Assembly (NCBI GenBank): GCA_937121175.1
Contig: CAKZKD010000002.1
Location: 1-64,000, forward strand
Source: an uncultured Flavobacteriales bacterium
GTDB taxonomy: Bacteria > Bacteroidota > Bacteroidia > Flavobacteriales_G > Salibacteraceae
DNA length: 64,000 nt
Direction: 5' to 3'
Part shown: positions 1 through 64,000 of the stretch, piece after piece
Layout of the letters: the number at the start of each line of letters is the position of its first letter
Position numbering within the stretch: position 1 is the first letter of the stretch
Made by a program: the position numbers and the translations under genes
The notes under the pieces: generated by a model
Databases searched by the model: none
What the model saw: the letters and a program-made list of their open reading frames with translations, nothing else
What the model was told of the DNA's origin: nothing

Positions 1-52
1 AAGTATTACTTCCACCAGAGAAATAAAAATTAAATAAACTAAATATATCGAG

Positions 53-550
53 ATGAAAAAAACAATTATAGTAACTGGTCTATTAGCCTTCATGTTTGGG
101 ATGACAAGTTGTGGCGATGGCGAATCGACTCCAGCTCCCGAAAAGAAAACAATGAACTTCGGAGGCACAGAGGAACCTAAAAAAGAGGAAAAAGCTGCAC
201 CAGCAGACATAGGAGACCCTATGACAATGAAAGGTATTGGACCCGTTTCAAGCGTGGAATTGGGTGAGCTTGACCAAGCAATGGTTGCTGAAGGACAAGA
301 GCTTTTTGAAGCAAATTGTACTGCATGTCATAAGGTTGAGAAAAAATTCATAGGCCCAATGATTAAAGGTGTAATGGAAAGAAGAAATCCAGTATGGGTA
401 ATGAACATGATTCTAAACCCTGAAGAGATGATAAAAAGTGACCCTTTGGCGAAGCAAGTTATGGTTGAATCTAATATGGCCATTATGGCAAATCAAAGTT
501 TAACGGAAGATCAGGCAAGAAAAATTCTTGAATACTTCAGAACACTGTAA
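53..550 (+). CDS. Lipoprotein c-type cytochrome of the nos cluster
   Basis: The 165-residue product has an N-terminal signal peptide ending in a lipobox (Cys20, 'GMTSC'), then a charged Pro/Glu/Lys linker to about residue 70, then one cytochrome c domain. The heme site is CTACH (Cys89, Cys92, His93). Several Met residues follow and one should be the distal ligand, perhaps Met103 in 'GPM'. It lies 11 bases before nosZ on the same strand, so it is probably co-transcribed and donates electrons to NosZ from the outer face of the inner membrane or the periplasm. Small cytochromes c are common in clade II nos clusters, which lack nosR. The start at 53 is the first ATG and gives a proper signal peptide. 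The domain is clear; the specific partner is inferred from position. Confidence 0.88.
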   Translation: MKKTIIVTGLLAFMFGMTSCGDGESTPAPEKKTMNFGGTEEPKKEEKAAPADIGDPMTMKGIGPVSSVELGELDQAMVAEGQELFEANCTACHKVEKKFIGPMIKGVMERRNPVWVMNMILNPEEMIKSDPLAKQVMVESNMAIMANQSLTEDQARKILEYFRTL

Positions 551-561
551 ATAAATTGAAA

Positions 562-2523
562 ATGAAACATTTACTAAAAGTAGTTTCTGTGGCAATAGTT
601 GCCGCAGGATTTTTGACCGCTTGCAAAGGTGGTGGAGAGAAAAAAAATGCACCGGTAATCACAGGTGCCAATTCAGCTGCTGAAGCTGCATACGTTGCTC
701 CGGGAGAACTGGATGAATTCTACGGATTTATTTCTGGTGGATTTAGCGGCCAGCTTTCTGTTTACGGTATTCCTTCTGGACGTTTGTTTAGAGTAGTACC
801 TGTTTTTTCTGTTGACCCAGAAAAGGCGTATGGTTTTAACGAAGAAACTAAACCTATGCTTAACACTTCTCACGGGTTCATTCCTTGGGATGATGCACAT
901 CACCCTGAGTTGTCTCAAACTGCAGGTGAGGTTGACGGTCGATGGTGCTTTATCAATGGTAACAACACTCCTCGTGTTGCAAGAATTGATTTAAGCATTT
1001 TTGAAACTACAGAAATCTTAGAACTTCCAAATTCAGGCGGTAATCACAGTTCTCCGTTTACTACTGAGAACACGGAATACATTGTTGCCGGTACTCGTTT
1101 CGCAGTTCCAATTCCGCAAAAAGATATTCCTATAAACATTGCTAAAGGAAACTTTAAAGGCGCTTTATCTTTTGTAAAAGCTGATGTACCGGGTGAAATG
1201 GATATTGCATTCCAAATTTTAATGCCAGGTTTCGATTATGATTTAGCACACTCTGGAAAAGGGAAATCTCACGGTTGGACTTTCTTCACAACCTACAACA
1301 CAGAAGAAGCCCATACCTTGAAAGAAGTTAACTCTTCTCAAAACGACAAGGATTTTATTGCTGCTGTAAACTGGAAATTGGCTGAGAAGTATTTGGCTGA
1401 AGGAAAAGCAAAAGATATGCCTGCAAACTATGCGCATAACTACTATGACGAAGAAACGCATATTGCTACGACTACCATGAAAAAGTCTGTAAAGGTTCTT
1501 GACCCAGCAGACTGCCCAGGAATGGTTTATTTTATGCCATGTCCAAAATCTCCTCACGGAATTGATGTGGACCCTACTGGTAGCTACATTGTTGGAGCTG
1601 GAAAATTGAGCGCTGACCTTACAGTACATAGTTTCGATAAAATGATTGCTGCTATTGATGGTAAATTATTTGACGGAGACGCTTATGGAATTCCAATCTT
1701 ACAGTTTGATGCGGTAAATGCTGGAATGGTTAGTTCTGGTGGTCTAGGACCATTGCATACCGAATTTGACGGTAGAGGAAATGCTTATACTTCTTTCTTT
1801 ATTTCTTCTGAAGTTGTAAAATGGAAATTAGAAACTTGGGAAGTGGTTGACCGTGTACCTTGTTATTACTCTATTGGTCACTTAATGATTCCGGGTGGAG
1901 ACAGTAAAAAACCATGGGGAAAGTACTTAGTAGGGCTTAATAAAATTACTAAAGACCGGTATTTACCTACTGGGCCAGAGCTTTGCCATAGTGCGCAGTT
2001 GTTTGATATTTCTGGAGAAAAAATGAAGTTAATTCTTGATTTCCCAACGATTGGAGAGCCTCATTACGCACAAGGTGCTCATAGAGATGTAATTGCTCCA
2101 AACAGTAAGAAAATATTCAAACTAGAAGAGAATAAGCACCCTTATGTATGTAAGACTGAGAAAGATGCAAGAGTTGAGCGCGATGGAAAGGATGTTCATA
2201 TATACATGACCATGATTCGTAGCCACTTTGCTCCTGATAATATTGAAGGTGTTAAAGTTGGAGATAGAGTGTATTTCCACGTTACGAACTTAGAGCAAGA
2301 CTGGGATACTCCTCACGGATTAAGTATGTTAGGCGCTCAAACTTCTGAGCTTTTAATTATGCCAGGGCAAACCGAAACATTTATTTGGGAGCCTAAAAAC
2401 GAAGGTGTATTTCCTTTCTACTGCACTGACTTCTGTTCTGCTCTGCACCAAGAAATGCAAGGCTATGTTCGAGTTAGTGCTGCGGGAAGTAGCACTGAGT
2501 TGGCTTGGGGATTAGGTGACTAA
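562..2523 (+). CDS. nosZ: Nitrous-oxide reductase, clade II (lipoprotein type)
   Basis: This 653-residue copper enzyme reduces N2O to N2. The N-terminus is a Sec/lipoprotein signal ('GFLTAC', lipid Cys about residue 21) with no twin-arginine motif, the hallmark of clade II (atypical) NosZ. The beta-propeller carries the His positions expected for the CuZ site, including DxHH near residue 113, 'GGNH', 'HGID' and 'HTEFDG'. The C-terminal cupredoxin carries the CuA set: a His in 'PHGLS' and the C-x3-C-x3-H-x2-M cluster at about residues 621-632. A TTG six bases upstream could also start the frame, but the ATG at 562 is preferred. It follows the cytochrome gene closely and ends just before a strong hairpin. 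Confidence 0.96.
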   Translation: MKHLLKVVSVAIVAAGFLTACKGGGEKKNAPVITGANSAAEAAYVAPGELDEFYGFISGGFSGQLSVYGIPSGRLFRVVPVFSVDPEKAYGFNEETKPMLNTSHGFIPWDDAHHPELSQTAGEVDGRWCFINGNNTPRVARIDLSIFETTEILELPNSGGNHSSPFTTENTEYIVAGTRFAVPIPQKDIPINIAKGNFKGALSFVKADVPGEMDIAFQILMPGFDYDLAHSGKGKSHGWTFFTTYNTEEAHTLKEVNSSQNDKDFIAAVNWKLAEKYLAEGKAKDMPANYAHNYYDEETHIATTTMKKSVKVLDPADCPGMVYFMPCPKSPHGIDVDPTGSYIVGAGKLSADLTVHSFDKMIAAIDGKLFDGDAYGIPILQFDAVNAGMVSSGGLGPLHTEFDGRGNAYTSFFISSEVVKWKLETWEVVDRVPCYYSIGHLMIPGGDSKKPWGKYLVGLNKITKDRYLPTGPELCHSAQLFDISGEKMKLILDFPTIGEPHYAQGAHRDVIAPNSKKIFKLEENKHPYVCKTEKDARVERDGKDVHIYMTMIRSHFAPDNIEGVKVGDRVYFHVTNLEQDWDTPHGLSMLGAQTSELLIMPGQTETFIWEPKNEGVFPFYCTDFCSALHQEMQGYVRVSAAGSSTELAWGLGD

Positions 2524-2546
2524 TTTCCACAGAAAGATTCATCTCT

Positions 2547-2645
2547 GAAAGGATGCTGATTTTGACAAATCATTAATACCGTTTATATAGAATTTGGACT
2601 TCTTCCAAAATCCATAGTCAAAACCTCAGCATCCTTTCTTTTTTT
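2547..2645 (+). terminator. Long hairpin with T-run after nosZ
   Basis: The left arm at 2547-2566 (GAAAGGATGCTGATTTTGAC) pairs with the right arm at 2617-2638, interrupted by a 2-nt bulge at 2624-2625. The arms form a 20-bp stem enclosing about 50 nt, which contains a smaller hairpin (TTTGGA ... TCCAAA). Seven T residues follow the stem. It reads as a rho-independent terminator or partial read-through element between nosZ and the maturation genes, which could set different transcript levels for the two parts. Confidence 0.75.
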
Positions 2646-2665
2646 AATACCACAAACTATTACAA

Positions 2666-3244
2666 ATGAAACATTTGCCTAGAATTTTAATGTTCTTAAC
2701 CATACCACTTACACTGTCTTTATTTTTCTTTCCATTATGGCAAATAACGCTCGAAGCACCACAATATCCGGGCGGAATCACCATGTATATTTGGATTAAT
2801 CAAATTACGGGAGACACCGAATTTACCCTTCAAAACATCAATATTCTCAACCACTATATCGGCATGAAATACATCGAGCCAGATTCAATTCCAGAGCTCA
2901 AATATTTTCCTATCGTTATTGGAGGCTTAGCAGTTTTAGAATTGATTGCGGTTATTATACAAAGACGTTGGTTCTATTTTGGAATTGGTGTTTTGGTATT
3001 TGCCATGTGTTTATTGGGGCTTTACGATTTCTACTTGTGGGAATATGATTACGGGCACAATTTAGACGAAAATGCGCCTATCAAAATTCCTGGAATGGTC
3101 TACCAACCGCCATTAATTGGTAGTAAAATGTTGTTGAATTTCAATGCTATTAGCTTGCCTGCAATTGGTGGTTATCTTTTTATGCTGGCAAATCTTTTTG
3201 GGTTTCTTTCTTTTATATTGTACCCGCTTTCAAAAAAGAAATAA
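2666..3244 (+). CDS. Four-TM membrane protein in nos cluster (NosB-like position)
   Basis: I do not recognise this 192-residue family with certainty. Hydrophobic segments lie at about residues 7-25, 83-102, 106-125 and 166-187. The stretch after the first helix is periplasmic-looking ('YPGGI', 'NILNHYIGM'), and between helices 3 and 4 there is a conserved-looking 'YDYGHNLD' followed by 'IPGMVYQPPLIG'. Its His, Met and acidic residues could bind metal or face an electron carrier, but that is inference. It is encoded right after nosZ and one base before nosL, the place where some clade II clusters (for example Wolinella) carry the polytopic protein NosB. A role in N2O reduction is likely from context only. 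Confidence 0.75.
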   Translation: MKHLPRILMFLTIPLTLSLFFFPLWQITLEAPQYPGGITMYIWINQITGDTEFTLQNINILNHYIGMKYIEPDSIPELKYFPIVIGGLAVLELIAVIIQRRWFYFGIGVLVFAMCLLGLYDFYLWEYDYGHNLDENAPIKIPGMVYQPPLIGSKMLLNFNAISLPAIGGYLFMLANLFGFLSFILYPLSKKK

Positions 3245-3245
3245 C

Positions 3246-3671
3246 ATGAAATTTTTTCTTGGGATTACCTTGCCTTGGCTGTGCCTGCTGGTTGGCTGCA
3301 CACCAGAACCAAAAGAAATACGATACAATTTAGATACCTGCGAATTCTGCCAAATGGTAATAACCGACCCTAGATACGGTACAGAAATTCTAACCGAAAA
3401 AGGAAAAGCCTACAAATTCGATTCGTTTGAATGTTTGATAGATTATTCCAAAGAAAACACACTCGAAGTACACAAGCATTTGGTTACTTCATTCGACCAA
3501 CCTCGAAAATTAATTGACGGAGCAAATTGTTACGTTCTGCAATGCGAGGCCATGCCCAGTCCTATGGGGAGAAACTTAACCGTGTTTCAAAATGAGTCAA
3601 CGGCTAAAGAAATAAGTGAGACTAAAGGCGGAAAAGTACTTCCATTAAATCAAGCATTAACGCAGTTTTGA
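3246..3671 (+). CDS. nosL: NosL copper chaperone lipoprotein
   Basis: The 141-residue lipoprotein has a lipobox at Cys18 ('LLVGC'). NosL proteins bind Cu(I) and help deliver copper to apo-NosZ in the periplasm. The copper-binding motif 'CEFCQM' (Cys32, Cys35, Met37) is intact, and the family signature 'SPMGRN' is present near residue 100. The frame is open further upstream (from 3144, inside the preceding gene), but only the ATG at 3246 gives a signal peptide and avoids a long overlap. The stop overlaps the start of nosD by 4 bases, implying translational coupling. Confidence 0.93.
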   Translation: MKFFLGITLPWLCLLVGCTPEPKEIRYNLDTCEFCQMVITDPRYGTEILTEKGKAYKFDSFECLIDYSKENTLEVHKHLVTSFDQPRKLIDGANCYVLQCEAMPSPMGRNLTVFQNESTAKEISETKGGKVLPLNQALTQF

Positions 3672-4903
3672 TACTAAGAGCATTATTCGTTTTTGTTTAC
3701 CTGTGTTGTTGTTTCTGGTCTCATGGAGCAACCATTGAAACCTGCGCATCTTGTTCTATTAAAGATTTGAGAACCGCCGTCCAAAATGCTCAACCTGGAG
3801 ATTCACTGATTCTGCAAGCAGGGGTGTATCCCGTTCATGAATTAGAAATAACGAAACCCCTTACCATTCTTGGAAAACAAGGGGCAATTATCGACGGCGA
3901 AAATCAAGGCGAAATATTAATTATTCACGCCGATTCGGTAAATATTCTGAACTTAACCATTAAAAACGTAGCCACGAGCTACGTGAAAGATTGGGCCGCA
4001 ATTAGCTCTGATAAAGCCAGCTATTGCCGAATTGAAAACAACAAAATATTGGACACATTTTTTGGAATGTACATCCGAAAATCGTCGCACTTTACCATTG
4101 CAAACAACCAAGTAATAAGCAATGCGACACTAGAGGCAACGAGTGGAAACGCTATTCACCTCTGGCATTGCGATTCTATGCGCATCGAAAATAACGAAGT
4201 AAAAAAACACCGAGACGGCATCTATTTTGAATTTGTAAAAAATAGCATAATTAAAGGAAATATCAGCGAGGGAAATGTGCGCTATGGCCTTCACTTTATG
4301 TTTTCTGATTACAATAAATACCTGGGCAATACCTTTGAAAATAACGGTTCTGGGGTTGCGGTGATGTACGGCTCATTTATAGAAATGAAAGACAATACGT
4401 TTATCAATAATTGGGGACCGGCCTCTTATGGGCTGCTGCTCAAAGAGATTAAAGACGGCGATATAAAAAACAACATTTTTAAAAGAAATACCACGGCTAT
4501 TTACGGCGAAGGCGCGCTTAGAATGAACATTTCAAACAATACCTTTGAACGAAACGGTTGGGCTATGAAAGTCTTGAGCAGCTGCATGGAAAACGAAGTT
4601 CGCGACAATAATTTTATTGAAAACAGTTTTAGCGTTTTTACCAATTCGCCAAGGAATTACAATGAATTCACAAATAATTATTGGAGCGAATACAAGGGTT
4701 ACGATTTAGACAAAGACGGTTTTGGAGATGTTCCGCATCGTCCAGTGAGCCTGTTTACTTACATTGTGGAACAATGCGAACCCGCGCTGTTGCTAATGAA
4801 AAGTAATTTTATTGCCTTACTCGAACTTGCCGAAAAAGCCGCTCCTTCCATAACACCTGAAGCTTTAGTAGATGATAAACCTAGAATGAGACCAATATGG
4901 TAA
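3668..4903 (+). CDS. nosD: NosD periplasmic beta-helix maturation protein
   Basis: The product has 411 residues: a signal peptide (about 1-21) followed by many short parallel beta-helix repeats rich in 'NN', 'GI' and 'xIxxN' turns (about 60-345), the carbohydrate-binding/CASH fold typical of NosD. NosD works with the NosF-NosY ABC transporter to build the CuZ sulfide site of NosZ. The start is taken as TTG at 3668, overlapping the nosL stop; no ATG lies near enough to give a signal peptide, so the start is moderately uncertain. The stop overlaps the nosF ATG by 7 bases. A short 'CASC' motif follows the signal peptide; its meaning is unknown. Confidence 0.93.
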   Translation: MILRALFVFVYLCCCFWSHGATIETCASCSIKDLRTAVQNAQPGDSLILQAGVYPVHELEITKPLTILGKQGAIIDGENQGEILIIHADSVNILNLTIKNVATSYVKDWAAISSDKASYCRIENNKILDTFFGMYIRKSSHFTIANNQVISNATLEATSGNAIHLWHCDSMRIENNEVKKHRDGIYFEFVKNSIIKGNISEGNVRYGLHFMFSDYNKYLGNTFENNGSGVAVMYGSFIEMKDNTFINNWGPASYGLLLKEIKDGDIKNNIFKRNTTAIYGEGALRMNISNNTFERNGWAMKVLSSCMENEVRDNNFIENSFSVFTNSPRNYNEFTNNYWSEYKGYDLDKDGFGDVPHRPVSLFTYIVEQCEPALLLMKSNFIALLELAEKAAPSITPEALVDDKPRMRPIW

Positions 4904-5625
4904 TTGAACTTTCAAATATCAAGAAGGACTTCGGTAAGCACAAAGTGCTCAAAGGAGTTGACCTTAGCTTTTCTGAAGGAAAAATCTATTCTATTCTTGG
5001 CCCAAACGGTTCTGGGAAAACGACTTTAATGAAGTCAATTTTAGGTTTGGTTAAACCTTCGAGCGGTGCTATTACGGTGTGTGGAAAGGATGCAATAAAC
5101 GATTTTAAACAACGAGAGTTCATTGGTTACGCGCCACAAATTGCTCGTTTTCCGGAAAACCTAACCGTGAATGAGGTGATTAAGTTGGTGACTAGTATCC
5201 GTAAACAACCTTCAAACCCAGACCCGTTAATTCAGCTTTTCGAAATTGATTCGTTTCGCACACAACGCCTTAAAAACCTAAGCGGCGGTACACGTCAAAA
5301 AGTGAACCTGGCATTATCGCTTATGTTCGATTCTAAAATTTACATTCTCGACGAACCGACTTCTGGACTAGACCCTATTAATCGGATTCGACTCAAAGAA
5401 TTGTTGCTTGATTTGAAACAACAAGGAAAAACCATTTTGGTTACAACGCACATTCTTCACTTGGCAGAACAGATTTCGGATGAGCTTATTTTTCTATTAG
5501 AAGGAAAAATAAAATACAGCGGGCCCACAGAAGAGTTAATGTCAATGACTTCAAGTGAAAACTTGGAGCAAGCCATTGCCAAACTTATTCAGCAACAAAC
5601 CGAAAAGGAGCAAGCCCATGTTTAA
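4897..5625 (+). CDS. nosF: NosF ABC-transporter ATPase
   Basis: This 242-residue ATPase subunit has Walker A 'GPNGSGKT' (35-42), the ABC signature 'LSGG' (about 128-131), Walker B ending in 'LDEPTSGLDP' (about 151-160) and the switch His in 'TTH'. With NosY it forms a membrane transporter thought to supply a sulfur species or energy for NosZ cofactor assembly together with NosD. It overlaps both nosD upstream and nosY downstream by a few bases, so the whole block is one translationally coupled unit. Confidence 0.94.
   Translation: MVIELSNIKKDFGKHKVLKGVDLSFSEGKIYSILGPNGSGKTTLMKSILGLVKPSSGAITVCGKDAINDFKQREFIGYAPQIARFPENLTVNEVIKLVTSIRKQPSNPDPLIQLFEIDSFRTQRLKNLSGGTRQKVNLALSLMFDSKIYILDEPTSGLDPINRIRLKELLLDLKQQGKTILVTTHILHLAEQISDELIFLLEGKIKYSGPTEELMSMTSSENLEQAIAKLIQQQTEKEQAHV
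5603..5610 (+). promoter_or_regulatory. Shine-Dalgarno site that fixes the nosY start
   Basis: The purine run AAAAGGAG ends 7 bases before the ATG at 5618, inside the nosF coding end. Good Shine-Dalgarno sites are rare among neighbouring genes. This one supports starting nosY at 5618 and not at an upstream in-frame ATG (5555). Confidence 0.6.
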
Positions 5626-6397
5626 CGTTTTCAAATATGTGCTGTTTGATTTGCTGCGCAGCAAATGGAGCATTGTATATACTCTATTTTATGTGCTTTC
5701 CTCTTCTGCACTACTCTACTTTGCCAATTCTTCAACCAGCGCCGTTGCAGGGTTGATGAATATCGTGTTGTTCATTACACCACTAGTTTCTTTGCTTTTG
5801 GGGGTTATTTATTTTTATCAAAACAGAGATTTTGCAGAACTGTTATTGGCTCAACCCATACGCAGAACTCAATACTTTTTAGGAAATTACCTCGGATTAA
5901 TAACGGCATTGATTGCCAACCTTTTGGTCGGAATTGGCTTGCCTGCCCTGCTCATATCCAATGAAACAACTGCATTTACCGAACTTTCCATTCTCATTTT
6001 ATCGGGCGTATTGCTCACCCTTATTTTTTCGGCACTTGCATTACTTATTACCTTGCTCAATGAAAACCGAATTAAGGGTTTTGGTTATGCAATCATTATC
6101 TGGTTATTTTTTGCTGTAATCTACGACGGACTATTTCTGATGTTGTTGTTATATTTTAATGACTATCCACTTGAGACTTTTGCATTGGTTGGTGTAATTC
6201 TAAACCCTATGGATTTATGCAGAGTACTCATTCTTCTGCAATTGGATTTATCTGCACTTATGGGTTTTACGGGTGCAGTTTTTCAGCAATATTTTGGGTC
6301 CACTTTTGGATTTGTCACCGCACTTACGTCGGGACTGGTCTGGGTAGCCTTACCTTTGGCGTTTCTAATTAAAAAAGGAAACACCAAGGATTTCTAA
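5618..6397 (+). CDS. nosY: NosY ABC-transporter permease
   Basis: The 259-residue ABC-2-type permease has six hydrophobic segments at roughly 17-38, 45-65, 90-115, 125-150, 160-185 and 225-250, and the 'LLAQPIRRTQY' loop typical of NosY-type permeases after the second helix. It is the membrane partner of NosF in copper-site assembly. The ATG at 5618 has a good Shine-Dalgarno site and overlaps the nosF end by 8 bases. Its TAA is followed directly by the ATG of the regulator gene, with no gap. Confidence 0.92.
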   Translation: MFNVFKYVLFDLLRSKWSIVYTLFYVLSSSALLYFANSSTSAVAGLMNIVLFITPLVSLLLGVIYFYQNRDFAELLLAQPIRRTQYFLGNYLGLITALIANLLVGIGLPALLISNETTAFTELSILILSGVLLTLIFSALALLITLLNENRIKGFGYAIIIWLFFAVIYDGLFLMLLLYFNDYPLETFALVGVILNPMDLCRVLILLQLDLSALMGFTGAVFQQYFGSTFGFVTALTSGLVWVALPLAFLIKKGNTKDF

Positions 6398-6841
6398 ATG
6401 ATACTCTCAAAAGCTTGTCAACACGCCATTCGCGCTTTAGTTTACATTCAGCAGCAAGCTTCTGAAGGGGAATCAACAATTGGAATAAAAGCTATTGCTT
6501 CGGGCACGAACTCGCCCGCTCCTATTACCGCTAAAATTTTGAAGGACCTTGTTAAACACGGTCTAATTAACTCGAAAAAAGGACCTGGTGGAGGTTTTTC
6601 GATTAGCACTGAAACTGGAGGCACCAACGTTATTGATGTCGTGTTGCTCTTGGAAGGAAAAGATGCCATGAAAAAATGTCCGTTCGGTATTCCGCATTGT
6701 TCCGATGACAACCCATGTCCGGCGCATAATGAATACAAAGTTATTCGCGCTCAAATGACCGAGTTGTTTGAAAAACTCACCATTGAAGAACTCAGTAAAA
6801 ACACAGAAGCCAACAAAGGCTTATTCGGGTTTAATTCTTAA
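6398..6841 (+). CDS. Rrf2-family regulator with three-Cys cluster
   Basis: This 147-residue winged-helix transcription factor has the Rrf2 N-terminus '[15 protein letters not shown]', the recognition and wing region 'GGGFSI' (about 65-69), and three Cys at 94, 101 and 107 ('[14 protein letters not shown]'), the spacing used by Fe-S-binding Rrf2 members such as NsrR and IscR relatives. The ATG follows the nosY stop without a gap, so it is translated with the nos operon and probably autoregulates it in response to NO, O2 or Fe-S status. The ligand is inferred, not shown. It overlaps the convergent asnS gene by 4 bases. Confidence 0.9.
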
Positions 6842-8271
6842 AATTCCGCGTTCTTAGGAGTCCTTGGAAAAGGAATAACATCTCTAACGTTAGTCATCCC
6901 AGTAACGAAAAGCACTAAACGTTCAAATCCTAAACCGAAGCCCGCGTGCTTGCACGTTCCAAATTTTCGAGTGTCAAGATACCACCACATTTCCTCTTCT
7001 GGAATATTGAATTCCTTCATTTTTTGTTGAAGATTTTCCAAACGTTCCTCACGTTGTGAGCCGCCAACAATTTCTCCAATCCCTGGGAATAGAATATCCA
7101 TTGCCGCAACGGTTTTTCCGTCATCGTTCATGCGCATGTAAAATGCTTTGATACTTGCTGGATAATCGTATAAGATTACTGGTTTTCCAAAGTGCTTTTC
7201 AACCAAATAACGCTCGTGTTCACTTTGCAAATCAGCTCCCCATTCGTCAAGAACGTAGTCGAACTTCTTCTTTTTGTTCGGCTTACTGTTGCGTAGAATA
7301 TTGAATGCGTCGGTGTAAGAAACACGCTCAAAACCTTGGTCTGCAACCATCTTCAATTTTTCTCTCAACGGATACGGTTGACGCAATTCGGCTTTCATGT
7401 TTTTCTCTTCGTCCAGAATTCTGTTCTCCAAGAATTCTAAATCGTCGGCGCAGTTTTCCAAAACGTAATTAATTACGTATTTCAAGAAATCCTCTGCCAA
7501 ATCCATGTTGTCAAACAAATCGTTAAAAGCAACCTCTGGTTCTATCATCCAAAATTCAGCAAGGTGACGTGAGGTATTTGAGTTTTCTGCTCTAAAGGTT
7601 GGCCCAAAAGTGTACACTTTAGAAAGTGCCATTGCTGCTAGTTCCGCTTCCAATTGACCTGAAACGGTGAGGTTAGTCTCTTTTCCAAAAAAGTCTTCTT
7701 TGTAATTGACCTCACCAGCATCATTCAACGGAGGATTTTTTGGGTCAAGGCCTGTTACACGAAACATTTCTCCTGCACCTTCAGCGTCTGAGCCTGTGAT
7801 AATTGGCGTATGAATGTAATAATATCCATTGTCGTTAAAGTACTTGTGAATAGCAAAAGCAACCGCATGGCGAATTCTGAATACTGCACTAAACGTGTTT
7901 GTTCTGAATCGTAAATGTGCGTTTTCTCTTAAAAATTCTAGGCTGTGTTTTTTCGGTTGAATTGGAAAATCGTCTGGATTAGAATCGCCTAAGATTTCCA
8001 TTTTTGAAACCACCATTTCCATAGATTGACCACGACCTTGTGATTCTACAATTTCTCCTGTCAAGCTTAAACAAGCTCCGGTTGAAATGCGCTTGATTTC
8101 AGCTTCTGAATACTTTTCAAAATCAATAACACATTGCAAATTTTTTATGGTAGAACCGTCATTAAGCGCAACAAACCGATTACTTCTAAACGTTCTTACC
8201 CATCCTTTTACGGTGACGGTAAACCCTACTTTTTCGTCAGCAATTAGGGTTGCTATGGAAACTTGACTCAT
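6838..8271 (-). CDS. asnS: Asparaginyl-tRNA synthetase
   Basis: The product is a 477-residue class IIb aminoacyl-tRNA synthetase that charges tRNA-Asn in the cytoplasm. It has an N-terminal OB-fold anticodon-binding domain (about 1-110) and a class II catalytic core. Motif 2 is around '[22 protein letters not shown]', and motif 3 near the C-terminus is '[13 protein letters not shown]'. Length matches bacterial AsnRS. A TAnnTTTG promoter element lies 31 bases upstream. The gene converges on the nos operon and overlaps its last gene by 4 bases. Confidence 0.96.
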
Positions 8272-8301
8272 GATTTTTGTATTTCAACAGATTTGAGGCG
8301 G

Positions 8302-8309
8302 CAAAAATA
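8302..8309 (-). promoter_or_regulatory. -7 element (TATTTTTG) of asnS
   Basis: On the minus strand TATTTTTG matches the Bacteroidota -7 consensus TAnnTTTG and lies 30 nt before the asnS ATG. I see no clear -33 TTG at the usual spacing. The remaining AT-rich gap up to 8567 holds no other feature I can support beyond a weak TAATTTCG at 8539-8546 before the next gene. Confidence 0.45.
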
Positions 8310-8567
8310 ACAAGCCATCACAGGCAGAGCTTGGTAAGCTTCGTTTTATTTCTTAAACCCTGTATTAAATGCACATTAAAATGACATAACCACCGAATTA
8401 TCATTTTAGTTAAGAAATGGTTTTAGAATACTCAGCACTTTTTCATTCAAGTTCGACTAATAGGTCAATTTTATTAGGTGTTTATCTATAAACTTCCTTA
8501 TGTATCAGGGCTTGTAGAACAATCACTTACATTTAATGTAATTTCGCGATAAATTTCATTCTGCCTT

Positions 8568-9800
8568 ATGATTTGTAATTACATCCATAAACTGACAACA
8601 ACAATTCTACTAATAGTAACAGTCCATGTTGGTTATGGTCAGTGTACTGGCTTCAACGCCGACTTAACGACCTTAGAGATACAATTAAATTCACTTCGAG
8701 ATTCTATTGTAAAAGTGAATGAATGGACTCTTAAAGCAAAGAGGGACAGTAATTATAGGAATGCGGAAAATGTTACGAACGACCTTAAAAATATAACTCA
8801 ACAATTGGATTTTACGGAGTCTTTGGTTCCCAAAAAACCAGATTCTTGCAATTGTACGGAGTGGGATGAACCTAAACTTAAAGCGACTCTAGCTAAAATG
8901 AAAAATTTGGCCAGTGAATCTTCACTAATCTCAGTTTCTTCTGCACCTTCTTTAGATTCATTGAGTGCGGCAACTGATGCCTTAAAATCAACTATTATTG
9001 AATGTGTTAGTGTAGTTCATTCAGGATGCACCTCTGTATCTAAAGTCGCTGATAATCAAGCAGCAGAGTTGAAAGATGAGCCTGTTTTTGTGGAAGAAAA
9101 AAAAGCTTTGGTTGAGTCTTCCACTGCACTCACTAAAACGACCTCTTCTTCAATTTCTTCGAGTTCAAAAAACCTGTACTACTCCGTTCAATTGCTGTCC
9201 TCTCCATTCGCGAGTGAAGCTATCCCCATCGACGGATTATCTGAACAAGTTTTTGTAATACAAGAAAACGACACATACAAACACCGAATTGGTAAAGTAA
9301 AAACTATGTCGGAAGCAGTTGAGTTAAAAAACAAAGCTCGAAAAGCAGGGATTGCCGATGCCTTTATTGTGGCCATGTTAAGTGAAAAACGAATTACAAC
9401 CGCGCAAGCAAATCAAATATTGAAAGGAGAACAAATTGACATTCCCGTCCCCCAAACAAAGGAATTCCAGCCGAAATCGGTTACGACTCCTGCACCAAAA
9501 CCAAGAAAATTTAAAGGTAAAAAGATGGACATGTTCGTTTGCCTGGAACTAAAACGCCTACCTAAAAAAGCAGATGCTATTATGGAAATAGTCGCTTTAG
9601 AAAACACCATTGGTATGCCAATTGAATCCATTACTGCTGACGGTCAGATTGTTTTGATTACAGGAAAAACAAAAGACTTAAACCAATTTTCTTCATCTTC
9701 AACCATGGTTAAATCTAAAGTTAGTAACGCAAAACCCATAGGAGTAGCGAGCGGAAAGATTGTAGCATTTGAAGATGCTGAAGCACATTTATCTCGTTAA
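8568..9800 (+). CDS. Secreted protein with SPOR-like domain
   Basis: The 410-residue protein has a signal peptide (about 1-24, ending 'GYGQC'). A helical, Ser/Lys-rich region follows (about 30-200). A SPOR-like segment sits at about 203-275: 'YYSVQLLSSPF', then 'EQVFVIQENDTYKHRIGKV' and 'AVELKNKARKAGIADAFIV', which is the usual betaalphabeta pattern of SPOR domains that bind denuded peptidoglycan. The C-terminal 80 residues have a second compact domain I do not recognise. There is no T9SS sorting domain. It is probably periplasmic and cell-wall associated; the SPOR call is by pattern only. It is a single gene between asnS and a ferredoxin gene. Confidence 0.72.
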   Translation: MICNYIHKLTTTILLIVTVHVGYGQCTGFNADLTTLEIQLNSLRDSIVKVNEWTLKAKRDSNYRNAENVTNDLKNITQQLDFTESLVPKKPDSCNCTEWDEPKLKATLAKMKNLASESSLISVSSAPSLDSLSAATDALKSTIIECVSVVHSGCTSVSKVADNQAAELKDEPVFVEEKKALVESSTALTKTTSSSISSSSKNLYYSVQLLSSPFASEAIPIDGLSEQVFVIQENDTYKHRIGKVKTMSEAVELKNKARKAGIADAFIVAMLSEKRITTAQANQILKGEQIDIPVPQTKEFQPKSVTTPAPKPRKFKGKKMDMFVCLELKRLPKKADAIMEIVALENTIGMPIESITADGQIVLITGKTKDLNQFSSSSTMVKSKVSNAKPIGVASGKIVAFEDAEAHLSR

Positions 9801-9862
9801 ACCATTTTCGGATACTCTAGGCAGTCAATGAACTTATTCAACCCCCATTTGTTTAAGGCAGC

Positions 9863-10201
9863 ATGGGTAACAAGGAGAAAACTGTAAGAGTTTCATATTC
9901 AGGAAAAAATATAGATGTTGCTCTAGGTTCGAACTTACGCGATGTACTATTAGAACACAACATTCACCCGCACAACGATAAGGCGACCTTTTTAAACTGC
10001 AGAGGGCTTGGTTCATGCGGTACATGCGCTGTAGAAATCAATGGCAAAGTACATGCGAAAACAAAAATGGAGAAATGGAGATTAGATTTCGCGCCTCATA
10101 AAGGAACCGATGGACTCAGATTAGCATGTCAAGTAAAGGTTAAATCCAATATCAAAGTGGTCAAACATGAAGGGTTTTGGGGGCAGTTGAAATTTACTTG
10201 A
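9863..10201 (+). CDS. Plant-type [2Fe-2S] ferredoxin
   Basis: This 112-residue soluble ferredoxin has the plant-type cluster ligands Cys46, Cys52, Cys55 ('NCRGLGSCGTC') and Cys89 ('RLACQV') in the spacing C-x5-C-x2-C-x33-C. It would carry one electron in the cytoplasm; the partner enzyme is not encoded nearby. It stands alone, 62 bases after the SPOR-like gene. Two hairpin copies downstream (10287 and 10406) could end its transcript. The ATG at 9863 is the natural start. Confidence 0.9.
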   Translation: MGNKEKTVRVSYSGKNIDVALGSNLRDVLLEHNIHPHNDKATFLNCRGLGSCGTCAVEINGKVHAKTKMEKWRLDFAPHKGTDGLRLACQVKVKSNIKVVKHEGFWGQLKFT

Positions 10202-10286
10202 TGACCAAGGCTGTATGCTAAAGCTTTGCAAGCTGAAACGTTTCGCAGTTCGATGAGTAGTTTCTCACCTAACCCTGCTACTCAAT

Positions 10287-10344
10287 AAAAAAGACCCAAC
10301 GCTTTCGCGTGAGTCTTTTCAATTTTAGTGGGCCCAGCAGGGCT
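10287..10344. repeat. Direct repeat copy 1: tRNA 3' end plus terminator hairpin
   Basis: This stretch repeats, with a few mismatches and one indel, the sequence at 10406-10464. It contains a hairpin (AAAAGACCCA ... TGAGTCTTTT) and then 15 bases identical to the 3' end of the tRNA gene next door (10330-10344). After that the similarity to tRNA stops, so this is a fragment and not a second tRNA. The region 10202-10636 otherwise holds only the second copy, the tRNA and its promoter. Confidence 0.85.
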
Positions 10345-10405
10345 CCCCGATATTCGCTCTCGCTCATCGGGATAGACTTCTCGCATTCTGCATGGCCGTT
10401 AAATT

Positions 10406-10437
10406 AAAAAAGACTCAACGCCTTCGCATGAGTCTTT
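10406..10437 (-). terminator. Terminator of the tRNA-Ile2/Met(CAT) gene
   Basis: The perfect 10-bp stem AAAAGACTCA / TGAGTCTTTT with an 11-nt loop is followed on the minus strand by a T-rich run (TTTTTT, then AATTT). It lies 11 bases after the tRNA 3' end. The duplicate at 10287-10320 has one C-A mismatch in the stem. Confidence 0.7.
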
Positions 10438-10464
10438 TCCAATTTAAGTGGGCCCAGCAGGGCT
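10406..10464. repeat. Direct repeat copy 2, including the real tRNA 3' end
   Basis: This is the second copy of the repeat, 119-120 bases from the first. It runs from the terminator hairpin into the intact tRNA gene on the minus strand (tRNA 3' end at 10449). Differences from copy 1 are scattered single bases plus one inserted C. Confidence 0.85.
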
Positions 10465-10522
10465 CGAACCTGCGACCCTCTGATTATGAGTCAGATGCTC
10501 TAACCAACTGAGCTATGGGCCC
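10449..10522 (-). tRNA. tRNA with anticodon CAT, probably tRNA-Ile2
   Basis: The 74-nt cloverleaf has acceptor GGGCCCA/TGGGCCC, D arm GCTC-GAGC, anticodon stem TCTGA/TCAGA with loop CTCATAA (anticodon CAT), and T arm GCAGG-TTCGAGC-CCTGC. CCA is not encoded. CAT can mean elongator Met or the lysidine-modified Ile2. The C4-G69 and C5-G68 pairs are those that favour TilS recognition in E. coli tRNA-Ile2, and the other CAT tRNA in this window lacks them, so Ile2 is the more likely identity. This identity is inference. Confidence 0.93.
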
Positions 10523-10572
10523 TGTTCTTGAAAAGAAAATAGTTGAGACCTCCCTCTCTTGAACCGAGGCTG

Positions 10573-10602
10573 CAAATTTATTTTTTCTTTACACACCACC
10601 AA
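10573..10602 (-). promoter_or_regulatory. Promoter of the tRNA(CAT) gene
   Basis: On the minus strand TTG (10602-10600) is followed by a 19-nt spacer and TAAATTTG (10580-10573), a full match to the Bacteroidota TTG-N19-TAnnTTTG promoter. It starts transcription some 40 nt before the tRNA 5' end. Confidence 0.65.
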
Positions 10603-10636
10603 CACTATACACTTTCATTCTTGTTTTATTTGCAGC

Positions 10637-11254
10637 ATGAATTTAAATGGCATAAAGAATATCATTTTTGACCTTGGTGGTGTAATCCTAGATATCGATT
10701 ACAACTTAACGGTACAGGCATTTGAAAAATTAGGTATTCCCAATTTCAAAGAGCAATACTCTAAAATGAGTCAGTCGGACTTATTTGACAACATAGAAAC
10801 TGGAAAAATATCTCCTGAAGAATTTCGTAATCTCATACGTGAAGTGGCCCAAAAAGAGCTTACCGACACACAAATCGATACCGCCTGGAATGCCTTAATT
10901 CTGCATATTCCTGAGCATAGAATTACAATTTTGGAGCGCTTAAAAAAACAATTCCGCACCTTCTTATTATCGAACACCAACAAAATTCATTATGATGATT
11001 ATACTGCTGTTATTCAGCGAGAAAATGGAATAAGTGGCCTAGACCATTTATTTGAGAAAACGTATCTCTCGCACGAAATGGGATTGCGTAAACCAGACCC
11101 CGAAATATTTAAGGTGGTACTACGGGAAAACAACCTTACTGCAGAAGAAACGCTTTTTATTGATGATTCTCCTCAACATATTGAATCTGCAAAATCGATT
11201 GGAATAAATGCTTACCACCTCGATAACGTAGACATCAAAATGCTTTTTGGATAA
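10637..11254 (+). CDS. HAD-superfamily (subfamily IA) phosphatase
   Basis: This 205-residue cytoplasmic haloacid-dehalogenase-like hydrolase has motif I 'FDLGGVI' (nucleophile Asp12), motif II 'LLSNTN' (Ser/Thr), the 'RKPDPEIF' Lys of motif III and motif IV 'FIDDS'. A helical cap lies between motifs I and II. In motif I the usual second Asp is Gly, as in the YihX-like group. The substrate is unknown, probably a sugar phosphate or nucleotide. The frame is open back to 10559, but the ATG at 10637 starts directly before the HAD fold. An SDR gene follows 21 bases later on the same strand. Confidence 0.88.
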   Translation: MNLNGIKNIIFDLGGVILDIDYNLTVQAFEKLGIPNFKEQYSKMSQSDLFDNIETGKISPEEFRNLIREVAQKELTDTQIDTAWNALILHIPEHRITILERLKKQFRTFLLSNTNKIHYDDYTAVIQRENGISGLDHLFEKTYLSHEMGLRKPDPEIFKVVLRENNLTAEETLFIDDSPQHIESAKSIGINAYHLDNVDIKMLFG

Positions 11255-11275
11255 CGAACTTTACAATTACAGAAT

Positions 11276-12025
11276 ATGAAAACAGTATTAATAACCGGTG
11301 CAACTTCGGGTATTGGAAAGGCAACTACAGAATTGTTAGCCGCTATTGGGTTTAAACTCATACTAACTGGAAGACGCAACGACCGCCTTCTAGAACTCAA
11401 AGAAAACTTAAGCCATCTTACCGATATTCACACGTTGTGTTTTGATGTCCGAGATTCCGATTTCATTGAAAATCTAGTTTCAAATTTACCGGATGAGTTT
11501 AAAAAGATAGATGTACTCATAAACAACGCTGGAAATGCGTACGGTAGAGACCCTATTCACAAAGGAAGCCTTGCCGATTGGGAAAACATGATGGACATCA
11601 ATGTAAAAGGGCTCCTGTATATGACTAGGGCCATTTCTCCCCAAATGGTAGAACGTAAAAGTGGTCACATTATAAATATTGCTTCGTTAGCGGGCAGAGA
11701 AACCTACCCTAATGGCGCAGTGTATTGTGCGAGCAAATCAGCTGCTAAAGCTGCTACAGACGGCACCCGAAAGGATTTAAATCCATTTGGAATTAAGGTC
11801 AGTTGCATTGATCCTGGGTTAGTAGAAACCGAATTCTCTGAAGTGCGGTTCCATGGCGATAAAGAAACTGCAGCCAAAGTATATCAAGGATACACGCCTC
11901 TTACCGCCTTTGATGTAGCAGAAACCATAGAGTTTGTATTGTCTAGACCAGCGCACGTAAATATTGCCGACACTCTTGTTTTGTGTACTGATCAGGCAGC
12001 AAGTACAATAGTCCGAAAGGAGTAG
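11276..12025 (+). CDS. Short-chain dehydrogenase (YdfG-like)
   Basis: This 249-residue NAD(P)-dependent oxidoreductase has the cofactor loop 'TGATSGIG' (7-14), 'NNAG' (83-86), and the catalytic set Asn109, Ser137, Tyr150 and Lys154 ('YCASK'). 'TGRR' at 31-34 after the second strand suggests NADP preference. It resembles the YdfG/serine-dehydrogenase type of SDR, which oxidises 3-hydroxy acids; the substrate is inferred. It probably shares a transcript with the upstream HAD gene. It converges on the next gene with an 11-base gap and no obvious terminator. Confidence 0.9.
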   Translation: MKTVLITGATSGIGKATTELLAAIGFKLILTGRRNDRLLELKENLSHLTDIHTLCFDVRDSDFIENLVSNLPDEFKKIDVLINNAGNAYGRDPIHKGSLADWENMMDINVKGLLYMTRAISPQMVERKSGHIINIASLAGRETYPNGAVYCASKSAAKAATDGTRKDLNPFGIKVSCIDPGLVETEFSEVRFHGDKETAAKVYQGYTPLTAFDVAETIEFVLSRPAHVNIADTLVLCTDQAASTIVRKE

Positions 12026-12036
12026 AAAAGTGCCCG

Positions 12037-14583
12037 CTAATCTTTGATTAAAGGAAACCTACTAATGGAATTTGCGGTTTCTACTTCTAGTATATACTTG
12101 CCTGATACCAGGCTAGCAACGTTTATTGATGATTGGGTTTCGTTTACCAGCACTTTCTCACCTAACAAATTGAAAACTGCGATAGCTAAGATTTCCGTTT
12201 TGGACTGCACAAAAACTGCATCACTTGCAGGGTTTGGAAAGACAGTTATTCCAGTAATCTGAGAGTTAGAACCTAGCCCCAATCCAAAAATCTCAACCTT
12301 CTTGCAAAGGTCAGAAGTACAACCTAAATCTGTGCTTACCCGCAAACAAATTTCAAATTCTCCATTTTCAGAATACTCAAATTCGTCGTTCCCAGATGTT
12401 CCTACTCCATTTTTGTAATCAAAAGTGTAGTTATCGTAATTTGTTGAGGGAGTAGGATCGTATATCCTTTTACTTCCTGTTCCAGTAATCAAGAAGTCCG
12501 CACTTGGGCTTTGTACATTAACTGTCGTTGTTGTTTCGTTGGCGCAACCTGAATTGCTTACAGCACGAACTGTATAAGTAGTTTGAGCTATTGGCCATAC
12601 TTTTGGTGTAATAGATAACGAATCACCAAGACTACTATCCGTTTTCCAATTTACAACTCCGTTAGTGCTAGCTGAAAGGGAAATCGTATCTCCATTGCAA
12701 ATGGTCGTATCTGAGGATACTGTAATACTAGGTATAGCGTTAACCGTTACTTTTATTTGTGCGGTATCTGAACACTTGTTCTGGTCCGTAATTTCTACCA
12801 TGTAAGTAGTGTGGCCAGCAATTATAGGCTGGGAATGGGTAGCCGCACAGGTTTTACAATGGATATTTCCCTGAACCCAATTAAACGAAACTCCGTTATT
12901 TGCTCTCAAAAATACAGTGTCACCCTCGCAAATTGAGGTATCTTGACTTGCTTTGGCATTGAATTTTGGCCGGACTCCAATGTTTATTTCTTTACTCGAG
13001 ATACAACCATTAAAATCCGTTCCTGTTACATTTACTTTTCCTGAGCCCGTGGGATAAAACCATGTGTTTTGGCATGAATCGCACGAAAGAGAATCAACTG
13101 CATTCCACTTTACTTTGTTAGCCCCTCTAACATACATCAGCAGGGGATCACCGTTACAGATAGTAGTATCGTCATTAACAAGTAACAGAGGCAGTTTTCT
13201 TACAGTAACTGAAATTAAATCACTCCCAATGCAATTATTACTATCGGTGCCGTACACCGCGAAAAGACTTGAGCTTTGAGGAAAGAAAAATGGATTCGAA
13301 ATCGTAGAATCTGTCAAGTTATTAGAAGACGACCATCTATATGAAATCGCTCCAGACGTATGGAATTGACCTGTGTCACCTATGCAAATTGTTGTATCAG
13401 CACTTGATTTTATAACAGGAGGAGGAAAAACATCTAAAGTAACACTATCCGTTGCCGAACATCCGTTTGTGTCAGTACCCGTTACGTACAGCGTCCTCTT
13501 ACTTGCAGTTGTAAAAGAAGGGCTAGCGCATTTGGTACAAGAAAGTCCTGTTGCATTTTGCCACACGTAACTGTTTGCTCCAATAGCCATTAATGGAGTT
13601 GCAGTATTAGGGCAAATCGTGTCGCCAATACCAGCATCAACTAATGGGATTGTGAATGCTTTAACTAAAATGGTATCTCGAACAATTCGTCCGTCTGCCC
13701 CTCTTACTTTTAAAATAAATTGTGTGTCCGTGGTAACGTTACATTTTGGGTTTGAACTCACAGAATCTGAAAGTCCAATACTTGGGCTCCACGAAAAATT
13801 AAATGGCCCTGTTCCAGCATTAATATCTATCTGATTACCTAGGAAAATAGAGTCATTTCCACATAGCGACCTATCTGTGCCAGCTTCAACCTTAAAAACT
13901 GTATCAAGATTAGACTCTAAGCACTTGAAAAGTTCGATAAACACTTCGGTGTTATTTGGGAAATTGGCCTGGTGTCCAACTCCTACTAATAAGGTGTCGC
14001 ACATTTTTGTAGTATAATTCAATAGAGAATCACGCGAAGGGTAAAAACGCGTTTGAGGAAAATCATTCGCTCCATGCACTATTGCAAAAGGTTTGTCAAT
14101 TGCATTTAGTTTTCGGGACGAGGTTAAGTCAGATATATCCGTAAACGCTCCTATCGGCATATAACCTGCATACAAGTCTGGATGATCTAACCCGTAAGTA
14201 TAAACTGCTTTTCCACCGTTTGAGAATCCACAAATAAATATCTCATTGGTATCCACGTTGTACCAATTTTTCATAGAGTCGATAAGAACCGTTGTCATTG
14301 CTGTATCATCAAGAACATTTCCTTGACCGTCGGGGCACAGCAAAAGCATATCGCAACTATCGGTAAATGACATGAGCTCATTTCTCCACTGCAAACTTGA
14401 CCAACCATTTCCGTGCATACCCACCATAAGTTTCATTGGCTTGCTAGCATTATAACTTTGGGGAACTCGTATCGAATACGATCTGCTTGCGGATTGATAC
14501 GTGAATGTTTGGTCGATAGAGGTTTGACCTATCAAAGCGCATTGAATCAGCGTAAAAGTGAGTACACTAAAGATTGTTTTCAT
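12037..14583 (-). CDS. T9SS-exported esterase with Ig-like repeats
   Basis: The 848-residue secreted protein begins with a signal peptide (about 1-19) and an alpha/beta-hydrolase domain (about 25-235) of the polyhydroxybutyrate-depolymerase/feruloyl-esterase type. Its nucleophile motif is 'GFSNGG' ('ICGFSNGGKAVY') and a His occurs in 'GVGHQANFP'. About seven Ig-like/SprB-type modules follow, each with a 'DTTICxGD' signature and paired Cys. A PKD-like section comes next, and the final 80 residues are a T9SS type A sorting domain ('VFPNPASDAVFV', ending 'FPLIKD'). It is likely cell-surface or secreted and hydrolyses ester polymers; the substrate is not known. Confidence 0.88.
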   Translation of the reverse strand: MKTIFSVLTFTLIQCALIGQTSIDQTFTYQSASRSYSIRVPQSYNASKPMKLMVGMHGNGWSSLQWRNELMSFTDSCDMLLLCPDGQGNVLDDTAMTTVLIDSMKNWYNVDTNEIFICGFSNGGKAVYTYGLDHPDLYAGYMPIGAFTDISDLTSSRKLNAIDKPFAIVHGANDFPQTRFYPSRDSLLNYTTKMCDTLLVGVGHQANFPNNTEVFIELFKCLESNLDTVFKVEAGTDRSLCGNDSIFLGNQIDINAGTGPFNFSWSPSIGLSDSVSSNPKCNVTTDTQFILKVRGADGRIVRDTILVKAFTIPLVDAGIGDTICPNTATPLMAIGANSYVWQNATGLSCTKCASPSFTTASKRTLYVTGTDTNGCSATDSVTLDVFPPPVIKSSADTTICIGDTGQFHTSGAISYRWSSSNNLTDSTISNPFFFPQSSSLFAVYGTDSNNCIGSDLISVTVRKLPLLLVNDDTTICNGDPLLMYVRGANKVKWNAVDSLSCDSCQNTWFYPTGSGKVNVTGTDFNGCISSKEINIGVRPKFNAKASQDTSICEGDTVFLRANNGVSFNWVQGNIHCKTCAATHSQPIIAGHTTYMVEITDQNKCSDTAQIKVTVNAIPSITVSSDTTICNGDTISLSASTNGVVNWKTDSSLGDSLSITPKVWPIAQTTYTVRAVSNSGCANETTTTVNVQSPSADFLITGTGSKRIYDPTPSTNYDNYTFDYKNGVGTSGNDEFEYSENGEFEICLRVSTDLGCTSDLCKKVEIFGLGLGSNSQITGITVFPNPASDAVFVQSKTEILAIAVFNLLGEKVLVNETQSSINVASLVSGKYILEVETANSISRFPLIKD

Positions 14584-14713
14584 GTCTTATATTTTATCGA
14601 CTATTATCATACACGCACAATTCGGTCGTTGTAGTAGGGTCATCCAAAGAATTTTTAAAAGAGTACATAAAACAGAAGTTCAAGTTTCTTACATCTTCTA
14701 CTTTTGATTGAGA

Positions 14714-15706
14714 ATGAAAACCGCTAAAATCCTAATAATTCGATTTAGCTCAATAGGCGATATTGTGCTTACCACTCCGGTTATTAGAATTGCTAAAACT
14801 CAGATTAAAAATGCAGAAGTTCACTTAGTGACCAAAAAGGGGTTCGTTTCTGTTGTTGGGGCTAATCCTTATCTTGATAAAATTCATGCGTATGAGGATG
14901 ATTTGAAGGGCTTAATTGGACAGCTGAAACGAGAAAATTACACGCACATAATTGATTTGCACAACAACTTACGGTCTCTAAAAATTAAAAGATCACTTAC
15001 GGCTCCAAATGCAAGCTTTAAGAAGCTGAACGTGGAAAAATGGTTGGCCGTTAATTTTAAGCAGATTCATAAATTACCAAACGTACATATCGTAGAACGC
15101 TACCTGGAAACACTAAATTCTTTTAGTGTTTCTAATGATAATAAAGGGTTGGACTACTTTATTCCAGAGGAAGAATTAGTAGCCAAGGCGTCTTTACCCG
15201 AAACCCACCACAATGGATTTGTAGCCTGGGTAATTGGGGGGTCCTATGCGACTAAAATGCTTCCGAACGAAAAAATTGTAGAAACCCTTCGTAACGTAAC
15301 TAAACCAATTGTGTTACTTGGTGGCCCCGAAGATGCCGAAAACGGAAAACTCATTGCAAGCAAAATTGGCAAAACCGTATTTAATGCTTGTGGAAAGTTC
15401 AGCATTAATGAATCGGCTTCGTTGGTGCAACAAGCGGATAAAGTACTCAGCAATGACACGGGACTTATGCACGTTGCGGCGGCATTTGGTAAACCTATTC
15501 TGTCATTTTGGGGGAATACCATTCCTGAGTTCGGAATGTATCCTTACATGCCTAAAAACCCCGAGAGGTCAACTATCATGCAAGTGGAAGATTTAAGGTG
15601 TCGTCCTTGCTCAAAATTAGGATTCAAAAAGTGTCCAAAAAAGCATTTTTACTGCATGAATTTATTGGAAAAGGATAAAATTGTGGAGTGGATCAACGCT
15701 CAATAA
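14714..15706 (+). CDS. Glycosyltransferase family 9 (heptosyltransferase-like)
   Basis: The 330-residue GT9 enzyme starts with the family motif 'ILIIRFSSIGDIVLTTPVIR'. Its C-terminal nucleotide-sugar pocket includes 'LGGPED' and 'SNDTGLMHVAAAFGKP'. It adds a heptose or related sugar to the lipopolysaccharide core on the cytoplasmic side. The ATG at 14714 is chosen; a TTG six bases upstream is possible. Its 3' end overlaps the convergent GT4 gene by 14 bases. The neighbours (GT4 and an LptF/G permease) support a role in the outer envelope. Confidence 0.9.
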   Translation: MKTAKILIIRFSSIGDIVLTTPVIRIAKTQIKNAEVHLVTKKGFVSVVGANPYLDKIHAYEDDLKGLIGQLKRENYTHIIDLHNNLRSLKIKRSLTAPNASFKKLNVEKWLAVNFKQIHKLPNVHIVERYLETLNSFSVSNDNKGLDYFIPEEELVAKASLPETHHNGFVAWVIGGSYATKMLPNEKIVETLRNVTKPIVLLGGPEDAENGKLIASKIGKTVFNACGKFSINESASLVQQADKVLSNDTGLMHVAAAFGKPILSFWGNTIPEFGMYPYMPKNPERSTIMQVEDLRCRPCSKLGFKKCPKKHFYCMNLLEKDKIVEWINAQ

Positions 15707-16859
15707 TCCCAATCAGGGCTTGATTACAAGCTTTCCAATCATAGTTTTTCTTTACAAATTCCAATCCTTTTTCAGCAAGTTTTTGGTATAATCCGTCGTC
15801 GGACATCAGGCGATCAATTTGCACCTTAAATTCCTGTTCATTTCTTGCAACTAAAATCTCCGCCTCTGGTTTTGCGCCTAAAGCGTTATTTGCCAAAGGA
15901 GTGGTAATACACGGAATGCCCATTGCCATTGCCTCTAATAGCTTATTCTGCAGTCCTGAGCCAAGCATCAAAGGAGCGACAAAAATTTTAGATTGATCGT
16001 AAGCCACTCGTATATCTTCAACCCAGCCTGTTACTTCTACTCTTTTTCCTGCTAACGATTTTACTTTATAGCTTGGTGATTTGCCACATATTTTAATCGT
16101 AATATCTTTTGAAAGTCTCGGTAAAATATTCTTGACCAAATATTGAGCAGACTCAACATTCGGCAAGTAACTCATGTTACCTGTAAACAAGATATCGGTG
16201 ACCTTTTCTCCATTATTAGATTGAAAAAAATTAGTGTCAATCCCGTTGGGAATAATCTCAATTTCTGTAGAATTTGAGTGTGCCAAGTGCTTCCTATCTG
16301 CCTCACTGATGATGACCTTCTTTTCGAAATACTTGAACATTTCAAGTTCATAATTCCTTAACCGTTTCGCCTCTTCAAAAACAATTGGTTTCAGGTAAAA
16401 TGGAGCTTTTTTGGCCCGTCGCTCCATGCCAATGCTCAACGCATCCATATAGTCTAAGGTTTTGGAAAATATGGAATACTTTTTTGCGTATTCTGCAACT
16501 CTAACTAACTGACAATAAAATCGTTTTGGTAAATGTTCCTCAATTATTTTGTCTATTTCTTTTTGGGCTTTTGGCGAATGGAAAAAGGCAACTTGAAACG
16601 GCTTATTACTAAATAATGCACTAACCAGTCGAATAAATATTCCTAAGTAACCTAATCGGATAACATACAGCTCGGAACAATGCTCCTTCACCCTTCGTTC
16701 AGCTTCAAGATCAACGTCTTTGGTGCTTAAGCAACACAGAATAACCGTGTATTTTAGGTGAAGATCTTTAAGCTGGTGAAAAGCACGCAACTTATCTCCC
16801 TTATCCAACGGATACGGGACTCTAGAAAGCAAAACCAGTAGTTTAGGTTTTGTTGCCAT
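15693..16859 (-). CDS. Glycosyltransferase family 4 (GT-B)
   Basis: This 388-residue GT-B transferase has an N-terminal acceptor domain starting 'LLVLLSRVPYPLDKGDKLRA' and a C-terminal donor domain. The donor domain shows 'FTGNMSYLPN', 'VTGWVEDIRVAY', 'FVAPLMLGSGLQNKLLEAMA' and 'GIPCITT', the EX7E region of GT4 enzymes. It resembles the PEP-CTERM/exopolysaccharide sugar transferases. Donor and acceptor are unknown. The start overlaps the end of the upstream permease gene by 17 bases, so the two are one operon. It probably acts in LPS or capsule assembly. Confidence 0.88.
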   Translation of the reverse strand: MATKPKLLVLLSRVPYPLDKGDKLRAFHQLKDLHLKYTVILCCLSTKDVDLEAERRVKEHCSELYVIRLGYLGIFIRLVSALFSNKPFQVAFFHSPKAQKEIDKIIEEHLPKRFYCQLVRVAEYAKKYSIFSKTLDYMDALSIGMERRAKKAPFYLKPIVFEEAKRLRNYELEMFKYFEKKVIISEADRKHLAHSNSTEIEIIPNGIDTNFFQSNNGEKVTDILFTGNMSYLPNVESAQYLVKNILPRLSKDITIKICGKSPSYKVKSLAGKRVEVTGWVEDIRVAYDQSKIFVAPLMLGSGLQNKLLEAMAMGIPCITTPLANNALGAKPEAEILVARNEQEFKVQIDRLMSDDGLYQKLAEKGLEFVKKNYDWKACNQALIGIIER

Positions 16860-18285
16860 CTTTCTGTTTTTTCCAAAAAATTAAAAACTTGAACTTCTTA
16901 AAAAAGCGCGTGTAGAATTCCGCATTGAGTATTGACGAATCTGTAGTTGCTTTATACGTTAGAAACACCCCTATTGGTGTAAGAACAAAGCTAGAGAGCC
17001 ACATTCCTGTCCAAACAGGAATGTCTCCAGTTTTGGCCATTTTTTCACCTGTAAGCGATGTGATGTGAAACAGTAAAAAGAATAAAATTGAAATGACGAC
17101 AGGCATCCCAAGTCCTCCTTTTCTGATAATTGCTCCAAGTGGAGCTCCTATAAAAAATAGAATTAAACAGGCAATCGAAAGCGTGAATTTACGGTGTACT
17201 TCTATGTAATGACTTCGTATATATCGTTTTCGGTTATTGATGTCATTGCCAGAACCCGTTGCGTAAGAATTGGATGCTCTAGCAAGATTAACCGCAAGGT
17301 TCAGGTATTTTAATTTTTCTGTTTTCTCTAGACTTCCAAACCAATTATTATCTACATCTAACGCATTACTATCAATTGGTGCTGTTGCTAAATCTACTGT
17401 ATCTTCAATTAAGTACACGTCTTGATTCATCCGTTTTGTAAAAAGCTCGACCCTGCTACTATACCGCGTTTCAACCGTATCAATTTGATGTATAATTTCA
17501 AGAAAATTCATCATTCGGAAGTTATTCGCGAATAATTCTTCATCGCTTCGCTGCAGTTTAAAACCAGACATATCAAATGTGATGGTTTTCTCATCAAATC
17601 GTTGCCGAAGCAAGGGGTACTTTGCACCTTCCATATCCTCATACAGAAATCCATTTTCTAAATTAAAGCTCAATCCCATTTGGTCAGAAGTCAAGTCCAT
17701 TCTACCTCGTTCAGCTCTAATTATTGTTCGATTTCCTTTCTTCTTCGTGTGGTCGTAAATAAAAACTTCTTCGAGTTCTTCGGTTTCTTCGTTTCGGTTT
17801 TTAACCCGAATTACAAAACCCTCTAAGTCCTTATAATAAACATTGTCCTTGATATCTAAGGCTGGCTTTTTCTTCCGAACATCATACAATATCGAGGCAA
17901 ATTTTTGATTTGCTTTTGGCCAAATAGAGTTTGAAAACACAAATGCACCTGAACTCAAAAGAATCATGAATACTATCAGTGGATTCATAATTCGCAGAAG
18001 ACTCATTCCGGCACTCTTTAAAGCTACGAGTTCGTATTGCTCTCCGAGGTTTCCAAAGGTCATTATGGATGATAGTAATACGGCTAGTGGAAGGGCCAAA
18101 GGAACAAACGTTGCCGAGGCATAAATAAGCAGCTCCACTATTATTTCAAATGGAAGTCCTTTGCCCACCATTTCATCGATATACACCCACAAAAACTGCA
18201 TGATGAGTATAAACAACGTAATGAAAAACGTACTGATAAAAGGACCAGTAAACGATTTAAAAATTAAGATGTGTAGTTTTTTCAA
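16843..18285 (-). CDS. LptF/LptG family LPS-export permease
   Basis: This permease has about 480 residues: three N-terminal TM helices (start 'LKKLHILIFKSFTGPF'), a long periplasmic jellyroll domain (about 95-370) and three C-terminal TM helices around 'IACLILFFIGAPLGAIIRKGGLG', the YjgP/YjgQ signature. It works with LptB to pull lipopolysaccharide from the inner membrane. The frame is open to a TTG at 18309, but that codon overlaps a TAnnTTTG promoter box. The TTG at 18285 ('MKKLHIL') is the better start. The start codon remains uncertain because both are TTG. Confidence 0.88.
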   Translation of the reverse strand: MKKLHILIFKSFTGPFISTFFITLFILIMQFLWVYIDEMVGKGLPFEIIVELLIYASATFVPLALPLAVLLSSIMTFGNLGEQYELVALKSAGMSLLRIMNPLIVFMILLSSGAFVFSNSIWPKANQKFASILYDVRKKKPALDIKDNVYYKDLEGFVIRVKNRNEETEELEEVFIYDHTKKKGNRTIIRAERGRMDLTSDQMGLSFNLENGFLYEDMEGAKYPLLRQRFDEKTITFDMSGFKLQRSDEELFANNFRMMNFLEIIHQIDTVETRYSSRVELFTKRMNQDVYLIEDTVDLATAPIDSNALDVDNNWFGSLEKTEKLKYLNLAVNLARASNSYATGSGNDINNRKRYIRSHYIEVHRKFTLSIACLILFFIGAPLGAIIRKGGLGMPVVISILFFLLFHITSLTGEKMAKTGDIPVWTGMWLSSFVLTPIGVFLTYKATTDSSILNAEFYTRFFKKFKFLIFWKKQKDGNKT

Positions 18286-18306
18286 TCTTAAGAATTCAAG
18301 CTGCGG

Positions 18307-18314
18307 CAAATATA
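18307..18314 (-). promoter_or_regulatory. -7 element (TATATTTG) of the LptF/G-GT4 operon
   Basis: TATATTTG on the minus strand fits TAnnTTTG. A TTG at 18343-18341 lies 26 nt further upstream, a little longer than usual spacing. Transcription from here would exclude the TTG at 18309 as a start codon. Confidence 0.45.
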
Positions 18315-18340
18315 GACTCTAGCGGTTGTATGAATGATTT

Positions 18341-18385
18341 CAAAAAACAAAACCTTTTCCCGAACGAACGGAAAAAGGTTTTTTT
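18341..18385. terminator. Hairpin terminator after the START-like gene
   Basis: The arms AACCTTTTCC (18351-18360) and 18370-18380 pair with one bulged A and a 9-nt loop. T-rich tracts flank both sides, so it can stop transcription from either direction, mainly that of the minus-strand gene ending at 18409. Confidence 0.7.
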
Positions 18386-18408
18386 AGTATCAATTCGAGA
18401 TTGAGTTG

Positions 18409-18789
18409 TTATGAACCCAAAATCATTTTCAATTTACCGATTTGTTTCTCCCAAAGTTGTTTGCTTTCTTCAACCTCATCGTCATCTACATGATCGATTA
18501 CCAATAAAGCCACATCTCCAGTTAATGCATCAATTTTAATTCTAAACTCAAAGTAGGTATCGTCTTCATCATCATCCATCCAATGAAAGCGAACAAACTC
18601 GTGATCTCGTTTTCCGAGAAGCTTGGCGTCTTCGCCCATTCCTTCCCAAACAAACGTGTATATGTCTTCGTTGAGCTTAACATTGTCAGCAAACCACTCC
18701 GCTAACCCACCTGGTGTAACCAACCGATTATATAAAATTCCCGGCGCGGAACGAACTGCAAATTCTAGCTCTATTTTTTCTTTAGCCAT
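18409..18789 (-). CDS. START-like/AHSA1-type domain protein
   Basis: The 126-residue single-domain acidic cytoplasmic protein starts 'MAKEKIELEFAVRSAPGILYNRLVTPGGLAEWFAD', the beginning of the Bacteroidota START-like family (a helix-grip fold related to AHSA1). It ends with a long helix ('VEESKQLWEKQIGKL'). The fold binds hydrophobic ligands in other families; the ligand here is unknown. The gene is monocistronic, followed by a terminator, and lies downstream of the M16 peptidase gene by 75 bases. Confidence 0.85.
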   Translation of the reverse strand: MAKEKIELEFAVRSAPGILYNRLVTPGGLAEWFADNVKLNEDIYTFVWEGMGEDAKLLGKRDHEFVRFHWMDDDEDDTYFEFRIKIDALTGDVALLVIDHVDDDEVEESKQLWEKQIGKLKMILGS

Positions 18790-18864
18790 TTCTTTTTCAA
18801 TTATTTAGCTGCCAAGCAACTGCGGTGCAATATATACAAAAACTTCAATTTTCAACACAGTTAC

Positions 18865-21813
18865 TTAATATCCAAATAATTCCTCTAAAGAAATTTCGGT
18901 AATTGTACCGTATTTCTTCAGCGATTCCATGTCAATATCCTCTTTATTCCCCATAACCATGTAAGTATAGGTATTGCCCGTTATGTGATTTTTAAAGAAC
19001 TCTTCCAAATTACTCTTATTCGCTGTTTGCAAGTAATCGTACACATCCTTCCTATTATCGTAGTTGATACCACGCTTAAGGTTTGTGAGGTAGAAGAAGT
19101 ACTTCTGATCTTTAATTTTTCGATCGCTGGCAATACGCTTCAGAATGCCTTCTCTTGCTGCTTCTATCTGATTTTCGATAACTGGCATTTCAGTTAAAAG
19201 ACCCATTGCAGATTCTAATGCCATGTTCAGCTTATCGGGCTGAGTGCCAATATACCCTCTAAAATAATGCGACTTATCGGCATCGCTCGGCGTGTCAAAT
19301 CTACAATATGCAGTGTATGCCAACCCTTTTGCTTCGCGTATTTCTTGGAAAAACACTGAGCTCAATCCACCCCCATAATAGGAATTAAACCAGCTTGCAA
19401 CAGGCATTAATTCTTTGTTGAATTTTTGCTCTTTACTCACAAACAACAAATCGGTTTGCACTTGTTTTCTATTCACGAAATAGATTTTGTTCTCATTCGT
19501 TTCTTGCTCAACCAAAGGAATTGATGCAGGAATCGGTTGAAGTGTTTCCATTTTTGGGTGTTGCGCCTCCAACTTTGTTTGAATTGCTGCCATTTCGTCG
19601 TTTCCGTAATAAAACACGCGGTGTTCCAAACCAGTAATAGCCGCAACTTTATCCGTAAGCACTTTTGGGTCAAGGGACAATAATTCTGCTTCAGGGATAA
19701 TATTTGTATTCGGGTTTAGCTTCCCATATTTTGCATACGCCGGTAAAAACCGATATTGAATGGCCCCTTTTTCGTGCTTGGCATCTTCCCTTTTCTTTAA
19801 TTCTCCAGCCGCAAATTTCTTATATGCTTCGGCATCAGGTTTAGCATCCGCCAAAATATGTTCTAGTAATTCTATGCCTTTATCGGTAGATTTTTTCAAT
19901 CCACCCATTACCACATACGTACGCTCTGCTCCTGGGTAGGCCGCAAAATCTAAACCGTGCTTATACAGTTCCTGTTGTAATTCTGAAGCACTATACTTCG
20001 ATGTACCTATAAATGGTAAATACTCGAATGCCAAGGCTGCTTCCTTATCATGATTGGTTCCCATTTCTATGATGTACAATAAATTGAACAACTCGCTGTC
20101 TTCATTTTTTATGTAATCAAAGGGAACATTTCCGTGAATGGTTCCGCTTTTTATATCCTTTTCAAAATCTACGAAAACTGGTTTTAAATCAGGAGAAGAT
20201 TTTGCTTTAAAGTCAGCCAAATATGCCGAAACGGTATCGGTATTCATATCAATAGGTGTAATTTCTGGCTTTTCTACCTTCACGATACTCGTATCATCGC
20301 CTAAGTTTTTACGAATAAGCGCGTAGTTATTTTGGAACTTTTCATTCGCAAACTGAATTAACCCTTCTTTAGAGATAGTGTCTAATCGATTCAAGCGACC
20401 TACCTGTTGGTCCCAAGGAATATCACCGATAAAGGCATCAAGAAGTTTATAGGTTCTCCAATTAGATTCGTTACTTTGAATTTCATTCTTACGCAAATTG
20501 TTAACGATAGCATTGAACGTTTCGTCATCAAAGTCACCGGCTTTTACCTTTTCAATTTCACCAACGAGCAATTGCTCCGCTTCATCCATAGACTGACCTT
20601 CGCGCAATGTTGCTTTGATAGTGAGGTTACCATAATCATTCATAAATCCGGCACTGGCACGCGCATCCAGTATTTTTTGCTCTTGTACCAAGTTCAAGTC
20701 AATCAATCCGGCTTTTCCATTACTTAGCAAATTTGCCATCAATTCGCCGTAATCGGCATCCATCGATTTTTTACCGTCTAATCTGTAGGCAAGGGTTACA
20801 AATTCTTTGTCTGTTCCAAAAACGTCAACTTTAATCGGCGCTTGAATTGGATTCAATTTGCCAAATGTTGGATGCTTTAAATCGGTTGAGGCTTTTAAAT
20901 CTCCCCAGTGCTTTTTGAATAACTCAACCGTTTTTTCATAATCAACATCCCCACTCAAACAAACCGCAATATTATTGGGCACGTAATATTTTTCTTTATA
21001 CGCTCTGATGTTTTTCATGGATGGATTCTTCAAATGCTCCGCTTCGCCAATAGTAGTTTGGTCGCCATACGGATGACCAGCAAATAAGGCCTTCATCATA
21101 GCCGAATATGCTTTTCTTGAATCGGAATCTTGTCCCCGATTAAATTCTTCATACACGGTTTCTAGTTCGGTATGGAATAACCTTAATACGAGGTTCCCAA
21201 AACGTTCGCGCTCCAACATCACCCATTTTTCCATTTCATTGGCCGGAATTACGTTCATGTATGCTGTTACTTCGTTACTGGTAAAAGCGTTGGTGTATTT
21301 GCCACCAATAGAGCTTATCGCTTTATCAAATTCGTTTGGTGATGCGTGCTTTGCCGCTTCAAAAGAAAGGCTATCTATGGTTTTATAGATTGCCTTTTTT
21401 CCTTCGGCAGACGGTTCGTTTTTATGTTGCTCATACAATTCTTCAATTTGAGCTAGCAATTCTTTCTCTTTTTCCCAATTAACGGTGCCTAATTTTGGAG
21501 TGCCCTTAAACATTAAATGCTCTAGGTAATGTGCCAAACCTGTATTGTCTGACGGGTCATAGGTACTACCTGCCTTTACCGCGATAAATGACATAAAAGT
21601 AGGTTCGTTCGTGTTTTGACTTAAGTACAATTCCAAACCGTTTTCGAGCTTGTAAATACGCACTTTCATAGGGTCGTTTTCTACAAAGCTGTAACTGTTT
21701 CCGCTGTTATCTTTAGCTGTCTTCATACCAGAATCTGAGTTTTGTTTTTTTGATGGACTACACGCCGTAAGTACAAAAGCAAACAGTACTACCCAAGTGT
21801 TTAAAATTTTCAT
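18865..21813 (-). CDS. M16-family zinc peptidase lipoprotein
   Basis: The 982-residue lipoprotein (lipobox Cys18, 'VLTAC') contains two M16 (insulinase/pitrilysin) units. The first carries the active inverted zinc site HYLEH (His95, Glu98, His99) with the downstream Glu in 'ETVYEEFNRG'. The second half (about 520-982) lacks that site, as expected for the inactive clamshell half. It probably degrades peptides in the periplasm or at the outer membrane. Length is normal for two-unit M16 proteins. The start is a good ATG with a signal peptide. Confidence 0.92.
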   Translation of the reverse strand: MKILNTWVVLFAFVLTACSPSKKQNSDSGMKTAKDNSGNSYSFVENDPMKVRIYKLENGLELYLSQNTNEPTFMSFIAVKAGSTYDPSDNTGLAHYLEHLMFKGTPKLGTVNWEKEKELLAQIEELYEQHKNEPSAEGKKAIYKTIDSLSFEAAKHASPNEFDKAISSIGGKYTNAFTSNEVTAYMNVIPANEMEKWVMLERERFGNLVLRLFHTELETVYEEFNRGQDSDSRKAYSAMMKALFAGHPYGDQTTIGEAEHLKNPSMKNIRAYKEKYYVPNNIAVCLSGDVDYEKTVELFKKHWGDLKASTDLKHPTFGKLNPIQAPIKVDVFGTDKEFVTLAYRLDGKKSMDADYGELMANLLSNGKAGLIDLNLVQEQKILDARASAGFMNDYGNLTIKATLREGQSMDEAEQLLVGEIEKVKAGDFDDETFNAIVNNLRKNEIQSNESNWRTYKLLDAFIGDIPWDQQVGRLNRLDTISKEGLIQFANEKFQNNYALIRKNLGDDTSIVKVEKPEITPIDMNTDTVSAYLADFKAKSSPDLKPVFVDFEKDIKSGTIHGNVPFDYIKNEDSELFNLLYIIEMGTNHDKEAALAFEYLPFIGTSKYSASELQQELYKHGLDFAAYPGAERTYVVMGGLKKSTDKGIELLEHILADAKPDAEAYKKFAAGELKKREDAKHEKGAIQYRFLPAYAKYGKLNPNTNIIPEAELLSLDPKVLTDKVAAITGLEHRVFYYGNDEMAAIQTKLEAQHPKMETLQPIPASIPLVEQETNENKIYFVNRKQVQTDLLFVSKEQKFNKELMPVASWFNSYYGGGLSSVFFQEIREAKGLAYTAYCRFDTPSDADKSHYFRGYIGTQPDKLNMALESAMGLLTEMPVIENQIEAAREGILKRIASDRKIKDQKYFFYLTNLKRGINYDNRKDVYDYLQTANKSNLEEFFKNHITGNTYTYMVMGNKEDIDMESLKKYGTITEISLEELFGY

Positions 21814-21872
21814 ATTAATTGTTTTTAATTATTACTGGATGGCAGTGGATTAAAGCCATTCTCACAAGAAAA

Positions 21873-23516
21873 TTAGTCTTGCATTGATTTTTCAAAGAAA
21901 GCAAAACCATTCTTACTGTACAATAGCGAAAAGTGAGTGTTTTTTTCTGCAAACTCTTCAGCAGATGTAATTTTTAGGACACAATAAACCGGCTTGTCTG
22001 TTTCACCATTTATCAACCATTCATAATCGGAATGTTGAGCATTTGTGGGTTTCTTTTTGTCGGTATAAAACAAATGCGCGTAACTTTTAAAGCGAACAGG
22101 AACCACGTAACAATCTTCTCCTTGTTTCGATTCGTAAAACTCAATAGCAGCACGTTGTGTATAAGCTTCAATCTTGGGTACAAAGGCTACAAGTATGATT
22201 AGAAACGAAACCCCACTTAACGACATTAGACTGAGGTAATTTTTAAAGGATTTCTGAAAAAAGAACAGCGCCAAACCCATTGCAAATATCAACGGAAGTA
22301 TAAAATCAACTACTCCCCAGGAGTTTTCAGCCATGAAATTAGCCTTAGCAAAGTCATCATCAATCCAAGTGGCATTCCTCAATAGTTCAATATTGTTACC
22401 TAAATAAGGCAGCGTGAAAAAAGCAACCAACAAAACTCCACCAATTACTCCAATTCCAATTTTCTGGAGCGTGTCTGTGGTACTTTCAACCTCAAACTTT
22501 CGGGACAAAAAGTTTGCAGCAAAAAAGCTAAGTGGAAAATAACAAAGACTAGAGTAATGAATGATTTTGGTATTAACGGCCGAAAAAAGCAGCAACACAA
22601 GAACCAATAGCAGTAATTGAATTTTGTGAAAATCAATTAATGCATCAGTTTTTTGATTGTTTTTGAACCCTCCCAAAGCAAATATTGACATAGGGAAACA
22701 CCCGATCAACAACACTACAAAATGGTAGTAAAACGGCCCACCATGACCAGCGTCTTGAGTCTGCAAAAGTCGAATTTGGTATTCTATAAAATCTTGAATA
22801 ATATAACCCCGGCCATATACCCATTCTACAAAAAACCATAGCCCACCGATGAATATTAAACTGGTAAGAAAGGCTAGTATTTGCTTTAGGGTTATGGCCA
22901 CTTTGAACTTTTTCCAGAGCAGAAAAACCCCATAAACCATTAAAAGTACTAATAATGCAACGGGGCCTTTGGTCATAATGCCCAGTCCGATGGAAGTCCC
23001 GGCGAGGAGTGCCCATTTTATTCTACTGCTTCCGTCCGACGATAACGAATTCCAAGTGGAATAAACTCCGAAGAATATAAAGAGGTTGAACCATGGGTCG
23101 ATTATGCCACTCTTAAAATACATCAAGGGTAACAATGAAGTGCTATAAGCGAAGGCCCAAATCCAGCCAAACGTATTACTGAAATTTTTTCGACCAATAG
23201 AGAATAGAAGAATTGCCGTTATTACACCAGCAATTGCATTCGGAAATCTTGCGGAAAATTCGTTGATTCCAAATAATTTCATTGCAATTACTTGCAGCCA
23301 AAAAAACAAAGGTGGCTTTTCCCAAAATGGTTCGTAATTGATTTGAACCACGGAATAATTACCCGTAATAATCATTTCGCGAGCCGCTTCCGCAAAATTT
23401 ATTTCATCCCAATCGAAAAGGTGACTTTGTCCATTGAAACTGGCAAAAACAACCAAGGTCACTAGCCCGATAAGGCCGACGCTTTGCCAATAGGATAGTT
23501 CCTCAAACCGTCTCAT
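21873..23516 (-). CDS. GT39-type polyprenol-sugar transferase (ArnT-like)
   Basis: This 547-residue GT-C membrane enzyme has a first loop with 'FDWDEINFAEAAREM' (Asp37-Glu38, the catalytic acidic pair) and then 'EKPPLFFWLQ', both typical of ArnT/PMT relatives. About 11 TM helices follow, with a soluble C-terminus from about residue 455. It transfers a sugar from undecaprenyl-phosphate-sugar to lipid A or another envelope acceptor on the periplasmic side. The start overlaps the PAP2 gene by 4 bases, so the two are coupled. A GT39 with a PAP2 phosphatase fits lipid-linked sugar metabolism. Confidence 0.88.
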   Translation of the reverse strand: MRRFEELSYWQSVGLIGLVTLVVFASFNGQSHLFDWDEINFAEAAREMIITGNYSVVQINYEPFWEKPPLFFWLQVIAMKLFGINEFSARFPNAIAGVITAILLFSIGRKNFSNTFGWIWAFAYSTSLLPLMYFKSGIIDPWFNLFIFFGVYSTWNSLSSDGSSRIKWALLAGTSIGLGIMTKGPVALLVLLMVYGVFLLWKKFKVAITLKQILAFLTSLIFIGGLWFFVEWVYGRGYIIQDFIEYQIRLLQTQDAGHGGPFYYHFVVLLIGCFPMSIFALGGFKNNQKTDALIDFHKIQLLLLVLVLLLFSAVNTKIIHYSSLCYFPLSFFAANFLSRKFEVESTTDTLQKIGIGVIGGVLLVAFFTLPYLGNNIELLRNATWIDDDFAKANFMAENSWGVVDFILPLIFAMGLALFFFQKSFKNYLSLMSLSGVSFLIILVAFVPKIEAYTQRAAIEFYESKQGEDCYVVPVRFKSYAHLFYTDKKKPTNAQHSDYEWLINGETDKPVYCVLKITSAEEFAEKNTHFSLLYSKNGFAFFEKSMQD

Positions 23517-24163
23517 CTTCTCAATAAGCTTTTAGAAAACCAGCTCTTTTCATTGATGTTCAAAAACGCAAAAACAACCAATGCCCAAAAAGTTCCCATT
23601 AAAGAGCCTGCATATATATCAATGAAAAAATGCTCAGACAAATACACTCTACTGTATCCTGCTAACAAAGCAACCATAGCGAAAGCAAAAGTCAGTTTAG
23701 TGTTTCTGGCCAAGAGTAAAAGTGAAACATAAACTGCAAAAGCAGTTGTAGTGTGGCCAGATGGAAAACTGTTGTGTATATTAAGATCCATTCCTTCTAT
23801 GGTTTGAATGGAGTTTTCGGAGAAGTATTTGAAGTGGAACGAAGGCCGATTTACTTCATCAAATACATAATTTTTTAATAATTGTGTAGCTCCACCAGCA
23901 AGGATGGAGGTCAATGCAACCTGAATCGCCATTTTATAATTCGAAAAAAGCGCAATAAAAACTAAAACTACCGGGATCAGCCCATCGCCTAAATAGGTTA
24001 TCGTTTGAAAGAAATGATGAAATGGAGTATAGAAAAACTGATTCAGAATTAGGTGAGAATCTTCTCTTGAATACGACAATAAGAATATTCCGCCCAACAG
24101 CAAAAACAAGCTGTATAGCACATAAAATGGTAAATATTCCTTGCGATAAAGCGCCTGTTTCAC
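23513..24163 (-). CDS. PAP2-family membrane phosphatase
   Basis: This 216-residue membrane protein has five or six TM helices and the three-part acid-phosphatase signature: a Lys...Arg-Pro element ('KNYVFDEVNRP', about 97-107), PSGH (134-137) and 'SRVYLSEHFFID' with Arg172, His178 and Asp182. It dephosphorylates lipid phosphates such as undecaprenyl diphosphate or phosphatidylglycerol phosphate. It is the first gene of the unit with the GT39-type transferase downstream. It is divergent from a tRNA gene. Confidence 0.9.
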   Translation of the reverse strand: MKQALYRKEYLPFYVLYSLFLLLGGIFLLSYSREDSHLILNQFFYTPFHHFFQTITYLGDGLIPVVLVFIALFSNYKMAIQVALTSILAGGATQLLKNYVFDEVNRPSFHFKYFSENSIQTIEGMDLNIHNSFPSGHTTTAFAVYVSLLLLARNTKLTFAFAMVALLAGYSRVYLSEHFFIDIYAGSLMGTFWALVVFAFLNINEKSWFSKSLLRR

Positions 24164-24233
24164 AAAAGCGAAAATACACTAATTCGCCTTTTTTTATCGC
24201 CGAAAAGAATAGACCTAGAAATACCAAAAAATA

Positions 24234-24241
24234 TATATTTG
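24234..24241 (+). promoter_or_regulatory. -7 element (TATATTTG) of tRNA-Met
   Basis: TATATTTG fits TAnnTTTG exactly and lies 12 nt before the tRNA 5' end, a natural distance for a tRNA transcript. No clear TTG is seen at the -33 position. Confidence 0.5.
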
Positions 24242-24253
24242 CAGCCCTCAAAC

Positions 24254-24327
24254 GGCGAGGTAGCTCAGTTGGTTAGAGCGTCGGATTCATAACCCGGAGG
24301 TCGAGAGTTCAAATCTCTCTCTCGCTA
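24254..24327 (+). tRNA. tRNA-Met (anticodon CAT), elongator-like
   Basis: The 74-nt cloverleaf has acceptor GGCGAGG/TCTCGCT (with G-T wobbles at both ends), D arm GCTC-GAGC, anticodon loop TTCATAA (anticodon CAT), T arm GAGAG-TTCAAAT-CTCTC. The D-arm pair C11-G24 is elongator-like, not initiator-like. The A5-U68 pair resembles elongator Met and not Ile2. The anticodon stem has an A31-C39 mismatch. CCA is not encoded. Confidence 0.93.
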
Positions 24328-24333
24328 CAATTG

Positions 24334-24360
24334 AAAGGCCGCAGTTATTGCGGCCTTTTT
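24334..24360 (+). terminator. tRNA-Met terminator overlapping the next gene's stop
   Basis: The stem GGCCGC/GCGGCC with a 7-nt loop is followed by TTTTTG and more T. It lies 7 bases after the tRNA. On the other strand its sequence encodes the last codons and stop of the convergent membrane-protein gene (24345). Confidence 0.75.
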
Positions 24361-25661
24361 GTTTTTTCAATCAACTTATCTACACGTAAAAAAACATCCC
24401 AGTATCTCTCTTTTGTCATCTCCGACCAATGAATTTCGTAATAACGGTATTGAAAGGTTTGAATTTGACAAACGATTATTAGTACAGTTAAAATGGAAAT
24501 TATTGTCGCTCCTAGTTTTCTTGAACTTTGTTGCAAAGCAGTGCCTAAAACCAAACCAAAAACGGGAATAAACTCTACCATAACTCTTGAGGAAAAACTA
24601 CCACCATAAAACCAACACCACCAAGATGAAAAAACATAAATAAGGATTGAAAAAGCCCCTAATACCATATAAAATCGAAATCTATTGATCTTGAATATGG
24701 CAATTAGGCCAAGCATTGCCACAAAAAATATTGGCGTGTAAACAAACAGCCCTTTTTGATAACTGAACAAGAAATTGAAAATTTCCGGACTCAAAAAATT
24801 AAAGCCTTCTTCTTTATACGAGTAAACAAGAAATGAACCTGTTTGAATTTTATAAATAAGAAGCTGGATGCTCACAATTGAACTAAATAGTAAAAGGGCT
24901 AGGCCTAGTGATTTGTAATTGTGAAAGGCTTTTATTATCCAATCCTTAAATTGTCTAAAGTCCTTAGTTAAAAAGGGAAGAAAGAACAGCACTAAACCAT
25001 TAACAGGCCTTATCAAAACAATTAACCCAAGTGACATGGATAACAAAAACAAATGACTTGTTTTTGAACTTTCAATGTGTCTTTTGGAATAATACAAAAA
25101 AGCGGAAACCCAAGCGAAAGAATAAACGTGTGACATCCCTAGTTCTCCAACGGTGTAATAGAACAGATTAGACCCAAATAAAAATGACACTAAAACGATA
25201 GAGATAATCGATTCAGAAATGCTAAATTGACGCAAAAGACCTCGCATAAAAAACAAGCCTAGAATAACATAGAACAAAGCAGCAATCGTTTGAAAAACCA
25301 TATACAAGTAGGAGTAGCCATCTTGTTCAAATCCAAAAAATGGGCTAACAAAATGAGCTATCACGAAGAATGGGCTGCAGACTAACGCAGTTCCACAATA
25401 GTATTTATTAATGTACTTGTGGTTATGTAATTCTCGGTAATCATAAGCAGGGTGTCCGATATAATACTTTTCTTTTTCGATGTAATCAAAAAAGCCAAAA
25501 TTCAAATCTTCATAAACAAAAACCGCTGGCAAATAGGCGTAATATCCTTTAGCGTCTGACTCCTGAAAATCCTTCCAACTTTCTCCATACCAGTTTAAAT
25601 TTGAGGTAATAAACAACAAGGCAGTCGCAGAAAGTAATATTGACCAATGTGACATTTTCAC
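24345..25661 (-). CDS. Polytopic membrane protein, GT-C-like
   Basis: The 438-residue integral membrane protein has about ten TM helices. After helix 1 there is a soluble loop with 'ESDAKGYYAYLPAVFVYEDL' and then 'GHPAYDYRELHNHKYINKYYCGT'. This acidic first loop followed by 'YYAYLP' resembles GT-C glycosyltransferases of Bacteroidota that are only annotated as membrane proteins. No catalytic residues can be assigned with confidence. The gene stands alone, just downstream of the two-component genes on the same strand. Its stop codon lies inside the tRNA-Met terminator hairpin. Confidence 0.75.
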   Translation of the reverse strand: MKMSHWSILLSATALLFITSNLNWYGESWKDFQESDAKGYYAYLPAVFVYEDLNFGFFDYIEKEKYYIGHPAYDYRELHNHKYINKYYCGTALVCSPFFVIAHFVSPFFGFEQDGYSYLYMVFQTIAALFYVILGLFFMRGLLRQFSISESIISIVLVSFLFGSNLFYYTVGELGMSHVYSFAWVSAFLYYSKRHIESSKTSHLFLLSMSLGLIVLIRPVNGLVLFFLPFLTKDFRQFKDWIIKAFHNYKSLGLALLLFSSIVSIQLLIYKIQTGSFLVYSYKEEGFNFLSPEIFNFLFSYQKGLFVYTPIFFVAMLGLIAIFKINRFRFYMVLGAFSILIYVFSSWWCWFYGGSFSSRVMVEFIPVFGLVLGTALQQSSRKLGATIISILTVLIIVCQIQTFQYRYYEIHWSEMTKERYWDVFLRVDKLIEKTKRPQ

Positions 25662-25681
25662 TAGTCAATAATACTGAATTG

Positions 25682-26413
25682 CTACAAACTCATCATTTCT
25701 TTTAGCTTGGAAGCTTGCCGGCGCGAGATTTCAATTTTATCTCCAGTTTTCAGTTCCACTTGCATTCCTCCGTTAAACCAAGGCTCAATTTTTTGAATCC
25801 ATTTTAGATTAATGATAAATTTCCGATTCACCCTAAAAAATTCCTTGTCGTTTAAGCGTTTATCCAAATTGTTTAGCGATTTCAGGATTAAAGGTTTATT
25901 TCCGTTGAAAAACACCTTTACGTAATTTCCTACACTTTCGAACTTTTCTACGTCACGCAAATGCACAAACCAACAGCGTTCTCCGTCTTTTAGGAACACC
26001 TGGTCACTACCAGAAAGTGTCTCTCCGTCTGCGTTTTTCAGCTGCTTCTTTTCTTCAGTAATTACCTCAATGGCTTTGTTTACAGCAACGTTAAACCGTT
26101 CTTCTTCAACTGGCTTCAACACATAATCCATTGCGTTTACTTCAAATGCTTGAATTGCAAATTCGTCGTATGCCGTAACAAAAATTACATGTGGAACTTT
26201 TTCCAATTCCTCTAACAACTCAAATCCGTTTTTACCGGGCATTTGAATGTCAAGAAATAGCAAATCGGGTTGCAATTCTTCAATTCCTTTTATCGCTTCT
26301 TCTGGATTACCAAAATCTGCTACTACCTCCAAATTCGGAAAGTGTTCTATCAGAGAAAGCAGTTCCTTTCTTCCTAATCTTTCATCATCTACTACAACCG
26401 TTTTAATTTTCAT
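25682..26413 (-). CDS. LytTR-family response regulator
   Basis: The 243-residue protein has an N-terminal receiver domain (Asp9, Asp10, phospho-acceptor Asp55 in 'LFLDIQMPG', Thr in 'FVTAYDE', Lys in 'VLKPVEEER') and a C-terminal LytTR DNA-binding domain (about 140-243, with 'FFRVNRKFIINL' and 'ISRRQASKLKEMM'). It regulates transcription after phosphorylation by the kinase encoded just upstream, whose stop overlaps its start by 11 bases. Targets are unknown; LytTR regulators often control envelope, adhesion or autolysis genes. Confidence 0.93.
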   Translation of the reverse strand: MKIKTVVVDDERLGRKELLSLIEHFPNLEVVADFGNPEEAIKGIEELQPDLLFLDIQMPGKNGFELLEELEKVPHVIFVTAYDEFAIQAFEVNAMDYVLKPVEEERFNVAVNKAIEVITEEKKQLKNADGETLSGSDQVFLKDGERCWFVHLRDVEKFESVGNYVKVFFNGNKPLILKSLNNLDKRLNDKEFFRVNRKFIINLKWIQKIEPWFNGGMQVELKTGDKIEISRRQASKLKEMMSL

Positions 26414-27455
26414 AGCTCAGTGTATTTTGAGGCAGTATAAGTGTACAAATTACCTCGTTTTCGTTTTTATTTTTTATTTCAAAATTTGCTTCTCCTCCAT
26501 AAAGCAGTCGCAAACGTTCTTTAGTATTTTCTAACCCAAACCCCATATCGGTTTTCTTATTCGGGTCGAATTGACCCGAATTAGTGATTGAAACCTCCAG
26601 CATATTATTTATAGTCTTTGCTTTTATACTCAATACACCCCCTTTTGGCAAGTTTGAAATGCCGTGTTTAATTCCATTTTCAACCAAGGTTTGTATCATT
26701 AATGGTGGAACCATCTGGTTTTTGGTCTTCGAGGCAATATCAAAGTTTACGGTGAGTCTTTCTTCATAACGGTAGCCTTCAATTGCAAGATAATCATCAA
26801 CCAATTTTAACTCTTCACCAAAAGGAATTAGCCGTTGTTTTCCCATTAATAAATTACTCCTCAAGATATTTGAAAGTTGAGTAATCGCTTGTTTGGCAAT
26901 CTTCGGATTCTCTCCTACTAATGCTCTAATGCTATTCATCGAATTGAATATAAAATGGGGGTTCAACTGTGATTTTAACTTGTTCAATTCAATTTCATTT
27001 CTAGCAGCTTCCCACTTCAGGTTTTTTATCTCTTCAGCCTTATAATTTTTGAAGAAATGGTAGAAAAAATAAATTAGCGACCACAACACAAAAAGTATCA
27101 TCCAGCCTGCTAACTCCTGAAAAACAGTGGCTACTGTAAATTGCTTTTTACCCGAAAAAATAAAGGTCGATAGCAGACTGTAAGCAACCTGAAAAAGGAG
27201 AGCCATTGCCAAAGAACCCAGAATAAACCGAGGTATCATTCTAGGAATGTTCAATTTAAGCCAGTCGTTTCGGATAATAATTTCGCGGTACAAATGGCTA
27301 ATAAAAATTCCTAATACAAATGCGGAAGAAAGCGCAGAAACCAGTTGATTGGACAATTGGACACCACTAATTTCATTTAAAATAAAGGCGATAAGTATAT
27401 ACACTCCCCAGCCAGTAAGTTGACAAAGGAAATACAGACGTTTTTTAGCGTTCAC
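26403..27455 (-). CDS. LytS-type sensor histidine kinase
   Basis: This 350-residue kinase has four N-terminal TM helices (about 10-130) with no large extracytoplasmic sensor domain. A His_kinase domain follows, with the phospho-acceptor in 'LNPHFIFNSMNSIRAL' (His167) and an ATPase domain showing the N box 'LVENGIKHG' and the glycine box 'GFGLENTKERL'. It phosphorylates the LytTR regulator encoded downstream. The start is GTG at 27455, only 4 nt after a TAnnTTTG promoter box, so the transcript may be leaderless. Confidence 0.92.
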   Translation of the reverse strand: MNAKKRLYFLCQLTGWGVYILIAFILNEISGVQLSNQLVSALSSAFVLGIFISHLYREIIIRNDWLKLNIPRMIPRFILGSLAMALLFQVAYSLLSTFIFSGKKQFTVATVFQELAGWMILFVLWSLIYFFYHFFKNYKAEEIKNLKWEAARNEIELNKLKSQLNPHFIFNSMNSIRALVGENPKIAKQAITQLSNILRSNLLMGKQRLIPFGEELKLVDDYLAIEGYRYEERLTVNFDIASKTKNQMVPPLMIQTLVENGIKHGISNLPKGGVLSIKAKTINNMLEVSITNSGQFDPNKKTDMGFGLENTKERLRLLYGGEANFEIKNKNENEVICTLILPQNTLSYEN

Positions 27456-27459
27456 CTAC

Positions 27460-27467
27460 CAAAGGTA
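27460..27467 (-). promoter_or_regulatory. -7 element (TACCTTTG) of the two-component operon
   Basis: TACCTTTG on the minus strand ends 4 nt before the GTG start of the kinase gene. If used, transcription begins at or next to the start codon. No good -33 element is visible. Confidence 0.45.
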
Positions 27468-27533
27468 AATCAAGCTCAAACCATTTGTGAGTGTGCTTTA
27501 CACAAAAGGGAAATAACCACTATAATGGCGATT

Positions 27534-27551
27534 AAACGATTATAATCGTTT
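27534..27551. promoter_or_regulatory. Perfect 18-bp palindrome upstream of the kinase gene
   Basis: AAACGATTATAATCGTTT is a perfect inverted repeat without a spacer. It lies between the end of ridA and the kinase gene, about 65-80 bp upstream of the kinase promoter box. It could be an operator for the two-component genes or a weak terminator of ridA (no long T-run follows). Confidence 0.5.
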
Positions 27552-27553
27552 TC

Positions 27554-27979
27554 TTAGACTGTTGCAATGCACTTTAACTCTATAGCAATTGGCGTTGGAA
27601 GCGCATTGATGGCTACTGTTGTTCGACAGGGTTGATTTTCGGTAAAATACTCCGCATAAATTCTATTGAAGGTTTTAAAATCTCGTTTCATATCCACCAA
27701 AAAAACGGTAACATCAACCAAATTCTCCCAATTAGAACCAGAGGACTCTAACACGGCTTTAACATTCGCAAATACACTATGCACTTGAGCTTCAAAGTCA
27801 AATTCTTCAAAATTCCCATTATGGTCCAGTTTCAACCCAGGCACCGCACTGTCGTTTTCATTGGATTTCGCAACCCGAGGCCCAACTCCTGAAAGGAACA
27901 ATAGGTTTCCTACTTTTCTTGCGTGCGGATACGCTCCTACGGCTTTTGGTGCCTTGTCAGAATTTATTTTTCCTTCCAT
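27554..27979 (-). CDS. RidA-family enamine/imine deaminase
   Basis: The 141-residue protein has the YjgF/YER057c/UK114 fold ('KAVGAYPHARKVGNLLFLSGVGPR', 'VHSVFANVKAVLESSGSNWENLVDVTVFLVDM'). The Arg expected for carboxylate binding is probably in the C-terminal 'PCRTTVAINALP' and an acidic residue follows in 'IELKCIA'. It hydrolyses reactive enamines made by PLP enzymes. A TTG start at 27997 is possible but overlaps the promoter box, so ATG 27979 is chosen. It is transcribed away from the serine protease gene. Confidence 0.87.
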   Translation of the reverse strand: MEGKINSDKAPKAVGAYPHARKVGNLLFLSGVGPRVAKSNENDSAVPGLKLDHNGNFEEFDFEAQVHSVFANVKAVLESSGSNWENLVDVTVFLVDMKRDFKTFNRIYAEYFTENQPCRTTVAINALPTPIAIELKCIATV

Positions 27980-27994
27980 GCTCGAACTTTTATG

Positions 27995-28027
27995 CAAATA
28001 TAATTTTCAACAATGACTTTGAATCAA
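27995..28027 (-). promoter_or_regulatory. ridA promoter
   Basis: On the minus strand TTG (28027-28025) is followed by 22 nt and TATATTTG (28002-27995), a good Bacteroidota promoter 15 nt before the ridA ATG. It lies back-to-back with the protease promoter. Confidence 0.55.
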
Positions 28028-28033
28028 TGTACG

Positions 28034-28041
28034 TACTTTTG
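28034..28041 (+). promoter_or_regulatory. -7 element (TACTTTTG) of the protease gene
   Basis: TACTTTTG fits TAnnTTTG and lies 16 nt before the ATG at 28058. A TTG at the usual -33 spacing is not evident. The box is only a few bases from the divergent ridA promoter, so the two may interfere or be co-regulated. Confidence 0.4.
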
Positions 28042-28057
28042 AGTCAAATTGTAAATT

Positions 28058-29752
28058 ATGAAAAAACGGTTATTCGCTGTACTGCTTGCTCCACTATCAT
28101 TATTGGGCCAATTGACAATGCCCGACTCTCCTTCATTTATCGAGGAAATGGTTTTAGAACCCGATTATACCGTAGAAATTCCAGCACCGGAATCTGACGA
28201 TTTATTGCAATTACAGTTCTTGGCTCAAAAAAAACAACGGCTAATGCCCATGGGAAAAATTATTCCAATTGCAGTCGATTTTGGAAAATCTAAAACGATT
28301 GAAGTAGATGAATTTACCCAATCTGAGTCTGTCGAGGTTCACTCGGCTGGAGCGAAGGGGCTTACCGTTTACATGAGCGAAGTTTTTCTTCCTATTGGTT
28401 CAAAACTGTATGTGAGTAACCATATTGGAACGCAGATTTACGGTCCATTTACTTTAGAAGATGTCAAGAATGAACGACTTGTTCCTTCTATGATTGATGG
28501 TGAATCAATAAAAATCACTACTGTTTATAATCGTTCTTCGTCACTTAAACCCAGGTTCAATATTTCTGAATTGGGTTACAATTTTGGAGATTTAACGAAA
28601 CCTAAAAATGAATTTGGTTCACGGGACTTTGGAGACTCAGAGAATTGTCAAGTCAACGCAAATTGTAACGAAGGAGCTAATTGGAGAAGACAACAAAAAG
28701 CTGTTGTACGTATAAAAATGCGGATTCAAAACTTTGAAGGTTGGTGCACGGGAACAATTATGAACAACACTTTACAAGACTGTACTCCTTACGTTGTTAC
28801 AGCAGACCATTGCAGAGAAGTAGAAGGACAAGAAGCTTCTTTAGATAATTATAACGATTGGCAATTTTACTTTAACTATGAAGGGGCTGACTGCAGTAAT
28901 CCTAGAGAAAGAGATGTTGCAATTGGGTCACAAACAGGCTGCAAAAGAGTTGCCTATACACAACGTCAAGGAAGTGGAGGACCAGACCATCTTTTAGTGA
29001 AACTATCAGATAACATTGACGGTAGTATTTACGACCACCACTATGCTGGCTGGCAAAATTTCGACAAAGCAAGTAGAAGCGGAGTTATGATTCATCACCC
29101 AGCAGGAGACGTTAAAAAAATATCTACATACACCACCGCCATAGTGAATTCTGCTTGGGAACCAAGCATTAAAAAAGACACGCATTGGGAAGTATATTGG
29201 GCTTCTACCGAAAATGGAAAAGGGGTTTCAGAACCTGGTTCAAGTGGGTCGTCATTATTTAACGATTCAGGATTGGTAATAGGCGTCCTTACTGGAGGGG
29301 CATCAGCCTGCAAAGAAGACACGGATAAAGGGGTTAGCCCTAATTTTCCTGATTACTTTGGAAAGTTCAGCCTTGCATTTGGTTACAAGGGTTCTGACAA
29401 AGAACATACCTTATTCGAGCACCTAGATGGAAGCAATCACACACCAATTCTTAAAGGCATTGATTGGCCTTGCTCCCAATTAGCATTGAATACAGAAGAC
29501 CTTGGGCAATTGTATCAGAACCAAATTAAGGTGTTTCCAAACCCTGCACAATCGGTTATAAATTTGGAAACTGAAGGAATAGATATTTCTTCTATGAAAG
29601 TATTGAATAGTCAAGGAGTCACTGTATTTGAGCCAACTGAGAGCTTGACGGTTAATAGAATAAATGTAGAAAATTGGGCTACAGGTATTTATGTTATTCA
29701 GCTACAAACTAGCTCAAACATGATCATTAATAAAAAGTTTATCGTAGAATGA
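28058..29752 (+). CDS. T9SS-exported trypsin-like serine protease
   Basis: The 564-residue secreted protease has a signal peptide (about 1-18), an N-terminal beta-sandwich or pro-region (about 30-195), and an S1/lysyl-endopeptidase-like domain with the triad His251 ('TADHC'), Asp310 ('GGPDHLLVKL') and Ser396 ('PGSSGSS'). Many Cys suggest disulfides. The C-terminal 80 residues are a T9SS type A sorting domain ('VFPNPAQSVINL', ending 'KKFIVE'). It should act outside the cell. Its stop overlaps the start of a small lipoprotein gene in an ATGA arrangement, so the two are made together. Confidence 0.92.
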   Translation: MKKRLFAVLLAPLSLLGQLTMPDSPSFIEEMVLEPDYTVEIPAPESDDLLQLQFLAQKKQRLMPMGKIIPIAVDFGKSKTIEVDEFTQSESVEVHSAGAKGLTVYMSEVFLPIGSKLYVSNHIGTQIYGPFTLEDVKNERLVPSMIDGESIKITTVYNRSSSLKPRFNISELGYNFGDLTKPKNEFGSRDFGDSENCQVNANCNEGANWRRQQKAVVRIKMRIQNFEGWCTGTIMNNTLQDCTPYVVTADHCREVEGQEASLDNYNDWQFYFNYEGADCSNPRERDVAIGSQTGCKRVAYTQRQGSGGPDHLLVKLSDNIDGSIYDHHYAGWQNFDKASRSGVMIHHPAGDVKKISTYTTAIVNSAWEPSIKKDTHWEVYWASTENGKGVSEPGSSGSSLFNDSGLVIGVLTGGASACKEDTDKGVSPNFPDYFGKFSLAFGYKGSDKEHTLFEHLDGSNHTPILKGIDWPCSQLALNTEDLGQLYQNQIKVFPNPAQSVINLETEGIDISSMKVLNSQGVTVFEPTESLTVNRINVENWATGIYVIQLQTSSNMIINKKFIVE

Positions 29753-30177
29753 GAGTATTAGCCGTAGTTTTAGGAATTGCCTTATTGGTTGGCTGTAAAA
29801 ACAGTTCATCATCTCAAGAAACAGACAAAGGAACTTGCAAACAGATGTTGGTAGTTACACCAGATATAAGCCCTGAAGTGGACCCTACGCTCAAGGTAAA
29901 GGCATTATCGTTAAAAAAGAATTGTTTAACACTGCGCGTTGGTTATGCTGCCTGTGCAGGTTTTGACTTGGATCTAGTATTCAACGGCAGGGCTAAAAAA
30001 AGTCTCCCTCCGCAAGTAGATTTAGTGCTATCAAACAAAGGTGAACCATGCGATATTGCTCAGGCAGTAGAACAAGAATTTTGCTTTGACATTAGTAAAC
30101 TACAAGCCCTTTCGGATAACGGAAAAGTAGTTGTTCGGATTCAAGGATACGACGAATCGGTAGTGTATTCCTACTAG
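29749..30177 (+). CDS. Small lipoprotein coupled to the protease
   Basis: I do not recognise this 142-residue protein. It has a lipobox near Cys16 ('ALLVGC') and four or more further Cys ('GTCKQML', 'NCLTLRVGYAACAGFDLDL', 'GEPCDIA', 'EFCFDI') consistent with disulfides in a small beta-sandwich. The 'CLTLRVGYAACAGFDLDLVF' pattern recurs in Bacteroidota lipoproteins of unknown role. Its ATG overlaps the protease stop (ATGA), suggesting a functional link such as an inhibitor or anchor, but that is inference. It ends with a 4-base overlap with convergent gatC. Confidence 0.7.
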   Translation: MRVLAVVLGIALLVGCKNSSSSQETDKGTCKQMLVVTPDISPEVDPTLKVKALSLKKNCLTLRVGYAACAGFDLDLVFNGRAKKSLPPQVDLVLSNKGEPCDIAQAVEQEFCFDISKLQALSDNGKVVVRIQGYDESVVYSY

Positions 30178-30467
30178 CCTTTGTTTATTACCTTAGGTAC
30201 TTTGAAGTAAAAACTGTCTTTTTGAGGTGCGTTTTTAAGCGCTTCCTCTTTACTGATAGTCACCTTGCTTTCGTCAGCTCTTGTCCGACCTTTTTCGTTG
30301 GTCATGTAAATTAACGGCTCTACACCTTCGGTTGGCACCGACTGTAGATTTTCGACAAAATCAAGCATGGTAGTAAGGTCTTTTTTTATTGCCTCTTTTT
30401 CCTCGCCCTGAAATTCGAGCTTAGCAAGTCCTGAAAGTTTGTCTATTAAGTCGTTATCTATTTTCAT
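30174..30467 (-). CDS. gatC: Asp/Glu-tRNA amidotransferase subunit C
   Basis: The 97-residue GatC subunit has the typical helical N-terminus ('LIDKLSGLAKLEF'), the core 'DLTTMLDFVENLQSVPTEGVEPL' and the conserved C-terminal 'DSFYFKVPKVI'. GatC stabilises the GatAB complex, which converts Glu-tRNA-Gln or Asp-tRNA-Asn to the correct amide. GatA and GatB are not in the window. The window does contain asnS, so the complex may serve mainly tRNA-Gln. The start overlaps the stop of plsC by 4 bases. Confidence 0.92.
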   Translation of the reverse strand: MKIDNDLIDKLSGLAKLEFQGEEKEAIKKDLTTMLDFVENLQSVPTEGVEPLIYMTNEKGRTRADESKVTISKEEALKNAPQKDSFYFKVPKVINKG

Positions 30468-31210
30468 TGCTTAGGTAATGCGTTGTCAATAATGTCAAAG
30501 ATTTTGTCGCGCAAAGGTACAATATCCTTTTCGGTCATTCCTTTGGTTTCTATTGGTGGGTGAATAATGGCTGGAGCCAAACCAGGTGAAGCGGGTGCTT
30601 TTAAGAACCCTCCGTTTTCTAATCGTTTGTAATTCTTAATAAAAGTAACGGGTACAATAGGTACTTGCTGTTCAATGGCCAACTTGAAAGCTCCGTTTTT
30701 AAATCTTCTCATATTTGGAACGTTATCCGGTATAGTACCTTCCGGAAAAAGCACCATAGAATTACCTTTTTTCAATTCTTCCACTGAGCGCGTGTAAGCT
30801 TTATGCCCATCCGTTCTGCTACGGCGGTCAACTGGTATGTTCATTCCCTTTGTAAAAAAGATATTGAACAACGGCCACTTCATTATTTCCGCTTTACCAA
30901 TGATGGTGAAGTAATGTGGAACTAAAGGATAAATAAGAATAATGTCAAAATAACTACTGTGATTGCTTACCACAACATACGGAGGCTCTGGGAAGTTCTC
31001 CTTTCCTTTTCGTATCAGAACCACACCTGTAATCAACGACAGGAACCACGACCATATTTTTTTGAGTTTGAAGGCCGTTCGGTAGCGTTTCTTTTTCCCA
31101 AAAAGAAAGAGGAATATTGGGTAAACCAAAATCATGGAGATAAGAAACCAGATGAAAAAGTATATTTTCCATAAAACGATAAACGGACGTTTGATGATTT
31201 CTAACAACAT
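30464..31210 (-). CDS. plsC: 1-acyl-glycerol-3-phosphate acyltransferase
   Basis: The 248-residue membrane acyltransferase has an N-terminal hydrophobic helix (about 10-38), the catalytic NHSSYFD box (His84, Asp89), the substrate-binding 'FPEGTIPDN' block and the 'VPIVPVTF' strand. It makes phosphatidic acid at the inner membrane. A TTG start at 31219 is possible but sits inside a TAnnTTTG promoter box, so the ATG at 31210 is chosen, only 6 nt after that box. It is co-transcribed with gatC. Confidence 0.9.
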   Translation of the reverse strand: MLLEIIKRPFIVLWKIYFFIWFLISMILVYPIFLFLFGKKKRYRTAFKLKKIWSWFLSLITGVVLIRKGKENFPEPPYVVVSNHSSYFDIILIYPLVPHYFTIIGKAEIMKWPLFNIFFTKGMNIPVDRRSRTDGHKAYTRSVEELKKGNSMVLFPEGTIPDNVPNMRRFKNGAFKLAIEQQVPIVPVTFIKNYKRLENGGFLKAPASPGLAPAIIHPPIETKGMTEKDIVPLRDKIFDIIDNALPKQ

Positions 31211-31216
31211 GAATGG

Positions 31217-31224
31217 CAAAAATA
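31217..31224 (-). promoter_or_regulatory. -7 element (TATTTTTG) of plsC-gatC
   Basis: TATTTTTG on the minus strand ends 6 nt before the plsC ATG. The resulting mRNA would have almost no 5' leader. No clear -33 TTG is visible. Confidence 0.45.
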
Positions 31225-31267
31225 GGGTTAATCTGTAATGACCGCATTTTCCTGTCGTCTGGTTCCC

Positions 31268-32152
31268 TTATTCTTTTACAAAACTTGTAGATTTAACTCC
31301 GCCTTCATCAGAACTGATTTTAACGAAGTACAATCCCGATTTGAATCCTGAAACATCGATAGATTCTTCTGCTAAGTATGACGTTTTAGAAAACACCAAT
31401 TTACCCTGAGCATTAAACATTTGAATTTCACTTCCTACATTTAAGCGGGGCATAGAAAGGGCAATTGATGTTGAAGCGGGGTTTGGGAAAAGAGAAATGA
31501 TTTGAATTTTAGTTCCAAATGTTTCTGAACTTAATATCCACCGGGAATCGCAAGCTAACTCATTTGGATAATTTTCAAAGTGTTCCTCATTAAAACATCT
31601 AAGTGTGAATTGGTATACTGTAGGAAAAGCAAATCCCCAAGTTGGAACAAGCTTGTCCTCGTACCCAATACCTTCAATAAACCGAATTCCGCCGACAGAC
31701 CCTGTACTTATTACCCATACTTTTCTATTTGCCCCAGCGAAGTAGATTCTTGAAGTATCTGTTACTCTAATTTCAAAATTTTCACTTCCAGGCATTCCAC
31801 TAGCAATTAATTTTTGACCTGGTTTTGTCGGGTAAAAGAAATGAAGGAATTTGTTTTCAGCAACACTAAAAATCAAAGCCGTATCACCCGTATAAGTCAA
31901 AAATGTATTTCCCACGAAATCACCCTCAATTTTTTCTTCAAATCTCCAGTGCGATATTTTACTGGCAATTTGCCCCTGAATCATGGTGTCCTTCTCACAC
32001 CTATGGTATGAATAACTCCGATAATTAGTGAGTTCGTTATAATGCCATTCCGTTCCGACAGGTGCAAACTGAGCCATTAATTCATGCGAATTGCAGACAA
32101 GCAACGCGACAATAATTAAGAAGGAGTCGAATTTGGAAAGTTGATTTTGCAT
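31268..32152 (-). CDS. T9SS-sorted secreted protein (paralog of 56293 gene)
   Basis: The 294-residue protein has a signal peptide (about 1-27), a beta-rich body starting 'FAPVGTEWHYNE' and a C-terminal T9SS type A sorting domain ('LFPNPASTSIALSM', ending 'STSFVKE'). The body ends with 'FIEGIGYEDKLVPTWGFAFPTVYQFTLRCFN' and a 'LACDS' segment, all shared with the protein encoded at 56293-57123, so the two are paralogs. Function is unknown. The protein is predicted to be surface-exposed or released. It is divergent from trpS. Confidence 0.82.
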   Translation of the reverse strand: MQNQLSKFDSFLIIVALLVCNSHELMAQFAPVGTEWHYNELTNYRSYSYHRCEKDTMIQGQIASKISHWRFEEKIEGDFVGNTFLTYTGDTALIFSVAENKFLHFFYPTKPGQKLIASGMPGSENFEIRVTDTSRIYFAGANRKVWVISTGSVGGIRFIEGIGYEDKLVPTWGFAFPTVYQFTLRCFNEEHFENYPNELACDSRWILSSETFGTKIQIISLFPNPASTSIALSMPRLNVGSEIQMFNAQGKLVFSKTSYLAEESIDVSGFKSGLYFVKISSDEGGVKSTSFVKE

Positions 32153-32229
32153 GCACTAAAGTTAGTAGAAATTTTAGTAGAATTCGCCAGATCATTTTTC
32201 GATAAAGAACCAAATGAGAAAACAACTTT

Positions 32230-32237
32230 TACCTTTG
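32230..32237 (+). promoter_or_regulatory. -7 element (TACCTTTG) of trpS
   Basis: TACCTTTG fits TAnnTTTG and lies 17 nt before the trpS ATG at 32255. This also argues against the longer open frame that begins at 32141. Confidence 0.45.
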
Positions 32238-32254
32238 CCGTGAAATTTGAAAAC

Positions 32255-33232
32255 ATGGCAAGAATTCTTACTGGAATACAAAGTACAGGTACACCTCATT
32301 TAGGCAATATTTTAGGTGCTATTCAGCCGGCAATTAATATGGCTCACGAATCAGAAAATGAGTCGTTTTTGTTTATTGCTGATATGCACTCTCTTACCCA
32401 AATAAAAAACGGTGAAGAATTAAAAGAAAACACCTACAGTGTTGCCGCTACTTGGCTTGCCTTTGGTTTGGATACAAACAGTACCGTTTTTTACCGCCAA
32501 AGTGACGTGCCCGAAACGGCTGAGCTTTCTTGGTACTTAAGCTGTTTTTTTCCTTTTCAGCGTTTAACGCTGGCACATTCTTTTAAAGATAAATCTGACC
32601 GATTGGCTGATGTAAATGCCGGGCTGTTTACATACCCTATGTTGATGGCAGCCGATATTTTACTCTACGATGTTGATTTTGTTCCAGTGGGTAAAGACCA
32701 ATTGCAGCACCTCGAAATTACTAGAGATGTTGCCAGCCGTTTCAACCACCAATTGGGCGAAACCTTGGTTTTACCAAAAGACATGGTTCAAAAAGAAACG
32801 ATGCTTATCCCTGGAAGGGATGGTCATAAAATGAGCAAATCTCGCGACAATATCATCAATATCTTTTTGCCAGAAAAGCAGCTGAAAAAGCAGGTGAATT
32901 CTATTGTTACCGACTCCACCCCATTAGAAGAACCGAAAGACTCAGATACTTGTAATGCATTCGCATTATATAAGTTGCTCGCTTCGGAGAATGAAACCAA
33001 TGAGTTGAGAAAGAAGTATGAGTCTGGTGGTTACGGATACGGTCATGTAAAACGCGATATTTTCGAATTAATCCTCGATAAGTATCAACACGAAAGAGAG
33101 CGTTATCATTACTACATGAACAATCGAGTTGAAATGGACAAAGTACTGAAAGAAGGGGCCGAAAAAGCTAGAAACGTGGCTAAAGGGGTTCTAAATAGAG
33201 TTCGAGAAGCTTCAGGTTACTTGGCCTCGTAG
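32255..33232 (+). CDS. trpS: Tryptophanyl-tRNA synthetase
   Basis: The 325-residue class Ic synthetase starts 'MARILTGIQSTGTPHLGN', containing the HIGH-type box PHLGN. It has the Trp/ATP pocket 'YPMLMAADILLYD', 'VGKDQLQHLE' and the KMSKS loop 'HKMSKSRDN'. It charges tRNA-Trp in the cytoplasm. The open frame extends upstream to 32141, but the ATG at 32255 matches the family start and follows a promoter box. The 3' end overlaps the convergent lipoprotein gene by 16 bases. Confidence 0.95.
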   Translation: MARILTGIQSTGTPHLGNILGAIQPAINMAHESENESFLFIADMHSLTQIKNGEELKENTYSVAATWLAFGLDTNSTVFYRQSDVPETAELSWYLSCFFPFQRLTLAHSFKDKSDRLADVNAGLFTYPMLMAADILLYDVDFVPVGKDQLQHLEITRDVASRFNHQLGETLVLPKDMVQKETMLIPGRDGHKMSKSRDNIINIFLPEKQLKKQVNSIVTDSTPLEEPKDSDTCNAFALYKLLASENETNELRKKYESGGYGYGHVKRDIFELILDKYQHERERYHYYMNNRVEMDKVLKEGAEKARNVAKGVLNRVREASGYLAS

Positions 33233-34338
33233 GCTACCGCAACTTTACCAACCAAGTTTTTTACTCCCAATTGCTCACCATCAATGGATTGCAAAGTTGT
33301 GTTGGCGGTAAACCCAATTTTTTTGGTTGGAAATCCGTTTTCGTTTTCCTCATAGTCAGTCACCTCGGTAATTTCGAATTCGTTTCCATCAGCTGTGTTT
33401 GGAATTGAGAAAAACTCTTTGCCCATAACATTGGTATATTTCAAATATACTGTCCCTAGTTGTAAATCGCCATTTGGGTCAACTCTGGACGCACTTTCAA
33501 AAGCATAGTTGGCTGCGCAAAAAGTATATTCCTGTTTCAGAATTAAGTTTTTACATCGTTGAGATTTCCTTCCTTCTTTGTCTGTTACTGTAAGGCACAC
33601 TTGCTCAATTCCTTTTCTGGGGTCGGTTTCAATATCTACAAAAGGTACGCTTGAAGTACTACCGTCTTCAAATTCCCATAAATACCTATTTGGCACAATA
33701 TCCTCAAGTTCGGGTTGCAGTGAAATTGATTGTTGATTTTGGGTAATCACAAAATCTGTTTTTAGATTCGACTTTGTAAATACTCTGTTTTTAATTTCAC
33801 TATCGCACCCCTTTGATGTTTTTACCATGAGAGTTACATCGTAAAAGTCTTTGTTTCCTTTATAAACATGATTTGGGCTCTTTTCTTCGCTGGTAGTTCC
33901 ATCTCCAAAATCCCAGAAATAATCCACTTTAAGTGCCTTACTTGTAAATGATTCTTCTGGGTTAAAATCGACCTCATATTCATTTCCAGCATTAGGATTT
34001 GTAAAAGGTTTAGAGCCTGTTCGTAATGCTGGTTCACCCGACAATCCTTCAGGAGTTTCATTTTCGTTTGTAAAAATCAATGTAAACGATTCTGGGCAGT
34101 TTTTTTCGCAACCTTCCGTCTTGAGTTCCGCTATGAATTTAGGCACCGCAACTTCTTCATTATCAAATGAACTGTACAGGTAATAGTTGTTATCTCCAGC
34201 GGTAACATCAATGATAGTTCCTCCAATTTCACCTGAAATGTAAAACTCAGGAGTATCCTCAAAATTCTCTGGTAATTCATCTTTTTTGCACCCTGTAAGC
34301 GCAAACAATGCAACGAATATGTAACACCACGTTTTCAT
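33217..34338 (-). CDS. PKD-domain lipoprotein of the sigma-factor operon
   Basis: The 373-residue lipoprotein has a lipobox at Cys17 ('ALTGC'). Its centre holds a PKD domain with the standard 'YFWDFGDGTTSEEKSPNHVY' core, followed by a second degenerate one ('YLWEFEDGSTS'). The C-terminal part (about 270-373) is beta-rich and unassigned. It is the last gene of an operon with an ECF sigma factor and a membrane-anchored beta-barrel protein, overlapping the latter by 4 bases. It may bind a polymer or partner at the outer membrane. The specific role is unknown. Confidence 0.8.
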   Translation of the reverse strand: MKTWCYIFVALFALTGCKKDELPENFEDTPEFYISGEIGGTIIDVTAGDNNYYLYSSFDNEEVAVPKFIAELKTEGCEKNCPESFTLIFTNENETPEGLSGEPALRTGSKPFTNPNAGNEYEVDFNPEESFTSKALKVDYFWDFGDGTTSEEKSPNHVYKGNKDFYDVTLMVKTSKGCDSEIKNRVFTKSNLKTDFVITQNQQSISLQPELEDIVPNRYLWEFEDGSTSSVPFVDIETDPRKGIEQVCLTVTDKEGRKSQRCKNLILKQEYTFCAANYAFESASRVDPNGDLQLGTVYLKYTNVMGKEFFSIPNTADGNEFEITEVTDYEENENGFPTKKIGFTANTTLQSIDGEQLGVKNLVGKVAVAYEAK

Positions 34339-35609
34339 TTAAATCTAAATGGAGTGTATTTTAAAGTTACCCTAACTTCCATGTTTCTGCTGTTGTCAAT
34401 TACCTCAAAAGTTTCATTACTTGTAATGTCTGATAAGCCATATTGAACCATTCCACCAATTTTCAGTTGCTGGCCAATACTGTAATCATAACCAACCCGA
34501 ACATTCAAGTCCACCTTGCTAATTCCTTCACTATAACTCCATGTAGAACTCGTTTTTTGCTCTTCCGAAGCCAGGCTTTCTGAATTTGTTTCAGCCAATG
34601 TGCTGTTTACACCCAACAGATAACTAGCGCTTGCACCAGCGTATATATCGTGCAATCCTTTGTGGTTATAATGGACCTCCAGCGGTATATCTATGTAGTG
34701 CAACCTGTTTAGGGTTAGGTTTTGGGTTTGTACAGATTTCCCGAATCCGTACTCGGTTTGCGTTCTTGTTAATTCAATTCCTTTTCCTGATTTGGTTCGG
34801 TAGGCCACACCAGAAGCAATTGCGAATTTTTTAGAAACCTCAACGGTATAGTACAAACCAGCTGTGTAAAGTAAATTATAAATCGAAAGGTTAGTGGAAG
34901 AACCTAAACCATTTTCTAACGTAATTCCAGCAAAAGCTGACAGCGACTGTCGTTTTATTTTTGGCAATTGTGCTGGCCCAACCGGGTCGAAACCAACGTA
35001 AGCAGCTTGCTCATTAGTTAAATTTAATGGTGATGGTTGCATTGCGGATATGTCAAGGTTTGCCGCCAAAACATCATCTTCCGTAGCTGTTCTGATTACC
35101 TTTTGTGGCATCTCTTCACTCAATTCTGAATCTAAAGAACCAGACATGCTTTGTTCAGCTATTACTGGTGTCAGGTTTTGATTTTCAGTCGGAGGCATCC
35201 TATCAATTTCATTATCCTCAATTGAAGTCTTTGTGCCATTTTTTGAAAATCCAGCCACCCTGCTTGATGACGACTTTATGGCTGATGTAGATGCGCTTTC
35301 ATTGGAAGCTACCAAGACTTTAGCCTCAAAAAATTTTGGAAGCTGGTTTTCCATTCTTTGGGTATCATTTATGCCAATTTCGGCATAACGGCCTTCACCA
35401 ACAGGTACTTGTACTTGATTACTCGCCACAAATAATGTGGTTAAAAATATTGCTGCACTTGCCAACTTACCTGCACTCGTCCACGAAAATGCCCGTTTCT
35501 CATTGAGCAAAGCGTCCATATTCTGCCACGCCTTTTCATTAAAAACCTGCGGCGAAGGATTACTTAAGCCTTCACGGAATAATTTATCTATGTTACTTTC
35601 GTTTTTCAT
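34335..35609 (-). CDS. TM-anchored outer-membrane beta-barrel protein, sigma-linked
   Basis: The 424-residue protein has a cytoplasmic-type N-terminal segment (1-40, 'DKLFREGLSNPSPQVFNEKAWQNMDALL'), one TM helix (about 43-62), a low-complexity periplasmic linker (about 70-215) and a C-terminal beta-barrel domain (about 220-424) ending 'VTLKYTPFRFK'. The barrel resembles the outer-membrane beta-barrel family of Bacteroidota. The TM helix plus barrel suggests a protein spanning both membranes. It overlaps the sigma-factor gene by 4 bases and may act as its anti-sigma or sensor. This role is inferred from position. Confidence 0.75.
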   Translation of the reverse strand: MKNESNIDKLFREGLSNPSPQVFNEKAWQNMDALLNEKRAFSWTSAGKLASAAIFLTTLFVASNQVQVPVGEGRYAEIGINDTQRMENQLPKFFEAKVLVASNESASTSAIKSSSSRVAGFSKNGTKTSIEDNEIDRMPPTENQNLTPVIAEQSMSGSLDSELSEEMPQKVIRTATEDDVLAANLDISAMQPSPLNLTNEQAAYVGFDPVGPAQLPKIKRQSLSAFAGITLENGLGSSTNLSIYNLLYTAGLYYTVEVSKKFAIASGVAYRTKSGKGIELTRTQTEYGFGKSVQTQNLTLNRLHYIDIPLEVHYNHKGLHDIYAGASASYLLGVNSTLAETNSESLASEEQKTSSTWSYSEGISKVDLNVRVGYDYSIGQQLKIGGMVQYGLSDITSNETFEVIDNSRNMEVRVTLKYTPFRFK

Positions 35610-36184
35610 AGACTTCCAGCTGCTCTTTTTGATTCTTGCTCGACGGACTGAGCAATAAGTTCTCTTAACTTCTTACGGGCAAATGACACATGCCATTTCG
35701 AAGTACCATCCGAGATATTGAGCATCTCAGCAATTTCTTTGTGTGCGTATCCGTCAACAGCGTACAACACAAATACTTTTTTGCTTTCGGTAGGTAGTTT
35801 ATTGATAAAACCTAGTAATTCTTCCGCCTCAAAATCTAAATCGGCAGCATTGTATTCTACCCATTCGTTTTCAGTTCCGTCATGCTGAATGTCCTTAAAT
35901 TGGATAATGCTTTTCTCTTTAGAATACTTTCTGTAATCGTCTATGATTGTGTTGATCATAATACGACGAATCCACGCCTCAAAAGGCCGGTCACCTTTGA
36001 ATGAATTGAGTTTTGTTACAATTTTAAGGAAGCCCTGATTCAATAAAAACTCCGCATCTTCCTTATTGTTTTCGTACCGTAAACATACACTCAATAAAAT
36101 ACTGTAACATTGCTTGTAAAGCGCAAACTGAGCCTTACGTTTATTGGCAATGCAGCCATCTATTATGTCTTGATTTACTTCCAC
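35606..36184 (-). CDS. ECF-type RNA polymerase sigma factor
   Basis: The 192-residue sigma-70-family protein has region 2 (about 15-95, with 'RPFEAWIRRIMINTIIDDYRK') and region 4 (about 125-185, 'LPTESKKVFVLYAVDGYAHKEIAEML' then 'GTSKWHVSFARKKLRE', the helix-turn-helix). A poorly conserved linker separates them. It directs RNA polymerase to a small regulon and probably to its own operon. GTG is the start codon, 18 nt after a TAnnTTTG box. The next two genes overlap it in sequence, which ties sigma activity to an envelope protein pair. Confidence 0.92.
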   Translation of the reverse strand: MEVNQDIIDGCIANKRKAQFALYKQCYSILLSVCLRYENNKEDAEFLLNQGFLKIVTKLNSFKGDRPFEAWIRRIMINTIIDDYRKYSKEKSIIQFKDIQHDGTENEWVEYNAADLDFEAEELLGFINKLPTESKKVFVLYAVDGYAHKEIAEMLNISDGTSKWHVSFARKKLRELIAQSVEQESKRAAGSL

Positions 36185-36202
36185 TCAAATTGAGATTTCC
36201 CA

Positions 36203-36210
36203 CAAATATA
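36203..36210 (-). promoter_or_regulatory. -7 element (TATATTTG) of the sigma-factor operon
   Basis: TATATTTG on the minus strand fits TAnnTTTG and lies 18 nt before the GTG start. It is a housekeeping-type element, so the operon is probably expressed at a basal level in addition to any autoregulation. The gap 36211-36347 holds nothing else I can support. Confidence 0.45.
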
Positions 36211-36347
36211 ACTGCTTGAATGATACGAATTTACCTTCACCCCAATATCGTGTGACTCACGGAAATTTAATCAACAAAAACAGATGGAAATTGTGACGTC
36301 ATAATCTTACAATAAGATAGACGATGAAATTCGATAAAACGTTGGTG

Positions 36348-36887
36348 CTATTGGTTTTTAGTTCGGCTTCGCTTGTAAAGTACTATAGCTCCCCATAATA
36401 AAAATGCAAATCCAAAAATTCCGATTACTCCCCAAACCCAACTGATTTGGTCGCGAAGAATGATTATAAATACAATGGCAACAAGAAATATAGTAGCCAA
36501 TTCATTGAAGATTCGAAGTTTTCCACTTGTAAGTTTAAAGTGATTTTGCTGCAATTGATTAAATAATTTATGAATGTAAAAGTGGTAGAGATATAACCCA
36601 AGAACAAAGGTCAACTTTACGTGCATAAAAGGTAGTGACAAATAACTGGGTTGGTTATACAACATAAAAACCGCTGTAATTAATACTAGAATGGCGGAAG
36701 GCCAAGTAATGCCAAACCACAGTCGTTTTTCCATGATTTTAAATTGATCAGAAAGTATGCTCTTTTCAGCATCTTCTTTGGTTTGGGCCTCGGTATGGTA
36801 AATAAAAAGCCGAACGATATAAAATAGTCCTGCAAACCAGGTTACTATAAATATCAAGTGCAGTGCCTTGGCGTAGAGAAAATACAT
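36348..36887 (-). CDS. HemJ-like membrane protein (protoporphyrinogen oxidase family)
   Basis: The 179-residue membrane protein has five TM helices. It starts 'YAKALHLIFIVTWFAGLFYIVRLFIYH', with His10 and the Trp/Phe/Gly pattern typical of HemJ (UPF0093), and has 'FMHVKLTF' with the conserved Lys and His near residue 82. HemJ oxidises protoporphyrinogen IX to protoporphyrin IX for heme synthesis. Heme supply fits a strain that uses cytochromes for N2O reduction, although the genes are far apart. The gene is monocistronic and divergent from a thioesterase gene. Confidence 0.83.
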   Translation of the reverse strand: MYFLYAKALHLIFIVTWFAGLFYIVRLFIYHTEAQTKEDAEKSILSDQFKIMEKRLWFGITWPSAILVLITAVFMLYNQPSYLSLPFMHVKLTFVLGLYLYHFYIHKLFNQLQQNHFKLTSGKLRIFNELATIFLVAIVFIIILRDQISWVWGVIGIFGFAFLLWGAIVLYKRSRTKNQ

Positions 36888-36953
36888 TCAGATAATTTTT
36901 GGTAAAAATAAGGCTATTCATTCGAGCGGCTTATTAGCTATTCGTAGAAGATC

Positions 36954-36961
36954 TAACTTTG
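36954..36961 (+). promoter_or_regulatory. -7 element (TAACTTTG) of the thioesterase gene
   Basis: TAACTTTG fits TAnnTTTG and lies 14 nt before the ATG at 36976. No TTG at the -33 position is evident. Confidence 0.4.
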
Positions 36962-36975
36962 CAAAAACTATTTTT

Positions 36976-37488
36976 ATGAAGGCAAAAACAGCTTCGGAAT
37001 CAAAGGCTATATCAAGCAGAATTGTACTACCAAACGACACAAACGTACTCGGAAATTTAATGGGTGGTCAATTATTGAACTGGATGGATATTACCTCAGC
37101 TATTGCCGCACACCGCCATTGTGGAAGGGTTGTTGTAACTGCTGCTGTAAACAACGTTTCTTTCAATCAGCCTATTGCTTTGGGAGATATTGTTTCCATT
37201 GAGGCTAAGGTTTCAAGAGCGTTCAAATCCTCTATGGAAGTATTTATGGATGTATATGTAGAACATCGTTTAACCGGAAAGAAAATAAAATGTAATGAGG
37301 CCATTTACACATTTGTAGCGGTTGACCAAAACGGAATGTCTATTGACGTTCCTGAGTTAATTCCAGAGAGCGAAGAAGAAAAAAGCCGATACGACGGTGC
37401 CTTGCGCAGACGTCAATTGAGTTTGATTCTTGCTGGGAAATTAGAAGCCGAAAAAGCGACGGAACTTAAAGCACTTTTCAGTGCCTAG
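36976..37488 (+). CDS. Acyl-CoA thioesterase (hot-dog fold)
   Basis: The 170-residue cytosolic thioesterase of the YciA/BACH type has 'LPNDTNVLGNLMGGQLLNWMD' near the N-terminus, containing the Asn and the 'GG' helix cap of the hot-dog active site. It then has 'AAVNNVSFNQPIALGD' and 'KSSMEVFMDVYVE'. It hydrolyses acyl-CoA to free fatty acid and CoA. Substrate chain length cannot be read. It is a single gene. The end overlaps the convergent DUF5684 gene by 4 bases. Confidence 0.9.
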   Translation: MKAKTASESKAISSRIVLPNDTNVLGNLMGGQLLNWMDITSAIAAHRHCGRVVVTAAVNNVSFNQPIALGDIVSIEAKVSRAFKSSMEVFMDVYVEHRLTGKKIKCNEAIYTFVAVDQNGMSIDVPELIPESEEEKSRYDGALRRRQLSLILAGKLEAEKATELKALFSA

Positions 37489-38006
37489 GCAGTTTTGCTT
37501 TCAACTTGATTGGATTGTTTGTTTTTACCGTAAAGCGGCCCAAAATATTCTGTATCGCCCGACATACCTAAATACATTACGTACAATCCGTTGAATACCA
37601 ATACAAGAATATAATCTACAAACGAATTTTTACCAAAGCATTTACAAAGTTCAATGTAAAGCATGACGCTAAACAAAACAAAAACGGCTAGCATAGTTAC
37701 AAGCGTAACATTTGCGGCCATCGACGTATCTCCAGTGTAAACAATGTAAATTATTACTGGAGGCGGAACAATGAAAAAGATTACTTGCCAAGCAGGCCTT
37801 CCCATTATCTTTAAAAATGTAATTACATTCCAAAACGGGACGATAGAGGCAATTCCTGGTAAGTCACATTTGTAATACAACACCCATTGTCCCAAAATAC
37901 CAAAAGCGGCAATCAGCGCTATTAGGATGTACATGAACTCATTGTGTTGAGCTGTTTCTAAGAAAAATTGAAAAGGGAGTTTTAAGGCATCGTGCAGCAT
38001 TTCCAT
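37485..38006 (-). CDS. DUF5684 membrane protein
   Basis: The 173-residue membrane protein has four TM helices at roughly 25-45, 70-90, 97-120 and 130-150. Between helices 1 and 2 is 'LPGIASIVPFWNVITFLKIMGRPAW', the signature stretch of DUF5684 proteins, in which 'VPFWN' is followed by 'GRPAW'. Function is unknown. The gene lies alone between the thioesterase and bactofilin genes. Confidence 0.8.
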   Translation of the reverse strand: MEMLHDALKLPFQFFLETAQHNEFMYILIALIAAFGILGQWVLYYKCDLPGIASIVPFWNVITFLKIMGRPAWQVIFFIVPPPVIIYIVYTGDTSMAANVTLVTMLAVFVLFSVMLYIELCKCFGKNSFVDYILVLVFNGLYVMYLGMSGDTEYFGPLYGKNKQSNQVESKTA

Positions 38007-38105
38007 AGATATACAGTTTTAGTAAGACCGTATAAATTTAAAAAAATTAACAAAAGCATAACACGGCCATTGGTTGAGTGACCTTAATGACGGGTAACTG
38101 GCTAA

Positions 38106-38516
38106 CTAAGCCGTTTTTTCCTGCCTAGCTGAGGTGTTTTGATTAATGTCTTTTATAGTTGCCCCCATGCTACAAGCACCGGTAAAGTTGGCCCCTGGCT
38201 CAATTGAGAGTTTCGACGTTTCTATATCCCCGTGAATATTTGCAGTTGCTTGAAGTGACAAAAGTTCCTCAACAGAAACCTTTCCTTTTACAGAACCTGA
38301 GATGTTTGCATTGGTACAAAGAATTTCTCCCTCTAGCTTACCACCTTCACCAATCACTACCTTTCCTTTGGATTGAATGGTGCCCACTAACTTACCATCG
38401 AGGCGTATATCACCTGTGGTTTCAATATCTCCAGTAATAGTTGTCCCTGCAGAAATATGATTTCTGGTTCCTTCTAATTCTGTTTGCTTCCCCATGGATT
38501 TTGAACTTTTGAACAT
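38106..38516 (-). CDS. Bactofilin
   Basis: The 136-residue cytoskeletal protein has a central beta-helix (about 18-118) built from short repeats such as 'GTTITGDIETTGDIRLDGKL' and 'GTIQSKGKVVIGEGGKLEG', with short disordered ends. Bactofilins polymerise without nucleotide at the inner membrane and often recruit peptidoglycan enzymes. A TTG start at 38537 overlaps a promoter box, so the ATG at 38516 ('MFKSSKS') is used. The gene lies downstream of porW, with an M23 peptidase gene divergent from that, a known pairing for bactofilins. Confidence 0.9.
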   Translation of the reverse strand: MFKSSKSMGKQTELEGTRNHISAGTTITGDIETTGDIRLDGKLVGTIQSKGKVVIGEGGKLEGEILCTNANISGSVKGKVSVEELLSLQATANIHGDIETSKLSIEPGANFTGACSMGATIKDINQNTSARQEKTA

Positions 38517-38534
38517 TTCTTGAATTCTAAGACG

Positions 38535-38542
38535 CAAAAATA
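38535..38542 (-). promoter_or_regulatory. -7 element (TATTTTTG) of bactofilin
   Basis: TATTTTTG on the minus strand fits TAnnTTTG and lies 18 nt before the ATG at 38516. It gives bactofilin its own promoter, separate from the upstream porW gene. Confidence 0.45.
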
Positions 38543-38557
38543 AAAATTATCAACAAT

Positions 38558-41113
38558 TTAGAGTTCATAGTTCTCTTCTAAGAAATCTAAGTAGGAATCG
38601 ACTCGTTTATCTTTAAAAAAGAGGGCGTAGTTGGTGTAGCTAATCACAAAGAATTCATTCTCCATTTCGTTGATTTTTTTAAGGCTAGTTCTGTTTTTCG
38701 AAAAGTCCGTGAAATAGCTGATGGCCTTGGTAGAATTAGAAAATTGCTTGATAGAAATCATGTGGGTTTGTTTGTCTAAAAGCACCGCGCTGACTGAAAG
38801 CTTTGTTCCGGCATGATATGCTTTATTATAGTTATCTATACGTTCTTTAATTTTTTCAATTTCAGTTCCTTCCTTGGGTAACAACATAACTGCAATGTGT
38901 CTTCCATCCTTTTCAAATTTGTAATCTGGCGGCGGCAAATCTTTGGGCTCAATTTTCTTTTCGGTTGTTAATATTCTTATTCGTTCTTCCGCATCCTTAG
39001 CTTCTTCAGTTCCAGGATAGGTACTCTTGAATCGTTTTAGGCTAACGATTAAATCTTCTTTATCCTGTGTGCTCACAGCACTCAAAGCTTTCAGGTACTC
39101 GAATTTCAAACTTAAATAATTGTCCGGCATTTGTTTAGCAGCCTTATCACACTCTTGTATGCAAGCAGAATAAAAACCCCGCGTGTAATAGTAATACGCT
39201 TTTTTATATGCCTCTAATGTTGCTTTTTTCTTGCTATCCATTTCCTTCGCATAGTCTGGGTCTTCAATAATTTTAGCATAATCGGAGTCAGGAAACTTTC
39301 CTAAAATATAGTTTTTGTAGTAGTTTGAGGAGTCAATCCTATTATCCGCCAAATACATTCTATACAATTGGTACAAACAGTTTAATTGATACTTTGAACT
39401 GTCGAACCTTGCTAGCAACGTTCTAAATGAACCAATAGCATGTTCTGGGTCATCCATTTTCTCTTTGTAAATGATTCCTAGGGCGTAATATGCTTCAACT
39501 ATATCTTCATTCGCCTTGGTTTTAGCTTCTGGTGAAAAAGGAATGTCTTTCATGTATTTTGACTTGTCCGAAATACCAGATAGAACACTATCGACAGCAG
39601 ATTCGTTAAATGAATCGATATCATCTAAGCTCACGCTCGATTTATCACTTCTTCTCCAATTATCTTCATTTGGCCTGCTGCCCCATGTTCGCGCAAATTC
39701 TTGTTTGCCCAATGAAATTGTTTTTTCATTGTAGAAATACCATTTGCCTTTTTCGTTTGAAATTTCATTCTGAAAACCGCCGTCATCAGTAAACTCTGAC
39801 TGATTTTCTGCCGCACGTCTTCTTTCCTCTTCCTCTTGCAGTCGCTGTTCAATAACATCTTCAATAAACGCCTCTAATTCTGCCTTTGGCAGTTCGGATA
39901 AGGCCAATAAGCTATCTTGTCTTTCAATAATCAGAATGTTTTCTACCAATTCAGTCAGGCTATTTCTAAGGTTCACAATTTCCTCTTTATCCGGAAAATC
40001 GTCAGGAATATACTGAACGGTACTGTCATAAAAGGCTTGCGCTGGTTTGTACTCTGGCCTTTTAAAATGAATTTCGGCTAATTCTAAAAACGATAACCCT
40101 TTTTGATAGGTGTCATCAACACTTGATTCTGCCGATAGTTTTAGTGCACTAACCTGTCTGTCTTCACTTCCCTCCTGATAATATATTTTGCTTAAGGCGT
40201 AATAAAGCTTATCCCGATATTCAATGTTTTTATCGTCCCGTAGCATTTTTAGCAGCACTTTTTTAATATCGTAACTACTCCCATCTTCCGAAGTATATGC
40301 CAACGCTCGGTTCATTTGAGCCCAAAACTCCATTTCGTATTCAGGGTGTCTTTTGGCCACAGCCAAATACGTGTTGTTTGCTCGAATAGACTCACCTTGT
40401 TCGGCATATAATTGTGCTAGAATAAACATCCAACGAGTTGCAACATCTTTATCTTTCTGAATCAATACCGCTTCTTCTAATTCAAGCATTGCTTTGGCAT
40501 ATTCTTCTTGAGTTAAATAGTACTCAGCAATAGTTGCTTTTACTTCAGGCATAATTTCTTCGGGTACCTTATTATCGTTCACCAAAGTTCGAATCAAAGC
40601 ATCCGCGTTGTCAAAGTTTTCTGTCTGGATGTAAGATTTAATAAGCCATAGAGTAGCATCGTATTTCTGTTCGCCTTTAAATTTTTTGGTAACGTATTTA
40701 AATACCGGAATACACTCTTGAAAATTCTTTTCGTAGAAATATGCCTTGCCAATTAGCATCCAACAATCATCTATCCACTTCACGCGCTCCTTACCTTTGA
40801 TATCCATACTATGGTACTCGATTACACGTGAGCATTTTTTAATCACGACATCCATGTCACTTTGCACAGATGCCGCCATCGCTTCATCTCCATACACGTA
40901 TAGCGGAAGAAGTTTTCGGTAATTCTCCTTATGACCAGTTTTAATCTTTTCTTTTCCTTCTTTGTAGGCTTCATTGGCATTAAAGTAGCCGTTCCACCTT
41001 GCGTTAGTGGTGTGGAAGAATCGGTTTAGAAAATTATTTTTCTTTTGCGAACAGCTTTGTACACCCATTAATATGGAGCACATTATTACCAAAAGGATTA
41101 TCCGATTTTTCAA
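38558..41113 (-). CDS. porW: T9SS component PorW/SprE-like lipoprotein
   Basis: The 851-residue lipoprotein has a lipobox at about Cys21 ('MGVQSC'), followed by the typical start of the family 'NFLNRFFHTTNARWNGYFNANEAYKEG'. Most of the protein is TPR-like helical repeats (about 60-720), with a charged low-complexity insert around 405-490 ('RLQEEEERRRAAEN'). A C-terminal domain with 'VMLLPKEGTEIEKIKERI' follows. PorW (SprE in Flavobacterium) is needed for type IX secretion and gliding. Its export clients may include the T9SS-sorted proteins encoded in this window. Confidence 0.9.
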   Translation of the reverse strand: MKNRIILLVIMCSILMGVQSCSQKKNNFLNRFFHTTNARWNGYFNANEAYKEGKEKIKTGHKENYRKLLPLYVYGDEAMAASVQSDMDVVIKKCSRVIEYHSMDIKGKERVKWIDDCWMLIGKAYFYEKNFQECIPVFKYVTKKFKGEQKYDATLWLIKSYIQTENFDNADALIRTLVNDNKVPEEIMPEVKATIAEYYLTQEEYAKAMLELEEAVLIQKDKDVATRWMFILAQLYAEQGESIRANNTYLAVAKRHPEYEMEFWAQMNRALAYTSEDGSSYDIKKVLLKMLRDDKNIEYRDKLYYALSKIYYQEGSEDRQVSALKLSAESSVDDTYQKGLSFLELAEIHFKRPEYKPAQAFYDSTVQYIPDDFPDKEEIVNLRNSLTELVENILIIERQDSLLALSELPKAELEAFIEDVIEQRLQEEEERRRAAENQSEFTDDGGFQNEISNEKGKWYFYNEKTISLGKQEFARTWGSRPNEDNWRRSDKSSVSLDDIDSFNESAVDSVLSGISDKSKYMKDIPFSPEAKTKANEDIVEAYYALGIIYKEKMDDPEHAIGSFRTLLARFDSSKYQLNCLYQLYRMYLADNRIDSSNYYKNYILGKFPDSDYAKIIEDPDYAKEMDSKKKATLEAYKKAYYYYTRGFYSACIQECDKAAKQMPDNYLSLKFEYLKALSAVSTQDKEDLIVSLKRFKSTYPGTEEAKDAEERIRILTTEKKIEPKDLPPPDYKFEKDGRHIAVMLLPKEGTEIEKIKERIDNYNKAYHAGTKLSVSAVLLDKQTHMISIKQFSNSTKAISYFTDFSKNRTSLKKINEMENEFFVISYTNYALFFKDKRVDSYLDFLEENYEL

Positions 41114-41235
41114 GCTAGCAGGGGCTTAGAACTTAGTAGAACTGTATTCTGACAAAATTATTTTATTTGACGTCATTTAATGATTAGTAACTACCAAAAA
41201 TAAACCAGTAGAAATCGGATATTTGTCTTTGAAGT

Positions 41236-42129
41236 ATGGCGGGGAATAAAAACGGTAACAATAAAAAAGAAGGTTCCAAAAAGGTAATCTCAAAAATCAA
41301 ACACAAGTCCAGACTTGTATTGATGAACGACGACACCTTCGAGGAGCAATTCTCATTGATTCTTTCTCCCATCAATGTGTTTGCGTGGGGTGGAGTGGCA
41401 ATAATCGTTTTCACGTCCCTCATTATTATTGCCATTGCATTTACTCCGTTACGTGAATTTATTCCGGGTTATGCTGATGTAAAAACCAAACGTATCGCAA
41501 CCTCAACTGCTCAACGTGTTGACAGCCTGGAACAACAGCTAAATAGCAACATCAAATATTTGAACAACCTTAAGATTATTCTTTCTGGAGGAGTTGTAGA
41601 AAATGATACGATAACTACTGAACCCCTTAAAAATATCGGCGACCAATCTATTACTGAACCTTCGTACGAAGACAGTATTCTCCGGGCTGGTGTTGAAGAA
41701 GAGGAACGGTACAATTTGAGTTTTCAAACCGGTGATGGACAGGACGATGGACTCCGGAATATTTTATTTTTTACTCCCCTCGAAGGCGTATTGAGCTCGG
41801 AATTTAACCAGAGTATAAAACATTACGGTGTAGATATAGTAGCTGCCGATGCTGATGCACCGGTAAAATCAGTTTTGGACGGAACGGTAACGCTTGCTAC
41901 ATGGACTTCGGACGAAGGCCACGTAATATATGTTCAACACAAATACAATCTTGTGTCTGTATATAAACACAACTCTGTATTGCTCAAAAAAGTGGGAGAA
42001 AAAGTAAAGGCTGGCGAAGCAATTGCAATCGTTGGGGATAGTGGAGAGCTTAGCACGGGTCCCCATTTACATTTAGAGTTATGGCACAATGGAAATGCGA
42101 TAAACCCAATTGATTACATCGTATTTTAA
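41236..42129 (+). CDS. M23-family peptidoglycan endopeptidase
   Basis: The 297-residue protein has a basic cytoplasmic N-terminus (1-45), one TM helix (about 53-75), a coiled-coil-like linker and a C-terminal LytM domain. The zinc ligands are in 'KHYGVDIVA' (His, Asp) and 'GPHLHLELW' (HxH). It cleaves peptidoglycan cross-links or is a degenerate regulator; the ligands look intact. The gene is divergent from porW with bactofilin beyond, a conserved trio in Bacteroidota. The bactofilin may position this peptidase. Confidence 0.9.
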   Translation: MAGNKNGNNKKEGSKKVISKIKHKSRLVLMNDDTFEEQFSLILSPINVFAWGGVAIIVFTSLIIIAIAFTPLREFIPGYADVKTKRIATSTAQRVDSLEQQLNSNIKYLNNLKIILSGGVVENDTITTEPLKNIGDQSITEPSYEDSILRAGVEEEERYNLSFQTGDGQDDGLRNILFFTPLEGVLSSEFNQSIKHYGVDIVAADADAPVKSVLDGTVTLATWTSDEGHVIYVQHKYNLVSVYKHNSVLLKKVGEKVKAGEAIAIVGDSGELSTGPHLHLELWHNGNAINPIDYIVF

Positions 42130-42134
42130 ACCAA

Positions 42135-42166
42135 AAAAGCCGCTCTGAATCAACAGAACGGCTTTT
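42135..42166. terminator. Bidirectional terminator between M23 peptidase and accC
   Basis: AAAAGCCG ... CGGCTTTT extends by TCTG/CAGA across one C-A mismatch, with a 6-nt loop. A-rich and T-rich ends allow use in both directions, as expected for convergent genes. Confidence 0.75.
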
Positions 42167-42185
42167 GCGTATTTTTCGGTTACTA

Positions 42186-43550
42186 TTATTTAGTGTAATC
42201 CCATTCTTCCAAAAACTTGGTAGTAAAATCACCTTTTCGGAACTGCTCGTTACGCATTAACTTTTGGTGAAATGGAATAGTAGTCTTTACTCCTTCTACA
42301 ATATACTCATCCAAAGCGCGCTGCATTTTTTCAATAGCTTCTTCTCTTGATTGAGCAACTGTAATTAATTTAGAAACCATACTGTCGTAGTTTGGCGGAA
42401 TAGTGTATCCTGCATAAACGTGCGTATCGATTCTAATTCCTATACCTCCCGGCTCATGATACTCCATTATTTTTCCCGGAGATGGCATCCAGTTTTTCTG
42501 AGGGTCTTCGGCGTTAATTCTACACTGAATAGCGTGCATTTTCGGTGTGTAATTTTTACCCGAAATCTTTTCGCCCGCCGCAATCAAAATTTGTTCTTTG
42601 ATTAAATCCCAACCAATTACTTCTTCAGTAATTGTATGCTCTACTTGAATACGTGTATTCATTTCCATAAAGTAGAAATTGCGATGCTTATCTACTAAAA
42701 ACTCAACCGTTCCAACACCTTCGTAGCTTACCGCCTTTGCAGCATTAATAGCCGCCTCGCCCATCTGCTTACGCAATGCGGGTGTCATAAATGGTGAAGG
42801 TGTTTCCTCAACTAACTTTTGATGTCTTCTTTGAATCGAACAGTCACGCTCACTCATGTGGCAAGCATTTCCGTGCTGATCACCAGCTATTTGAATTTCA
42901 ATGTGACGTGGTTCTTCAATGAATTTCTCCATATAAACACCATCGTTACCAAAAGCAGCCGCAGCTTCTCGTTGAATAGCCGCAAGTGCATCTTCCACAT
43001 CTTCTTCGTTCCAAACGACACGCATACCTTTACCACCACCACCAGCAGTAGCTTTCATCATTACAGGTAAGCCAACTTCCTTGGCCATTTGTACTGCGTG
43101 TTTGCCGTCTTTTAATAAACCTTCCGAACCTGGAACACATGGCACTCCAGCTGCGAGCATGGTGCTCTTAGCGTTTGCCTTGTCGCCCATTCCTTCAATC
43201 ATCTCTGGGCCAGCACCAATAAACTTGATACCGTGCTCTTCACAAATCTTAGAGAACTTTGCGTTTTCTGATAAGAAACCGTAGCCTGGGTGAATTGCAT
43301 CTGCGTTTGTAATTTCCGCAGCAGCAATAATATTTGGAATCTTTAAATACGACTCCGTGCTCGGAGCTGGACCAATGCAAACTGCCTCATCAGCAAATCG
43401 AACTGGAAGACTATCCTTATCTGCAAGAGAATACACGGCAACCGTTTTGATGCCCATTTCCTTACAGGTTCGAATAATTCTCAAGGCGATTTCGCCTCGG
43501 TTGGCAATCAGAATTTTATTAAAAAGCTTTGATTTTATTTTCCTTGCCAT
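42186..43550 (-). CDS. accC: Acetyl-CoA carboxylase biotin carboxylase
   Basis: The 454-residue ATP-grasp enzyme carboxylates the biotin on AccB, the first half of malonyl-CoA formation. It shows the N-terminal '[22 protein letters not shown]', the glycine-rich ATP loop '[12 protein letters not shown]', '[13 protein letters not shown]', and the catalytic '[15 protein letters not shown]'. Length is standard. It lies 24 bases downstream of accB in the same operon. Confidence 0.96.
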
Positions 43551-43574
43551 AAACTATGGTATTTGGAGTTTAAA

Positions 43575-44069
43575 TTAACTAGGGTCTATCAGAAACAACG
43601 GTTGGTCGTACTCAACTGGTGTTGCATCATCTACAAGAACCTTAACAATTTTACCTGAAACCTCAGCTTCAATTTCATTGAATAGCTTCATTGCTTCTAT
43701 AATGCAAAGCACGTCACCCGGTTTTACGTCATCTCCTACGTTTTTGAAAACAGGTTTATCCGGTGATGAAGAACGGTAAAACGTTCCTATCATTGGTGAC
43801 TTTATTTCAATGTAATTTGATTCCTCAACTGCCGGTGTAGCTGGTGCGGCAGGCGCAGGAGCAACTGGTGCCGGTGCAGCTGGTGCGGCAGCAACTGGAG
43901 CTGGTGCCGCAGGAACTGCAGCTTGTATAACCTGTGGAGCAAGTACTCCACCCTTTTCTTTTGAACCAGTTTTAATAACCAGCTTAACGTCGTCCATTTC
44001 GAGTTCTACCTCGTTAACACCCGACTTTGCTACAAACTTTATAAGTCCTTGAATTTCTTCAATTTTCAT
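43575..44069 (-). CDS. accB: Acetyl-CoA carboxylase biotin carboxyl carrier protein
   Basis: The 164-residue BCCP has an N-terminal helix-rich segment (about 1-45), a Pro/Ala-rich flexible linker (about 48-85) and a C-terminal biotinyl domain. The modified Lys is in 'IEAMKLFNE'; the residue after it is Leu where many homologs have Met. It carries biotin between AccC and the carboxyltransferase. A promoter box upstream (44091) allows accB-accC transcription separate from fabH. Confidence 0.95.
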
Positions 44070-44090
44070 ATCTCAAATTTTGTTGTTCAA

Positions 44091-44098
44091 CAAAGATA
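44091..44098 (-). promoter_or_regulatory. -7 element (TATCTTTG) of accB-accC
   Basis: TATCTTTG on the minus strand fits TAnnTTTG and lies 21 nt before the accB ATG, in the short gap after fabH. Confidence 0.45.
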
Positions 44099-44105
44099 AA
44101 TTTCA

Positions 44106-45101
44106 TTAACTATTGTAAGCCCATTTTAAATAAACTGCTCCCCAAGTAAATCCACCTCCAAAAGCAGACAATATAATATTATCACCTTTTTTAAGCTTAG
44201 GCTCCCATTCCCATAGGCAAAGTGGAATAGTTCCAGCAGTTGTGTTTCCGTATTTTTCTATATTAATCATCACCTTTTCTGGTGGTAAATTCAATCTGTT
44301 TGCGGTTGCGTCAATTATTCTGAGGTTGGCTTGATGTGGAACTAACCAATCAAGCGTATCACCAGTTAAACCGTTTCTGAGCATTACTTCTTCAGAAACA
44401 TCAGCCATGTTAGTAACAGCAAATTTGAATACTTGCTTTCCTTCTTGATAAACTGCATGTTCGTTATTAGCAACGGTTTCTGCTGATGCTGGTTTTACAG
44501 AGCCTCCTGCAGGTTGATGTAAATGTTGAACCCCTGAACCGTCTGAATGCAATTGAAAATCGACCACTCCATTTCCTACTTCATTAGGCTCAAGCAAAAC
44601 TGCTCCACCTCCATCACCAAAAATGATACATGTTGTTCTGTCCTCATAATTCAAGATGGATGACATTTTATCAACGCCTACAACGACTACCTTCTTGTAT
44701 TTACCCGTTTCAATAAACTGGGCACCTGTACTTAGGCTGTAAATAAATCCTGAACAAGCAGCATTTACATCAAAACTCCATGCGTTTTTTGCACCAATTT
44801 TATCTGCAACTATGTTAGCACAACTAGGAAAATTATAGTCCGCTGTAACTGTACCCACAATTAATAGGTCAATTTCTTCTGGGGAAATTCCTCTTTTCTT
44901 ACATAAATCTAGAACCGCTGGTGCTGCAATATCTGACGCTCCAGTATTTGGTTCCTTTAAAATTCTCCTTTCCTTAATTCCTGTTCTGGTAAGAATCCAT
45001 TCGTCGTTGGTGTCAACGATTTTTTCTAAATCCTTGTTGGTCATTTTGGTTTCAGGTACGTAGCCTGCAACCGCGGTAATTGCTGCTGTAATTTTCGACA
45101 T
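44106..45101 (-). CDS. fabH: 3-oxoacyl-ACP synthase III
   Basis: The 331-residue condensing enzyme starts fatty-acid synthesis by joining acetyl-CoA (or a branched primer) with malonyl-ACP. The catalytic Cys is in 'VNAACSGFIYSLS', His in 'WLVPHQANLRI' and Asn in 'KYGNTTAGTIPL'. It overlaps the upstream plsX gene by one base, the usual plsX-fabH order. Confidence 0.95.
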   Translation of the reverse strand: MSKITAAITAVAGYVPETKMTNKDLEKIVDTNDEWILTRTGIKERRILKEPNTGASDIAAPAVLDLCKKRGISPEEIDLLIVGTVTADYNFPSCANIVADKIGAKNAWSFDVNAACSGFIYSLSTGAQFIETGKYKKVVVVGVDKMSSILNYEDRTTCIIFGDGGGAVLLEPNEVGNGVVDFQLHSDGSGVQHLHQPAGGSVKPASAETVANNEHAVYQEGKQVFKFAVTNMADVSEEVMLRNGLTGDTLDWLVPHQANLRIIDATANRLNLPPEKVMINIEKYGNTTAGTIPLCLWEWEPKLKKGDNIILSAFGGGFTWGAVYLKWAYNS

Positions 45102-46039
45102 TATTGAAATGCGTTTTTAATTTTTTCCGCTAGTTGTGCATTAGACACCTCTAGGGAATGAACAATCATATTTTTTATAGCGCGAGCGCTCGAAATTCCG
45201 TGACCAATAATAACATTTCCATTCACACCAAGCACAGGTGTACCACCATAAATTTCATAATTCAATCGGTTGAAAAAGTCATCGTTGATTCCTCGCTTTT
45301 TAATCATAGCGTAAAAGGCCTCGGCTTCTTTGAGCATAACATTACCAGTAAAACCATCGGTAACAATAACATCAATTTCATCACTGAATAAGTCTCTTCC
45401 TTCAACATTTCCATAAAAATTGAAATCGCGAGAGTCTTTCATTAGCTGATGAGCGGCCTGAACTTGCATAGTTCCTTTCTCTTCTTCTTCGCCCATGCTC
45501 AACAAACCTACTTTAGGTTCTTTTATGGAAAAAACTTGTTGAGCATATATTGAACCAAGTACTCCAAATTGGTACAACACATCGGGCTTGCAGTCTGCAT
45601 TTATACCTACATCAAGTAAAATATTCATGCTGCCGTTTGGGCAAGGTATTGCGGAGGTAACCGAAGGTCGAATAACGCCGGGGACTGCCTGAATGGTGAA
45701 CATAGATCCAACCATCATTGCACCTGAATTGCCGGCACTGGAAAATGCGTCTAACTCACCCGTCTTCAAATAATGAAACCCAAGACTAATAGAAGACTTG
45801 GGTTTACTTTTGAATGCTTTTGCCGGATGTTCTCCCATTTCAATTCGATCAGTTGTATGAACGAAATGAAAAATATCAGGATTTACTCCTTGAGATTGAA
45901 TTTTTGCTCTACTAATACTTTCATCACCAATTAAAACAATTTCTACGTTTTCTGATAACTCTTGGCGAGCTTCAATAGCTCCAAGAATAGCAGAGTCGGG
46001 TGCAAAGTCACCACCGAAAGTATCAAGGCCTAGGCGCAT
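45101..46039 (-). CDS. plsX: Phosphate acyltransferase PlsX
   Basis: The 312-residue enzyme converts acyl-ACP to acyl-phosphate for phospholipid synthesis. It shows the family features 'LGLDTFGGDFAPDSAILGA' at the N-terminus and 'SSAGNSGAMMVGSMF' (about 98-112), 'EGRDLFSDEIDVIVTDGFTGNV' and the C-terminal 'GHGISSARAIKNMI'. The first motif has 'DTFGGD' where many homologs have 'DAMGGD'. It follows rpmF by 38 bases in the classic operon order. Confidence 0.93.
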   Translation of the reverse strand: MRLGLDTFGGDFAPDSAILGAIEARQELSENVEIVLIGDESISRAKIQSQGVNPDIFHFVHTTDRIEMGEHPAKAFKSKPKSSISLGFHYLKTGELDAFSSAGNSGAMMVGSMFTIQAVPGVIRPSVTSAIPCPNGSMNILLDVGINADCKPDVLYQFGVLGSIYAQQVFSIKEPKVGLLSMGEEEEKGTMQVQAAHQLMKDSRDFNFYGNVEGRDLFSDEIDVIVTDGFTGNVMLKEAEAFYAMIKKRGINDDFFNRLNYEIYGGTPVLGVNGNVIIGHGISSARAIKNMIVHSLEVSNAQLAEKIKNAFQ

Positions 46040-46077
46040 TTAGTGATTTAGCTTTGGTGCTAAATTAGAACTAATTC

Positions 46078-46272
46078 CTATACCTCAGCTTCTTCTTTCT
46101 CTAGGACAACTTTTCCTTTGTAGTATAATTTTCCTTCAAACCAATGTGCTCTATGGTAAAGGTGAGATTGTCCCGTTGTTGGGCAAGTAGCTACAGTAGG
46201 AGCAGTAGTTTTGTAGTGAGTACGTCTTTTATCTCTTCTAGTCTTACTCTGCTTACGTTTAGGATGTGCCAT
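46078..46272 (-). CDS. rpmF: Ribosomal protein bL32
   Basis: The 64-residue basic large-subunit protein starts '[21 protein letters not shown]', the conserved bL32 N-terminus. Only one Cys is present ('[11 protein letters not shown]') where zinc-binding versions have two CxxC pairs, so this is a zinc-independent (C-minus) form. It lies between the DUF177 gene and plsX. Confidence 0.95.
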
Positions 46273-46277
46273 TATTT

Positions 46278-46811
46278 CTAATTTTTATCTTTAAACAAGT
46301 CTTTTAATGCGTTCCATCTTGGGTCAGTTTCTTCTGTTGAATCTACATCACCATTGTTGTTATATTCTTCTAGCTTTTTCAGCATTACCGGGTCACATTT
46401 ACCTTCTTCATGCACTAATTTGGCAGGTAAAGAAAGGTGGATGAGTTCGTAGAATAAATTCTTCAAATCTATCTTATGGTCTTTTGAAGGTATAACCAGT
46501 ACATCTTCTTCTTGCCACTCGTCTTCTTCTCCGTACTTACCAAGTATTCTTGACTCGCCAGTTATTGTTAATTCCAAATCGTCTAGGCAAACATCACAGC
46601 TTACGTCAACGGTTCCATTGAAATCAATATCGAAGACTAATAAATTGTCTTTTTTATCTAAATCAACGTTGAAAACCAAGCTGCCATTTTGGATTAGCTC
46701 ATCTTCAACCCCATTATTCTGAAAAAAATCAAAGAACGTTTTATTCAACTCATAATCGAATTGGTGCTTACCTATTGATAATCCTGAAAATTTTAGTTCA
46801 AAATCTCTCAT
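46278..46811 (-). CDS. YceD/DUF177 family protein
   Basis: The 177-residue protein has the DUF177 core '[23 protein letters not shown]' with two Cys in a CxxC-like pair and the acidic stretch '[23 protein letters not shown]' followed by '[11 protein letters not shown]'. DUF177 genes sit next to rpmF across bacteria and in plants are tied to 23S rRNA accumulation. A role in 50S assembly or rRNA handling is likely. It is the first gene of the rpmF-plsX-fabH transcript, with a promoter box upstream. Confidence 0.9.
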
Positions 46812-46836
46812 AGAACACCTGTCAAAAATGAGGCGG

Positions 46837-46844
46837 CAAATGTA
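46837..46844 (-). promoter_or_regulatory. -7 element (TACATTTG) of the DUF177-rpmF-plsX-fabH operon
   Basis: TACATTTG on the minus strand is followed by CCGCCTC, the same 'TTTGCCGCC' context as the asnS box. It lies 25 nt before the DUF177 ATG. A TTG at 46874-46872 is 27 nt upstream, longer than usual. Confidence 0.5.
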
Positions 46845-46900
46845 ATAAAATACTTAACAGTAAAATTTAAACAAACGATTTAAAAATCAGGTTTTTAAAC

Positions 46901-47953
46901 CTACGCTAAAGCGTTTTCTGCCAGCACTTTATTTGCCTTTCTGTTTTTAAAAATATCAATCGCTGCAAATACAGCATTACGGAAAGAGCTTGCCGAAGCA
47001 ATTCCTTCCCCCGCAATATCATAAGCGGTTCCGTGGTCTGGTGATGTTCTTACAATTGGCAACCCCGCTGTGAAGTTTACTCCTTCATCAAATGATATTG
47101 TTTTAAATGGAGTTAGTCCTTGGTCGTGATACATGGCCAAAATGCCATCAAACTTTTTGTATCCCGGAGAGCCAAAAAAACCATCGGCAGCAAAAGGGCC
47201 AAATACCAAAGAACCTTTTTTCTCTGCCTTCTTTAAAGCAGGGATAATAATTTCTTTCTCCTCAGAACCGATTGTTCCATTATCTCCAGAGTGTGGGTTA
47301 AGACCTAACACCGCAATTTTAGGATGCGCAATGCTATAATCTTGCTGAAGGGTTTTGTGCAAGACTTCAATTTTTTTCAAAATTACCTCTTCGGTGATTT
47401 GACTGGCAACGTCTTTAATAGCAACGTGTCCGGTAATGGTACCTACCTTCAAATCTCCATGAGTGAGAATCATCAGCGGATAATCCTCATTGGCATAATT
47501 CGCCAAGTATTCGGTATGCCCAGGAAATGAAAACTCTTCCGATTGGATGTTGTTTTTGTTGATTGGAGCAGTTACCAGCACATCAATTTTGTTTGATGCT
47601 AAATCCTTCGTTGCGGCTTCTAAAGATAAAAATGACTTTTTACCTGCATCAGCAGTAGATTCCCCAAATTCGATATTCGAGTCATCTTCCCAAACTTCTA
47701 CCAAGTTCGCACGCTTTGGATTTGCTTTACTCGCATCCTTTATTGCAAAAAAGCTAAAATCACTTACGGTTAAAGTCTTTTTGTAAGCCTTTACCAAGTT
47801 CAAATTTCCATAAACAATTGGTGTGCAAATGTCCATCATACGTGCATCGGAAAATGTTTTGATAATTACCTCAAGCCCCACGCCGTTATAGTCTCCAATG
47901 GAAACCCCAACTCGGATTTTACGATTTGGTTTTGTGTTCTTATTTGGATGCAT
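46901..47953 (-). CDS. pdxA: 4-hydroxythreonine-4-phosphate dehydrogenase
   Basis: The 350-residue NAD-dependent enzyme is in the DXP-dependent pyridoxal-phosphate pathway. Metal and substrate ligands are visible in 'FPGHTEYLA', 'LGLNPHSGDNG' and 'MYHDQGLTPFK', with the N-terminal 'RVGVSIGDYNGVG'. It lies 9 bases downstream of the aminopeptidase gene, likely in one transcript. Confidence 0.94.
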   Translation of the reverse strand: MHPNKNTKPNRKIRVGVSIGDYNGVGLEVIIKTFSDARMMDICTPIVYGNLNLVKAYKKTLTVSDFSFFAIKDASKANPKRANLVEVWEDDSNIEFGESTADAGKKSFLSLEAATKDLASNKIDVLVTAPINKNNIQSEEFSFPGHTEYLANYANEDYPLMILTHGDLKVGTITGHVAIKDVASQITEEVILKKIEVLHKTLQQDYSIAHPKIAVLGLNPHSGDNGTIGSEEKEIIIPALKKAEKKGSLVFGPFAADGFFGSPGYKKFDGILAMYHDQGLTPFKTISFDEGVNFTAGLPIVRTSPDHGTAYDIAGEGIASASSFRNAVFAAIDIFKNRKANKVLAENALA

Positions 47954-47962
47954 AGTTATTGT

Positions 47963-49408
47963 CTAAGCGGAAACAGATTTGAAAAATTCGAATAATGATC
48001 GAACGCCAACTCCCGTGCCTTCAATTCCACGGTAGTTTTTTTCAGCGTGATTGAATGCCGGCCCTGCAATATCAATGTGAATGTATGGGTATCCTTTTTT
48101 GGTTTCTGTGTCTTGTGTAAAGTATTCTAAAAATTTACCAGCAGTTATCATTCCTGCTTCTGCACCGCCAAGGTTTGTAATGTCAGCAACCCTAGATTTC
48201 AATTGGTCTTTGTATTCATCCCAAAAAGGGAATTGAGCAAAACGTTCGTACGTCTTATTCCCGGCATCAACCAATATATCGTGTACTTCTTGCGGAGCAT
48301 TTCCCATTGAAATCATGGCTTGATCGCCAATTGCTCTTGCCGCAGAACCGGTTAATGTGGCCAAATCCATTACTAGTTCAGGGTCGTAATTTCTTGCGTA
48401 AGAAAGCGCATCAGCCATAATCATTCGGCCTTCAGCATCAGTGTTCAACACCTCGACTTTCATTCCGTTGTGCATTTCAATTACATCCCCAGGAACATAA
48501 GCGTTTCCGCCCGGTCTGTTTTCCGTTGCTGGAATTAGAGCAACCACTCTAACAGGCAATTTTGCTTGAGCAATAGCTGCCATTGCGCCTACAACTGCTG
48601 CAGAGCCGCCCATGTCGCATTTCATATAATCCATTGACATTGCTGTTGGTTTAAGGCTTACTCCGCCAGTATCATAAACCACTCCTTTACCTACTAAAAC
48701 ATACGGCTTTTCGTTAGTTGCATTTTCCGGATTCCATTCTAGAATTGAAAATGTGGGTGGATTTGGAGAACCTAAGTTTACTGCCAAAAGGCCGCCCATT
48801 TTTAGGGCCTGAATTTTTGATTTGTTGAATACTTCAACTTTAAAACCAAGTTCCTCTCCCAAGTCCATCATGTCGTGAGCGTATTGCTCGGCAGTAAGAT
48901 AAGATAGTGGTTCGTTTACGAAATCTCTTGCAATGCAAGTAGAGCTTATCACCGCATTTAGATGGGTGATTTCTGTGTCTGAAAGACCAACAATAGAAAT
49001 GTCTTTAACTGTATTTTTTCGTTTATCAGCGTCTGAGAAGTATTTTAAGAACTGATAGTTGCTCAAACTGAATCCTTCTGTGAAAGCATACAACAGAGCT
49101 GAGTTTCCGTTACCTGAAACGGTAACCGAAGTTTGCTTTAGGGCATTTAATTTTTTACAAATTCCATGAGAGGCCAACCGAGCATTTTCTAACGTTTTGT
49201 TTCCGTTGTCGTCTTCTTTGATTTGGTAAACAAAAACATGGCTGTTCAATCTATTTAGATAAACCGTATCATTTTTTGCCTCAAATTGCGCTTGCACGAA
49301 TTTTTGTTCGTCAGCACTTAGCGTGCTCAAATCACTTGCTGCTTTACAAATTAAAATTTGATTTTCGCCTTCACCTATGCTTGCTACACCTTTTACAATT
49401 TCTCTCAT
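47963..49408 (-). CDS. Leucyl aminopeptidase (M17)
   Basis: The 481-residue cytosolic M17 aminopeptidase cleaves N-terminal residues from peptides. Its C-terminal catalytic domain shows 'VLVGKGVVYDTGGVSLK' (metal-binding Lys and Asp), 'MDYMKCDMGGSAAVVGAM' and the signature 'NTDAEGRMIMADAL'. The N-terminal domain (about 1-160) is divergent, as is normal. A promoter box lies 20 nt upstream. It leads the pdxA gene. Confidence 0.94.
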   Translation of the reverse strand: MREIVKGVASIGEGENQILICKAASDLSTLSADEQKFVQAQFEAKNDTVYLNRLNSHVFVYQIKEDDNGNKTLENARLASHGICKKLNALKQTSVTVSGNGNSALLYAFTEGFSLSNYQFLKYFSDADKRKNTVKDISIVGLSDTEITHLNAVISSTCIARDFVNEPLSYLTAEQYAHDMMDLGEELGFKVEVFNKSKIQALKMGGLLAVNLGSPNPPTFSILEWNPENATNEKPYVLVGKGVVYDTGGVSLKPTAMSMDYMKCDMGGSAAVVGAMAAIAQAKLPVRVVALIPATENRPGGNAYVPGDVIEMHNGMKVEVLNTDAEGRMIMADALSYARNYDPELVMDLATLTGSAARAIGDQAMISMGNAPQEVHDILVDAGNKTYERFAQFPFWDEYKDQLKSRVADITNLGGAEAGMITAGKFLEYFTQDTETKKGYPYIHIDIAGPAFNHAEKNYRGIEGTGVGVRSLFEFFKSVSA

Positions 49409-49428
49409 ACCTCAAAAATTTTGAACGG

Positions 49429-49436
49429 CAAATGTA
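49429..49436 (-). promoter_or_regulatory. -7 element (TACATTTG) of the aminopeptidase-pdxA unit
   Basis: TACATTTG followed by CC on the minus strand repeats the box before the DUF177 operon. It lies 20 nt before the ATG. No TTG is seen at the -33 spacing. Confidence 0.45.
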
Positions 49437-49590
49437 AGGAAAGGGCTTTGGGTTGTAGCTGGTTGAATCATAAGAAAACTTTAACGATGTGTTGAGCTTA
49501 CCAATGAGCCTATTATTTCTAAAAACAACCCTTTACTCGTTTATATCATTGAAGTAATTGCTGCAGCGTAGTACTTTTCAATTTTGTTTT

Positions 49591-50271
49591 ATGAAATGGC
49601 AAACCATCTTTTTCTCAACTGGGCTTCTTTTAAGTTCAATTATAGCTAATAGTCAGAATCACAGTATTAAACTCGGCTGCCTCTACGCCAATGATTTGGA
49701 CGGAGAGGGTTTTTATTACAATGAATTCACACAAGCAGGGAGTTTTGGCTGGTCGCATTTTTCATCTATTGAATATGCTTTTGGGTTTAATGGTGAGAAG
49801 CATAGTATTTCAGTAAGTCTTGATGGCTTTGATACTCAAAATAGGCTCGACCCATTTAAAACCAATGAAAAACACTTGGCCACCATTCACAAACCATGGC
49901 TTGGCCTGATTCAAGTACGTTATTTAAGACAAGTACTAGATTACGAAGGATATACAATGAAAACATCGGTCGGAATTGTTCGGAGAGGTGGAACAGGGAC
50001 ACTTGGGATACATAGCAGTTGCTTTGGGCCTGGATTTAGTTCCAATTTTGTACCCCTGAATTCTAGTGGACTTACTTTGGGTTTGGAATTGAAAAAGCAT
50101 ATTAGCAAGACAATTTTCTGCTACGCTATTACAACTTTAGCATATTATTCCAAAGGAAAAACACATCGCAAAGTAGTCATGCAAGAAAAAATAACGGCGA
50201 GTTCAACTATAAATTCCGTTTACTTTAAATGGGGTGTTGGGTATCAGTTTTCGAAGAGGTCGGAAGATTGA
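49591..50271 (+). CDS. Hypothetical exported protein, beta-barrel-like
   Basis: The 226-residue protein of unknown family has a signal peptide (about 1-21, 'SSIIANSQ'). The rest alternates short amphipathic strands and turns and ends in an aromatic 'WGVGYQF' near the C-terminus, a pattern of outer-membrane beta-barrels. The frame is open back to 49558, but the ATG at 49591 directly precedes the signal peptide. It stands alone between divergent and convergent minus-strand genes. Confidence 0.65.
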   Translation: MKWQTIFFSTGLLLSSIIANSQNHSIKLGCLYANDLDGEGFYYNEFTQAGSFGWSHFSSIEYAFGFNGEKHSISVSLDGFDTQNRLDPFKTNEKHLATIHKPWLGLIQVRYLRQVLDYEGYTMKTSVGIVRRGGTGTLGIHSSCFGPGFSSNFVPLNSSGLTLGLELKKHISKTIFCYAITTLAYYSKGKTHRKVVMQEKITASSTINSVYFKWGVGYQFSKRSED

Positions 50272-50346
50272 CCGTCTAATGTATTTGCCATTTTCGACAC
50301 AAACTTCTTAGAAGTTCACTCAAATTGACAAACAAAACCAACACTC

Positions 50347-50380
50347 AAAAAAATCCCCAAACCAAAGTACGGAATGGGGA
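50347..50380 (-). terminator. hppD terminator
   Basis: On the minus strand the 6-bp stem TCCCCA/TGGGGA with a 15-nt loop is followed by seven T residues. It lies 26 bases after the hppD stop. Confidence 0.6.
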
Positions 50381-50405
50381 CTTAAATGTGTATCAAAAAA
50401 CGGCA

Positions 50406-51566
50406 CTACAATGTACCTCTGTTCTCTTGTTCTCTTTCTATAGACTCGAATAATGCCTTGAAGTTTCCAGCACCAAATCCACGAGCTCCCATTCGCTGAA
50501 TGATTTCGAAGAACAGCGTAGGCCTATCTTCTACTGGTTTTGTGAAGATTTGTAATAAGTACCCTTCTTCGTCAGCATCAATCATAATAGATAGCTTTTG
50601 AAGTTCACCTAAGTCTTCTTTCATCATATCTCGGTGCTCACCTAGTCTTTCCGGAATTGCATCGTAATACGCTTGTGGCGGAGGTGGTAAAAATTCAACG
50701 CCACGTGCTTTCAATTGAGCTACTGTTCCAATAATATCATTTGTTGCCACGGCAATATGCTGAACACCTGAATCTTCGTAGAAATCAAGGTACTCTTCTA
50801 TTTGAGATTTTTTTGCAGCTTTTGCAGGTTCGTTAATCGGAAATTTAATTCTACCATTTCCGTTAGACATTACCTTACTCATAAGAGCGGAATACTCAGT
50901 ATGAATTTGTTTGTCATCGAAGGACAAAAAGTTCTCGAAACCCATTACATCTTCGTACCATTTTACCCACTTATCCATTTGGTTCCAACCTACATTACCC
51001 ACCATGTGGTCAATATATTTTAGACCTACTGGAGTGGGATTGTAGTCCGATTTCCATTCTTTAAAACCAGGCATGAAAGTTCCACTGTAGTTTTTGCGTT
51101 CTACAAACATGTGAACCGTTTCGCCATAAGTATAGATTCCAGCTTTTACGATTTCTCCGTCATCGTCGGTTTCAACGGTTGGCTCCAAGTAGGACTTTGC
51201 ACCTCTCGAAGTGGTTTCTTCATAAGCCTTTCTGGCATCGTCAACCCATAAGGCAACTACCTTAACGCCATCTCCATGTTTTACAATATGGTCGTTAATA
51301 GGTGACGAACTATTTAATGGAGTGGTAAGTACCAATCTGATTTTATCTTGAACCAAAACGTAGCTTACTGAATCTTTTGAACCAGTCTCTAAGCCTTTGT
51401 AGGCAAGGGCTTGAAACCCGAAAGCAGTTTTATAAAAGTGAGCAGACTGTTTGGCGTTTCCAACATAAAACTCAACGTAGTCTGTTCCTAAAAGGGGTAA
51501 GAAATCCTGCGCACCTTCAAATATTTTCTCTAATCCGTAATCTACTGATTTTACTTCTTTACTCAT
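50406..51566 (-). CDS. hppD: 4-hydroxyphenylpyruvate dioxygenase
   Basis: The 386-residue non-heme Fe(II) dioxygenase converts 4-hydroxyphenylpyruvate to homogentisate. It has two VOC domains; the iron ligands lie in 'YIDHMVGNV' (His), 'GVQHIAVATND' (His) and 'FFEIIQRMGARGFG' (Glu) of the C-terminal domain. It is paired with the homogentisate dioxygenase gene upstream, separated only by a small four-helix-bundle gene. A fumarylacetoacetase gene is not in the window, so the rest of tyrosine breakdown lies elsewhere. Confidence 0.95.
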   Translation of the reverse strand: MSKEVKSVDYGLEKIFEGAQDFLPLLGTDYVEFYVGNAKQSAHFYKTAFGFQALAYKGLETGSKDSVSYVLVQDKIRLVLTTPLNSSSPINDHIVKHGDGVKVVALWVDDARKAYEETTSRGAKSYLEPTVETDDDGEIVKAGIYTYGETVHMFVERKNYSGTFMPGFKEWKSDYNPTPVGLKYIDHMVGNVGWNQMDKWVKWYEDVMGFENFLSFDDKQIHTEYSALMSKVMSNGNGRIKFPINEPAKAAKKSQIEEYLDFYEDSGVQHIAVATNDIIGTVAQLKARGVEFLPPPPQAYYDAIPERLGEHRDMMKEDLGELQKLSIMIDADEEGYLLQIFTKPVEDRPTLFFEIIQRMGARGFGAGNFKALFESIEREQENRGTL

Positions 51567-51574
51567 ACCTTTTC

Positions 51575-51600
51575 AATTTCCAATTGTAAAATTTCCAATT
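51575..51600. repeat. Short direct repeat between hppD and the four-helix gene
   Basis: AATTTCCAATT occurs at 51575-51585 and again at 51590-51600 (15-base period), then decays into 'ATCAATTTC'. It fills the gap between hppD and the four-helix-bundle gene. Confidence 0.7.
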
Positions 51601-51607
51601 ATCAATT

Positions 51608-51979
51608 TCAAGCTTTGCCTGTTTTTGATGAATGGACAATTGCATTTAAAATTTTTATTAGTTCTAAACTTTTTCCTAAAAGCTGGTTAGGTTTTGGGTA
51701 ATCTATCGCCTCATTGCACAATGATAACCAGTAATTTGTTTCTTCAGCTTCCTTCAAAGAAATTCTCATTTTATGCGTAAAATCTCTTTTGCTTTCGGCA
51801 CCTTGTGCTTCTCGTATATTGGCCCCTATTGAAGTTCCTGACCTAATAAGCTGGTTACTTACTGCAAATTTTTTCATTGAATCTAATTCTCCGCAAAACT
51901 CAATAATACCCAAAGCAAATTCAAACGACTTGGAAACCACTATATTTTCTCTTACACCACTATTTGAATTCGGATTCAT
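51608..51979 (-). CDS. Four-helix-bundle protein (23S-rRNA IVP family)
   Basis: The 123-residue protein is of the family first seen in 23S rRNA intervening sequences. It has 'SFEFALGIIEFCGEL', 'NQLIRSGTSIGANIREAQGAESKRDFTHKMRISLKEAEETNYWL' and 'LELIKILNAIVHSSKTGKA', forming four antiparallel helices. The conserved 'RSGTSIGANI' is intact. Function is unknown; the family is proposed to bind nucleic acid. It sits between the two tyrosine-catabolism genes and has short tandem repeats on both sides, which suggests it moved in as a unit. Confidence 0.88.
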   Translation of the reverse strand: MNPNSNSGVRENIVVSKSFEFALGIIEFCGELDSMKKFAVSNQLIRSGTSIGANIREAQGAESKRDFTHKMRISLKEAEETNYWLSLCNEAIDYPKPNQLLGKSLELIKILNAIVHSSKTGKA

Positions 51980-51989
51980 TCAGAATTGA

Positions 51990-52018
51990 TTCATTGAACA
52001 TTGTTTCATTGAGCATTG
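51990..52018. repeat. Tandem 14-mers upstream of the four-helix gene
   Basis: TTCATTGAACATTG (51990-52003) and TTCATTGAGCATTG (52005-52018) are near-identical and 15 bases apart. They lie between the start of the four-helix gene and the stop of the homogentisate dioxygenase gene. Confidence 0.75.
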
Positions 52019-52026
52019 AACTTTGC

Positions 52027-53181
52027 CTACATCCAAGACTTAAAATAATCATTATCAGCAATTTTCATGGCTTGTTCCGTAACCTTTAACGGTTTGAAGG
52101 TATCCACCATAACAGCCAATTCTTCCGTTTCTGTTTTGCCAATACTTCGTTCTGCGGCGCCTGGGTGCGGACCATGAGGTGTTCCTGCAGGGTGCAAAGT
52201 AATGTGACCGGGTGCAATATCATTTCTACTCATAAAGTCACCATCTACGTAATAAAGAACTTCATCAGAATCGATATTACTGTGGTTGTACGGCGCCGGA
52301 ATTGACTGCGGGTGATAATCGTATAATCTTGGACAGAATGAGCAAATAACAAAGGTATCGGTTTCAAATGTCTGGTGAATTGGTGGTGGCAAATGGACTC
52401 TTCCTGTAATTGGTTCAAATTCGTGAATGGAAAATGCATACGGGAAATTGTAACCGTCCCATCCTACAACACCAAAAGGATGTGCTCCGTAGGTAAAGTC
52501 GTAAATAATGCCTTCTCTTTTTACTTTAACTAAAAAATCGCCTAATTCATCGTGCGTTTCTAGTTCTGCTGGTGGACGTAAATCTCGTTCGCAAAAAGGC
52601 GAATGCTCAAGGTGTTGACCAAACCAATTTCTGTATTTTTTTGGGGTATAAACTGGGCTATTCGATTCGGTGATAAATAAGCGATTCTCCGAACCATCGA
52701 AGTCCATTTTATAAATCATTCCTCTAGGAATAACCAAGTAATCACCATACTTAAAATCGATATTACCCATTTGGGTTCTCAATTTCCCAGAACCTTTATG
52801 AACGAATATTACCTCATCGGCATCACCATTTTTGTAGAAATAGTCTTCTGTTTTATTTGTAGGAGAAGCCAGTTGAATGGATACGTCGTTGTTGAATAAA
52901 ACTGGAACTCTAGCTTCCAATTGGTCGGCAGTAGGGTCAACTTCAAAGCCTCTTAATCGCTGTGCTCTAACGTTTTTAGAAATGGCCGCAATAGGATTCA
53001 CGTCTTTTTCAGCCCCAATATCCTTCACAATTGTTGGCCTATGCACATGATACATAATGGAAGACATTCCATCGAAACCAATGGTTCCAAACAATTCTTC
53101 GGAATACAATTCGCCGTTTTCTTTACGGTAAATTGTGTGTCTTTTACTTGGAAACTTTCCCAGCTTGTGATAAAATGGCAT
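52027..53181 (-). CDS. Homogentisate 1,2-dioxygenase family protein
   Basis: The 384-residue cupin-fold ring-cleaving dioxygenase is of the homogentisate dioxygenase type. Candidate Fe ligands are in the C-terminal half ('LHPAGTPHGPHPGAAE' and the earlier 'YNHSNIDSDEVLYYVDGDF'). Length is shorter than mammalian or proteobacterial enzymes (about 440) but typical of the Bacteroidota group. Next to hppD it completes homogentisate opening to maleylacetoacetate. A good promoter lies upstream, and hppD may be read from it through the four-helix gene. Confidence 0.88.
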   Translation of the reverse strand: MPFYHKLGKFPSKRHTIYRKENGELYSEELFGTIGFDGMSSIMYHVHRPTIVKDIGAEKDVNPIAAISKNVRAQRLRGFEVDPTADQLEARVPVLFNNDVSIQLASPTNKTEDYFYKNGDADEVIFVHKGSGKLRTQMGNIDFKYGDYLVIPRGMIYKMDFDGSENRLFITESNSPVYTPKKYRNWFGQHLEHSPFCERDLRPPAELETHDELGDFLVKVKREGIIYDFTYGAHPFGVVGWDGYNFPYAFSIHEFEPITGRVHLPPPIHQTFETDTFVICSFCPRLYDYHPQSIPAPYNHSNIDSDEVLYYVDGDFMSRNDIAPGHITLHPAGTPHGPHPGAAERSIGKTETEELAVMVDTFKPLKVTEQAMKIADNDYFKSWM

Positions 53182-53198
53182 AGATCAAAAATTTGTCC

Positions 53199-53227
53199 CA
53201 AAAATATCGAGACTTTTTTTTGGCCAA
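53199..53227 (-). promoter_or_regulatory. Promoter of the tyrosine-catabolism genes
   Basis: On the minus strand TTG (53227-53225) is followed by 18 nt and TATTTTTG (53206-53199). Both elements of the Bacteroidota promoter are present, 17 nt before the ATG of the dioxygenase gene. Confidence 0.6.
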
Positions 53228-53304
53228 AATGACATTAGTCAACTAAAAACTGACCAGCATGGGGTTAAAATCAATTTTGACGATAACCCAAATAAACACT
53301 TTGA

Positions 53305-53312
53305 TACATTTG
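53305..53312 (+). promoter_or_regulatory. -7 element (TACATTTG) of the threonine-dehydrogenase-like gene
   Basis: TACATTTG fits TAnnTTTG and lies 16 nt before the ATG at 53329. A TTG at 53277-53279 is 25 nt upstream, slightly longer than the usual spacing. Confidence 0.45.
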
Positions 53313-53328
53313 TGGTTCAATCCTAACA

Positions 53329-54267
53329 ATGGCAGAAAAAGTACTCATCATTGGTTCGCTCGGGCAAGTAGGTCAGGAGCTATTCGAAACTCTAAAAAAT
53401 TCATACGGAGATGCTAATGTAATTGCCTCTGATGTAAAAGATAAAGTCGAGCTTGAGGGAAGGTACGAAAAACTGGATGTTTTAGATAAGAATGCCCTTT
53501 TTGAATTGGTTAAAAAGAACGGAATTACTCAGGTCTATAATCTGGCAGCGCTACTATCCGCAACAGCTGAAAAACACCCTCAATTTGGCTGGGATTTAAC
53601 GATAGAAGGACAATTTAATGTCTTAAACCTCGCCAAAGAAGGACATATTAAAAAGATTTTCTGGCCAAGTTCAATCGCTGTTTTTGGGCCAACAACACCA
53701 AAAGACAATACACCACAACAAACTGTAATAGAACCCAACACCGTATATGGTATCGGAAAACTGGCGGGTGAAATGTGGAACAAATATTATTTTGAAAAAT
53801 ATGGTGTGGATGTTCGGGGAGTTCGTTACCCGGGTTTAATTGGCTGGAAAAGTTTGCCCGGTGGTGGCACAACGGATTATGCCGTTGATATTTTTTACAG
53901 CGCTCTACGCGGAAAAGTTTTCAATTGCTTTTTGAGAGAAGATGCGGAGTTACCCATGATGCACATGGAAGATGCTATAAGAGCAACAAGAGAAATTATG
54001 GAAACAGATGCAGAAAATGTAAAGTTGAGAACCTGCTACAATATTGCTGCAATGAATTTTAACCCTGCACAATTAACCAAAGCAATTCAAGAAAAAATAC
54101 CTGATTTTACAATTGAATATAACCCCGATTTCAGACAAGATATAGCCTCTACTTGGCCGCGTTCGATAAATGATGAACCTGCAAGAACAGATTGGGGCTG
54201 GCAAGAGAAATACAATCTTGAAGGTTTGGTAAATAATATGCTCGACAACTTAAAGGGAACGGTTTAG
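53329..54267 (+). CDS. L-threonine 3-dehydrogenase (epimerase-type SDR)
   Basis: The 312-residue extended SDR has 'VLIIGSLGQVGQEL' (NAD-binding Rossmann loop), 'NLAALLSATAE', 'WPSSIAVFGPTTP' (catalytic Ser) and 'VYGIGKLAGE' (Tyr-x3-Lys). The 'GTTDYAVDIFY' and 'RYPGLIGW' segments match the UDP-glucose-epimerase-like threonine dehydrogenases. It oxidises threonine to 2-amino-3-ketobutyrate. The specific function is inferred; other NAD epimerases are possible. An M28 peptidase gene follows after one base. Confidence 0.85.
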   Translation: MAEKVLIIGSLGQVGQELFETLKNSYGDANVIASDVKDKVELEGRYEKLDVLDKNALFELVKKNGITQVYNLAALLSATAEKHPQFGWDLTIEGQFNVLNLAKEGHIKKIFWPSSIAVFGPTTPKDNTPQQTVIEPNTVYGIGKLAGEMWNKYYFEKYGVDVRGVRYPGLIGWKSLPGGGTTDYAVDIFYSALRGKVFNCFLREDAELPMMHMEDAIRATREIMETDAENVKLRTCYNIAAMNFNPAQLTKAIQEKIPDFTIEYNPDFRQDIASTWPRSINDEPARTDWGWQEKYNLEGLVNNMLDNLKGTV

Positions 54268-54268
54268 T

Positions 54269-55288
54269 ATGCTTAGTAGGTTATTCTCGTTCTTCATTAT
54301 TACTCTTTTGTTTTCTGGTTGTGCCGAAGAACCCGAAAAAAGAAACAAAGCAAAAAAGCAATCCAACTCAACCCAATCTGCTACTCAAGCTGCATTTACA
54401 CCCGTAAACAAACCAACTTTTATTGCGGATAGCGCCTTCCGATACGTTGCTGAACAAGTTGATTTTGGCCCACGTGTTCCTGGGTCAAAAGCTCATGCAG
54501 AAGCAGTAGTTTATTTCAAAGAAAAAATGAATGGTTGGGGGTGGGAAACCAATATTCAGCGAGGAGAAGCCACTACTTTCAATGGAAAAAATATTGAGAT
54601 AAAAAACATAATTGCTCGGAACGATACCTCGAATAAAAATCGTGTTTTGCTCATGGCGCACTGGGACTCTAGACCTTTTGCAGATAGAGATGATTCAAGA
54701 AAAAATGAAGCCATTGATGGTGCTAACGACGGTGCTTCTGGAGTTGGTGTTTTAATGGAAATTGCACGGATAATTAGCCAGTCCGACCTTAAACCAAATG
54801 TTGGCCTCGATATCATTTTCTTTGATGCTGAGGATTATGGTCAGCCTTCATCTATGATGAGCAGCCAAACCGGCGACACGTGGTGTCTAGGTTCTCAGTA
54901 TTGGGCAAAAAACCTAACAGCCGGTTACACCAAACCGAAATATGGAATCTTACTGGATATGGTAGGTGCAAATGATGCTGTATTTCCTAAAGAAGGAGTT
55001 TCTATGCAGTACAATCCACAACTCGTGAACAAGGTTTGGTACCTGGCTCATAAACTTGGTTATGGCGATTATTTTATTCAGACAGAAGCCCGTGGAGGAA
55101 TAACGGATGACCATTTGTACGTAAATAAAATTGCTGAAATTCCAAGTATAGATATTATCCATTACAACCCAGATAAAGGAGATTTTGGAGCGTTTCATCA
55201 CAAGCACTCCGATGATATTTCGATAATTGACAAGACCACCTTAAAAGTTGTGGGAGACGTTGTCTTAGAAACTATCTACCGAGAATAG
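54269..55288 (+). CDS. M28-family metallopeptidase lipoprotein
   Basis: The 339-residue lipoprotein has a lipobox at Cys18 ('LLFSGC'), then a Lys/Ser/Thr-rich linker and an M28 domain. Zinc ligands are seen in 'MAHWDSRPFADRD', 'DGANDGASGVGVLMEIAR', 'FFDAEDYG' and the terminal 'HHKHSDD'. It is close to bacterial glutaminyl-peptide cyclases of this fold, so the activity may be N-terminal pyroglutamate formation or peptide cleavage. Pyroglutamate formation would fit the many exported proteins here. It starts one base after the preceding gene, so the two are co-transcribed. Confidence 0.88.
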   Translation: MLSRLFSFFIITLLFSGCAEEPEKRNKAKKQSNSTQSATQAAFTPVNKPTFIADSAFRYVAEQVDFGPRVPGSKAHAEAVVYFKEKMNGWGWETNIQRGEATTFNGKNIEIKNIIARNDTSNKNRVLLMAHWDSRPFADRDDSRKNEAIDGANDGASGVGVLMEIARIISQSDLKPNVGLDIIFFDAEDYGQPSSMMSSQTGDTWCLGSQYWAKNLTAGYTKPKYGILLDMVGANDAVFPKEGVSMQYNPQLVNKVWYLAHKLGYGDYFIQTEARGGITDDHLYVNKIAEIPSIDIIHYNPDKGDFGAFHHKHSDDISIIDKTTLKVVGDVVLETIYRE

Positions 55289-55351
55289 GAAACCATTTCA
55301 TAAATACAACATTTGTAAGAAAATGTACAACTAGCCGAACCGGCACTGCAG

Positions 55352-55359
55352 TACGTTTG
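55352..55359 (+). promoter_or_regulatory. -7 element (TACGTTTG) before the 55390 gene
   Basis: TACGTTTG fits TAnnTTTG and lies 30 nt before the ATG. No -33 TTG is evident, so this is a weak call. Confidence 0.35.
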
Positions 55360-55389
55360 TTTTCAGTAATTCACTAAAACACATCTGCT

Positions 55390-56208
55390 ATGAAATTAGG
55401 CTGGAACACTTTACGAACAATTGGAATTTGCGCCATTAGCGGAATCTTTGTTATTGGCCTTGGTTCCAATTCAAAGAGTCCAGCACCCAATGGATATACA
55501 GGTTCCCCTTTCGATGGAAAAACTTGTGGTACCAATCGAGGTTGTCATGGTGGTGGAACAACAACCGACAACAGTATGATTTCAACTGACATTCCAGCAG
55601 CCGGCTACACAGCTGGAACAGAGTATAACGTGACCGTAACCGTTACCCAAGCCAACTCATCAAAGTTTGGTTTTTCATTTTCTGCTCAGAAAGATGATGG
55701 TACAGAGCTCGGCTCAATTGCAGAAGGCCCTGGTACATCAAAAAATGGAAAATACATGAGTCATAAACCCACAACAACCTCTGGCTCTGGAAGTAAAAGT
55801 TGGGCGTTTAAATGGACTGCACCTGCTGAAGGAACTGGGGATGTAAAGTTTTATACTACCGGTAATGCAGCTAATGGCAGGGGTGATACCTCAGGAGATA
55901 AGATTTATCAAGCAAGTTCATCCTTCAAAGAACAGGATAAAGCCACAGACACAACAGCTAAACCAACTTCTATAATAGAAATCGCATCGAATGAAATTAG
56001 CCTCTATCCTAATCCTGCTCAAAACTCGACATGGATTACATTGGAGCAACCGGAATCGCTTAGCTTAATTAATTTGAATGGAGAGGTTGTAAAAACTATT
56101 GATGCTGAAACTGGAAAAACAGAGATTGATTTAACAGATGTCGATTTTGGTGTGTATTATATTGTAAACGAGGATAAATCCATTAGCAAAACGTTGGTGC
56201 GTTTATAG
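55390..56208 (+). CDS. Choice-of-anchor V-type protein with T9SS domain
   Basis: The 272-residue exported protein has a signal peptide (about 1-24), then 'NGYTGSPFDGKTCGTNRGCHGG', the N-terminal signature of the choice-of-anchor V domain, and a beta-sandwich (about 55-180, 'YNVTVTVTQANSSKFGFSFSAQ'). The C-terminus is a T9SS type A sorting domain ('LYPNPAQNSTWITL', ending 'TLVRL'). Related proteins carry a heme-type CxxCH in the first part. Here the two Cys are five residues apart (CGTNRGCH), so heme attachment is doubtful. Function is unknown; the protein is predicted to be surface-exposed. Confidence 0.8.
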   Translation: MKLGWNTLRTIGICAISGIFVIGLGSNSKSPAPNGYTGSPFDGKTCGTNRGCHGGGTTTDNSMISTDIPAAGYTAGTEYNVTVTVTQANSSKFGFSFSAQKDDGTELGSIAEGPGTSKNGKYMSHKPTTTSGSGSKSWAFKWTAPAEGTGDVKFYTTGNAANGRGDTSGDKIYQASSSFKEQDKATDTTAKPTSIIEIASNEISLYPNPAQNSTWITLEQPESLSLINLNGEVVKTIDAETGKTEIDLTDVDFGVYYIVNEDKSISKTLVRL

Positions 56209-56292
56209 ACAATCCGTTAAATCACTAGCATACTTTTAATATAGGCAACCGAGCCAAAATGTTGTAGTTTCAGTTTATCTAATTCATTAGCT

Positions 56293-57123
56293 ATGCTTCA
56301 AAAACAACTAATCCTTTGTATAGTTACCCTAGTTGGTTGCTTTAATTGTTACGCTCAAACCTTTGCACCAGTAGGTTCTGTTTGGCATTACGAAAACTCA
56401 AGAGGAAAACCATTCAGTAACTATGATAAATACGAAAGTGTTTTGGATACATCCTTTCTGGGGTTCAACGCACAAAAAATCAATACGGATATTTATATAG
56501 CACAACTTAATGATACAGTCTTCATTTACCGAAAAGACCTTAATCAATTTGTAAAATTTTTCTATTACGGTGGTAATGTTGGAGATTCACTTTATTTGGA
56601 TGCGCCGGTAAAAGATGAGTTTGGTCCGGAGGCTTATACAATTGGAATAACAGAAGTGAACACATTGTTTATTGACGGTAAAAACAGACGTTCTTACAAG
56701 TTTGACGGAGGCCCGAGCTTCGGCCATGAATTTATTGAAGGGATTGGGTTTACGCCTGTTTTCTTTCCGTTTTGGGGCGCAATAGCTACTGATTACTCCT
56801 TTGGATTACGTTGTTTCAATGGAGAAACAGTTGAGGATAGGTACAAAGATATTGCTTGTGATGCCGGAGATAGTGTCAATGTTAAAGAACCGATTCAGCG
56901 CCAACCTGTGTTTTCAATCTACCCTAACCCCGCAAATTCTGAACTTACCTTTTCGGTACATAAAAGCGTATCCATTCAGGTTTTTAACCTTGTTGGATTA
57001 CAAGTAATGACAGTTGACGCCCCAAGCGGAATTAGCACCATTGATATAAGCGAATTAAAAAACGGTATTTACTTTCTCAAAATTCCCGGTAAACAAACAA
57101 GTCAACGATTGGTAAAGCTTTAA
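56293..57123 (+). CDS. T9SS-sorted secreted protein (paralog of 31268 gene)
   Basis: The 276-residue protein has a signal peptide (about 1-22), a body starting 'FAPVGSVWHYEN' and a C-terminal T9SS type A sorting domain ('IYPNPANSELTFSV', ending 'SQRLVKL'). The body shares 'FAPVG.xWHY', 'FxKFFY', 'FIEGIGF' and 'FGLRCFNGE' with the protein at 31268-32152, so they are diverged paralogs (294 versus 276 residues). Function is unknown. It follows the choice-of-anchor gene by 84 bases on the same strand but is probably a separate unit. Confidence 0.82.
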   Translation: MLQKQLILCIVTLVGCFNCYAQTFAPVGSVWHYENSRGKPFSNYDKYESVLDTSFLGFNAQKINTDIYIAQLNDTVFIYRKDLNQFVKFFYYGGNVGDSLYLDAPVKDEFGPEAYTIGITEVNTLFIDGKNRRSYKFDGGPSFGHEFIEGIGFTPVFFPFWGAIATDYSFGLRCFNGETVEDRYKDIACDAGDSVNVKEPIQRQPVFSIYPNPANSELTFSVHKSVSIQVFNLVGLQVMTVDAPSGISTIDISELKNGIYFLKIPGKQTSQRLVKL

Positions 57124-57159
57124 ATCTTGGTCAGCATGTCGGTCTTGGGTAACTGCAGT

Positions 57160-57618
57160 CTATTCAGCTTTTTCTACTCTTAAACCAACCTCGGTTATTC
57201 CTTGCAAACTGGCATCTCGCATCGCTTGATTAAACGTAAACCTATACGTTCCCGTATCGGGGAATAGAACATTTCGTTGAAATAAGATTTGATGGGTAAC
57301 CAAAGCTCCAGAATTTGTGCCCAACCATTTGCCATTCGCATCACAAAGTATGAATTGCAACGTATCTTTTTCGACCTGTTTAGAAGGTAATTTAAGCTCC
57401 GAAATCACGTACAAATTGCTGTACTTGTACTCATTAGTATTTCTCAAATTGAAGTACAAATTATAGTGCTTGGTTTTATCGGTAATCGCCACCTCAAAAG
57501 TTTGTGGTGCGTTTTCAACCCAAATACCGTCCGACACTGGCGTATTTTGCTCATAAACGCGTGCAAAATCACAACTAACGGACACAAATATCAAACTACA
57601 AAAAACTAATACGCGCAC
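57160..57618 (-). CDS. gldH: Gliding-motility lipoprotein GldH
   Basis: The 152-residue lipoprotein has a lipobox at Cys16 ('VSVSC') and a beta-rich body with 'IWVENAPQTFEVAITDKTKHYNLYFNLRNTNEYKYSNLYV', the family core. GldH is required for gliding motility and T9SS-dependent surface adhesin activity in Flavobacterium. Its GTG start abuts the ricT stop codon exactly, so the two genes are coupled. The order ricT-gldH is characteristic of Bacteroidota. Confidence 0.88.
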   Translation of the reverse strand: MRVLVFCSLIFVSVSCDFARVYEQNTPVSDGIWVENAPQTFEVAITDKTKHYNLYFNLRNTNEYKYSNLYVISELKLPSKQVEKDTLQFILCDANGKWLGTNSGALVTHQILFQRNVLFPDTGTYRFTFNQAMRDASLQGITEVGLRVEKAE

Positions 57619-58953
57619 TTATTCCGACTTAGGGTTAGTGTTCGATGGAGTTTGTTTTCCTTTATTTCTCCGATTTTTATTCGGTCGATTATTGTTTTTG
57701 TTGCTACTGTTTTGCGGGTTCTGTTTTTTCTTTTGCCCGCTTTGCTTCTGACCGTTACTTCCTTTTTGATCTGGGTTGTTTCCGTTCGATTTATTCTGGG
57801 GTCTATTTCCTTTTTTCTTGTTACGATTTCGATTGTTGTTCTTTCGTTTGTCCTTATTGAACCGATTTAAATCGTCTTGTCCTACTACATTTTCATAATC
57901 GGGCAACTCTTCAACAGGAGAATCAATAAACGCGTATTGTTTCAAGCTTTCTGGAAACTTATTTTTCTTATTCATCTCCAAAATCTCTTTCACCGTTTCT
58001 AATTTCAGAGGGTGAAAAACTGCCGGCTCTTCTTTCGTGTTAAACCAAAGCGTTTTTTTGAAAATATCTGTTTTTTGAAGGAAAGCAATGCCCTTTTTGG
58101 TTTTCAACTTAATGTCACCTTCCGGAAATTCTTTGAGTGCATCTAAATAGGAATCCAACTCATAATTCAGACAGCACTTCAGTTTACCGCACTGGCCTGC
58201 AAGCTTAATAGGATTAATAGACAATTGCTGATAACGAGCCGCAGAGGTAGATACTGACCTAAAATCAGTTAACCAAGTTGAGCAACACAGCTCTCGACCA
58301 CAACTTCCTATTCCACCAACACGCCCTGCTTCTTGCCTAGCGCCAATTTGCTTCATCTCCACCCGAACTTTAAAGGTTCCGGCAAACTTTTTAATCAATT
58401 CGCGAAAATCAACACGCCCTTCAGAGGTGTAATAAAAAATAGCTTTAGTGCCGTCTCCCTGATACTCAACATCAGATATTTTCATATCTAGTTTTAACTC
58501 GGCCGCCGCTTTCCGCGCCTTTACCATGGTTTCGTCTTCTCGTTTCTGAGCAGCTTGCCATGTATCAATGTCTTCTTGAGTAGCAATTCTAATTACCCTA
58601 CTCACACTATTAATGCTTGCCTTGGGATTTTTTCGTTGCAATTGAACCCTAACCAATTCTCCAGTTAGAGTAACTGCGCCAACATCAACACCATGAGAAG
58701 CTTCTACAACTATGGCATCGCCAACGGCAGGGGTTATACTTGTACCGTATCGATAATATTCTTTTCGAGTGTTTTTGAAACGAACTTCAACCAACGGAAC
58801 AGAATTAACGGCGCTAGATTCCATACCGGCCAACCAGTCAAAAACGTCTAATTTTCCGCAACCACCTGAGCTACAATTTCCGTTGTTTCCACAACCAGCA
58901 GGTACACCACCCGAACTACCGCATGCTCCTCCAGAGCAACTTCCACACGCCAT
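57619..58953 (-). CDS. ricT: RicT/PSP1-domain protein with Cys-rich N-terminus
   Basis: The 444-residue cytoplasmic protein has a PSP1 domain with 'VEVRFKNTRKEYY' and 'MKQIGARQEAGRVGGIGSCGRELCC' followed by 'QCGKLKCCLNYE', the Cys pairs that bind an Fe-S cluster in RicT of Bacillus. It is the YaaT/RicT family, linked there to RNase Y and competence or sporulation control. The first 35 residues are unusually Cys- and Gly-rich (about eight Cys). The last 100 residues are a basic Asn/Lys/Gln-rich disordered tail. gldH follows directly. Confidence 0.88.
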   Translation of the reverse strand: MACGSCSGGACGSSGGVPAGCGNNGNCSSGGCGKLDVFDWLAGMESSAVNSVPLVEVRFKNTRKEYYRYGTSITPAVGDAIVVEASHGVDVGAVTLTGELVRVQLQRKNPKASINSVSRVIRIATQEDIDTWQAAQKREDETMVKARKAAAELKLDMKISDVEYQGDGTKAIFYYTSEGRVDFRELIKKFAGTFKVRVEMKQIGARQEAGRVGGIGSCGRELCCSTWLTDFRSVSTSAARYQQLSINPIKLAGQCGKLKCCLNYELDSYLDALKEFPEGDIKLKTKKGIAFLQKTDIFKKTLWFNTKEEPAVFHPLKLETVKEILEMNKKNKFPESLKQYAFIDSPVEELPDYENVVGQDDLNRFNKDKRKNNNRNRNKKKGNRPQNKSNGNNPDQKGSNGQKQSGQKKKQNPQNSSNKNNNRPNKNRRNKGKQTPSNTNPKSE

Positions 58954-59050
58954 GATTAGTATATATATTGAGCGTTAATCGTTGTAAGCGACCAACAACT
59001 AGGGTTCTACAATTTTCACAAAGTTATTCAAATCACGATGCGATTCTCGG

Positions 59051-60190
59051 CTATTTTTTCGGATGAATCTTAGTTAAGATTATGAGCGAAACGTCCATCA
59101 AAACAATCTTGGGGTTACAGTTTCTTCCGATGTCGTGGCTAGCCTCTTCAAATGCACCAACGAATTCCTGACAGTTGGATGCCGTAATGTACTTTGAGAA
59201 TTTTTCAATGAATCCATTCTCACTTTCATCAATCAATTGCAACTCTGGACCGCCAAAATTCATAATGAGACTCTCTCTAAAAACGTGCAATCCATAATTC
59301 AAAAAAAGTCTCAAATTTTCGCGATTTTCACGACTAATTTTATCCACCCACTTAAAAATTCCAGCCATGTCTTTTTTAAAGCACATCCGCATCCAAACGG
59401 CAAAATTATCGTGGTTAAACTCTATCTGCTTATCGTGCCGAATTAACTCGAATGCTTTATTGAGATTGCCTTCGCTAAGGTGAATTATCGTGTGTAATTG
59501 TTGGTCAGTTAACTCATTATCGCTAGCTAAAGCTTCTTTCATCGAAGCCTTGTCAATTGGAGAAAACTGCACCAATTGACATCTAGACAAAATTGTTGGT
59601 AAAATGCGCTCAGTACTTTGCGCCATTAAAATGAAAATGGTCTTTTCAGGTGGCTCTTCAAGCAATTTCAGCAATTTGTTTGCAGCCGATTGATTAATGC
59701 GTTCTGCCATCCAAATCAGCATAAACTTATATTCGCTTTCAAATGGCTTAAGGCTTAGTTTTTTCATAATGGCAGAACTCTCCGCCACCGAAATTCCTCC
59801 CTGAGCATTAAGTAACCCAATGTGGTGGTTCCATGCATTGATATTCATGTACGGCATTTCCAAAACCGCTTCTCGCCACAAATGCAAAAAATCATCGCTT
59901 TTGAGTTTATCCCCTTTTATCGATTCCGTTTTATTTACAGGAAAAGAAAAATGAACATCTGGGTGAGCCAATTTTTCAAGCTTTATATCGCCGGTTGTAT
60001 CTGGTTGATCTTGCCATTTTCCGTTTTTGATATGCTGAATAATGGTCTTTACATACGCAATCGCCATTGGCAATGTACCACTACCTTCTGGCCCGCAAAA
60101 CAATTGAGCATGCGGAATTCGACCATTTTTTAGCGCATCTAATAAATGTGCTTTAACCTTATCGTTTCCGTAAACCTGCTCTAAATTCAT
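59051..60190 (-). CDS. holB: DNA polymerase III subunit delta' (clamp loader)
   Basis: The 379-residue AAA+ family clamp-loader subunit has 'IPHAQLFCGPEGSGTLPMAIAYV' (a degenerate P-loop, as expected for delta'), 'WMAERINQSAANKLLKLLEEPP' and the SRC motif 'ILPTILSRCQLVQFSP'. The P-loop Lys is Leu, consistent with no ATP use. A TTG start at 60199 overlaps a promoter box, so the ATG at 60190 is chosen, 6 nt after that box. It is divergent from pgk. Confidence 0.88.
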   Translation of the reverse strand: MNLEQVYGNDKVKAHLLDALKNGRIPHAQLFCGPEGSGTLPMAIAYVKTIIQHIKNGKWQDQPDTTGDIKLEKLAHPDVHFSFPVNKTESIKGDKLKSDDFLHLWREAVLEMPYMNINAWNHHIGLLNAQGGISVAESSAIMKKLSLKPFESEYKFMLIWMAERINQSAANKLLKLLEEPPEKTIFILMAQSTERILPTILSRCQLVQFSPIDKASMKEALASDNELTDQQLHTIIHLSEGNLNKAFELIRHDKQIEFNHDNFAVWMRMCFKKDMAGIFKWVDKISRENRENLRLFLNYGLHVFRESLIMNFGGPELQLIDESENGFIEKFSKYITASNCQEFVGAFEEASHDIGRNCNPKIVLMDVSLIILTKIHPKK

Positions 60191-60196
60191 CTGGCT

Positions 60197-60204
60197 CAAA
60201 GGTA
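60197..60204 (-). promoter_or_regulatory. -7 element (TACCTTTG) of holB
   Basis: TACCTTTG on the minus strand ends 6 nt before the ATG at 60190, so the transcript would have almost no leader. It overlaps the alternative TTG start at 60199. Confidence 0.45.
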
Positions 60205-60254
60205 GAAAAAGCCAAATTTCGGGTGGTATATAGCCGACGATTAAATTCCGAAAT

Positions 60255-60262
60255 TATCTTTG
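60255..60262 (+). promoter_or_regulatory. -7 element (TATCTTTG) of pgk
   Basis: TATCTTTG fits TAnnTTTG and lies 23 nt before the pgk ATG at 60286. Confidence 0.45.
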
Positions 60263-60285
60263 TGTAATTCATACTAAAAACGACG

Positions 60286-61476
60286 ATGAAAACTTTACAC
60301 GATTTTTCCTTTGAGAATAAAAGAGCATTAATTAGAGTTGACTTTAATGTTCCTCTCGATTCGAACAAAAAAGTAACCGACGCCACTCGTATTGAAGCGG
60401 CTCTTCCAACAATTAATTATGTGTTAGACAATGGGGGTTCGGTGGTTTTGATGTCTCACCTCGGAAGACCAAAAGGTGGATTTGATGCGTCGTTTTCGTT
60501 AGAACACATCGTGTATAAACTTGAAGAATTAATTGGTAAAAAAGTTGAATTTGGTGGCGACTGCATAGGTGCTAATGCAATTGAAATTACTAAGAATTTA
60601 GCGGCTGGTTCAGTTGTTCTATTAGATAATCTTCGCTTTTACGAAGAAGAAAAAAAAGGCGAAATTAAGTTTGCTGATAAGCTGGCTGGGCATGGTGACA
60701 TTTATGTAAATGACGCCTTTGGTACTGCTCATAGAGCGCATGCTAGTACTGCAGTTATCGCCAATAATTTTATAGGCTCCAGTTGCTTTGGTTTATTGAT
60801 GCAAAAAGAATTAGAAAGCGTAAGAAAAGTGATGCTTAGTCCTTCAAAACCATTTACCGCAATCATTGGTGGAGCAAAGGTTTCAAGCAAAATCTCTATC
60901 ATTCAAAACTTAATGGAAAAGTTAGATAATCTAATTATCGGTGGTGGAATGTCATACACTTTCGTGAAGGCCATGGGTGGCGAAGTTGGTAATTCGTTGA
61001 TTGAGGAAGATTACGTAAAAGAGGCAAAAGCCATTTTGGATTCAGCCGAAGCAAAAGGTGTTCGTATTCTAATTCCAGAGGATTCTGTTATTGCTGATGC
61101 GTTTAGCAATGATGCCAATAAAAAAACGGTACCATCTTCCGAAATCCCAACTGGTTGGATGGGACTGGATATTGGTGAAACTGCAATAACCCATTATGCG
61201 AAGTGTATAGAAGTGTCTAAAACCATTTTATGGAACGGCCCAATGGGTGTTTTTGAGATGGATAACTTTCAGGATGGGACTAAAAAAATCGCTTATTCAG
61301 TTGTGGCGGCTACCGAGCGCGGCGCATATTCTTTAGTTGGAGGCGGAGATTCAGTTGCCGCAATCAATAAATATGAATTAAAAGAACATGTGTCTTATGT
61401 TTCTACTGGTGGTGGGGCATTGCTTGAACTTATTGAAGGTAAAGAACTGCCTGGAGTTGCGGCTATAGAGAAATAA
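60286..61476 (+). CDS. pgk: Phosphoglycerate kinase
   Basis: The 396-residue glycolytic enzyme transfers phosphate from 1,3-bisphosphoglycerate to ADP. Conserved blocks are 'LIRVDFNVPLD' near residue 15, 'LMSHLGRPKGG', 'VVLLDNLRFYEEEKKGE', 'GGAKVSSKISII', 'NGPMGVFEMDNF' and 'GGGDSVAAINK'. Length is normal. Its 3' end directly abuts the convergent cvpA-like gene. Confidence 0.97.
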   Translation: MKTLHDFSFENKRALIRVDFNVPLDSNKKVTDATRIEAALPTINYVLDNGGSVVLMSHLGRPKGGFDASFSLEHIVYKLEELIGKKVEFGGDCIGANAIEITKNLAAGSVVLLDNLRFYEEEKKGEIKFADKLAGHGDIYVNDAFGTAHRAHASTAVIANNFIGSSCFGLLMQKELESVRKVMLSPSKPFTAIIGGAKVSSKISIIQNLMEKLDNLIIGGGMSYTFVKAMGGEVGNSLIEEDYVKEAKAILDSAEAKGVRILIPEDSVIADAFSNDANKKTVPSSEIPTGWMGLDIGETAITHYAKCIEVSKTILWNGPMGVFEMDNFQDGTKKIAYSVVAATERGAYSLVGGGDSVAAINKYELKEHVSYVSTGGGALLELIEGKELPGVAAIEK

Positions 61477-62037
61477 CTAATCGAAACTATTTAGCAACGG
61501 CTCAATTGGCGGAGCTGAAATACTATCGGGGTTGATTTCAAAATCGGAATACCAGTCCGAATCTTTGAATATGGGTACAATGAGTGGTGCAACGGATGCC
61601 GTTGGAGAATATAAGTACGATTCTGCTTTCAACCTTGTGGGTATGAACTGCCAACGTTGATCTAAAGCTTCAACTACAATGAGACAAACACTAATTATTA
61701 TTCCCATTTTTAAAAGTCCAAACCCTGCACCACTCAGTTTATTAATAAACTTCATTGCGACCAGGTTCACTACCTTTTCGAGCATTTTGGCCAAGAAATA
61801 GACTCCACCAAGAATTACCAAAAAAGTGACAATGAAAGCCGCGAGTTGCATGGCGTTTCCGGTAAGGTCTATGTGTTCACCAAGAATTGCAGCGGTTTTG
61901 TGCGAAAAATGAACTCCACCATAAATACCTAGAATTAACCCGACTAAGCTGGCAATTTCTATAATCAAACCGCGAGTAAAGCCTTTGTATAGTCCGTACA
62001 AAAGGGGTACAGCAAGAATTATGTCTAGCGTATTCAC
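61477..62037 (-). CDS. CvpA-family membrane protein
   Basis: The 186-residue membrane protein has four TM helices (about 4-22, 28-46, 65-85 and 100-122) and the CvpA start 'TLDIILAVPLLYGLYKGFTRGLIIEIASLVG'. A C-terminal soluble tail of about 60 residues follows. The family is tied to colicin V production, envelope stress and, in some bacteria, peptidoglycan or biofilm traits; its biochemical role is unknown. The GTG start lies 5 nt after a TAnnTTTG box, a leaderless arrangement. Confidence 0.87.
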   Translation of the reverse strand: MNTLDIILAVPLLYGLYKGFTRGLIIEIASLVGLILGIYGGVHFSHKTAAILGEHIDLTGNAMQLAAFIVTFLVILGGVYFLAKMLEKVVNLVAMKFINKLSGAGFGLLKMGIIISVCLIVVEALDQRWQFIPTRLKAESYLYSPTASVAPLIVPIFKDSDWYSDFEINPDSISAPPIEPLLNSFD

Positions 62038-62042
62038 GATTT

Positions 62043-62050
62043 CAAAAATA
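62043..62050 (-). promoter_or_regulatory. -7 element (TATTTTTG) of the cvpA-like gene
   Basis: TATTTTTG on the minus strand ends 5 nt before the GTG start, so transcription would begin at or next to the start codon. Confidence 0.45.
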
Positions 62051-62117
62051 CCCTTCGAGGGTGCTAAAAAAGTTGAGAGGAAAGTATCTTATAAAGTGCT
62101 TAGGGTTAAAAACCATA

Positions 62118-62125
62118 TAATTTTG
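62118..62125 (+). promoter_or_regulatory. -7 element (TAATTTTG) of the 62130 gene
   Basis: TAATTTTG fits TAnnTTTG and ends 4 nt before the GTG at 62130. This is another predicted leaderless transcript. Confidence 0.45.
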
Positions 62126-62129
62126 CCTC

Positions 62130-62465
62130 GTGGAAAATCTTAAACAACGCTGGGCAAGTGCAACAGATAAGCTAGCACCCGATTTTGGAACCGATCTAGA
62201 CTTACAATCGATTCTTTTTATAATTGGGCTTCAAGAACTTGGATTTGTAAAACACAAAATCAATAAGAGGCAAAAACTTGAGGTCTTACATATTGCAGTT
62301 TGCAGATTACTGAGCGACTACGGTTTTTACGAATTTGAAGGCTACGATAACGACAAGTGGCCTCACTACACGCGCACTAAAAAATTGCCACAATTAAAAG
62401 GAGGTGATCAAGAAAAACTGCTTCAGGAAGCAGCAATAAATTACCTAGAAAAAGTTTACGATTAA
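62130..62465 (+). CDS. Conserved hypothetical cytoplasmic protein
   Basis: The 111-residue soluble, mostly helical protein has no signal or TM segment. 'LQSILFIIGLQELGFVKHKINKRQKLEVLHIAVCRLLSDYGFYEFEGYD' is a distinct block I associate with uncharacterised Bacteroidota proteins but cannot name. GTG at 62130 is the only sensible start. It ends with a 4-base overlap with the convergent lipoprotein gene. No function is assigned. Confidence 0.7.
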   Translation: MENLKQRWASATDKLAPDFGTDLDLQSILFIIGLQELGFVKHKINKRQKLEVLHIAVCRLLSDYGFYEFEGYDNDKWPHYTRTKKLPQLKGGDQEKLLQEAAINYLEKVYD

Positions 62466-62908
62466 TCTATTTCGCAAGCACCTAAAACGAAAGTCTCTTC
62501 CGTAACTTCGCTGGTTTCGAGTGTAATGAAACCCTCTGCACACAGCGTATCACCGGTCACAATTGTACCAATATCTGGCCCTTCACCGGTATCTCGTTCC
62601 ACAGTATTGTATTTTTCAATAAATACACGTAAAACAGATGGATTTTCAAATTCAAAATCAGCCTTACCTACACCGTCAGTAAATTGGGTATCTGCTACAT
62701 TACATTCCACGGCTACATCAGGTCGCTGAACGCAGAACACGACAATTTTAGCTTCAGATATGGCGGTTCCGTTGCTGTCTAAAACAGTGATTTCTGCCTT
62801 AGGTGGAGTCACTGGGGGTTTACACGATTCCAGGGAAACAGCCACCATTAATCCTAATGCAGCTACCAAACCAACATTTGAAATTACTTTTCCGTAAAAG
62901 TTTTGCAT
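62462..62908 (-). CDS. Small hypothetical lipoprotein
   Basis: The 148-residue protein has a signal peptide and a likely lipobox Cys29 ('AVSLESC'), and then a single beta-sandwich-like domain 'AEITVLDSNGTAISEAKIVVFC', which resembles a carboxypeptidase-regulatory or Ig-like fold. Four more Cys could form disulfides ('CVQRPDVAVEC', 'DTLCAEG', 'VLGACEID'). No family can be named. It is probably at the outer membrane. A TAnnTTTG box lies 21 nt upstream. Confidence 0.65.
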   Translation of the reverse strand: MQNFYGKVISNVGLVAALGLMVAVSLESCKPPVTPPKAEITVLDSNGTAISEAKIVVFCVQRPDVAVECNVADTQFTDGVGKADFEFENPSVLRVFIEKYNTVERDTGEGPDIGTIVTGDTLCAEGFITLETSEVTEETFVLGACEID

Positions 62909-62929
62909 AGAATTCTAATTTTACTTTCG

Positions 62930-62937
62930 CAAATATA
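62930..62937 (-). promoter_or_regulatory. -7 element (TATATTTG) of the small lipoprotein gene
   Basis: TATATTTG on the minus strand fits TAnnTTTG and lies 21 nt before the ATG. No -33 TTG is seen at normal spacing. Confidence 0.4.
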
Positions 62938-62991
62938 GGAATTATCAATGCTGAAGATGCGTTGGACTTTCCAGCATTAATCTAAAGAATT

Positions 62992-63834
62992 ATGAAGGGT
63001 ATTTATTGGTTTTTACTTTCAATTATATTAACCTCTTGTTTTTTGTCAGGAAAAAAAAAACAAACTTCAAAAGAAGAAATTGTTGCTTTAGAGACTAATT
63101 ATGGTACTCTAAAAGTAAAGCTATATAACGAAACCCCTAAACACAAGGCGAATTTTTTAAATCTTGTTGATAGTGGCTATTACGACGGGCTATTGTTTCA
63201 CAGAGTTATTCCGAAGTTTATGATTCAAGCTGGTGACCCAGACTCAAGAAATGCTAAGCCCAATAAAAACCTCGGTAACAACGGCCCTGGATACACCATT
63301 GAAGCAGAGATTATAGACACTTTTATTCATAAATATGGTGCGCTTGCGGCGGCTCGAACAAGCGATGAGGTAAACCCTGAAAAACGCAGTTCGGGCAGTC
63401 AATTTTACATCGTAAAAGGCAGGAAATATACTGATGGTGAAATGAAAAGGGTTACAGACAACCTTATTCAGCAACGTAAGATGGCTGCTTTAAAAAGGTT
63501 TTTATATGACCCAAAAAATGAGGCATTACTTCGCAGGGCCCAAAGCTACCAAGGTGGAAGAATGATGGTGAAATACGATAGTCTAATTCGAAGCATTGAA
63601 CCGCAAGTTCGGGAACAGCTTGGCACAGATTCTATCGTTAAATTTACCGAATACCAAAAAAGGACTTATACAACACTAGGCGGTGTGCCGCATCTCGATG
63701 GTGGCTACACTGTTTTTGGAGAACTTGTGGAGGGTTTTGATGTATTAGACAGTATTTCTGGTGCGGAGCGAAATCATTACGATCGCCCAAAAAAGGATGT
63801 AATCATTTTGCGAGCAACTAGAGTAAAAAAATAA
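62992..63834 (+). CDS. Cyclophilin-type peptidyl-prolyl isomerase, lipoprotein-like
   Basis: The 280-residue exported PPIase has an N-terminal signal with 'LTSC' at about residues 13-16. The cyclophilin fold is split: the first part (about 30-148) has 'NFLNLVDSGYYDGLLFHRVIPKFMIQAGD' with the catalytic Arg and Phe, 'GSQFYIVKG' follows, and the last part (about 219-280) has 'TLGGVPHLDGGYTVFGELVEG'. Between them is an insert of about 70 residues ('LIQQRKMAALKRFLYD' onward) of basic helical character. It likely helps fold exported proteins in the periplasm. Confidence 0.9.
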   Translation: MKGIYWFLLSIILTSCFLSGKKKQTSKEEIVALETNYGTLKVKLYNETPKHKANFLNLVDSGYYDGLLFHRVIPKFMIQAGDPDSRNAKPNKNLGNNGPGYTIEAEIIDTFIHKYGALAAARTSDEVNPEKRSSGSQFYIVKGRKYTDGEMKRVTDNLIQQRKMAALKRFLYDPKNEALLRRAQSYQGGRMMVKYDSLIRSIEPQVREQLGTDSIVKFTEYQKRTYTTLGGVPHLDGGYTVFGELVEGFDVLDSISGAERNHYDRPKKDVIILRATRVKK

Positions 63835-63841
63835 TGCTCTT

Positions 63842-64000
63842 CTAGTACGATTTTGGGCCGTCCTTAAGTACCACGATAATATAGTCTGCTTGCTTTTTCC
63901 AATCCTTTTTAAACTCAAGGTTATCAGATTCAACGGTACTAATTACTCCTATTTCAAGCTTTTTTGAAGTGTAATGATTCAGCCAATAAACAATTCCACC
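63842..64000 (-). CDS. 3' end of an unrecognised gene cut by the window edge
   Basis: The minus strand is open from the window end to a TAG at 63842-63844, giving the last 52 residues of a protein ('GGIVYWLNHYTSKKLEIGV' ... ending 'VVLKDGPKSY'). The composition is protein-like with no stops. It converges on the cyclophilin gene with a gap of 7 bases. I cannot name the family from this fragment. Confidence 0.6.
   Translation of the reverse strand, partial: GGIVYWLNHYTSKKLEIGVISTVESDNLEFKKDWKKQADYIIVVLKDGPKSY

Follow-up and report, generated by a model that had tools for sequence, protein, structure and literature searches.

The window analysed here, a stretch of 64,000 nucleotides from an uncultured Flavobacteriales bacterium, carries a Bacteroidota clade II nos operon in the order cytochrome c, nosZ, nosB, nosL, nosD, nosF, nosY and Rrf2 regulator. 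Its genes, and the features of nosB discussed below, are as follows:

53..550, + strand: c-type cytochrome gene, 5' of nosZ (PF00034, 41.6 bits against a cut-off of 21.3)
562..2523, + strand: nosZ, Sec-dependent clade II nitrous oxide reductase (TIGR04246, 912.5 bits against a cut-off of 625)
2547..2646, + strand: intercistronic hairpin and U-run in the nosZ-nosB gap (MFE −31.7 kcal/mol, z −5.94, 0/200 shuffles as good)
2666..3244, + strand: nosB, 192-aa four-TM NosB protein, ATG start, carrying LNHYIGM and YGHN, the motifs given in PMC9697520
2732..2740, + strand: P-x-W motif of NosB, residues 23-25, at the exit of TM1 (from the alignment)
2834..2866, + strand: NINILNHYIGM, conserved periplasmic helix motif of NosB, residues 57-67 (helix 54-64 in the model)
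3044..3121, + strand: YDYGHNLD...IPGMVYQPPLIG, covering the end of NosB's long TM3 and its second periplasmic loop, residues 127-152
3246..3671 (start approximate), + strand: nosL, Cu chaperone family lipoprotein (PF05573, 38 bits against a cut-off of 24)
3668..4903, + strand: nosD (TIGR04247, 421 bits against a cut-off of 300)
4897..5625, + strand: nosF, ABC ATPase (PF00005, 102 bits against a cut-off of 25)
5618..6397, + strand: nosY, ABC-2 permease, named by its place and by the same gene order in homologous loci because its PF12679 score (E 1.7 × 10−4) is under the cut-off
6398..6841, + strand: Rrf2-family regulator (PF02082, 83 bits against a cut-off of 30)

The nosB start lies 142 nt past the stop of nosZ (2523), and nosL follows directly on its 3' side. 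The open reading frame at 2666-3244 is confirmed as a real gene: a search of genome contigs recovered 265 related stretches, far beyond chance, the best 80 of which form the basis of the locus comparisons described below. The source genome holds a single copy; a 33% antisense match overlaps the same gene and is spurious. The same genome has no NirS (PF02239), and NirK is under the cut-off; the organism may therefore be a non-denitrifying N2O reducer.

A preliminary description of this gene had noted that it occupies the position of NosB, yet could not place it in a named family. The first point proved correct, as the sequence motifs together with the co-occurrence with nosZ identify the protein as NosB of the clade II nos operon, an assignment that we regard as close to certain. 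The second was mistaken, since the family is named and known in flavobacteria: in Flavobacterium azooxidireducens, a gene between nosZ and nosL annotated as 'hypothetical' is reported as NosB on the strength of LNHYIGM, YGHN and 40–46% identity to the Gemmatimonas protein (PMC9697520). In the window protein, these motifs correspond to residues 61-67 and 129-132, respectively. A Gemmatimonadota homologue with 53% identity likewise adjoins nosZ. The published definition of NosB includes four (or six) transmembrane helices (PMC11388526), and the window protein has four. Moreover, the clade II NosB proteins of Wolinella, Gemmatimonas and flavobacteria are described as lying between nosZ and nosL/nosD, as having four transmembrane helices and as sharing both motifs (PMC9697520), all of which apply here; they are often fused to NosL (PMC9697520), whereas the window nosB is a separate open reading frame, with nothing essential differing. 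Wolinella reportedly cannot respire N2O without nosB (Hein et al. 2017, as cited in later papers). The name is thus not new; the new observations are the fold and the hairpin. As to other family assignments, the match of the window protein to DUF4131 (Pfam) reaches 16.5 bits against a cut-off of 31.6, and an unrelated transporter family, which the preliminary description had named as one outcome that would overturn its reading, was not found: no Pfam or NCBIfam family scores above cut-off, and the relatives show only scattered weak matches.

The linkage to nosZ is close to complete. The reductase gene lies directly upstream of nosB in 79 of the 80 loci, the contig of the 80th beginning 12 bases before nosB, and NosL is encoded downstream in all 80. 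Among 392 Bacteroidota genomes, 139 encode NosB and 134 a clade II NosZ above the cut-off, and each of these 134 also encodes NosB. Five NosB-containing genomes consequently fall below the NosZ cut-off: for two of these (G109 and G212), the contig edge falls where nosZ would be; for G232, the contig starts inside nosZ; and for G351, nosZ is split over two frames. This leaves G004 as the only one of 139 without a trace of nosZ where one would be visible. Five of nine tested neighbour genes in G004 (DUF6448, UbiA, Ric, methyltransferase and Rrf2) match the surroundings of the nos clusters of its relatives G055 or G093, and, therefore, its nosB is probably a nos-cluster remnant, or the result of an assembly gap. 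A second sample, consisting of 149 genomes of one class, gave a similar picture: all 51 genomes with NosZ have NosB, and 4 of 55 with NosB are without NosZ above the cut-off, all four being among the five already mentioned. The dedicated, nosZ-linked role suggested earlier from position alone is thereby supported, and homologues common in genomes without nosZ, a finding that was to have counted against it, did not appear.

The association extends beyond the Bacteroidota. In a plasmid collection, all nine records with NosB adjoin nosZ, and four of these are haloarchaeal, with NosZ annotated as Tat-dependent; hence, the role of NosB is not tied to Sec export. When the same collection was searched with the window NosZ, 144 records matched; among the 60 listed, nine were the NosB records, and the remaining 51 were of the Tat type wherever the type was annotated. 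No virus-borne copies of NosB were found in our search.

Several individual loci depart from the usual arrangement. At L092 (4205-10166), a NosB homologue without nosZ has as neighbours a membrane Fer4_5 (NapH-like) protein, Rrf2, DUF6448, Ric (DUF542 plus hemerythrin) and a second hemerythrin protein; this is probably a nos-cluster remnant. At L093 (8877-9440), a genome with a nosZ-linked NosB has a further, divergent copy, with 39% identity to the first; this one is not linked to nosZ, and its neighbours are a SecA-like gene and an Rrf2 regulator. Two NosB copies occur in one of the 117 genomes of the class of G386, namely G386 itself. Lastly, the genome bin G418 (85% complete, 7% contaminated) contains four nosZ-nosB-nosL-nosD clusters on four contigs (L121-L124), which are either real copies or the product of mixed strains.

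The four hydrophobic segments noted in the preliminary description are confirmed by the hydrophobicity of the sequence and lie at residues 7-25, 80-98, 102-120 and 162-180. The intervening loops have few Lys and Arg residues and many Asp and Glu, and the protein ends are rich in lysine and arginine; both loops should therefore lie outside the cytoplasm, and both termini within it. This agrees with the extracytoplasmic location previously given for the loop bearing YDYGHNLD (residues 127-134) and IPGMVYQPPLIG (residues 141-152). Residue conservation peaks in the periplasmic loops and at the outer end of TM3: the mean frequency of the major residue is 0.77–0.99 in the periplasmic parts versus 0.49–0.61 in the transmembrane helices. 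In an alignment of 146 distinct sequences, drawn from 153 that were examined, the near-invariant positions are Pro23, Trp25, Asn62, Tyr64, Gly66, Leu133, Pro148 and Gly152; Pro23 and Trp25 are present in 145/146 sequences (with one gap), Asn62 and Tyr64 each in 145/146, and Gly66 in all 146.

An AlphaFold model based on 80 sequences has a pLDDT of 91.1 and a pTM of 0.83; a HemJ-like (UPF0093) four-TM protein of the window, chosen as a control for the fold match and modelled without an alignment, gave a pLDDT of 63. The predicted order of elements is TM1, three strands, a short helix bearing LNHYIGM, TM2, a 31-residue TM3, two strands and TM4. With VIA-align, all of the 50 best-aligned PDB entries belong to the claudin superfamily or to a designed claudin fold, with Z-scores of 9.3–11.4, and they include claudins, TARPs, GSG1L, MP20, DUOXA1 and the designed fold. 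Helical bundles can reach such Z-scores through arrangement alone, although this is made less likely for the modelled NosB by the uniformity of the match list and by the strands that match. Foldseek also returned claudins, TARPs, GSG1L and DUOXA1, with a best E-value of 1.5 × 10−3 and a TM-score of 0.44. Thus, the structural check proposed at the outset yielded a confident model and, by VIA-align, a claudin fold, but no Foldseek match at E ≤ 0.001. A 17-sequence NosB profile found no PDB chain at E ≤ 10. A claudin assignment by sequence can be set aside, there being no PDB chain match and no claudin among the 25 Pfam families listed out of 26. Given the absence of a sequence match, the Foldseek values and the caution over helical bundles, we regard the claudin-like fold of NosB as a consistent but distant prediction.

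In the model, the claudin layout is present throughout, from TM1 through strands, a short helix, TM2, a long TM3 and further strands to TM4, with both loops outside. The first loop of claudins carries the signature W...GLW...C...C; in NosB, P-x-W is near-invariant, yet the first loop has no Cys. NosB thus resembles the animal four-TM claudin/PMP22/TARP superfamily in its predicted fold (over 131–158 aligned residues), whereas the identity is 5–12% and there is no sequence-profile match; it also differs from claudins in lacking the Cys pair, in being prokaryotic and in being linked to nosZ. Claudin-fold proteins include auxiliary subunits (TARPs) and a maturation factor (DUOXA1). The latter, a claudin-like factor for DUOX, matches the predicted fold of NosB with a Z-score of 9.4 over 158 residues, although it is eukaryotic, larger and 9% identical; it is a membrane protein on which a redox enzyme depends, but its client is a flavohaem oxidase and not a copper enzyme. 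A claudin-like shape proves neither function nor common descent. Our literature search, which covered few subscription journals, found no publication that links NosB to claudins.

Gene fusions point to the company that NosB keeps. NosB and NosL are encoded in one open frame in 7 of the 80 loci. The same holds for 30 of the 139 NosB-containing genomes, representing 16 families; this genome count comes from 31 open frames longer than 300 aa in these genomes, all of which were fetched, 30 having a NosL domain and one being without. Additionally, NosB and NosD share one open frame (~676 aa) in three genomes of a single Bacteroidota family (L118 4151-6181, L119 and L120). An extra hydrophobic segment precedes the periplasmic partner in six of the seven NosL fusions (that of L017 is below the threshold) and in the NosD fusion examined (L118), fitting a cytoplasmic C-terminus of NosB from which the added segment would return the partner to the periplasm.

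The hairpin in the nosZ-nosB gap is a recurrent feature: z-scores of −3 or below were obtained for 61 of 78 such gaps (40–400 nt, from the 80 loci), and for 3/21 nosB-nosL, 4/33 nosL-nosD and 5/22 cytochrome-nosZ gaps. A T-run follows a stable hairpin in only 30 of 79 loci, so that termination cannot be the function of the element everywhere; it may bring about partial termination in some loci, and stabilisation or processing of the mRNA in others. An Rfam search gave no family above its gathering score and a chance-level match only (E 0.45), and a hairpin between nosZ and nosB was absent from the matches listed in the literature search. Internal terminators are reported to set subunit ratios in clostridial ABC transporters (PMC9045158), and a proteomics study of Schinkia reports detection of NosZ and NosDLYF and not of NosB (PMC13274427); this absence fits a low abundance, though it is common for small membrane proteins.

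Overall, we consider it somewhat probable (roughly 55%) that NosB works without a cofactor and in sub-stoichiometric amounts as a docking and assembly factor that links NosZ to NosL and NosDFY; we infer its binding partners, assembly role and stoichiometry. Several features favour this reading: NosB carries no redox motif, and its histidines are replaced in some copies; its fusion partners are NosD and the copper chaperone NosL; its conserved side faces the periplasm; and auxiliary subunits as well as a maturation factor are among the claudin-fold proteins that it resembles. In clade I, NosL is an established CuZ assembly factor (PMC6530538), and NosDFY has an established part in CuZ maturation (PMC7660919). 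NosB would be an inner-membrane protein of claudin-like fold with both its N- and C-termini in the cytoplasm; its periplasmic face would comprise a β-sheet drawn from both loops, the short LNHYIGM helix and the protruding end of TM3 with YDYGHN. This face would bind apo-NosZ and keep it beside NosL, as the Cu donor, and the NosDFY transporter, such that the copper-sulfur site could be built while NosZ is held; NosB may also keep NosZ near its electron donor. The nosZ-nosB hairpin would allow far more NosZ than NosB to be made, as expected for an assembly factor that is recycled.

An alternative is that NosB serves in electron supply, binding quinol or docking a cytochrome or bc complex for NosZ, in place of NosR. 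The literature places Wolinella NosB with the NosG-C1-C2-H module and mentions fusions of NosB to the cytochrome NosC2, and it is these fusions that keep the idea alive; furthermore, a c-type cytochrome is encoded directly 5' of the window nosZ, and no NosR is annotated within ~8 kb of nosB in eight annotated plasmid loci (less upstream in L085). NosR of clade I is likewise a membrane accessory of NosZ, and clusters typically have either NosR or NosB (PMC11409646, PMC7660919); NosR, however, carries FMN and Fe-S clusters, whereas no FMN, Fe-S or heme motif was seen in NosB, nor a match to any such Pfam or NCBIfam family. Moreover, the donor differs from locus to locus whereas NosB does not: of 67 testable loci, only 43 have a cytochrome c gene on the same strand in the 1.5 kb upstream of nosZ, and two of four haloarchaeal loci have plastocyanin-type copper genes near nosZ. 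The fusions found here go to NosL and NosD, with none to a CxxCH protein. On this evidence, a role in electron supply appears unlikely, if still worth considering.

A direct part in binding copper or sulfur species and passing them to NosZ, as the preliminary description proposed for the conserved His, Asp and Met residues, is weakened by the alignment, and we judge it improbable. His63, Met67 and His131 are indeed conserved (138, 141 and 139 of 146 sequences, respectively), and the fusion partners NosL and NosD serve copper-site assembly. Nevertheless, His63 is replaced by Lys, Arg or Gln, and His131 by Thr, Asn or Ser, in copies linked to nosZ, and the copy at L124 is without both. In all, 14 sequences lack one or both histidines, 13 of which adjoin nosZ (adjacency for the genome-search loci being taken from coordinates), the other being the unlinked copy in G386. 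Asp128 is Asp in 110/146, and neither a conserved Cys nor CxxCH is found in the NosB alignment and open frames; NosB therefore lacks the invariant ligands of a copper-binding protein. The view of NosB as a membrane protein or transporter of general function that lies in the operon by chance, which the weak DUF4131 match and the two nosZ-unlinked copies (in G004 and G386) might suggest, is refuted in the samples examined by the near-perfect co-occurrence with nosZ, the remnant-like character of G004, the rarity of second copies and the adjacency of nosZ in every plasmid match.

Returning to docking and assembly, a bolder formulation, which we offer only tentatively, would make NosB a prokaryotic protein of the claudin fold, shared by bacteria and archaea, and the obligate hub for assembling clade II NosZ; it would join NosZ, NosL and NosDFY and be kept at a low level through the hairpin. 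A claudin-like fold would be unexpected in a bacterial respiratory accessory protein and, if this formulation is true, the fold of the animal claudins, TARPs and DUOXA1 has a counterpart in prokaryotes, there too in the role of an auxiliary subunit. Organisms with clade II NosZ are an important sink of the greenhouse gas N2O, and the fold, topology, fusion partners and near-invariant residues described here make the role of NosB directly testable.
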